Positions 1 through 29,298 of a stretch of DNA of 29,298 bases are shown here, piece by piece. This DNA comes from a virus. The stretch spans positions 9,547 through 38,844 of IMG/VR virus record IMGVR_UViG_3300002231_000761, one strand, 5' to 3'. The notes under the pieces were generated by a model. That model was not told where the DNA came from. It was given only the letters and a program-made list of their open reading frames with translations, and made no database searches. The translations under genes were made by a program, and so were the position numbers. Each line of letters opens with the position of its first letter. Positions within the stretch are counted from its first letter, which is position 1.

Positions 1-90
1 TGGTTTTTTAATCGGGAAAAATTAACAGCTGATTTTCCGGAAATAGCTAAAATAATAGAAGAAGCATTGGAGAAAGCAATTGGACCATAA
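1..90 (+). CDS. C-terminal end of an unidentified phage protein (partial)
   Basis: The window opens inside a reading frame that gives 29 residues, rich in Glu, Ala and Ile and helical in character, and stops at 88-90. The start lies upstream. Just ahead of scaffold and coat genes, a portal or portal-associated protein would be usual, but nothing in this tail identifies it. The next ORF begins inside it, an overlap of 11 bases. Confidence 0.5.
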   Translation, partial: WFFNREKLTADFPEIAKIIEEALEKAIGP

Positions 91-247
91 AAACATTGAA
101 AAAGCCAGGAAATTGTTGCAACAAGATCCTGTATCTAAAAACATTATAGAAGAGCTTGATAAGCTCCGTAAAAATGTGCCAAAAGATGAGTTATCTCTCT
201 TTGATTTGTTCTATGAGGCAGCAATTGTGGCCTCTGATTATAGATAA
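80..247 (+). CDS. small hypothetical protein, TTG start
   Basis: A 55-residue charged, probably all-helical protein that I do not recognise. The start is a TTG at 80, chosen because GGAG at 69-72 lies seven bases upstream and the frame overlaps the preceding gene, as most junctions here do. No ATG in the frame gives a comparable protein. It ends just before the strong promoter at 258-286, so it is the last small gene of the upstream packaging/portal transcription unit. Confidence 0.5.
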   Translation: MDHKNIEKARKLLQQDPVSKNIIEELDKLRKNVPKDELSLFDLFYEAAIVASDYR

Positions 248-257
248 AAAATAAGTA

Positions 258-286
258 TTGACTGCGAAAAATAACCGGGTTATAAT
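258..286 (+). promoter_or_regulatory. sigma70-type promoter for the scaffold/coat genes
   Basis: TTGACT at 258-263, a 17-base spacer and a perfect TATAAT at 281-286. A good ribosome site (AGGAG, 294-298) and the scaffold ATG follow at 308. This is one of the best consensus promoters in the window and would give the abundant capsid genes their own start. Confidence 0.85.
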
Positions 287-307
287 AGCCCGTAGGAGAT
301 ATAAACC

Positions 308-1093
308 ATGCCGCTAAAAGCCTTCGTAAAAAACTTAACTGATGTTGATGAAGCTCATCGCACGTTCTACCGTGAAGTAGACGGCGGTCACATTCTTGAC
401 ATTACTTCAACAAATGGCTATGCTCTTGAAAACGTTGATGGTCTGAAAACGACTCTCGGAAAATTTAAAACAAGAGCTGAAACCGCCGAAACAACCCTTG
501 CTACTTTCAGAAATGATGACGGGGAACTTCTCGATATCACTGCTCTGAAAGCGGCCGCTAAGAAGGGAACTGAGCTGGAAGGCAAGGTTCCTGAGGTTAA
601 AACAGCTGTCGAGGCTGCGTTGGCCGAAGCACAAACTTTATTTGATCAAAAATACACAACTCTTGAAGGTATAGTTGAAAAACGAACATCACAACTTCAA
701 CGAGTTCTTGTTGATGATCAAGCAACCAAAGCCCTTGTAACTCACAAGGGTAATATCCGATTACTACTTCCTCACGTGCGTTCGCAGGTGCAAACCAAGG
801 AAGTGGACGGCGAGTTCCGTGAGTTCATTGTAGATGCCGAAGGTAATCCACGATTAACTCTGAAGGATGGCAAAACTGCTGATATGACAATTGAGGATTT
901 GGTTCTGGAAATGTCTGAATCCGAGGATTTTCTTGCAGCGTTTGATGGAACAGGAGAATCGGGAAGCGGAAACCAAGGAGATCACGGGGATCGTCCTCGT
1001 CAGACTCCAGGTTATGTTTCTCGTGAAAACCTGCATTCTGGCAACTTTGACCTTGAAAAAGTTGCTTCTGGAGAAACTCAGCTGAGAGACTAA
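308..1093 (+). CDS. capsid scaffolding protein (probable)
   Basis: 261 residues. Inferred to be the internal scaffold that guides coat assembly and is then removed. Residues 1-55 include a YREVDGGHILDI stretch and a GLKTTLGKFK stretch, as in phage scaffold families. Residues about 55-150 are a charged Ala/Glu/Lys coiled-coil-like region. Near residue 200 there is a conserved-looking acidic patch (EMSESEDFLAAFDGTGESGSG) followed by a Gly/polar-rich tail. It sits directly upstream of the coat gene, the normal place for a scaffold. ATG 308 follows AGGAG. The family is recognised by architecture and position rather than by a diagnostic motif. Confidence 0.7.
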   Translation: MPLKAFVKNLTDVDEAHRTFYREVDGGHILDITSTNGYALENVDGLKTTLGKFKTRAETAETTLATFRNDDGELLDITALKAAAKKGTELEGKVPEVKTAVEAALAEAQTLFDQKYTTLEGIVEKRTSQLQRVLVDDQATKALVTHKGNIRLLLPHVRSQVQTKEVDGEFREFIVDAEGNPRLTLKDGKTADMTIEDLVLEMSESEDFLAAFDGTGESGSGNQGDHGDRPRQTPGYVSRENLHSGNFDLEKVASGETQLRD

Positions 1094-1164
1094 TCGGTCC
1101 GAGTGGCCATTGAATCCGAGCGATTCACTCTCGTTTTACTTAAATTCGTTGACAGGAGAATATA

Positions 1165-2289
1165 ATGGCCAACGACCTCACAAATATCATGCCCAAAATC
1201 TTGGCCCGAGGACTTCAGCGTTTACGCGGAAAACTCGTTATGCCAATGTTGGTCAATTCTGATTTTTCTTCAGAAGCGGCCAAAAAAGGGTCTACCATCG
1301 ATGTTCCTATTGCTGTGTCGCAATCTGTCTCAGATGTTACACCTTCTAATAGTGAGCCTTCTTTGGTTGACACGACACCCGATTTAGTTCAGATTCCTTT
1401 GGATCAGTGGAAAATGACTCGTTTCAATCTGACTGATAAGGAAATGGTTGAAATTGACGCGAAAGCTCATTTCATGCCTTTACAGACTGAGTCAGCAATT
1501 GATGCGATTGCTGAAACCGTTAATGCATACCTTTTTGCTTTATATAAAGGAGTATATTCATTTGTCGGTACAGCTGGCACTACACCTTTTGCCTCAAACG
1601 CTACTGCAGCTATTAATGCCCGCAAAAAGCTTCATTCATTGAAGGTTGCTCGTAGCCCTCGTAGAATGGTTTTGGATCTTGACGCTGAAGCAAATGCTTT
1701 GGGTTTAGCGACATACGCTGATGCAGAAAAGACCATGGAAGACTTGGTGAAAATTGAAGGTGAAATTGGCCGTAAGTATGGCTTTGATCACTTCTCTGAT
1801 CAGCAAGTTCCAACACACACTCTGGCCGGAGCCGGTACTCCTTTGGTCAATGGTGGTTCTCAGACAGGCAAAACATTGGCCACTGATGGTTGGACTACAA
1901 AACCTGAAGCTGGGGATATTTTCACTATTGCTGGGGACACCACTCAATATGTTGTAGTGTCGTCCACAACTTTAGCCACCACTGCTTCAACGCTTACTAT
2001 TGAGCCAGCTTTGGCCTCAAGCCCAGCAGACAATGCAGCACTTACCCTGGTAGCAAGCCACGTGGTCAATTTAGCCTTCCATCGAGATGCCTTTACATTT
2101 GCATCACGTCCTCTCTTGGACACCGACATGTCTCTCGGAACTAAGATGATTTCAATGACTGATCCTTTAACTGGAATCAGTTTGCGACTGGAAGTGAAAC
2201 GACTTCATAAAGTTACCGTTTGGGAATTTGATATTCTGTATGGTGGTAAACTCACCCGACCTCAGGCCGCGACCAGAGTGCTCGGATAA
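1165..2289 (+). CDS. major capsid protein, P22 coat-like
   Basis: 374 residues, somewhat shorter than the 430-residue P22 gp5. The N-terminus (MANDLTNIMPKILARGLQRL), the central part after the KYGFDHFSDQQVPTHTLAG stretch, an inserted beta-rich segment with GDIFTIAGDTTQYVV (about residues 250-265), and the VNLAFHRDAFTFASRPL stretch near 300 are all typical of the P22-type coat family (HK97 fold with an inserted domain). The product forms the icosahedral shell. The start is ATG 1165 after AGGAG (1155-1159). It follows the scaffold and is followed by a hairpin, as expected for a highly expressed capsid gene. Confidence 0.85.
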   Translation: MANDLTNIMPKILARGLQRLRGKLVMPMLVNSDFSSEAAKKGSTIDVPIAVSQSVSDVTPSNSEPSLVDTTPDLVQIPLDQWKMTRFNLTDKEMVEIDAKAHFMPLQTESAIDAIAETVNAYLFALYKGVYSFVGTAGTTPFASNATAAINARKKLHSLKVARSPRRMVLDLDAEANALGLATYADAEKTMEDLVKIEGEIGRKYGFDHFSDQQVPTHTLAGAGTPLVNGGSQTGKTLATDGWTTKPEAGDIFTIAGDTTQYVVVSSTTLATTASTLTIEPALASSPADNAALTLVASHVVNLAFHRDAFTFASRPLLDTDMSLGTKMISMTDPLTGISLRLEVKRLHKVTVWEFDILYGGKLTRPQAATRVLG

Positions 2290-2297
2290 ATTACGGA

Positions 2298-2315
2298 GTC
2301 CCCTTTTTAGGGGAC
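2298..2315 (+). terminator. hairpin after the coat gene (weak terminator or processing site)
   Basis: GTCCCC (2298-2303), loop TTTTTA, GGGGAC (2310-2315) form a perfect six-pair GC-rich stem nine bases after the coat stop codon. Only three T follow, so termination is probably partial. It would lower expression of downstream connector genes or protect the coat mRNA 3' end. Confidence 0.55.
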
Positions 2316-2346
2316 CTCGTTTCATCACTCATAGAGAGGTATTAAA

Positions 2347-2535
2347 ATGACTACTCGTAATCCAAGTTGTTGTTATGTGATTAAGGGCGATAATCGTGCT
2401 TTAATTGAGAACGAAAATCAAGAGTCCTGGGAATCTGATGGTTGGGAACTTGATGCTTGTCAGGATGAAAATCCTGAAGCTGAAAAGCCGAAGAAAGCTG
2501 AAAAGCCGAAGAAAGCTGAAAAGCCGAAGAAGTAA
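2347..2535 (+). CDS. small acidic protein with a Lys/Pro repeat tail
   Basis: 62 residues. The N-terminal 45 residues contain a CC pair and a Trp/Glu/Asp-rich section. The C-terminus is three tandem copies of AEKPKK encoded by an exact 18-base repeat. A charged flexible tail like this suggests a decoration or head-associated accessory peptide, but no family is recognised. ATG 2347 follows GAGAGG. The stop codon TAA abuts the next ATG, so the two genes are probably translationally coupled. Confidence 0.65.
   Translation: MTTRNPSCCYVIKGDNRALIENENQESWESDGWELDACQDENPEAEKPKKAEKPKKAEKPKK
2479..2532 (+). repeat. three tandem 18-bp units encoding AEKPKK
   Basis: Three in-frame copies of an 18-base unit starting at 2479, 2497 and 2515. 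The first two are identical and the last differs at its final base. The tract ends one codon before the stop, so unit number can change without breaking the frame. Confidence 0.9.
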
Positions 2536-3033
2536 ATGGCTGTTCCGACTTTAATCGCAACTGCTGGTGCAGTTAACGCTAATTCATATGTTACGCTTGT
2601 GGAGGCGGATCTATATCATGATTCTCGCCTCCACAACGCAGCATGGTTAGCTGGAACAACAGATCAGAAAAATCAAGCCTTGCTTTGGGCCACGCAGATT
2701 CTAGATCGTCTGGACTTTCAAGGCAGAAAAACTAATGATATCGATAAACAATCATTACGCCATCCACGTGTTGGCATGTCTGATCAAGATGGCTTTGCCG
2801 TTGACTCTACTACTATTCATTATCAAGTAAAAAATGCTACGTGTGAATTAGCTGGTTTATTGATTTCTACTGATCGTACTGCTGATGCAGGTACTGAAGG
2901 TTTCAGAGAAATCATGGTAGGACCTATTGTTTTGAAGGTAAAAGCTTCCGATAGGGCAGAAGTAATTGCTAAGGAAGTTTACGCTTTACTTAAAGGTTTA
3001 ATCATCATTGGCCTTGAGGTGTCACGAGGATGA
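2536..3033 (+). CDS. head-tail connector, DnaT-like family
   Basis: 165 residues. The layout matches phage proteins annotated as DnaT-like or head-completion connectors: N-terminal VNANSYVTLVEADLYHDSR, then AAWLAGTTDQKNQALLWATQILDRLDFQGRKT, then SLRHPRVGMSDQDGF, then a helical VKNATCELAGLL. The product is expected to sit at the portal side of the neck. ATG 2536 begins right after the previous stop and is preceded by GAAGAAG. The end overlaps the next gene by four bases (ATGA). Confidence 0.7.
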   Translation: MAVPTLIATAGAVNANSYVTLVEADLYHDSRLHNAAWLAGTTDQKNQALLWATQILDRLDFQGRKTNDIDKQSLRHPRVGMSDQDGFAVDSTTIHYQVKNATCELAGLLISTDRTADAGTEGFREIMVGPIVLKVKASDRAEVIAKEVYALLKGLIIIGLEVSRG

Positions 3034-3399
3034 CTATTTCGGCTACAGTTGCAAAAGCAGTTAATGCAGCTTTTATCGCTGTTGGTGATTTGAAGCGGCC
3101 TGTGACTGTGACTTCCTATGATCAAACAGCAATTACTCGTGATGGCACTACAGGCCGTCAAACTTTCAGCATTTCGACAACATACACAGGTTATATTATA
3201 GTAACGGAGTTTATACTCTAAAGAAAATAGAGCTAATATTGAGAGTGGTGATCTTCGTGGCATAATGAAACAATCTGAAATTCCCTTAATTCAGGTGAGT
3301 GATCTTGTAACATTTGACGGACTTATTCATAAGGTAATTTCAATCGCGCCGGACCCATCTAATGCTATATGGAACTGCCAATTGAGGCGAAACCAATGA
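3030..3399 (+). CDS. head closure-like connector, frame broken by a +1 shift
   Basis: Reading from ATG 3030 gives 63 residues to a stop at 3219-3221. Coding sequence continues in the next frame (codons from 3214) to TGA 3397-3399, with IESGDLRGIMKQ, then DLVTFDGLIHKVISIAP, then a WNCQLRR end. That is the usual second half of small neck proteins (about 120 residues) between DnaT-like and gp10-like genes. Dropping one base in TTTA (3210-3213) joins both parts into one protein of about 122 residues. The repaired stop overlaps the next start as ATGA. Either an assembly indel or +1 recoding explains this; the CTC TAA at the stop resembles a +1 site, with GGAG six bases upstream. Confidence 0.65.
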
Positions 3400-3845
3400 G
3401 TAGCAATAATCTTTCATGGAATGCTGTCATCAGAAAAGCAGCAAAGAATTTAGATATTGAAATCTCTAGAATGGTTCGTCGTATAGCTTTATTCATTATT
3501 ACTTCAGCAATTAAACGAACTCCCGTTGATGAAGGTGATTTACGTAGAGCTTGGAATATATCTCTGAATTACCCTAATCCTGTAACTAATCCAGGAGAAT
3601 CCGGAAAACACACAATTGGGCCGATTACTGGATTATTTCCTATAGTGCACATAACTAATGGTCTTCCTTATGCTATTGTAGCTGAATATGGCCTTTGGCC
3701 TGGCCCCGGTCCTAAAACCACATCAGGAACTAACCCGAAAACAGGACAAGGAATTTTTTCAAGAAAAGCACCACAAGGGATGCTGGAAATCTCGATCTTA
3801 AATTTAATGAGAAATATCTCAGAGATTGCTCATGGACGTGGTTAA
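3396..3845 (+). CDS. HK97 gp10-like neck/tail-completion protein
   Basis: 149 residues from ATG 3396. The start was chosen over ATG 3369 because GAGG at 3384-3387 is eight bases upstream and the ATG overlaps the preceding TGA. Family hallmarks are IKRTPVDEGDLRRAWNI near residue 37, NGLPYAIVAEYG near 89, and a C-terminal SRKAPQGMLEI. The family helps build the head-tail joint. The end overlaps the next gene. Confidence 0.75.
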   Translation: MSSNNLSWNAVIRKAAKNLDIEISRMVRRIALFIITSAIKRTPVDEGDLRRAWNISLNYPNPVTNPGESGKHTIGPITGLFPIVHITNGLPYAIVAEYGLWPGPGPKTTSGTNPKTGQGIFSRKAPQGMLEISILNLMRNISEIAHGRG

Positions 3846-4236
3846 TGCTATTAAAACAGTTGAGAATTATTTTAAAAATAATTGGACAGCAACGGATGTT
3901 GAGTGGCCTAATGATGTCTCAATTAAGCACAATAACGATTTTATACGATTTTCAGCTCGAGTTGAAGATCATGGCGGTAATGTTAATGGAACATGGCGTA
4001 GATACTTTGGAACAGTATGGGCACAAGTCCTAATTCCAAAAGGAGAGCCTTCATGGGATGCTTGGACGCACGCCCAAGCTATTTCTGATCTGCTCTCTGA
4101 TACAACGATCAGTACAATAAAGATGATGACTGCAGATTTTAAGGAAATTGGCATTGTAGGTGATCATTTAACTATTGATGCTGGATGGTATAGGATTGAT
4201 GTTATTATTCAATTCCTTTTTGAAGACAATGTTTAA
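3832..4236 (+). CDS. tail terminator-like protein
   Basis: 134 residues from ATG 3832; a TTG at 3826 would add two residues. The pattern is an N-terminal helix (VNAIKTVENYFKNNW), a central beta strand region (DFIRFSARVEDHGG, VWAQVLIPKGEP) and a final AGWYRIDVIIQFLFED. This resembles the small phage proteins that cap the tail tube at the neck. Position before the tube gene supports this. Overlaps the gp10-like gene by 14 bases. Confidence 0.6.
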   Translation: MDVVNAIKTVENYFKNNWTATDVEWPNDVSIKHNNDFIRFSARVEDHGGNVNGTWRRYFGTVWAQVLIPKGEPSWDAWTHAQAISDLLSDTTISTIKMMTADFKEIGIVGDHLTIDAGWYRIDVIIQFLFEDNV

Positions 4237-4250
4237 ATATGGAGTAAATC

Positions 4251-5405
4251 ATGGCCGACAGTAATCAAGTCCAAGTTGCCATCAAGCCGGAATCGACAAT
4301 TGGTGTCTTTGCTGGTGGCAATTTACAACCTATTCCTTTTTCCTCTGAATCCCTTACGACTCAGAAAAATGCAGTAGAATCTAATAATATCGAGTCATCT
4401 CGAAACGTATTGGATTCAATCACTACTGCCCTAATTCCACAAGGCCAAGTCGCTTTTGACTTTCTTTATGGAGCGTATGATGATATTATAATTGCCCTTA
4501 TGGCTAGTGCTTTTAATACTGAAACTAACGTAACCTCTGCCTCAATTACTGTGTCAGTTTCAGGAACCACTTTAGTGGGTACTGGTTCAGAATTTGCAAA
4601 CGTTGAAGTTGGCCAATGGCTTAGAATCACCGACAGTGGCACTGATTATTTTGTCAAGGTTGCCACTAAAACTGATGCTAATAATATTACTGTTATTGGG
4701 CAGGCCTTAGTTGATGGTGCTCGAACTTTAAATATACGAGGTAAAATGCTTCGCAATGGAACTACGCTCAAGAGTTTAACAGTTGAAACCCAGTTGACTG
4801 AATTAGCTAGTGACAATTTTTTCCCTTTTTATGGAATGATACCTGATCAATTTACTCTTGATATACCTTCTGAACAGATTGTCAAGGCCAAGTGTGATTT
4901 TATAGGAACATCGGGTGTTGCTCCTGTCAATGCTTCAATCGGATCTGGTTTTGATGCTATTTCTACTTTGCAGTCAATGGCCGGGATGTCTAGCTATCTA
5001 GGCATTTTATATGAGAACGATACGGTTATTACTACGGCGACACCTATTGAAACCATCAGCCTTAGTGTAAACGCTAACGTCCGTCGTGAAGCAGCATTAA
5101 ATGTGACCAATATGGGATTCGGTGAGTTTAAGGTTGAAGGTCAGCTCAACACTTATATGAAAGGTGGAATGCCAATGGTGGATAAATATTACAACTCAAC
5201 TGCGAGTTCGTTTAGCCATCGCTTGGTAGATCCTGCTGGAAATTCTATTATCATTTCCGTTCTTCGTTTGAAATATTCTAACTTTAAACGAGATATCGGA
5301 GGTAAGAATCAGGCAGTCATGGGAACTTTTGATTGGACTGGTATCAAGCATCCAACATACGGTGCCACACTACAAATTGACTTAATTCCTGTGGGCACTG
5401 CCTAA
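4251..5405 (+). CDS. tail tube (major tail) protein
   Basis: 384 residues. The N-terminus QVQVAIKPESTIGVFAGGNLQPIPFSSESLTTQKN and the central WLRITDSGTDYFVKVATKT region are typical of phage tail tube proteins with an inserted beta domain. The C-terminal half has strands such as NVTNMGFGEFKVEGQLNTY and a final ATLQIDLIPVG. It polymerises into the tube through which DNA passes. It lies between the terminator-like protein and the chaperone pair, the canonical order. ATG 4251 follows GGAG (4241-4244). Confidence 0.8.
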   Translation: MADSNQVQVAIKPESTIGVFAGGNLQPIPFSSESLTTQKNAVESNNIESSRNVLDSITTALIPQGQVAFDFLYGAYDDIIIALMASAFNTETNVTSASITVSVSGTTLVGTGSEFANVEVGQWLRITDSGTDYFVKVATKTDANNITVIGQALVDGARTLNIRGKMLRNGTTLKSLTVETQLTELASDNFFPFYGMIPDQFTLDIPSEQIVKAKCDFIGTSGVAPVNASIGSGFDAISTLQSMAGMSSYLGILYENDTVITTATPIETISLSVNANVRREAALNVTNMGFGEFKVEGQLNTYMKGGMPMVDKYYNSTASSFSHRLVDPAGNSIIISVLRLKYSNFKRDIGGKNQAVMGTFDWTGIKHPTYGATLQIDLIPVGTA

Positions 5406-5421
5406 ACTATATGGGAGCTGG

Positions 5422-5492
5422 GGGTGATCTCCTGGAAAAATGAGCAATATAACCATATTGCTTTAATTCTAGAAATCACCCTGGTGACCACC
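5422..5492 (+). repeat. structured intergenic repeat, copy A
   Basis: The 116-base gap between tube and chaperone genes holds nested pairings: GGGTGAT (5422-5428) with ATCACCC (5475-5481), CTGGAA (5432-5437) with TTCTAG (5467-5472, one G-U), and AGCAATAT (5443-5450) with ATATTGCT (5455-5462) around loop AACC. A GGTGACCACC motif follows. Parts recur at 18.5 kb (ATATAACCATATT, CCCTGGTGA) and 20.8 kb (AAAATGAGCAATATA). No T run follows, so it is not a standard terminator. It may set mRNA levels between tube and chaperone. Confidence 0.7.
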
Positions 5493-5521
5493 CTAGAGCC
5501 GCTGTTAGTGAGGAAATAAAA

Positions 5522-5989
5522 ATGAAATTAGGTGAATTTAAAAGTGACCCAAAAAAGGAAGTTGACGGTATTGTTTATAACTTTGATGAAGATTCTTATG
5601 TAAGAGTTGCTAGGGCGAATAATAAGCCATTTTTGGCTGCTGTTAGGCGCTCTGGAAAGGAATTGCGACGTCGCTATCGTAAAAAAGTTCCTGAAGAAGC
5701 AGCTGAAGTTATTGTAAAACAGGCATTTGCTAAACACATTTTACTGGAAATTTGTGGTTTTGTTGATGATGCTGGCGATATTGTAGGTAAAGGAAAGAAG
5801 ATCAAAGACACTTATGCTAATCGATTGAAGATTGTTCAATCAGATTCTTATAAGGATTTTGTGGACTTTGTCTCAGATTTGTCAACAGATGAGGAACTTT
5901 ATAAGGCAGCAATGGAGGATGACGAGCTGGGAAAATCACAAAAAACCTCGAGTGGGAATTCACTTGGGGTGGAAAAGAAAGCTGGTTAA
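5522..5989 (+). CDS. tail assembly chaperone, short form (G-like)
   Basis: 155 residues, highly charged (Lys/Glu/Asp), with helical stretches such as EEAAEVIVKQAFAKHILLEICGF. It sits between the tube and tape measure genes, as lambda G does. The zero-frame product ends SSGNSLGVEKKAG. A GGGAAAA slippery site at 5929-5935 allows a minority of ribosomes to shift by -1 into the longer form. The short form is expected to bind the tape measure during tail assembly and be absent from the virion. ATG 5522 follows GTGAGGA (5508-5514). Confidence 0.8.
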   Translation: MKLGEFKSDPKKEVDGIVYNFDEDSYVRVARANNKPFLAAVRRSGKELRRRYRKKVPEEAAEVIVKQAFAKHILLEICGFVDDAGDIVGKGKKIKDTYANRLKIVQSDSYKDFVDFVSDLSTDEELYKAAMEDDELGKSQKTSSGNSLGVEKKAG

Positions 5990-6288
5990 ACAAGCCACAA
6001 GTTAAAGCACTTGTTGGCGAAACTTCTAATGAGGTTTCTTATTGTCCACCAGAGCTAGGTTTGAGTGAATTATATTTCTTAAAGGCTTATGAAGAAATAA
6101 GCAGTTTTAGGAAAGTTAAGATCTCAAAAGCCAATACCGGCGAAATAGTTACAGAATTTGAAAGTATCAGTGTTCGAGAAATCAGATTTTATTTGGACTT
6201 ATATCCAAATGAAGTATTGGATCCAGGTTATTTTACGAAAACTATTTTAAAGATAGAAGAGCTGAAGATAAAACATGGATTTAGGTAA
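5522..6288 (+). CDS. tail assembly chaperone, -1 frameshift fusion (GT-like)
   Basis: After the AAA codon at 5933-5935 a -1 slip resumes at ATC 5935-5937 and reads on without a stop to TAG-free frame end at 6286-6288. It adds 117 residues that begin ITKNLEWEFTWGGKESWLNK, for a fusion of about 255 residues. The extension is coding-like from just past the slip, although the only plausible independent start (TTG 6061) comes much later with no clear ribosome site. The -1 frame is closed by a TGA at 5919-5921, so the slip must occur between there and 5989. The gene overlaps the tape measure start by 14 bases. Tube-binding is the known role of the T-like part. Confidence 0.8.
5929..5935 (+). promoter_or_regulatory. 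programmed -1 frameshift site G GGA AAA
   Basis: The heptamer GGGAAAA is in the right phase (zero-frame codons GGA AAA) and matches the X XXY YYZ rule. It is one base different from the lambda G/T site GGGAAAG. Both tRNAs can re-pair after slipping to GGG and AAA. A second A6 run at 5940-5945 is out of phase for a tandem slip and is less likely to be the site. Confidence 0.85.
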
Positions 6289-9200
6289 AGCCATTTTACA
6301 TGCTGAAGTAGACTCTACCGGAGTAAAATCTGGTGTAGATACTGCCCAACGTGGCTTTAAAAAATTGGCTGATGTGGGTAAAAACGCTGCAGCAGGAGTT
6401 CAGAAAGGGTTTAAAGGAATTCTTAGCAGTGTTTTTTCCCTTAAAGGGGCTTTTGCAGGTTTAGGTCTAGGATTAATCGCTAAGTCCTTTCTCGATGCTG
6501 GAACACAAGCTGAAAAATTAAACGTTCGTTTACAAGTTTTACTCGGTTCTGCTGATGAAGGCGATCGTTTGTTTAAAAACATGTCGAACTTTGCTGCAAC
6601 AGTTCCTTTTCAGTTTAATGAAATTATGGAATCTGCTGCTACTTTAGCTACAGTAGTTTCTGGGGGCGTAGACGAAGTTACTAAATGGATGCCTTTTATA
6701 GCGGACTTAGCCGCTGCGACAGGAATAGGTATTCAGGACACTACAGTTCAGGTCATGAAAATGTTTGCTGCCGGTTCTGGCGCTGCTGATATGTTCAGAG
6801 AACGTGGTGTTTTAAATATGTTAGGCTTTAAACAAGGGGTCAAAGTAGCTGTTTCTGAAACAAAACAAATCATGTTAGATGCTTGGGAATCCTCAACTTC
6901 TAAGTTTAGAGGAGCTACTGACTTACTTGCGAACACTTGGGAAGGCACAATGTCAATGCTTTCTGATCAATGGTTCAAGTTCCGACAGTCAGTAATGGTT
7001 GATTCTGGGGTACTTGAATGGATGACCGCGTTTGTTTCAGTAGTTAAAGATGACCTCGGCAACGCTTTAAATGGCACACCAGAAACAGCAGCAAAGTTTG
7101 CTGAATTTATTATAACTGCAATGGAGAATGCTACTAGGGCAGTATCAGCTTTTATTAAAGGACTTAATGGGGTTGTAGTTGTCTTTAAAGCTTTAAACGT
7201 AATCGGGGCTGGTTTTAAAGATATTCTCGACGCTATTACTCTTGATGATATGATGGATGATGCTACTGAAGCCACTAGACAAGCTGCAGTAGCTTGGGAT
7301 CAATATCAATTAGCTGTCAAACAAAATCAACCAACAAGTGTCTTGACGGCTTTAAAAGGTGAATATACACGACTGGCTAATACTGCAGATAATGCTCTTG
7401 AAAGAGTGACGAATAGCCTTGACACTCAAAATAATTCAGTATCTAACTCTGAGAAAGCATATGATGAATTATTTAATTCAATAGATGCTTTTTCGAATAA
7501 TTTAGATTTTGAAGGATTCTTAGAACGAGTACGAAAGAAATTAAAGGAAACAACAGATGCAAAGGAAAAAGCGGCAGAAGCTACTAATAGTTTAACCAAG
7601 GCTACTGAAGATGGAATAGTTGTGGAGGAGCTTTCAGCTGAACAAATTAAAAAAATAAACAAAGAACTTGACGCTGAGGAAAAATTGTTACAAAAAAAGA
7701 AAGACACGTTAGAGTCTATCTTAACTAAATATGATCCATTATATGCTGCTGAGGTAAAACGTAAAAAAGCTTTAGAAGATCTCGCAATTGCCGAATCATT
7801 AGGGGTTGATTTGGGTGGCACTTATCAAACAGTTTTAGATGGTATTAATAAAGAATATAGAAAAAGTGTAGCTGCAGCAGATGCTGCGAAAAAAGGAACT
7901 AATGAATATGCTGAAGCCTTTAAAAACGTGGCTTCAGGCATTCAATCAGCATTTAATGATTTTTTCTACAATATATTTGATGAAGGTATAAGTTCATTTA
8001 AAAAACTGACGTCAAACATTGCAGATCTTTTCAAAAAAATGTTGGCTCAAATGGCTACTTTAGCGATAGCAAGACCCATTATTGTTCCAATGGTCACTGC
8101 TTTAGGCGGCGTACTCGGAATGTCTCAAAGTGTCCAAGGGGCTGTGCTGTCTCAATTAGGAGTAGGAGCAAGCTCTGGAGCTGGTGGTGCAATTGGCCTT
8201 GCGGGTCTTGCTGGACTGTTTACTGGAAACAGTATCGGATCTGCCTTTGCTGGATTACCTGGTTTTCTTGGAGGCAGTTCTGCAGCAAATCTCGGGCCAA
8301 CGTATGGCATATCTCAAGGCGGCCTCTTTGGTAACGCTGGTAGCGTAGCTAATTGGCAGTTTGGTGTAGCCGGCTTACTTGGAGGTCTTGGGGGCCAAGC
8401 TTTATTTGGTGGAAAAGGCGGAATTGGCGGAAGTATTGGTTCAATGATTGGTATGGCTACTCCATTGGGTCCAATCGGGGCAATTATCGGAGGTCTTTTA
8501 GGAGGAGCAATTGGCGGCCTCTTTGGTGGTTCAAAACCTAAAATTAGAGCTGGTGGCGCAACTACATTCGGTAATTTAAAGGACACTGAGTTCTTCGATT
8601 CATCATTAGGAGGCGTTTACGTAGGTAAAACTGGTGGTGGCTTAGACGAGCATAGAGGAGAGTTTGGTGATGCAATCGCAAAATTTGATGACGCTATTGC
8701 CAAGATGTTAGACGAGGATCAGCTGGGTAAAGTGTCAGATGCAGTAGCTAATTGGAATTTGCGTTTGAAAGGTGATGCTATTTCTATTGATGCTATGTTA
8801 GAAGGTCGGTTTTCAGCTATTTTAGGAACATTTAATTCAGAAATTAGAAATTTTGTCTCTGGAGAAAACGGCTTAGAGAATCAAGTTAACGCCCTACATT
8901 CAGCTTTAACAGCTGAAAAACTTTTATCAGATAACCCTGAGCTGTTCGGAGATCTTCTATTAAGCGATTTTTTGAGTGCTGCAAAACAATTTCAAAATGA
9001 AGAGGAAGATTTAACAGCCTCAATGATGCGTTTAGTAACAACGGTACAAGCTGTCACCACCCTTCAGAAAACTTTAAAAGATATTTCTAGCGGCAGTGTT
9101 CTTAACGATTTTGAAGAGGCATTAAGGCTGTCTCAGAGAAGTATGCATGAAGTTTTATCAGAAACTTCAAGCCAAATTAACGATTTTATCTCAAATTTCG

Positions 9201-9829
9201 ATGGCTCTGCAGAACAGCTTTCAACTGTTGTAACAGCAGTTCAGCAACGATACCAAATGGAACTTCAAATGTTAGGCCGAATTCGCCAGGTTTCTGAGCA
9301 AATTAATGGCCTTTACTCAGGCCTTGAGGACACTATTACGCGTCAGGTTATCGGAGATAAAGCGTATTATGATAAGACTATTTCTGAAGCTTATGCTCTT
9401 CAACAAACTTTATCCACAGAAACTGACCCAGAGAAAATCTTAGCTATTAGCAGTCAAATTGAACAACTTTTAAGTACGGCTTATGGTTTACAATCTTCAG
9501 AAGATAAGATAACAAGTGGTCCCGGTTTCTTGGCATTTATTCAAGAGACTAAGGATCTTGCTAACAGACAATTGGAAGTAGCTAAAACAATGATCGAGGA
9601 TCAAATCAACTCAGATCAAATTGCTCTTGAAGATTTTGTTAGTCGATTAGAAGACCCTCTTACAATGGTGACTGGCTTCTTAAAGGAAATTGACGACACT
9701 GTGAGAGGCATTGCTGATAATAATAATGGGTCCCCTACTAATCCAGATCCAGGTGGAGACGGTGTTGGCCCATTAAACCCATTTGATCAATGGAATAAGT
9801 ATTTTGAAGAATGGCGAAAAAGCGAGTAA
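6275..9829 (+). CDS. tape measure protein
   Basis: 1,184 residues as read. It sets tail length and is ejected with the DNA. The N-terminal LDAGTQAEKLNVRLQVLLGS through VPFQFNEIMESAATLATVV section is typical of tape measures. A hydrophobic segment lies near residues 45-75 and a long coiled-coil region spans about 330-540. A Gly/Ala/Leu-rich membrane-active stretch covers about 600-755, and a helical C-terminal part follows. The printed stop at 9827-9829 is probably premature: coding continues to 9987 after two +1 shifts (A5 at 9817-9821, T5 at 9888-9892), after which the true stop overlaps the next ATG. The full protein would be about 1,236 residues. Confidence 0.9.
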   Translation: MDLGKAILHAEVDSTGVKSGVDTAQRGFKKLADVGKNAAAGVQKGFKGILSSVFSLKGAFAGLGLGLIAKSFLDAGTQAEKLNVRLQVLLGSADEGDRLFKNMSNFAATVPFQFNEIMESAATLATVVSGGVDEVTKWMPFIADLAAATGIGIQDTTVQVMKMFAAGSGAADMFRERGVLNMLGFKQGVKVAVSETKQIMLDAWESSTSKFRGATDLLANTWEGTMSMLSDQWFKFRQSVMVDSGVLEWMTAFVSVVKDDLGNALNGTPETAAKFAEFIITAMENATRAVSAFIKGLNGVVVVFKALNVIGAGFKDILDAITLDDMMDDATEATRQAAVAWDQYQLAVKQNQPTSVLTALKGEYTRLANTADNALERVTNSLDTQNNSVSNSEKAYDELFNSIDAFSNNLDFEGFLERVRKKLKETTDAKEKAAEATNSLTKATEDGIVVEELSAEQIKKINKELDAEEKLLQKKKDTLESILTKYDPLYAAEVKRKKALEDLAIAESLGVDLGGTYQTVLDGINKEYRKSVAAADAAKKGTNEYAEAFKNVASGIQSAFNDFFYNIFDEGISSFKKLTSNIADLFKKMLAQMATLAIARPIIVPMVTALGGVLGMSQSVQGAVLSQLGVGASSGAGGAIGLAGLAGLFTGNSIGSAFAGLPGFLGGSSAANLGPTYGISQGGLFGNAGSVANWQFGVAGLLGGLGGQALFGGKGGIGGSIGSMIGMATPLGPIGAIIGGLLGGAIGGLFGGSKPKIRAGGATTFGNLKDTEFFDSSLGGVYVGKTGGGLDEHRGEFGDAIAKFDDAIAKMLDEDQLGKVSDAVANWNLRLKGDAISIDAMLEGRFSAILGTFNSEIRNFVSGENGLENQVNALHSALTAEKLLSDNPELFGDLLLSDFLSAAKQFQNEEEDLTASMMRLVTTVQAVTTLQKTLKDISSGSVLNDFEEALRLSQRSMHEVLSETSSQINDFISNFDGSAEQLSTVVTAVQQRYQMELQMLGRIRQVSEQINGLYSGLEDTITRQVIGDKAYYDKTISEAYALQQTLSTETDPEKILAISSQIEQLLSTAYGLQSSEDKITSGPGFLAFIQETKDLANRQLEVAKTMIEDQINSDQIALEDFVSRLEDPLTMVTGFLKEIDDTVRGIADNNNGSPTNPDPGGDGVGPLNPFDQWNKYFEEWRKSE

Positions 9830-9987
9830 ATCAAATACAGATCGCCAAATAATAGCTATTGACAATCTTGTAGCAGCCTCAACTGGCTTTTTCAACTGGA
9901 GTTAATAATTTCAACACAGGAGTAACTACTTTCGGAGAAACAGAATTTCAGTTTACAATGACTAGTGATTTTGAGGTTTCTCCATGA
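9822..9987 (+). other. displaced C-terminal end of the tape measure protein
   Basis: Frame 9822-9905 reads ASKSNTDRQIIAIDNLVAAS and ends at TAA 9903. From 9892 the third frame reads STGVNNFNTGVTTFGE onwards to TGA 9985-9987. Removing one A from the run at 9817-9821 and one T from 9888-9892 joins both to the tape measure. The repaired stop overlaps ATG 9984 as ATGA. Neither segment has its own start and ribosome site. Confidence 0.7.
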
Positions 9988-10505
9988 GTATTCCGTTAAC
10001 AGCCGCTCAAATTACTAATTTAGCAGCCGATGTTCGTAAGCCTCGGCAAATGGTAAAAATTATACTCGGAGCTCAGACCCTTCGCTTAACTACAGGAAAA
10101 GATACCACTTGGAATGGGAATAGTTACGTTAAATCAGGGCTTAAGGTAAGTTCTGTGACTACGGGCGAAGGGGGTATAAAGTCTTGTAGAGTAAGTATTA
10201 TTAACGAACAACAAACTTATTCTGATCTAGCTATTACTACTGGCTTTGTTTTCAGAGAAATAAAATACTGGAAAGTTTACGGCTCAGAACCTTTTGCTGT
10301 AGCAGATCCTATTCTTGAGTTTACTGGTGAAATTGTGGCGATACCTGAAATGGGTAAGATAATTTCTTTTGACTGCATGACAAAAAATGCTGTGTCACGT
10401 AGGGTTTCAGATGTGGTTCTAGGGCCACCTAACATTCACCACTTACCCTACAATGGTCAAAAAATCACTATCGGCAATGAAGTATATACAGTGGGTATTT
10501 CTTAA
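9984..10505 (+). CDS. tail tip protein (minor tail L-like position)
   Basis: 173 residues, beta-rich: VRKPRQMVKIILGAQTLRLTTG, TTWNGNSYVKSGLKVSSVTTGEGGIKSCRVSIIN, and FTGEIVAIPEMGKIISFDCM. The pattern of a beta domain that builds the distal tail (DUF2163 or minor tail protein L-like) is clear, but the exact family is not certain. It follows the tape measure and precedes the J-like protein, as in other siphovirus tips. The TAATG junction couples it to the next gene. Confidence 0.6.
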   Translation: MSIPLTAAQITNLAADVRKPRQMVKIILGAQTLRLTTGKDTTWNGNSYVKSGLKVSSVTTGEGGIKSCRVSIINEQQTYSDLAITTGFVFREIKYWKVYGSEPFAVADPILEFTGEIVAIPEMGKIISFDCMTKNAVSRRVSDVVLGPPNIHHLPYNGQKITIGNEVYTVGIS

Positions 10506-10858
10506 TGGCTACTTTTGACTCAACTATTCCCATTGGCTATAGCACTCAATTGCCAATATTTTCAGCAAAAAGTGCTATTATATTCGAAGATAATTCACAT
10601 ATTGTTCATTCGCTATCTGACAATGATACGGTTAAAGAAGGATCTATCGTTTGTGTTCTATTGACTGAGGCTCAAAAAGACACGGTCATTGCTTTTTATA
10701 ATACGAATAAAGATCTTGTGTGGCAATTTGTAAACCCTCATGATGGCCTTACATATAATTTGGAATTTATAGACCCTATTCCAACTCCAGTAATTGATAA
10801 AGAATATACACCAGTTCGTTATACTATTACTTTAACAGTAGTCGGAGATCGAGCCTAA
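10505..10858 (+). CDS. small tail tip protein
   Basis: 117 residues of mixed beta structure with AQKDTVIAFYNTNKDLVWQFVNPHDGLTYNLEFID. Similar short proteins lie between L-like and J-like genes, where they complete the distal tail ring. The start overlaps the previous stop by one base (TAATG) and the end does the same with the next gene. No motif gives a closer call. Confidence 0.6.
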   Translation: MATFDSTIPIGYSTQLPIFSAKSAIIFEDNSHIVHSLSDNDTVKEGSIVCVLLTEAQKDTVIAFYNTNKDLVWQFVNPHDGLTYNLEFIDPIPTPVIDKEYTPVRYTITLTVVGDRA

Positions 10859-13500
10859 TGGTTTCTCAAGCTGTAAAAGAAAAACCAGTTATCGGCCCTG
10901 TAACTCCGTCACCAGGTCCAACTGTTAAATTTGTGTCATTTCACTTTAATTTTACCTTAAGAAGTACTAGTCCTAAAAGCTCAACCATTAATCAAACATC
11001 ATATCCTTTAAGTGAAAGAGTTTTAACAGCTTCTCCGACTAAAACTCGCGTGCCTTTAGTTTTCGGAGAAGACACATTAGGCCCTATTCTTACCTTAGCT
11101 CAAGTAGTCGGTAATTATTTGTATTTAAGGCTTGTTTGGGCCATTGGAGAATGTGAAGAAGTTACTGCTGTTACATTAGAAGATGGATCAATTCCACCTT
11201 CAACAACCTTTACACATTATTTAGGGTCTCCTAGCGATTCTATAGACCCCACACTTTCAGCCGTTATTACAGATTATAATGATGATATGAGTATTTCGTA
11301 TAATGGCAATACTCTTCATTTATGCTATTCTGTCGTAAAAACTAAAATAAACACTCTTGAATCTTTTCCACGGTTTATTTGCAAGTTAAAAGGCTTGAAA
11401 ATCAGGGATCCTCGTGCTAGCACTTCCTACACAACAACTGCTGGTCTCATTCTCGGACATTTAATCGAGAATAATATTTATGGTCTAGGAGCCTCTGTGG
11501 ATGACACTTCCTTAGGAGCACTGGCTACTTGGAATGAAGAAATTCTTGATGATGGGGCAGGGTACACAGAGCCTCGAGCCGCTATAGGACTAACAATTAA
11601 AGATCGTAGAAGTGTTTTTAAATATATAGAAACTCTTAGGGGATATGCTCATTGTGGTTTAGTTAATCGTGGCGGCGTTTACTACTTCATTCAAAATAAA
11701 GCCTCAGCTGCTGCTTTTTCTATTACTAAAGCTGATATTATTAAAAACACGTTTCAATTATCAATGCGAGATCTTAGAAACGTGCCAAATGTTGTTAGAG
11801 TTTATTACACTGATATTTCAAACTCAGTTTGGCGTGAAAATTTTGTTGAAGTTGAGACACCTGGGGTCACTGCTGGAACAGAAATAAAAAACGAAGCTGA
11901 ATATACTTTAAACGGTTTTCAAACAAAAACAGCCGCTCTTAGGTTTGCTTATGAAAAAATTAACGAAAAACTAAAAACTTTTACTGCCCAGTTTCAAACT
12001 ACCGAGGCATTTTATGATCAAGAGGAAGGAGTTAATTTCAACTTAAGTCACCCTAATTTAGGTTCCTCTTCACAAAAAGTTAAGTTACTCACGAAAAAAG
12101 AAATTAAAATAGGTGTCCTTGAGGTAGTGGTAGAAAAGGAGGATGATGCTTATTATTCAGATGAGATTGCTGATAATGTTCAAGATAGTAAACCTACTAC
12201 AGCAGTTGATCCTTTTGCTGTACCTACAATTAGTGGCCTTACTTTAACGGTTGAAACTCCTCAGTATCAAACTTCTATTTATTTTAGTAGAATTCGAGCA
12301 ACCTGGAACCCTATAACTTATCCATATCGATTTTCATATAAAGTAGTTTTAAAGGAAGGTTCTTCTATAGTCGATACTAGATTGGTGTCAGGAGAGGAAG
12401 TAACATTTCCTGTTGTTAAAGAAAATACTCTTTATACAGTAGAAGTTTTAGTTATTGGTTTTGGCGGAAAAGAGGGTTCTGTTGCCTTTACTACAATTAC
12501 TCCTACAGGTAAGGATTTTCCGCCATCTGATGTTCCAAATTTTATAGGCTATCATTTTGACGGTGATGTATTCTTAAATTGGGGTCAAGCTGCTGACAAT
12601 ACAGAAGTATGGTATTATCAAATACAGTATGGTCCCGCAAGTTTTGCTTGGGATGACGTAAATTCAAAAATGGTTATCCCAAGATATGATGGGAACCAGT
12701 TTACAGCGAAAGCAATTCCTCCGGGAACATGGGACTTTTTAATTAAAGCGTTTGATAATGCTGAAAATCAATCTACAAACGCAGTTAGAGTTTCAGGAAT
12801 AGTAGTTTCAACTTCATCTGGCTCATATCTTTTAGCAGATTCTGATTTAGATAGAGTTTCTTCCCAAAACATGGCCCTCATATCTCTTGATTGGGCCACT
12901 AAATTGGGTGGGTCTTGGAACTCTACTTTTCCACTCGCCTGGAATGCTAATTATACTGCTTCATTTTTATCTTATGGCGCTGGCTTAACTCCTTATGAGT
13001 TCATTACAGAATCTTACGATGTAGGATTAATTTTAACGGCAACTTGGCAAATTGTTAGTTTCTTAGAAGTAGCTGCCGGGTCACCTACAATCACAATTCA
13101 ATTAAGCGATGATGATGCCACGTGGACAGATTATGATGATGTTCTTTCAGTAATAGCTACAGGACGCTACATTAGAGTTAAAGTCACTGGCGGAACATCA
13201 GATCGTTTTATAATTCGACCTGTATTTTTTCATTTTGTTACAAATGTTGTGACTATAGATGAATCTTTTTCTGGCACAACAAATGCTAGTGGTCTCGCCG
13301 ACTTTAATCTAGCTTCAAATGCCACCGCATTTGAATCACTTTTAGCTCAAAACAATGATTTAACAGTTTCTGCCGAACTTAGAATTGCTCCGAATGGTTC
13401 AGCACCATATACTTCAGTAAGAGTTAAAGCTGTCGATCCCTCAGATGGCACAACTCCTGTAACTTCTTTATCTATCTCAGCAAGGGTACGATACATATGA
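10858..13500 (+). CDS. tail tip/host-specificity protein, J-like with fibronectin III-like domains
   Basis: 880 residues. The N-terminal half has PTKTRVPLVFGEDTLGPIL, LGHLIENNIYGLGASVD and KDRRSVFKYIETLRGYAHCGLV, as in the tail tip attachment family. Residues about 445-650 look like two fibronectin type III-like domains (ATWNPITYPYRFSYKVVLKEG; VFLNWGQAADNTEVWYYQIQYG). The C-terminal 200 residues are beta-rich and may hold the receptor-facing part. It closes the tail tip and likely contacts the host surface. Start TAATG 10858; the end overlaps the fibre gene as ATGA. Confidence 0.75.
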   Translation: MVSQAVKEKPVIGPVTPSPGPTVKFVSFHFNFTLRSTSPKSSTINQTSYPLSERVLTASPTKTRVPLVFGEDTLGPILTLAQVVGNYLYLRLVWAIGECEEVTAVTLEDGSIPPSTTFTHYLGSPSDSIDPTLSAVITDYNDDMSISYNGNTLHLCYSVVKTKINTLESFPRFICKLKGLKIRDPRASTSYTTTAGLILGHLIENNIYGLGASVDDTSLGALATWNEEILDDGAGYTEPRAAIGLTIKDRRSVFKYIETLRGYAHCGLVNRGGVYYFIQNKASAAAFSITKADIIKNTFQLSMRDLRNVPNVVRVYYTDISNSVWRENFVEVETPGVTAGTEIKNEAEYTLNGFQTKTAALRFAYEKINEKLKTFTAQFQTTEAFYDQEEGVNFNLSHPNLGSSSQKVKLLTKKEIKIGVLEVVVEKEDDAYYSDEIADNVQDSKPTTAVDPFAVPTISGLTLTVETPQYQTSIYFSRIRATWNPITYPYRFSYKVVLKEGSSIVDTRLVSGEEVTFPVVKENTLYTVEVLVIGFGGKEGSVAFTTITPTGKDFPPSDVPNFIGYHFDGDVFLNWGQAADNTEVWYYQIQYGPASFAWDDVNSKMVIPRYDGNQFTAKAIPPGTWDFLIKAFDNAENQSTNAVRVSGIVVSTSSGSYLLADSDLDRVSSQNMALISLDWATKLGGSWNSTFPLAWNANYTASFLSYGAGLTPYEFITESYDVGLILTATWQIVSFLEVAAGSPTITIQLSDDDATWTDYDDVLSVIATGRYIRVKVTGGTSDRFIIRPVFFHFVTNVVTIDESFSGTTNASGLADFNLASNATAFESLLAQNNDLTVSAELRIAPNGSAPYTSVRVKAVDPSDGTTPVTSLSISARVRYI

Positions 13501-15095
13501 GTACAACAACAATTGATTATACCACGATTGATGGCCTTGATGATGGCGTCACTGTTTTAGCTGCAATTAAGGCAAATATCCAAGCAGCCGAAACTGATAT
13601 GGCTTTACGTCCAACTTATGCCGAAAATGCTGTAATTACAGGGGACTGGCAATTTAATAATACTGAAACAATCTTCGGGGATATTTCAGCTGCTTCTACA
13701 ACCGACGACGTCACTATTAGATACGGTCAATCTACTTGGTTAGGTATTGAAGGAGCCGGAAATTCAGCAAATAGTTCTGTAGGTATAAATTTTAGACAAA
13801 GAATTATTAGTGGCGCCGAGACTTTAGCTGGGCGTATTACTAGTCAAAGATCAGGATCTGCAGATGATTTTGATTTGGTATTACAGTCAGCAAACAGTGG
13901 GGTGCTTCAAGATGGCATTTTTATCGAATCAGGAAGTGGTAAAGTAGGTATTAACAACCAAACACCCACTGAATTATTACATGTACGTCATTCAAGTACT
14001 GTTGCAGCTATTAAAGTTGAATCTGTGACAAATCAAGCTCGATTAAAATTAATGAGAGCGGCTCTTGAATCTACAATATATCAAGATAGTAATGGTTTAG
14101 CTTTTGATGCTGGCGGTAATCAAACTTTTCATACTTCATCTACAGAGAGGATAAGAATACTTACTGATGGAAAAATTGGTATTGGAACTACTATCCCCAC
14201 TGAGGACCTACATGTAAAAGCTTCACATTCTCGAATTGCTGTTCAAGTTAATGATGATGCTGAATGGGCAGGGGTGGCCTTTCATAATGCAGCTAATGTA
14301 ATGAAAGGAAATATCATATATACTCCAAGTCTTGATTTGATGATTTTTTATACTGCTGGTTCTAGCCAAATGAGGCTTAGCTCTGCTGGGAACTTAGGGT
14401 TGGGCTCAAGTACTTCTTATAAACTTGATGTTACTGGGACTACTCGTTTTACCGGTAATTCAATACTTGCTACAATTACTGCAGGTGTTTGGAATGGAAC
14501 TGCCATTGATCAAGCATATTTAGTTGGACAGTCGGGCATTAATACAGGAGATGAAGTAGACGCCTCAACAGTTGCCAAGGGAATTATTGAATTAGCAACT
14601 GCCACTGAAGTAAATGCAGGCTCCGACAACGTTAGAGCTGTTGTTCCATCTACTTTAAACCTTTGGAATGGTTCAGCTACAGCAATGTCTTGGTTGAATA
14701 CCACAGTTTCAACCTCAAAAACAACTGGTGGCGCTGTGTTTAGCGGTGGTATTGGTGTTGCTGGTGATATAAACGCTGGCGGAGATATTACGGCATATGC
14801 TACTTCTGATTGGCGGCTGAAAAAGAATATTCAGAGATTAATAAATCCATCAGTTAAACTTAGAGCCTTAAACGGATATAAATTTAAATTCATAGAAGGT
14901 CATGATGAAGGACCGAAATCTGGATTACAATATGGGTTGATTGCACAAGAAGTTCAAAAAATTATGCCTGAGCTGATTAGCCACAACGAGGCTGGTGAGC
15001 TCTCCATTAAGGTTGGTGGTTATGAATTGATTGCCCTCTTAGTAGAAGGTTGGAAAGAACTTGATCGAAGATTAACTAGCCTGGAGAAAATATAA
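13497..15095 (+). CDS. tail fibre/spike with C-terminal S74 self-cleaving chaperone
   Basis: 532 residues. The long middle part is beta-repetitive with SGSGKVGINNQTPTELLHV and LTDGKIGIGTTIPTEDLHV repeats and GVWNGTAIDQAYLVGQSGIN, all typical of trimeric fibres. The last 96 residues match an S74 intramolecular chaperone: SDWRLKKNIQRL, YGLIAQEVQKIMPELI and the final helix KELDRRLTSLEKI. The catalytic Ser/Lys pair would be S437 and K442 or K443, with self-cleavage just before S437. After trimerisation the chaperone is cut off. Start ATG 13497 overlaps the J-like gene. Confidence 0.85.
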   Translation: MSTTTIDYTTIDGLDDGVTVLAAIKANIQAAETDMALRPTYAENAVITGDWQFNNTETIFGDISAASTTDDVTIRYGQSTWLGIEGAGNSANSSVGINFRQRIISGAETLAGRITSQRSGSADDFDLVLQSANSGVLQDGIFIESGSGKVGINNQTPTELLHVRHSSTVAAIKVESVTNQARLKLMRAALESTIYQDSNGLAFDAGGNQTFHTSSTERIRILTDGKIGIGTTIPTEDLHVKASHSRIAVQVNDDAEWAGVAFHNAANVMKGNIIYTPSLDLMIFYTAGSSQMRLSSAGNLGLGSSTSYKLDVTGTTRFTGNSILATITAGVWNGTAIDQAYLVGQSGINTGDEVDASTVAKGIIELATATEVNAGSDNVRAVVPSTLNLWNGSATAMSWLNTTVSTSKTTGGAVFSGGIGVAGDINAGGDITAYATSDWRLKKNIQRLINPSVKLRALNGYKFKFIEGHDEGPKSGLQYGLIAQEVQKIMPELISHNEAGELSIKVGGYELIALLVEGWKELDRRLTSLEKI

Positions 15096-15653
15096 TGGTC
15101 ATGGCCGCTTCAGGAGCAATCTCATGTTCAGATATTCAAACGGAACATGGCGGAATTAACCCAGTTTCTTTATCTGAGTATTATGGCTCTGATGATTATT
15201 ATTTGCCGCAGTCGGGCATTATTGCAATGAGCGACTTTTTACAATTCAACTCCTGAAACAGTGGCTTGGACGACTGCGGCATTTTCAACTTCTCAAGCAG
15301 ATGATCCAAGGCCGCTGGCAGGAATTGTATTAAATTCTGACGGCGGATTATATGAATATTTATCAGGTGTAGAGACTTATGCAGGTCAAAATTGGTGTTC
15401 CACATATTCAAGCCCACGAAGCTCGCTATATGAGTGTAAATGGGTCGGAATTTCAGGCTCTACTACAAATTGGTCAGCACCGACAGAAAATGCTTGGCAA
15501 CTACTATCAAGCAGCCAAATATTCAAATATGTAGCAAGTCCACCTTGGGATAGCACTAGGGTTATTGATGTCTATGTTAGAGCTTTGAATCAAACAGATA
15601 CCCAAGTAATTAAACGAGTCACAATATCCTCAGCGCTAGGATCTCCACTTTAA
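15095..15653 (+). CDS. tail-associated protein, frame broken by +1 in a T5 run
   Basis: From ATG 15095 (TAATG overlap, GGAG at 15083-15086) the first part reads MVMAASGAISCSDIQTEHGG, then PVSLSEYYG and GIIAMSDF, a common N-terminus of phage tail proteins. It then stops at 15254-15256. Removing one T from the run at 15236-15240 continues as YNSTPETVAWTTAAFS and on to TAA 15651-15653, about 185 residues in total. The downstream part alone would need GTG 15261 with no ribosome site. It probably decorates the fibre or tip. The T5 insertion is either a sequencing error or a +1 slip on TTT-T. Confidence 0.7.
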
Positions 15654-15671
15654 ATTTAAAGGAAACTTAAA

Positions 15672-16379
15672 ATGTTGAAAACTAGAAAGAAATATCAAAT
15701 TATAGAAGACCGTATTGAGGTTCTTGAAGAAACTATTGTAATAGAAGATAATGAGATCGTTCATACTTTTGTAACGCCTTTAGGCGTAATTGAGCCTGAT
15801 GATGATTCTGATACTTCAAATCGATTTAAGCGATTTAAAGACGCTGTGTACGTCCCCACGTTTGTTGAGGCCTTTAAGTCCGAAAAAGCTTTAAAAAAAT
15901 CTCAGCAAGAAATAACAGATTCTGAAACTAATATTTCTGAGCTTCAGAAAATTGAACATACCTTAGATAAAGAAGTCATTGATCTAAAATCTAAATTAAA
16001 GAAAACGAAGTCACCTCTCTCAAAAATCAAAAAGGCTTTAGAAAAGGAAAAAGTAATTTTAGATAAAGCAAAGAAAGCATTATCTAAAGAACAAGGAAAA
16101 AGTAATTCAGACGCGGATAAAGTAATTTCTTTAATGGAAGCCCTTAGAACAGCTGAAAATGCTGTGGATTCCACTAAAAAAGAACTTACAGATACTGAGG
16201 CTAGTGTGCATGATCATGAAATTGATCTGGCCGCCGCTGAGGTTCTTCTCGAAAAAGCAAAAAAAGACCATGAAGAAAAAACTAATAAACTCAATGAAAT
16301 AAAGAATCAAGAAAAAATTCTAAAAGAAAAAGCTATTAAAGCAAAAAAAGACCATGAAACATTTTTAGACAATGAATAA
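15672..16379 (+). CDS. long coiled-coil tail-region protein
   Basis: 235 residues. A short N-terminal beta part (residues 1-70) precedes about 160 residues of Lys/Glu/Ala/Leu heptads, which predict a long parallel coiled coil. There is no signal peptide and no cleft of known enzymes. It lies between tail and lysis genes and may link fibre parts or act as a trimer stalk. ATG 15672 follows AAGGAAAC (15659-15666). Confidence 0.7.
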   Translation: MLKTRKKYQIIEDRIEVLEETIVIEDNEIVHTFVTPLGVIEPDDDSDTSNRFKRFKDAVYVPTFVEAFKSEKALKKSQQEITDSETNISELQKIEHTLDKEVIDLKSKLKKTKSPLSKIKKALEKEKVILDKAKKALSKEQGKSNSDADKVISLMEALRTAENAVDSTKKELTDTEASVHDHEIDLAAAEVLLEKAKKDHEEKTNKLNEIKNQEKILKEKAIKAKKDHETFLDNE

Positions 16380-16390
16380 AGGAGTTAAAC

Positions 16391-16681
16391 ATGAACGCTG
16401 CCCAAAAAATAAATAAGTTATTTGATTTAATTTTCGATGAAAAAGTGGATAAAGAATTTGGTTTAAAGTCTGCTGTAACTAGTTTACTCGGAGAAAACTA
16501 CACTAAAGAGGCTGTGAATGCTTTAAGTGTTGAACAAAGGTCCGAAGCTGTTCTTAATTTTCTCCAAACAGCTTTATTAAATCAAATAAGACGTGGGGGC
16601 CAAATGGCCACACAGTTTTCTTTAAAAGAAAAAGTAATTGCCGGCGGTGAGTTTGCTATAAACCAATTTAAGAAGGAATAA
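16391..16681 (+). CDS. small hypothetical protein before the lysis genes
   Basis: 96 residues, helical, with FDLIFDEKVDKEFGLKSAVTSLLG and EQRSEAVLNFLQTALLNQIRRGG. No transmembrane stretch or known motif is visible. A strong ribosome site (AAAGGAG, 16378-16384) precedes ATG 16391. It sits in the late operon just before the holin candidate, so a lysis-regulating or virion role is possible but unproven. Confidence 0.6.
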   Translation: MNAAQKINKLFDLIFDEKVDKEFGLKSAVTSLLGENYTKEAVNALSVEQRSEAVLNFLQTALLNQIRRGGQMATQFSLKEKVIAGGEFAINQFKKE

Positions 16682-16685
16682 AAAG

Positions 16686-16964
16686 ATGAGTAATATGCAA
16701 TTATTGGAGTCTTTGGATAAATCTGTTCATGCTATGAGAAAGGTTTTAAGTGAACATATTAATGAGGGCAATGTTCAAACTACGGCAATTCAACAAAAAT
16801 TAACTAAGATTGAGGCCTCAATGGTTCGCGTAGAAGATTTGACAGAAATAAGAGATTTAGTCATTGGGCATAAAATAAAAATAGGCCTCTTATTCGGAGC
16901 TTTTAGTGCTGGAGTAATGTCAATTATTGCTTGGATAACTACTCATTTAGATAAGTTTAGGTGA
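16686..16964 (+). CDS. single-pass membrane protein, holin candidate (XhlA-like layout)
   Basis: 92 residues. The first 60 form a charged coiled-coil-like region (TAIQQKLTKIEASMVRVEDL). Then follows one hydrophobic segment, IGLLFGAFSAGVMSIIAWITTHL (about residues 66-88), and a short basic end DKFR. This layout resembles XhlA-like or class III holins that open the inner membrane for the endolysin. The lysozyme starts three bases after its stop codon. An antiholin or i-spanin are alternatives. Confidence 0.6.
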   Translation: MSNMQLLESLDKSVHAMRKVLSEHINEGNVQTTAIQQKLTKIEASMVRVEDLTEIRDLVIGHKIKIGLLFGAFSAGVMSIIAWITTHLDKFR

Positions 16965-16967
16965 TAT

Positions 16968-17435
16968 ATGATTTTAATTCGACTCGTAAATAGGATTAAA
17001 AAAGCTGAAGGATTGCGTTTAGCTCCTTATAAAGATACTAGAGGAATCTGGACAATCGGTTACGGCACTACTCATTGGGATAAAAAACCTGTGACAAAAG
17101 ATTGGCCAAATATAAGTGAACATTTTGCAGTTAGTATGTTATTTAGTGAAATAGTTTCGGCTGGCCTTGCTGCTGAGAAGTTTGTCAATAATTTCAATAT
17201 CTTAGATTCTATTAGGCAAGAAGCTTTAATAGAAATGGCCTATCAACTCGGACCGCAAGGCCAAAGGGGATTTGTTAAAGCAAAAGAAGCTATTGAACAT
17301 GGAAATTGGATTATAGCAAAAGAAGAATTATTGGATTCTCGATGGGCGAATCAAACCGTAGGTCGAGCTTTACGTATTGCTAATATGATTTATTTTGGAG
17401 ACTATTATGAAGATCGTAACAGTTCATGGATTTAA
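16968..17435 (+). CDS. endolysin, T4-type lysozyme (GH24)
   Basis: 155 residues, close to T4 lysozyme (164). The catalytic Glu-8-Asp-5-Thr pattern is present as E14, D23 and T29 in KKAEGLRLAPYKDTRGIWTIG, with the T4 spacing. The lobe features ALIEMAYQLGPQGQRGFVKA and the SRWANQTVGRALRIANMI end follow. It cuts the beta-1,4 bond between MurNAc and GlcNAc. No signal peptide is seen, so export needs a holin. ATG 16968; the 3' end overlaps the hydrolase gene. Confidence 0.9.
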   Translation: MILIRLVNRIKKAEGLRLAPYKDTRGIWTIGYGTTHWDKKPVTKDWPNISEHFAVSMLFSEIVSAGLAAEKFVNNFNILDSIRQEALIEMAYQLGPQGQRGFVKAKEAIEHGNWIIAKEELLDSRWANQTVGRALRIANMIYFGDYYEDRNSSWI

Positions 17436-17976
17436 TGTTAGAGATGGTGGAGCTAGAACTGTCGATAAATTAGCTCCATTTATTGAGAAGTTAGGATGGA
17501 TAGCTGATATAGATGACGCTGACTATGGTTATGTAGATTTGTTATCAGTTCGATTATTTAAGAGAAAAAAACATCATCAAACCATTCTTAAACTTGCTCA
17601 AGCCTTTACTGATTGTGACGTCATTATTACACACAGTAACGGAGCATATTACACTACCCAAGCACTGCATTTAATAAAAACTCAGAAAACCGTAATTCAC
17701 ATTAGTCCAGCATTAAACTCTAAAACACCACCACCAAAGGCTGTTTTAAGGCAATTAGTTTTGTTTACGCCACACGATGGTTGGGTTAAACTCGCTAGCT
17801 ATTTACCGGCACATCCTTGGGGCCGAATGGGTGCCCGAGGATATCAAGGAGACAGTGAAAAAGTTATGAGTATTATGGACGCAAATGTCCATGGGCATTC
17901 TGATTGGTTTTCTGATACTCATATTTCGTCGACCTGGCAATATTGCCATAATTTTATAAAGGAGAAAGCCTCATGA
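17407..17976 (+). CDS. alpha/beta-hydrolase in the lysis cassette
   Basis: 189 residues from ATG 17407, chosen because GGAG (17397-17400) lies six bases upstream. It reads like a small alpha/beta-hydrolase: an oxyanion-type HGF at residues 7-9, a nucleophile elbow THSNGA with S77, an acid candidate D124 in TPHDGWVK, and a base candidate H164 in HGHSDWF. The enzyme would be an esterase, lipase or amidase; the substrate is unknown. It overlaps the lysozyme by 29 bases and the lipoprotein by four, so it is made with the lysis proteins. It may attack an envelope ester or lipid, as LysB does in other phages. Confidence 0.7.
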   Translation: MKIVTVHGFNVRDGGARTVDKLAPFIEKLGWIADIDDADYGYVDLLSVRLFKRKKHHQTILKLAQAFTDCDVIITHSNGAYYTTQALHLIKTQKTVIHISPALNSKTPPPKAVLRQLVLFTPHDGWVKLASYLPAHPWGRMGARGYQGDSEKVMSIMDANVHGHSDWFSDTHISSTWQYCHNFIKEKAS

Positions 17977-18119
17977 AATTTCTAATTACTCTAATAATTT
18001 TGTTCTTTTTAACTGGTTGTTACGCCGCCAAGTATACTGTTAAAAAATATGACCCTGAAACCGGAGCTCTTATCTCTGTATTTCGGGAGTTCAGAGCCGT
18101 CGTCAACTCGAACAATTAA
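17973..18119 (+). CDS. small lysis-cassette lipoprotein (spanin candidate)
   Basis: 48 residues as read. The N-terminus MKFLITLIILFFLTGC is a short lipoprotein signal with lipobox LTGC, predicting acylation at C16 and outer-membrane anchoring. ATG 17973 overlaps the hydrolase stop (ATGA), and GGAG (17961-17964) is eight bases upstream. After the lysozyme and hydrolase, an outer-membrane spanin subunit or another lysis lipoprotein is likely. The printed end (VVNSNN) may be artificial, because coding-like sequence continues in two other frames to 18278, giving about 101 residues if one base is restored and one removed. Confidence 0.7.
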   Translation: MKFLITLIILFFLTGCYAAKYTVKKYDPETGALISVFREFRAVVNSNN

Positions 18120-18278
18120 ATGTGGATTATGATGGTGTGAAACAAAACATTTAAAGGGTCTGTGGGAAAAGCTACTAGTACTCCGAGCCCAATGGAGAAG
18201 ACAATGTCAAATTTGCTACCTGTTCTTCTCGAACAAGCTCTTCTCGGAATACCCGGACCTGTAAAGGATAATAACTAG
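18092..18278 (+). other. coding-like continuation of the lipoprotein gene in shifted frames
   Basis: From about 18095 the frame CGT CGT CAA reads RRQLEQLNVDYDGVKQ, and from about 18146 a third frame, back in phase with the lipoprotein, reads TFKGSVGKATS onward through MSNLLPVLLEQALLGIPGPV to TAG 18276-18278. A -1 indel near 18091-18098 and a +1 indel in the A-rich 18140-18147 would merge these with the lipoprotein. Alternatively, ATG 18204 with GGAG at 18194-18197 could start a 24-residue peptide alone. Confidence 0.4.
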
Positions 18279-18357
18279 TTTCGTGTTCAAGGACTCTAAT
18301 GAAGTTGATCAGATCGCACGCCCCGATCATGATTTATTTCAGAGACTTGCAGCACGG

Positions 18358-18398
18358 CTGCCGAGCCAAGGCAAGCCTTCCAAGGCTCGGCAGTTTTT
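18358..18398 (+). terminator. strong intrinsic terminator of the late operon
   Basis: CTGCCGAGCC (18358-18367) pairs perfectly with GGCTCGGCAG (18384-18393), a ten-pair GC-rich stem with a small inner AAGG/CCTT stem, followed at once by T5 (18394-18398). Confidence 0.9.
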
Positions 18399-18411
18399 CA
18401 GGCGGCGACTT

Positions 18412-18444
18412 CAGCTGGTCTAAATTAACGGCCAGCTGCTTTTT
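18412..18444 (+). terminator. second tandem intrinsic terminator
   Basis: CAGCTGGTC (18412-18420) pairs with GGCCAGCTG (18430-18438 with one G-U), loop about nine bases, followed by C and T5 (18440-18444). Placed 13 bases after the first terminator, so the late transcript has a double stop. Confidence 0.85.
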
Positions 18445-18496
18445 ACTAAGTAGCTTTGCATTTTAAGCAAATATAGCTTTCAAAATGTATTCTCTA

Positions 18497-18585
18497 GGAT
18501 CCCCTGGGATTCAACTTGAAATCAATGATAGCCAAGATATATAACCATATTATTTTAATGCTAGGTGAGCCCTGGTGAGCCCAAG
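18497..18585 (+). repeat. structured intergenic repeat, copy B
   Basis: Shares ATATAACCATATT (18539-18551), a TTTAATnCTAG block and CCCTGGTGA (18570-18578) with the 5.4 kb copy, in the same order and similar spacing. It also has a perfect tandem GGTGAGCCC pair (18564-18572 and 18574-18582, one base apart). A further piece at 18681-18701 (CCCTTTAAAATCAATAACTT plus A) matches the start of the 20.8 kb copy at 20 of 21 bases. There is no ORF here. Confidence 0.65.
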
Positions 18586-18717
18586 GACAGCAGTTTAAGT
18601 AACTTCCTTAGCGCCCCTGTATATAGCGCTCGGGAGAGGGCTGATTTATCAAGTCTTATTAGGTCGGATATTACATTAACCCCTTTAAAATCAATAACTT
18701 ATTAGCCTTATTAAGTC

Positions 18718-18745
18718 TTGTCTTGCAGGCACCGGCATGTATAAC
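18718..18745 (+). promoter_or_regulatory. possible promoter ahead of the GC-rich hairpin region
   Basis: TTGTCT (18718-18723), 16-base spacer, TATAAC (18740-18745). Fair but not perfect boxes. If active it would transcribe the structured segment that follows. A second TATAAC lies at 18757-18762 without a good -35. Confidence 0.35.
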
Positions 18746-18886
18746 CTGCGTGCACCTATAACGTCATGACGGGTGGGCAGGTACATGGTGTGTACATAGG
18801 CGGTAAAACCACGCGCCTGTAATAGCGTGGGACCTAGGCGTACGACGTCTCTTCTACGGCGTTATGGGCGCGCCCGGGCATAACGA
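18725..18886. ncRNA. GC-rich run of hairpins, candidate noncoding RNA or DNA signal
   Basis: No ORF worth naming. Consecutive stems: GCAGG/CCTGC (18725-18729, 18745-18749), GTACA/TGTAC (18781-18785, 18791-18795), CCACGC/GCGTGG (18809-18814, 18825-18830), ACGACGT/ACGGCGT with one mismatch (18842-18848, 18856-18862) and GTTATG/CATAAC (18861-18866, 18879-18884); the last two compete. A GGGCGCGCCC palindrome lies in the final loop. GC content is clearly higher than in the flanks. It could be a structured RNA, an origin or a packaging signal; nothing decides between these. Confidence 0.4.
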
Positions 18887-18898
18887 GCATAATTGAGA

Positions 18899-18927
18899 TT
18901 TACAACGAGAAAAAAATAGCTTATAAT
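18899..18927 (+). promoter_or_regulatory. sigma70-type promoter for the helicase gene
   Basis: TTTACA (18899-18904), 17-base spacer, perfect TATAAT (18922-18927). The start of transcription would fall near 18934, giving a leader of about 105 bases before ATG 19039. Confidence 0.85.
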
Positions 18928-18935
18928 AAATTTTT

Positions 18936-19021
18936 AGGGGTAAGGCCTCATAAATTAGGCTTCCTCGTTGTTTCTCTATCATGCCGTGAGCACGATTGAT
19001 TTTGAAGCCTTACCTCTTTTT
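18936..19021 (+). promoter_or_regulatory. attenuator-like leader of the helicase gene
   Basis: AGGGGTAAGGC (18936-18946) pairs with GCCTTACCTCT (19007-19017), eleven pairs with one G-U, and is followed by a T run (to 19021), so closing this stem looks like a terminator. Within the 60-base loop GCCT (18945-18948) can pair with AGGC (18957-18960), which uses bases of the large stem and could compete with it. The ribosome site AGGA (19027-19030) comes directly after. The layout suggests a switch, but no known riboswitch class is recognised. Confidence 0.5.
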
Positions 19022-19038
19022 GATAAAGGAAGATATTA

Positions 19039-20775
19039 ATGAGAATAACTCGTGTCGGCCGTTACCTACATATTCATTGTTCAACTGCCCATTATCCAAA
19101 TCTTCGAACATTACCTGGTTTTAAACGAGAACTTGAAAAAGGCTTAATAAAAGCAGAACCGTCTCGGGCAAATCTTGAGCATCTTCTTGAGAACTTTCCT
19201 GCTGCTAAGTGGGAATCCGAAGATTACCTTAGAATTCAGAAATTAGAGAGCCTTGAAAAAAGCTCAATAGAAGAATATAACGAATTTGATTTTGACTTCA
19301 AACTACCGCCATATCAGCATCAAATTGAAGCTTTTTATAGATCCGCAGACATGCCAGGATTTGCTTATTTTATGGAAATGGGCACAGGTAAAACAAAAGT
19401 TTTAATCGATAATATTGCTTATCTTTGGCTTAAAGGAAAAATCGAAGGAGCGCTTATTTTGGCACCAAATGGTGTTCACGAACAGTTTATTGAGGAACAG
19501 CTTGAAATCCACATGCCTAACTTTTGTGATTACATTTCTTTTTCTCATGCTTCCGGTGGTAAAGTAGCTTGGCGCAAAAAATATGAATCGTTTATGGATT
19601 ACAAAGGCCCTTGGTGTAAGATATTGGCGATAAACATCGAGGCGTTAAGTCATAATTCAGGCCTTCAGAAAGGATCACAGTTTTTAAAAAGTTTTGACGG
19701 CCGAAGGAAAAAGGTTCTAATAGCTGTAGATGAGTCTACGAGAATCAAGTCACGTTCATCAATTAGAACAAAAAACGCTTTCAAACTTCGAGCGCCTTGT
19801 TCTTATGCCAGAATTCTTTCTGGAAGCCCAATAACACGAGGGGTCGAAGATTTATTTAATCAATTTAAATTTCTAAGCCCAAATATTTTAGGGTATACGA
19901 GTTATTATACCTTTAAAAACAGATACTGTGTCGTAGAGCAAGAAAATCATTTCGTCAAAACACGTAAAGGTGCATTAAAAGAAGTTGAAGTTGAGCATAT
20001 TCAAGATTATAAAAATATGGATGAACTCAAACGAAAAGTTTTACCCTGGTGCCATCGAGCCACAAAAGATGAGTGCTTAGATTTACCGCCGAAAATATAT
20101 AAAAATCGTTTTGTTCCGATATCTGATGAGCAGCGAAAAGCCTATAGAGAATTAGCTAGAGAAATGGAAATCGAATTAAATGGTCAATATCTTTCAGCTG
20201 CTATGGCAATTGTTCGATTAACTAAGCTTCAACAAATTCTTTGTGGTTTTTTAAGAATGGGAGATGAAAAAGACTATATTTTTAAGAAAAACCCCCGTCT
20301 TATTGCCGCACAAGAATGGGTAGAAGAAGCTCAAGGACAAGTAGTTATTTGGGCCCGGTTCACTCGAGATATCGATCTTCTTTGTGAAGCTTTTCCAGGA
20401 GACCATGTTCGGTATGATGGTAAAGTAAATAAAACTGAGCGTAAAAAAGCAAAAGAAGATTTTTTAGCTGAAAATAAACGCATTTTTATTGGTAAGCCGG
20501 CGTCAGGTGGACTTGGTTTAAATTGGCTGGTAGGTGCACATGACGTTCTTTACTTTTCGAATAGTTTTGATGCAGAGCACCGCTGGCAATCTGAAGACAG
20601 GAACCATCGAATGGGTACCAAGAAAACGGTCACTTACACTGACCTCGTGGTACCGAAATCTATAGACACGTACATCCTCACAGCCCTGCGCTCCAAAAAG
20701 GATATCGCCACCATGGTTACGGAAGATATTCGTGATCTATTGAGAGAAGTTATTCTTCGAGCAAAAACCCTTTGA
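19039..20775 (+). CDS. SNF2-type superfamily 2 DNA helicase/ATPase
   Basis: 578 residues. Helicase motifs in order: PPYQHQ (about 90-95), Walker A MGTGKT (K118), LAPNGVHEQF (141-150), DEAH-position DEST (231-234), LSGSPITRG (260-268), and motif VI QSEDRNHRMG (517-526). The pattern, especially RNHRMGTKKTVTYTDLV, matches the phage SNF2-like group. It likely moves or remodels DNA in replication, recombination or against host defence. It is alone between a promoter with a structured leader and a repeat. ATG 19039 is eight bases after AGGA. Confidence 0.9.
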   Translation: MRITRVGRYLHIHCSTAHYPNLRTLPGFKRELEKGLIKAEPSRANLEHLLENFPAAKWESEDYLRIQKLESLEKSSIEEYNEFDFDFKLPPYQHQIEAFYRSADMPGFAYFMEMGTGKTKVLIDNIAYLWLKGKIEGALILAPNGVHEQFIEEQLEIHMPNFCDYISFSHASGGKVAWRKKYESFMDYKGPWCKILAINIEALSHNSGLQKGSQFLKSFDGRRKKVLIAVDESTRIKSRSSIRTKNAFKLRAPCSYARILSGSPITRGVEDLFNQFKFLSPNILGYTSYYTFKNRYCVVEQENHFVKTRKGALKEVEVEHIQDYKNMDELKRKVLPWCHRATKDECLDLPPKIYKNRFVPISDEQRKAYRELAREMEIELNGQYLSAAMAIVRLTKLQQILCGFLRMGDEKDYIFKKNPRLIAAQEWVEEAQGQVVIWARFTRDIDLLCEAFPGDHVRYDGKVNKTERKKAKEDFLAENKRIFIGKPASGGLGLNWLVGAHDVLYFSNSFDAEHRWQSEDRNHRMGTKKTVTYTDLVVPKSIDTYILTALRSKKDIATMVTEDIRDLLREVILRAKTL

Positions 20776-20857
20776 AATCAATAACTTAGTGGTCACCAGG
20801 CTCTCTACTTGAAAATGAGCAATATAGCTATACACATAGCTTTACGCAGGAACACCC
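20768..20857 (+). repeat. structured intergenic repeat, copy C
   Basis: Begins inside the helicase stop codon region with CCCTTTGAAATCAATAACTT (20768-20787), matching 18681-18700. GTGGTCACCAGG (20789-20800) is the reverse complement of a motif in copy A. AAAATGAGCAATATA (20812-20826) is identical to copy A. AGCTAT/ATAGCT (20826-20831, 20836-20841) replaces copy A's stem, with GCTTTA and AACACCC ends alike. The stem differs in sequence but is kept as a stem, which argues for selection on structure. Confidence 0.65.
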
Positions 20858-20867
20858 GTCTAGGAGC

Positions 20868-20905
20868 AAAAAAGAAGGCCTGGCAGTCTAGGACATACCA
20901 GGCCT
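20868..20905 (-). terminator. intrinsic terminator of the minus-strand operon
   Basis: AGGCCTGG (20876-20883) pairs with CCAGGCCT (20898-20905). On the minus strand the stem is followed by TTC and a run of six T (complement of 20868-20873). It lies 16 bases past the last minus-strand stop codon. Confidence 0.85.
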
Positions 20906-20921
20906 CTCTATGAGGAACTCG

Positions 20922-21089
20922 TTATCTTGGCCAGGCCGAGACGTTTATAATTCCATAATCTGTATCGTTATCTTCAGCATATTTGATTTTTGCCAATTTC
21001 TCACAATCGGCTAGCTTTCCATATATGTTATGTTCCCAGCCGTCGATATCGTAGAAATACCAGGTTTTATATCTTTGACAACCACTCAT
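20922..21089 (-). CDS. small hypothetical protein, last gene of the minus operon
   Basis: 55 residues, reading MSGCQRYKTWYFYDIDGWEH, then IYGKLADCEKLAKIKYAE and an end VSAWPR. It is too short for a default ORF cut but has a clean protein-like composition, follows the 131-residue gene by 23 bases and precedes the operon terminator. No good ribosome site is seen, so it may be coupled to the gene before. No family recognised; two Cys are present but no zinc motif. Confidence 0.65.
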   Translation of the reverse strand: MSGCQRYKTWYFYDIDGWEHNIYGKLADCEKLAKIKYAEDNDTDYGIINVSAWPR

Positions 21090-21112
21090 TGCAAATTATT
21101 TGGATGGCCATC

Positions 21113-21508
21113 TCAACACCCCATTGCTCGTTCAGCTCGGCATTCGGCTTCGAACTGTTGCTCTTCTTCGAGCTGCTGACAATATTCTTCGAAGACCTCA
21201 AGCTCCATCTGGTCAGGATCAACGACCGCAACCACTCGCCGGCCTTCGCAATAGTTGCATTGCACGTTGTAAACTCCCGACATATATTCTTCGCGAAAGT
21301 GTGGATCTTGATCAAAATCGTCTTGAGTCAGGCCGCCACAATCGATAGATGGGTTGGTGTGCGTTCCTTCACCCTGACATATCGGGCAAACGGCCCACTT
21401 TGTTGGTAGTTCGATTTCACCTTCATCAGTATGAAGAACCGGCTTTTCAGCCGGCTCCGTAACTCGAGGGTCGTTGTGATAATTATAGTTTTCAAGCATC
21501 GAATTCAT
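21113..21508 (-). CDS. Cys-rich zinc-ribbon-like protein
   Basis: 131 residues. CPICQGEG (about 41-48) and CNYCEGRR (about 83-90) look like two halves of a DnaJ-type zinc-binding site, separated by an acidic linker with one more Cys. The C-terminal 35 residues are an acidic Gln/Glu helix. It may bind a protein or nucleic acid; no enzyme motif is seen. GGAGG lies five bases before the ATG at 21508, and the gene starts one base after the previous stop. Confidence 0.7.
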   Translation of the reverse strand: MNSMLENYNYHNDPRVTEPAEKPVLHTDEGEIELPTKWAVCPICQGEGTHTNPSIDCGGLTQDDFDQDPHFREEYMSGVYNVQCNYCEGRRVVAVVDPDQMELEVFEEYCQQLEEEQQFEAECRAERAMGC

Positions 21509-21509
21509 T

Positions 21510-21923
21510 TCATCCTCCCATTAAAACATTTCCTTGAAGTATCTCAGAAACTGATTCGCCCGTATCATCACTCCAACAAGAACGATCAGCTAGACTCTGG
21601 CCTCTCGAGTTGTATTCTCGCCCACATGAGCAGGTGTTGACCAGAGACCTATGGAGCTGGACGATTTCACCGCAATCGCATTCTCCCACGGCTGATTCCC
21701 AATATGATCGATGATGTTTTTGATTAAATGGGCCCGCAACGTTAAATTCACCGCTCATGCAAGCGTTATAATTCTCCAATCCAGCTTCATCCATTTCGGA
21801 AGTATCCAGCTCAAAATTCTCAGTGGCTGGAAACGAAAATCCACTATCAGGATGATCGAGATCCGTGAACTCTATAGACCGCTCGATCACCGTGATCCGA
21901 TGACCTCGTTTGAAGTTTTTCAT
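21510..21923 (-). CDS. hypothetical protein with a CxC...CxC zinc-ribbon-like motif
   Basis: 137 residues. The start was placed at 21923 (MKNFKRGHRITVIERSIEF) because GGAG lies eight bases upstream and the ATG overlaps the previous stop; a longer frame reaches 21977 without support. CDCGEIVQLHRS and CSCGREYNSRGQ form a likely zinc ribbon near residues 90-120. The N-terminus is beta-like. Function unknown; it is cotranscribed with the other minus genes. Confidence 0.65.
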   Translation of the reverse strand: MKNFKRGHRITVIERSIEFTDLDHPDSGFSFPATENFELDTSEMDEAGLENYNACMSGEFNVAGPFNQKHHRSYWESAVGECDCGEIVQLHRSLVNTCSCGREYNSRGQSLADRSCWSDDTGESVSEILQGNVLMGG

Positions 21924-22219
21924 GTGATTTGCTCCGAATGTCTGCAACGATGACCATCCTCCCATTGGGCTCTGCAATTTGAATCGTGTCTTATTATTGC
22001 ATTGAGCGGCATTTTGAGCTTGTGGCCAAACTCTTCGATCTTTTCAGCTGGGTAAACGTTAATAAGTTCGAGATCTGGGTGATGGCTTGCAAGCTCTTCA
22101 GCACGATCCCAAACTTCATCATACTTTTTGCCCGAGTCTTTCTTGAACTCAGGCCCAACAAAAAGAAGCCGAGTAAGTCTATGGCCACGGCCATATTTAA
22201 ATTCGTATGTTTTGTTCAT
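21920..22219 (-). CDS. hypothetical protein of the minus operon
   Basis: 99 residues, from a start that overlaps the previous gene (ATGA) to TGA overlapping the next. It reads TYEFKYGRGHRLTRLLFVGPEF, a central DRAEELASHHPDLELINVYPAEKI and an end with CRAQWEDGHRCRHS. The C/H cluster could bind a metal. The opening resembles the RGHRIT opening of the next gene, so they may be related. No family named. Confidence 0.65.
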   Translation of the reverse strand: MNKTYEFKYGRGHRLTRLLFVGPEFKKDSGKKYDEVWDRAEELASHHPDLELINVYPAEKIEEFGHKLKMPLNAIIRHDSNCRAQWEDGHRCRHSEQIT

Positions 22220-22434
22220 TTCGGAATCTCCACATTACGAAAACGATAATAAGCCGTATTGAGGCCTACCATAAAAGCTGTGGTAACGTGAGCATCATTA
22301 AATCTCTCAATGAACTCGTTAGCTTCAGCTCCTGTTTTGCAAGTGTAAAAGCAGGAGTTTATGAGATCACGGCCTTTACAAGTGATCCCGGTGCCATGTT
22401 TTTCAACAGCGGGCGGAGTAGTGTGTTCGTTCAT
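22216..22434 (-). CDS. first gene of the minus operon, hypothetical
   Basis: 72 residues from ATG 22434 (MNEHTTPPAVEK), selected because GAGG lies about eight bases upstream; the frame is open 17 codons further but without a ribosome site. It has a GIT CKGRDLINSCFYTCKTGAEANEF part, with spaced Cys, and an alpha/beta look. The promoter at 22497-22525 is 63 bases upstream. Function unknown. Confidence 0.6.
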   Translation of the reverse strand: MNEHTTPPAVEKHGTGITCKGRDLINSCFYTCKTGAEANEFIERFNDAHVTTAFMVGLNTAYYRFRNVEIPK

Positions 22435-22496
22435 AGCAATTTCCTCGTTTAAAGTGAGTCGAAATGAGCCAGGAGAAATTCCCATCTCATATTACT

Positions 22497-22525
22497 ATTA
22501 TATAACAATTTTACGCCGGTGTACA
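22497..22525 (-). promoter_or_regulatory. minus-strand promoter of the small-protein operon
   Basis: On the minus strand TGTACA (22525-22520), a 17-base spacer and a perfect TATAAT (22502-22497). The -35 lies within AAATAATTGTGTAC, which is repeated exactly at the -35 of the diverging promoter at 23021. Confidence 0.7.
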
Positions 22526-22659
22526 CAATTATTTGAAAACCGTTTTAACTAGTCTCATCACACACGGTCATAGATCTAGGCTGCCCGCGCGCGTGCCCGC
22601 GTGTGCATAAATTTATGGATTAAAAACTATTATCGGATTTCACACACGGGAGTTCGATA

Positions 22660-22760
22660 GTGATAATCATTGTCATTTGACGGTAAGTGATAATCATTGT
22701 CATTTGACGGTAAGTGATAATCATTGTCATTTAATCGTAAGTGATAATCATTGTCATTTA
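22660..22760 (+). repeat. 27-bp direct repeats of a dyad (iteron or operator cluster)
   Basis: Units start at 22660, 22687, 22714 and 22741, an exact 27-base period. Units 1 and 2 are identical, unit 3 has three changes in its second half, and unit 4 is 20 bases long. All four keep TGATAATCATTGTCA, a 7-1-7 dyad with one asymmetric pair, one base off the Fur-box form TGATAATNATTATCA. There is no ORF here. An origin with initiator-binding iterons, or a multi-site operator, are the two readings. Confidence 0.9.
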
Positions 22761-22762
22761 AA

Positions 22763-22785
22763 AAGTGGTCAAAAATTGACCACTT
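22763..22785. repeat. ten-base inverted repeat beside the 27-bp repeats
   Basis: AAGTGGTCAA (22763-22772), three A, TTGACCACTT (22776-22785), perfectly complementary. It sits two bases after the last repeat unit. A protein-binding site or cruciform in an origin is likely; no T run makes it a + strand terminator. Confidence 0.8.
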
Positions 22786-22882
22786 GCCAGATTTCACCAG
22801 GCTCACTTCGCAGAAATAAGTGAGTAACTATTCACACACGGCGTATATTCAAAAAAGCTAATATAAGTCCTATCACCGCAGA

Positions 22883-22955
22883 AGCAAGCGAGGTGGGACA
22901 CATAAAAAAGCCAATAGGTACTATTAGTTTCTTTTTTTATATCACCTCGCTTGCT
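22883..22955. other. very long nested hairpin in the control region
   Basis: AGCAAGCGAGGTG (22883-22895) and CACCTCGCTTGCT (22943-22955) are perfect 13-base arms. Inside, TAAAAAAG and CTTTTTTTA can pair and AATAG/CTATT form a cap with loop GTA. As RNA or single-stranded DNA it would fold almost completely. CCTCGCTTGCTCTG in the right arm recurs at 23915-23928. It could be a single-strand origin element, a bidirectional stop or a small RNA. Confidence 0.75.
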
Positions 22956-23020
22956 CTGAGGGACTGGAAAAATTGTTGTAGAATCAATCACTTAGGGGTG
23001 AAAATAAATGAAAATAATTG

Positions 23021-23049
23021 TGTACTTTTTCAGCTAGGCGTGATATAAT
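23021..23049 (+). promoter_or_regulatory. early + strand promoter, extended -10
   Basis: TGTACT (23021-23026), 17-base spacer, TGATATAAT with TATAAT at 23044-23049. The weak -35 is offset by the TGn extension. The 14-base AAATAATTGTGTAC (23012-23025) is shared with the diverging minus promoter. Confidence 0.75.
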
Positions 23050-23064
23050 AATAATGAGAGAAGG

Positions 23065-23178
23065 AAATGTCCTTGATCTCGCCCGCCCGGGCCGCGACAA
23101 CGAGAACCGCGCCGCCGGGAAACCCCGAAGCTAAATGTTTCGGATTCACTGGACTTCACAGTCCGATCTTTAAAAATA
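23065..23178 (+). promoter_or_regulatory. GC-rich structured 5' leader of the 107-residue protein gene
   Basis: About 130 bases between the promoter and ATG 23191 have no ORF. TCTCG and CGAGA enclose a very GC-rich section with CCCGGGC; CCGAA/TTCGG and GGACT/AGTCC hairpins follow. The GC peak contrasts with the AT-rich flanks. Ribosome site GAGG lies just after. No riboswitch family is recognised. Confidence 0.4.
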
Positions 23179-23190
23179 TGAGGATATATC

Positions 23191-23514
23191 ATGACTAAGC
23201 GTAACGTTAGTTCTAAGAATGCCAGTTCCAAAAAAGCCCCAGTCACGGCCGCAAACCGCAAGGCTGCAGCCAAGACCGAAGCAAAAAAGGAAGCTCCGAA
23301 AGAGTTAACCGCCAAGCAGAAAGCTCGGCAAGCAATGTTAGCTCGCACAGTCTCTCTCGAGGTTGTTGAAAATCCGAAGCGCGATGGCTCGAAAGCCCGC
23401 GATCGATTTGCCTTCTACCAGGATGGAATGACCGTCAAAGAGTTTCTGGAAGCTGGTGGAACGATGGGAGATATCTACCATGATCAAGGTCACGGATTCA
23501 TCACCCTATCGTAA
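23191..23514 (+). CDS. early protein with basic Ala/Lys tail and conserved C-terminal domain
   Basis: 107 residues. Residues 1-50 are Lys/Ala/Ser-rich and likely flexible, as in DNA-binding tails. The C-terminal half reads NPKRDGSKARDRFAFYQDGM, TVKEFLEAGGTMGDI and HGFITL, a compact domain I have the impression occurs in other phage proteins of unknown role. A nucleic-acid-binding role is inferred only from charge. It has its own promoter, leader and terminator, so it is probably strongly expressed early. Confidence 0.75.
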   Translation: MTKRNVSSKNASSKKAPVTAANRKAAAKTEAKKEAPKELTAKQKARQAMLARTVSLEVVENPKRDGSKARDRFAFYQDGMTVKEFLEAGGTMGDIYHDQGHGFITLS

Positions 23515-23521
23515 ACCCAAC

Positions 23522-23547
23522 AGAGCCCTCTTCGGAGGGCTCTTTTT
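23522..23547 (+). terminator. intrinsic terminator with UUCG loop
   Basis: AGAGCCCTC (23522-23530), TTCG, GAGGGCTCT (23535-23543), then T4 (23544-23547). A perfect nine-pair stem. Confidence 0.9.
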
Positions 23548-23559
23548 AAAGGATCAGAA

Positions 23560-23742
23560 ATGAAACTAACTAAATCTGTTAAACTTCTCGCTGTCCGGCC
23601 TCACTATAGAGGCAATTCCCCAAGCACACACGGAACAATCACTCATTGGGAAATTTTTATCCACTATATGGATGGTGAACGAGTTATCTTAGACGAGAAA
23701 TTCGGTTCAGCTAAGATGGCTTTAAAGTCATTATTCAAGTAA
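23560..23742 (+). CDS. small hypothetical early protein
   Basis: 60 residues: basic N-terminus MKLTKSVKLLAVRPHYRG, a beta-like THWEIFIHYMDGERVIL and a helical SAKMALKSLF end. It sits between two UUCG terminators, with AAAGG before ATG 23560, so it depends on read-through from 23191. No family recognised. Confidence 0.65.
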   Translation: MKLTKSVKLLAVRPHYRGNSPSTHGTITHWEIFIHYMDGERVILDEKFGSAKMALKSLFK

Positions 23743-23748
23743 TAAACA

Positions 23749-23778
23749 AGAGGTTCTCTTCGGAGAGCCTCTTTTTTT
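23749..23778 (+). terminator. intrinsic terminator with UUCG loop
   Basis: AGAGGTTCTC (23749-23758), TTCG, GAGAGCCTCT (23763-23772, one G-U), then T6. Same design as the terminator at 23522. Confidence 0.9.
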
Positions 23779-23846
23779 ATTTGTGTTGAAAGCTGAGTAT
23801 TGCAGATGCATTCCATTATCAACTACGCAGGCATGCATGCGCGTTT

Positions 23847-23900
23847 CTCAGTGTGGCCTCAAGGCCATAATTGAGTGAAGACAATAGGCCAGTTGTCTTC
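23847..23900. other. paired hairpins in the gap before the UDP-sugar operon
   Basis: The 265-base gap 23743-24007 has no ORF. CTCA..TGAG encloses TGGCC-TCAA-GGCCA (23847-23875), and one base later GAAGACAA (23877-23884) pairs perfectly with TTGTCTTC (23893-23900) around TAGGCCAG. No T run follows. CCTCGCTTGCTCTG at 23915-23928 repeats the arm of the long hairpin at 22.9 kb. Confidence 0.6.
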
Positions 23901-23951
23901 AAACTTAAAGTCCCCCTCGCTTGCTCTGGCTAAAACTCGAGAAAAAACAAA

Positions 23952-23980
23952 TTTATCTCGATGAAAAAATGTGATATAAT
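23952..23980 (+). promoter_or_regulatory. promoter of the UDP-sugar operon, extended -10
   Basis: TTTATC (23952-23957), 17-base spacer, TGTGATATAAT with TATAAT at 23975-23980. GTGATATAATAATA is shared with the promoter at 23044. Confidence 0.75.
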
Positions 23981-24007
23981 AATATTATAGCATGATAGAG
24001 ACCTACG

Positions 24008-24304
24008 ATGACTCAGTTTCAAAAAAATCTAGTTTTAGTGACTCAGATCACTAGATTCAATAACTTACCGTCAACTCAGCTTGACTTAACAATTTCACGA
24101 GGCTTAGATCTTAATTCTTTGCCGCCTGACGTTGCCAATAACATAAAAGTCTTACGTGAGCAATATTTTTTTGGTAACGTGACAATAGCTCTGTTTTTAC
24201 ATTTTTTATGGTGGCATTTCACGTACATGATTCCTGTTGATCAAATGGCCTTTATTTTTAAATTGAAGCCAATCTCATCATTCGGGCTCATTATTCATGC
24301 GTAA
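24008..24304 (+). CDS. hypothetical protein with a hydrophobic segment
   Basis: 98 residues. A polar first half (PSTQLDLTISRGLDLNSLPPDV) is followed by VTIALFLHFLWWHFTYMI, which could be membrane-embedded. First gene after the promoter; its ribosome site is weak. The end overlaps the next start by eight bases. It may be a small membrane partner of the sugar genes, but this is only by position. Confidence 0.6.
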   Translation: MTQFQKNLVLVTQITRFNNLPSTQLDLTISRGLDLNSLPPDVANNIKVLREQYFFGNVTIALFLHFLWWHFTYMIPVDQMAFIFKLKPISSFGLIIHA

Positions 24305-24551
24305 ATTCACATTAAAACAAGCCGATCAGATTCGAAAATATGCGGCCTCTCGAGATTTTCTAGACACTTTTAGACAATCACTATCAAACGAGATTCTTGC
24401 AAACTATTTCGGTTGCAGTGTTTCCTTAATTGCCTCTATTCTTTCCAGGCAAACCTATGGATCACCTGTAGATATTGAAGTTGACTCAGACGTTATGGAT
24501 GGGGTGATCGACTTAAATGAAGTTTTTGAAAATTTGAGGAAAAAAATATGA
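24297..24551 (+). CDS. small HTH-like protein
   Basis: 84 residues. QADQIRKYAASRDFLDTFRQ and NEILANYFGCSVSLIASILSRQTYG form helices with a helix-turn-helix feel (ILANYFGCSVSLIASIL), followed by an acidic tail. A DNA-binding or regulatory role is a weak inference. It overlaps the epimerase start as ATGA, which suggests coupled translation. Confidence 0.6.
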   Translation: MRKFTLKQADQIRKYAASRDFLDTFRQSLSNEILANYFGCSVSLIASILSRQTYGSPVDIEVDSDVMDGVIDLNEVFENLRKKI

Positions 24552-25477
24552 AAATTCTAGTAACTGGTGGAGCTGGCTTTATCGGATCACATTTAGTTAA
24601 ACGACTTTTAAGCCAAGGTCACGAGGTAGCCATTCAGGATTCTTTTATTACAGGTTCGCTTGAAAATTTTAAAACTGAAATTTATAGCCATAGGTTAGAA
24701 ATCTATTCCTCAGATGTTTCTCAATCACTGCCGCCGGGACGTTTTGATCAAATTTATAATTTAGCTTGTGTAGCTTCACCGGTTCAATATCGAGTGGATC
24801 CGATTTACACAATGAACACTTGTGTTTTTGGCATAAATAATGTTTTGTCTAGAGCCGAGCGCGATGGCTCTACAGTTTTACAAGCTTCTACTAGTGAAGT
24901 CTATGGCGATCCGACCATTCATCCACAAACTGAAGATTATTTCGGAAATGTGAATACAATTGGTCCTCGATCATGTTATGATGAAGGTAAACGGGCAGCT
25001 GAGACACTTTGTTTTGATTTTCGTAGGACGAGAAATGTTGACGTGAAGATTGCTCGTATTTTCAATACTTATGGCCCAAACATGACAATTAATGATGGCC
25101 GAGTGATTCCTAACTTTATTTGGCAAGCGTTAACCAGCCAATCGCTCTCCATTTATGGCACAGGTGATCAGACGAGATCTTTTTGCTATGTCGATGATTT
25201 AGTGGATGGGCTTTTAAAATTGATGAATTCTCATCCAGAAGTGTCAGGTCCTATAAATCTCGGAAATCCAATTGAATTTTCTTTAAATGCCCTCGTAAAT
25301 TTAATCTTCGAAAAAATTAAAAAAGTAGGAGTAGTTTACGAGCCTTTGCCTGAAGATGACCCAAAAAAACGGCAGCCGGATATTGAGCTTGCTCACAGAA
25401 TTCTCGGATGGAAGCCTGAAGTCGAGTTAGACGAGGGCCTCGATCGAACTATTGCTTACTTTAAGGAATTATTATGA
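24548..25477 (+). CDS. UDP-glucuronate decarboxylase-like NAD-dependent epimerase (UXS family)
   Basis: 309 residues, the usual UXS length. NAD-binding GGAGFIGSHL (7-16), the ASTSEVYGDP..HPQ part (113-126), the YxxxK pair Y144/K148 in SCYDEGK, ARIFNTYGPNM, NDGRVIPNFIWQAL, and a YGTGDQTRSFCYVDDLVDGL section. These are UDP-xylose synthase hallmarks: decarboxylation of UDP-glucuronate to UDP-xylose. Start ATG 24548 overlaps the previous stop, and its stop overlaps the dehydrogenase start. Fellow members make UDP-4-keto sugars, so substrate is inferred. Confidence 0.85.
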   Translation: MKILVTGGAGFIGSHLVKRLLSQGHEVAIQDSFITGSLENFKTEIYSHRLEIYSSDVSQSLPPGRFDQIYNLACVASPVQYRVDPIYTMNTCVFGINNVLSRAERDGSTVLQASTSEVYGDPTIHPQTEDYFGNVNTIGPRSCYDEGKRAAETLCFDFRRTRNVDVKIARIFNTYGPNMTINDGRVIPNFIWQALTSQSLSIYGTGDQTRSFCYVDDLVDGLLKLMNSHPEVSGPINLGNPIEFSLNALVNLIFEKIKKVGVVYEPLPEDDPKKRQPDIELAHRILGWKPEVELDEGLDRTIAYFKELL

Positions 25478-26274
25478 AAATTGGAATTATCGGTCACGGC
25501 TTTGTAGGCCAGGCCGTGGAATATGGCTTCAGGACTCCTGGTGTTGAATGTTTTCTCGTTGATCCACGGCATAAAACCACTATCGAGAATATGAATGAAT
25601 TCAGACCAACAGTTGTTTTCATTTGCGTGCCAACCCCCATGTCTGATGACGGTTCAGTGGATGACTCTCATATTCTCGACGCTTTAGACCGAATCGAGGA
25701 TAATCCGCTGATCATTATCAAATCAACAATTCCACCGAATCTCGCTGAGAAGCTATGCTATGATCGGGTGGTCTACAATCCAGAATTTCTAGTTGAAAGT
25801 TCTGCTAAGGCCGATTTTGTTGATCCGATTATGCATGTTTTTGGCGGGTCCGATTATGGTTGTGCTGAGGCTGAGATGATTTATCGAACCTACAGTCATT
25901 GCAGTCCGGCGCCAGTATTCAGACTTACGGCGTTTGAAGCATCTTTCGTGAAATACACGGTCAACTCCTTTCTTTCTTTAAAGATTACGTTCTTCAATCA
26001 GCTTTATGACGCGATTGGAACTAAGGGTAATTTCAATGCGATTGTGTCTGCTGCCTGCACTGATCCGCGTATCGGGCAATCACACACTAAAGTTCCTGGT
26101 TTTGACGGTAAACGAGGGTTTGGTGGAGCTTGTTTTCCAAAGGACTCAAAAGCTTTTACGAAATTCACAGATAAAATGACATTGCTTGAAAAAGCAATTG
26201 AAATCAACAACTTATATCGTGGTTTATACACATTAAGCAATAGAGAGAAAGATCAAAATGTTAACTTCAAATAA
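25474..26274 (+). CDS. UDP-glucose/GDP-mannose dehydrogenase-like protein, short form
   Basis: 266 residues, well below the 390-450 of bacterial Ugd. Present: NAD-binding GHGFVG (7-12), FICVPTPMSDDGSVD, NPEFLVESSAKADFVDP, K160 and N164 of ASFVKYTVNSF, and catalytic C220 in GFGGACFPKDSKAF. Missing: the whole C-terminal UDP-binding domain. It likely oxidises UDP-glucose to UDP-glucuronate, feeding the decarboxylase next door, but without the third domain the substrate or activity may differ. The ATGA overlap couples it to the UXS-like gene. Confidence 0.85.
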   Translation: MKIGIIGHGFVGQAVEYGFRTPGVECFLVDPRHKTTIENMNEFRPTVVFICVPTPMSDDGSVDDSHILDALDRIEDNPLIIIKSTIPPNLAEKLCYDRVVYNPEFLVESSAKADFVDPIMHVFGGSDYGCAEAEMIYRTYSHCSPAPVFRLTAFEASFVKYTVNSFLSLKITFFNQLYDAIGTKGNFNAIVSAACTDPRIGQSHTKVPGFDGKRGFGGACFPKDSKAFTKFTDKMTLLEKAIEINNLYRGLYTLSNREKDQNVNFK

Positions 26275-26494
26275 ATATGCCTTCACTTTCGGGTATCAGC
26301 ATATAAACAGTTTTCGATCTCTTCGTAATCGTTACGTAGTAATCGAGGGCTCATTTTCTGAAGCCCGTAAAAAATTAATTGAGATACGTGGATCAAATTG
26401 GGCTTTTCAATATCCGTTTGAGGAATTTTTGCCTCAAATCAAGGAATTTAAATTAGTAGAAATTGCTCTTGAGGATTTAGTGCCTAAGAAATAA
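26258..26494 (+). CDS. small hypothetical protein after the UDP-sugar genes
   Basis: 78 residues, overlapping the dehydrogenase by 17 bases. It reads YAFTFGYQHINSFRSLRNRYVVIEG, FSEARKKLIEIRGSNWAFQYP and an end ALEDLVPKK, a compact alpha/beta protein. It is the last gene before the promoter at 26503. No family recognised. Confidence 0.6.
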   Translation: MLTSNKYAFTFGYQHINSFRSLRNRYVVIEGSFSEARKKLIEIRGSNWAFQYPFEEFLPQIKEFKLVEIALEDLVPKK

Positions 26495-26502
26495 AAATTT
26501 GA

Positions 26503-26531
26503 TTTACGCCGGATAGCTACTGTGATATAAT
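26503..26531 (+). promoter_or_regulatory. promoter of the nuclease/SSB/primase operon, extended -10
   Basis: TTTACG (26503-26508), 17-base spacer, TGTGATATAAT with TATAAT at 26526-26531. The third + strand promoter sharing TGATATAAT. Confidence 0.8.
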
Positions 26532-26572
26532 TAAATTCTTGGCATTCATGCTAATTCTCAGATAAAGGAACG

Positions 26573-27307
26573 ATGAAAGAAAGCAATATTCGTGATAAAT
26601 TCACTAAATGTATTAAAGGCCTTGGTGGCGATGTAACAAACCATGAGGATCGTTTTCAAAATGGAATTCCTGATTCTTCTTATGGTTTAGATATGGTCAA
26701 TGGTTGGGTCGAACATAAATATTTGCAGAATTTTCCTGCTAAAGAATCTACTCTTATTAAGGCAGGATTGAAAAAAGGGCAGAAAATCTGGATAAAGCAA
26801 CGACAGAAAGCCGCTGGTCACTGTTTTATTCTAATTGGAATCTCTAATCAAATTTTCTTGTTTTCTGGTGATATGGCACAAGAAATTTATGACGGGCTAA
26901 CAAAAGAACATTTTTACTCAAAAGGCGTTAGAAGTATGGCACGGCCAAATAGACAAGAATCAGCTCAAGTCCCAATTGTGTGGCTAATTCAAGAGCCGTA
27001 TCATCCAAGGGATCTTAAGTCAGTTATAGGCTTCGGAAATATTGAGACAGTTTTAAGTAAGTCTGAAAATCCATCAGTGCATCCTGATTCTTGTTTCAAT
27101 AAAATGACAAATATCTTAAGTCACTGTAGGCCTGACGATTATATTCTTTGGGCCGGTGGGGATCCTTGTGCCGCTTTCATGGCCGGTCTTGTTTTAGGAC
27201 AGCTTAAAAAAGAAGGCCTTATTTGGTTACGATGGGATAGACACACTAATAGTGATGGAGAAAGGAAAAAACATGGATACTACTCAAGAATCAAGCTCTT
27301 TACTTAG
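26573..27307 (+). CDS. PD-(D/E)XK-like nuclease fused to a second small domain
   Basis: 244 residues. The N-terminal domain (1-100) has GIPD (31-34) and WVEHK (45-49), i.e. D34 and E47-X-K49, then KKGQKIWIKQRQKAAGHCFILIGI with the expected strand order. This fits a VRR-NUC or resolvase-like endonuclease. The C-terminal domain (about 185-244) has ILWAGGDPCAAF and LRWDR, a layout I associate with other phage small proteins. Fusion could bring nuclease and partner domain together in DNA processing. ATG 26573 follows AAAGGA. Overlaps the next gene by 35 bases. Confidence 0.75.
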   Translation: MKESNIRDKFTKCIKGLGGDVTNHEDRFQNGIPDSSYGLDMVNGWVEHKYLQNFPAKESTLIKAGLKKGQKIWIKQRQKAAGHCFILIGISNQIFLFSGDMAQEIYDGLTKEHFYSKGVRSMARPNRQESAQVPIVWLIQEPYHPRDLKSVIGFGNIETVLSKSENPSVHPDSCFNKMTNILSHCRPDDYILWAGGDPCAAFMAGLVLGQLKKEGLIWLRWDRHTNSDGERKKHGYYSRIKLFT

Positions 27308-27815
27308 TCTTGATAATGAAGAAATTGACTTAGGTCAGCTTTCAAAATTAATTCATAGACGAGATAGAATTCTCTCTACCGTTCAAGACTTAGAGCAGCA
27401 ACTTCAAGCAGCAAAAGAACGCTGTGACATGCTTAGTCGGCAGGAAATACCGAGTTTAATGGATGAACTTGGGCTTAAAGAAATCAAACTCGTGGACGGC
27501 CGAACAATTAAGGTTAAAGAAATCTTAAAAGCTTCGATCAATAAAGCAAATCAAAAAGCTGCATATCTCTGGCTTAAGGAAAAGGGTCATGGCGATATCA
27601 TCAAATCAAAAGTGCTCTTCAAGACGACCAAAGGCCATGAATCTGAGGCCGTTGAGGTGTTAGCAGCAATTCAAGCTGCTGGATATGATGCTAGTAAAAC
27701 AGATGAAGTTCATTGGCAAACTTTGAACGCATGGGCTCGTGAGCAATATGCACGAGGAATGGAATTCCCAGAAGAAATCGGGATTTTCGAATATAGAGAA
27801 ACAGAGGTTAAGTAA
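27273..27815 (+). CDS. coiled-coil phage protein of the replication module
   Basis: 180 residues from ATG 27273, picked because AGGA (27263-27266) is six bases upstream; GTG 27252 and ATG 27255 lie in the same frame without a good site. Coiled coil RDRILSTVQDLEQQLQAAKERCD (about 30-52), then GLKEIKLVDGRTIKVKE, and a domain with WLKEKGHGDIIKSKVLF and VHWQTLNAWAREQYARGMEFPEE. This arrangement is familiar from phage conserved proteins of unknown role. Directly followed by the SSB-like gene, so a DNA-replication accessory role is likely. Confidence 0.7.
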   Translation: MDTTQESSSLLSLDNEEIDLGQLSKLIHRRDRILSTVQDLEQQLQAAKERCDMLSRQEIPSLMDELGLKEIKLVDGRTIKVKEILKASINKANQKAAYLWLKEKGHGDIIKSKVLFKTTKGHESEAVEVLAAIQAAGYDASKTDEVHWQTLNAWAREQYARGMEFPEEIGIFEYRETEVK

Positions 27816-28625
27816 ATGACAAAGAAACAAAAAGAGGTAGCAGTGTCACAAGGCCAAGTTCCAGCTGAAGTTGCTGCTCAAATAGATATGGGCCAGGAAA
27901 CGGAATTCGATCGTGATGATCTTGCAATTCCGTTTATTCGTATTATTCAAGCTTTAAGTCCTCAGCTCAAGCGGACAAAAGCTGAATACTTAGAAGAAGC
28001 TGAAGAAGGCATGCTTTTCAATACAGCTTCTGGAGAGTTAATTGACGGCGAAAAAGGTTTAATCCTTATTCCCGCTAAATATACTCGGTCTTTTACTGAG
28101 TGGGCTCCGAAACGAGGAGGACTTATTGCTGACCACGGTAATAATGCCTCTATTTTAGAACATTGTACTCGAGGTGAAAAAGGAGGTTGGATTCATGAAA
28201 ATGGCAATGATATTGCAGAATCTGCTCTCTATTATGTTGTTGTTTTTGATCCTGAAACTGGCTTGAGTGATCATGCTGTTCTTACTCTTTCGGGTACTCA
28301 ATGGCCAAAAGCCCGTAAATGGAATACCATGATGCGGAAACTAAAAGTTCAAGGTCCTAAGGGTTTTATCAATAATCCGGCTCCTTTTGCCGGAGCATAT
28401 TTGATGACTACTGTTGCTGAATCAAATGACCAGGGTGATTGGTATGGTGTTAAAATCGTATTTCATGACTATACTCTCAACCTTGAAAATGGCCCTAGAT
28501 TATTAGCAGAAGCCGTTTTGCTTCGTCAGTCAACTGATAAGTTGAAAATTGACCATTCAGCTGGTGAGAGAACAACACAACAATCAACAACATCTGATTA
28601 TGCAGATGATGACGTAGCATTTTAA
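27816..28625 (+). CDS. single-stranded DNA-binding protein candidate with acidic C-tail
   Basis: 269 residues. The core is a beta-rich domain (DDLAIPFIRIIQALSPQLKR, GLILIPAKYTRSFTEW, ALYYVVVFDP, SGTQWPKARKWNTMM, DWYGVKIVFHDY). The end SDYADDDVAF closely resembles the SSB tip DDDIPF that recruits other replication proteins. It sits between a coiled-coil protein and a primase. The OB-fold assignment is inferred from tail and context. ATG 27816 follows the previous TAA directly. Confidence 0.65.
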   Translation: MTKKQKEVAVSQGQVPAEVAAQIDMGQETEFDRDDLAIPFIRIIQALSPQLKRTKAEYLEEAEEGMLFNTASGELIDGEKGLILIPAKYTRSFTEWAPKRGGLIADHGNNASILEHCTRGEKGGWIHENGNDIAESALYYVVVFDPETGLSDHAVLTLSGTQWPKARKWNTMMRKLKVQGPKGFINNPAPFAGAYLMTTVAESNDQGDWYGVKIVFHDYTLNLENGPRLLAEAVLLRQSTDKLKIDHSAGERTTQQSTTSDYADDDVAF

Positions 28626-28628
28626 CGT

Positions 28629-28657
28629 AATAAGGGACCCTAAGTCCCTTATTCTTT
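28629..28657 (+). terminator. hairpin between the SSB-like and primase genes
   Basis: AATAAGGGAC (28629-28638), loop CCTAA, GTCCCTTATT (28644-28653), then CTTT. A perfect ten-pair stem but only three T, so likely a partial terminator or attenuator that reduces primase relative to SSB. Confidence 0.6.
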
Positions 28658-28667
28658 GGAAACTTAT

Positions 28668-29267
28668 ATGGATAATTTGGAGAGATTTGCAAATCTTTTC
28701 GATGGGTTTTCCGAAGCTTCAGGTCGATTTCAGATAAGTGGTACAGGGCCCTCAGGTAAGATTGAGGGCCGTGCCGCGACCATTAAAGGAACGCCAGATT
28801 TTCAAGCACACCTTGATGGTTCGATTGGAGCAGGGGTAATTGCTCTTAGAGACGACGATACTGTAGTCTTTAGTGCTATTGATGTTGATGATTATGACAT
28901 TGACGTAAAAGACCTCGAGAAAAAAATTCGTCGACATAAACTGCCACTTGTGACTTGTAGGTCTAAATCAGGTGGTGCTCATTGTTATATTTTCCTAAAA
29001 AAACCGACACCTGCTAAACCTGTTGTTGAATTATTACGTCAATGGGCAGCTATTCTTGGTTATGGCGGTTGTGAGATATTTCCAAAACAAGTAAAACGAG
29101 CTGGACCCGAAGATATTGGAAATTGGATTAATCTTCCTTATTTTGAGGCTAATGATGGCCTTCGTTACTGTATTAAAGGTGGAAAAGCCTTAACATTTGA
29201 ACAATTTTTTAGATTTTTGCTGAAAAATCTAAAACAGAGATTGAATCTGCAGGAGCAATTACTGTAG
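28668..29267 (+). CDS. AEP-type (PrimPol-like) primase, runs off the window with an apparent frameshift
   Basis: 199 residues to the printed stop. AEP motifs: FSAIDVDDY (metal-binding DVD), SGGAHCYIF (motif II GxH), and GNWINLPYF (motif III). LVTCRSKSGGAHCYIF and YGGCEIFPKQ match phage primases. ATG 28668; TTG 28656 would add four residues. Coding continues past the stop in another frame from 29219 (AEKSKTEIESAGAITVV). A frame shift in T6 (29205-29210) and T5 (29214-29218), for example one extra T in each, gives EQFLDFAEKSKTEI. The C-terminal helicase part, if present, is outside the window. Confidence 0.8.
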   Translation: MDNLERFANLFDGFSEASGRFQISGTGPSGKIEGRAATIKGTPDFQAHLDGSIGAGVIALRDDDTVVFSAIDVDDYDIDVKDLEKKIRRHKLPLVTCRSKSGGAHCYIFLKKPTPAKPVVELLRQWAAILGYGGCEIFPKQVKRAGPEDIGNWINLPYFEANDGLRYCIKGGKALTFEQFFRFLLKNLKQRLNLQEQLL

Positions 29268-29298
29268 TAAAAGAAGTTCATCCGATGCTTACAGATGC

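Follow-up and report, generated by a model that had tools for sequence, protein, structure and literature searches.

The gene-free stretch between the late terminators and the helicase gene of this phage is a succession of separate features, the core of which resembles a DNA site rather than a chain of RNA hairpins. On the basis of sequence comparison we propose, at roughly even chances, that the core (18646-18884) acts in cis as an IHF-organised DNA site, likely a replication-origin-like one, and that the adjoining DNA (18899-19038) holds the helicase promoter followed by a leader that is terminator-like. A gene-free stretch that seemed to lack features thereby becomes a testable site, and two paired elements are predicted at the early/late boundaries of the genome.

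The window, that is, the whole stretch of 29,298 nucleotides that was analysed, covers positions 9547-38844 of a 50,935-base IMG/VR phage contig (C1; coordinates with this prefix refer to the contig, all others to the window), whose sequence contains several N. Since a 149-base direct repeat with 98% identity is common to both contig ends, the contig is probably a circle that is complete or nearly so. The late genes (terminase, capsid, tail and lysis) extend from about C1:4810 to C1:27,520 and the early genes (helicase, primase-like, UvrD-like helicase and DNA polymerase A) from C1:28,585 via the contig ends to C1:3618; the gene-free stretch therefore sits at the late-to-early boundary. The other early/late boundary is formed by a 1.2-kb gene-free region (C1:3619-4809) that precedes a putative small-terminase ORF and TerL. 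In line with the first-pass annotation, no ORF of at least 50 amino acids is present on either strand of 18467-19038, and two strong terminators are located just 5′ of it (local fold z -2.0 to -5.2). The first, a strong intrinsic terminator at 18358-18398 on the + strand (CTGCCGAGCC..GGCTCGGCAG-TTTTT), has a 10-bp perfect stem (inverted repeat I5, 100% complementary; z -3.4 to -5.2), and the second intrinsic terminator, at 18413-18446 on the same strand (CAGCTGG..CCAGCTG-CTTTTT), yields a z of -2.0 over 18400-18459. Both close the late operon. The gene-free DNA ends at the DNA helicase gene (19039-20775, + strand; phrog_62 DNA helicase, E 7e-116).

We are confident that a DNA element in this region is duplicated within the genome. 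The arrangement of about 230 bp, comprising repeats, an IHF site and a GC-rich block, occupies 18646-18877 on the + strand and recurs as a diverged inverted copy (copy 2) at C1:4026-3835, outside the window, where it precedes the terminase genes and marks the other early/late boundary. Over 45 bp, 18669-18713 is 91% identical to the opposite strand of C1:4006-3962. The GC parts are alike too: 18849-18877 aligns with C1:3861-3835 at a score above 500/500 shuffles, and a loose alignment of the GC block between the copies lies about 5 s.d. above shuffles. Both copies display the same order of CTTATTA repeats, IHF site, GC block and conserved GC end, in opposite orientation. In the window copy, CTTATTA occurs at 18655, 18698 and 18707 (+ strand, within 18655-18713) as part of an AT-rich tract whose duplex stability is low. 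Half of the CTTATTA motifs of the contig (10 of 20) are found in or beside the two element copies, where the density of TTATT is 12 to 15 times that of the genome. The repeats are spaced by 43 and 9 in the window and by 10, 10, 11, 31 and 9 in copy 2, with one CTATTA counted. The 60-bp stretch from 18652 falls within the 2% of lowest stability genome-wide, as does its counterpart in copy 2, and in both copies this stretch adjoins DNA in roughly the top 1-3% of stability or higher. The GC-rich block, previously described as standing out, does so: 18725-18884 is 58% GC, belongs to the most stable 0.2-10% of the 60-bp stretches of the genome and is mildly palindrome-rich, and its right end GCGTTATGGGCGCGCCCGG is common to copy 2. 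An exact search of IMG/VR for the IHF site together with two CTTATTA returned no match in other viral contigs, and the repeat part has therefore not been seen elsewhere.

The organising feature of the element is a sequence that the first-pass annotation had listed as repeat B and that we recover at 18682-18701 on the + strand (CCTTTAAAATCAATAACTTA); related sequences are present at 20769-20788 and beyond the window. In all probability this is an IHF site, and by prediction a nearly ideal one, judging from its composition and distribution. Its core AATCAATAACTTA (18689-18701) matches the IHF consensus WATCAANNNNTTR, and 5 of the 6 bases at the position of the upstream tract are A or T. Over 77 related sites among the matches listed, A/T content peaks at -16 to -11 from ATCAA, a distance from the core that we take to be the same as in the lambda H′ site. 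The site resembles the lambda H′, cosB I1 and oriC IBS1 IHF sites in its WATCAANNNNTTR core, in having an A/T tract 5′ of it at the customary spacing and in its intergenic position, and it resembles known IHF sites in being restricted to Proteobacteria and their phages; it differs in an extended conserved 5′ part (CCTT) that the usual consensus lacks. An upstream A-tract is a property of strong IHF sites (PMC8421141), and both the IHF consensus and the restriction of IHF to few phyla such as proteobacteria have been described (PMC10380432).

The wider distribution of the motif agrees with this assignment. The 20-mer pattern CCTTTRAAATCAATAACTTA is present in more than 118 IMG/VR viral contig stretches among the matches listed, compared with 4 matches once a single core base is changed and about one match expected by chance according to our own arithmetic; the first two counts argue that the core bases of the pattern are under selection. 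The contexts of the matches are unrelated: they precede promoters or lie beside tRNA ends or other repeats. After removal of near-identical copies, 82 distinct sites remained among the matches listed, 77 of them with enough flank, and 70 of these 77 sites fall outside ORFs, even though ORFs make up 84% of that DNA. An IHF-type motif is widely used between phage genes. Among bacterial genomes, taken as one genome per species, CCTTTAAAATCAATAACTTA is present in 71 stretches, 67 of which belong, by record title, to Proteobacteria in the broad sense; the remaining four are a Levilactobacillus plasmid and MAG contigs of Acidobacteria, Nitrospirae and Sericytochromatia. Within the phage itself, 7 of 12 IHF-consensus sites are located in the intergenic 10% of the genome (p=5e-5). 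The window contains a second predicted IHF site at 20769-20788 (+ strand; CCTTTGAAATCAATAACTTA), which overlaps the end of the helicase gene, and an intergenic consensus match at 22982-22994 (+ strand; AATCAATCACTTA). In contigs with a related capsid gene, the sole DNA in common with the region was the IHF motif, in the form of weak matches, and a literature search for the core 14-mer retrieved unrelated papers only. The predicted site points to a proteobacterial host with IHF and to an exact position of protein binding. Moreover, the 20-base motif can be used directly to flag control regions in phages that have not been cultivated, because it is intergenic in dozens of distinct contexts.

An origin-like function is put first because phased repeats, combined with an IHF site and AT-rich DNA, are the anatomy that iteron origins share, and because TTATT is dense in the elements. 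Plasmid iterons are generally in helical phase, several iteron origins require IHF, and opening of the pSC101 and R6K origins involves it (PMC5043065); the oriC unwinding element includes TTATT motifs (PMC10380432). In the proposed mechanism, host IHF would bind 18682-18701 and bend the DNA sharply, while an initiator or regulator of phage or host origin would occupy the CTTATTA repeats, whose spacing may correspond to roughly whole helical turns. The strands would open at the easily melted repeat tract beside the very stable GC-rich block, and the inverted diverged copy upstream of the terminase genes would constitute a second such site at the other early/late boundary. The element shares short direct repeats, whose spacing may be roughly helical, an IHF site and the placement of AT-rich beside GC-rich DNA with the iteron origins of pSC101, R6K gamma and P1 (PMC5043065), but differs from them in that its repeats are few and only 7 bp long, in lacking a DnaA box or known initiator and in having two inverted copies per genome. 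What speaks against an origin is that the window copy holds only three clear, short repeats, whose spacing of 43 and 9 fits whole turns loosely. A DnaA box with at most one mismatch was found in neither element, GC skew along the contig has no turning point, and no initiator gene was recognised in the phage. IHF sites also have roles at promoters and in packaging and recombination. Replication as the purpose of the core, which we argue by analogy, is given chances just short of even. The suggestion of the first-pass annotation that the stretch might be a packaging or replication site holds up as far as a DNA site is concerned, given the predicted IHF site, the repeats with their possibly helical spacing, the melting tract beside the stable block and the second copy. 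That paired, inverted, IHF-organised origin-like elements bracket the early region and build on an extended form of the IHF motif, CCTTTRAAATCAATAACTTA, widespread among proteobacterial phages, is a broader proposal that we consider unlikely. We know of no described phage with such a two-origin or boundary arrangement.

Downstream of the core, the earlier claim of a TTTACA-17-TATAAT promoter is confirmed by a sigma-70 promoter at 18899-18927 on the + strand (11/12 matches), which should direct transcription of the helicase gene from a start near 18934. The promoter is supported by two promoter-like sites (C1:41950 and C1:49915) that share the bases around its -10 element. The stem of 11 pairs is present as well: 18936-18946 pairs with 19007-19017, including one G-T pair, and TTTTT and the ribosome site come after it. 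Shuffled sequences reach 6.6 pairs on average, and 11 pairs in 1 of 400 cases. As the stem is this unusual and ends in five T, a terminator-like leader at 18934-19022 (+ strand) is plausible, in which the stem would join the predicted 5′ end to the bases before the T run (z -2.9 on the + strand, -5.4 on the - strand). This leader could function as a transcription attenuator or give rise to an RNA of about 88 nt, a reading that is independent of the core, may coexist with it and has, in our view, somewhat less than an even chance. In its favour are the rarity of the stem, the z of -2.9, the T5 directly after it and the potential of AAGGCCT, AGGCTTC and GAAGCCTTAC to pair alternatively, as judged by eye. 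With its promoter, short leader and stem followed by a T run before the ribosome site, the arrangement is that of terminator-type attenuator leaders, from which it differs by a 60-nt loop and by having neither a leader peptide nor a known ligand domain. The loop closed by the stem is long for an intrinsic terminator, and no leader peptide was discernible by eye; a small ORF that begins with GTG within the leader, also picked out by eye, was set aside as it has no ribosome site. Furthermore, the - strand folds better than the + strand, and a DNA inverted repeat is thus possible too. The longer piece 18895-19045 is not unusual on the + strand (z -0.77), and no Rfam family matched the leader. Of the switch formerly suggested to control the helicase, the stem and T run proved real and unusual, but nothing sets a switch apart from a plain attenuator, a 5′-protecting stem or a DNA inverted repeat.

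Among the alternative functions of the core, control of early and late transcription comes next, although we rate it as somewhat unlikely. IHF and a repeat-binding regulator would switch or insulate the operons at their boundaries, without any part in replication. Both copies are indeed located at early/late boundaries, and a good promoter follows downstream of the window copy. In other phages, a promoter with at least 10/12 matches lies within -80 to +120 at 15 of the 77 20-mer sites among the matches listed, compared with 6% at random positions. However, about 200 bp, with the GC block among them, separate the IHF site from the promoter downstream of it here, whereas the distance is 24-45 bp in most of the phage cases, and copy 2 faces away from the late genes.

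Slightly less probable still is a role in packaging, in which the element would be a cos- or pac-like recognition site for terminase, bent by IHF as lambda cosB is, and the window copy would be a second or decayed version. Copy 2 and three IHF-consensus matches are situated in the 1.2-kb gene-free region immediately preceding the putative small-terminase ORF and TerL, and in lambda cosB an IHF site is placed between TerS sites (PMC4856287). Common to cosB and the element are the IHF site among repeats and, for copy 2, the position just before the terminase genes. Yet IHF sites adjoin terminase genes in copy 2 only; the window copy is about 24 kb away from them, a unique site is not expected twice, the contig ends fall elsewhere, and, unlike in cosB, there is no identified cosN-like nick site.

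That the GC-rich block is a structured noncoding RNA, as the first-pass annotation had envisaged with a chain of five hairpins, is highly improbable: although the block is rich in GC and can be drawn as consecutive stems, it folds no better than shuffled sequence (-48.5 compared with a shuffle mean of -48.6 for pairs within 40 nt, z 0.03; z -0.58 for pairs within 60 nt and -0.89 unrestricted), matches no Rfam family and has no good upstream promoter reading into it, the only good one being downstream. Short palindromes are mildly enriched in the block, with 62 of 2000 shuffles equalling or exceeding their number.

No close relative of the phage was detected by several proteins and two DNA searches, and the region was shared by none of the sequences found; in particular, a DNA search against 50,697 phage records revealed no close relative. 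The best relatives of the helicase reached 33% in IMG/VR and 39% in named phages, those of the capsid 56% and those of the polymerase 32%. The terminase had none in IMG/VR and reached 48% in named phages, and a Pam3 gp34-like early gene reached 32%.

A further, dispersed family of intergenic elements (element E, 55-80 bp) is represented in the gene-free stretch by copy E1 at 18540-18595 (+ strand; consensus about TATAACCATATT..TTTAATGCTAGGTGAGCCCTGGTGRCCACTAGGACAGCAG). Further copies are found at 5440-5510, at 20780-20856 (- strand) and at the contig ends (C1:10-115, - strand), and their alignments exceed 200/200 shuffles for most pairs. The copies have TATAACCATATT and CCTGGTGRCCACTAGG-like parts in common, and the one at 5440 has at its start an inverted repeat of 8 bp without mismatches, AGCAATAT-AACC-ATATTGCT. 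A fifth copy, C1:44915-45020, was not counted as it overlaps coding sequence. One half of E1 had no match in IMG/VR.

Several observations concern other parts of the genome. Outside the window, the gene-free 1.2 kb that precede the terminase genes (C1:3640-4809) contain repeated GGGCCTCAAATTTT and CCGGACCCTTGCCGGGCCTCACCGAACC units and are a candidate packaging site. Copy 2 is faced by an IHF-consensus site accompanied by two CTTATTA at C1:3610-3634, and another IHF-consensus site follows copy 2 at C1:3829. In the window, a 27-bp unit (AGTGATAATCATTGTCATTTGACGGTA) is repeated 3.7 times with 95% agreement at 22659-22759. Each unit includes TGATAATCATTGTCA, one mismatch away from a 7-1-7 Fur-box palindrome, and the array could be a regulator array or iterons. 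A long inverted repeat, AGCAAGCGAGGTG...CACCTCGCTTGCT, at 22887-22955 has the appearance of a bidirectional terminator where two operons face each other, and the same arm sequence is found again near C1:33461. The ORF at 23191 is preceded by a GC-rich leader that contains short inverted repeats, and the stretch before this ORF (22980-23190) also holds an IHF-consensus site and, near 23044, a TATAAT. The small early protein encoded at 23191-23511 has no family match; it is related to another at C1:42005-42500, with about 71% DNA identity over 113 bp. Among the other viral contigs, the IHF 20-mer is close to perfect DnaA boxes (TTATCCACA) in two (L083 and L130), of which L083 also carries GGGTCA repeats; these two loci are likely origins. 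A recurring arrangement, seen in four more contigs (L061, L107, L124 and L136), consists of a pair of inverted IHF-type sites separated by about 40 bp (CCTTTAAAATCAATAACTTA...TAAGTTATTGATTTATAAGG).
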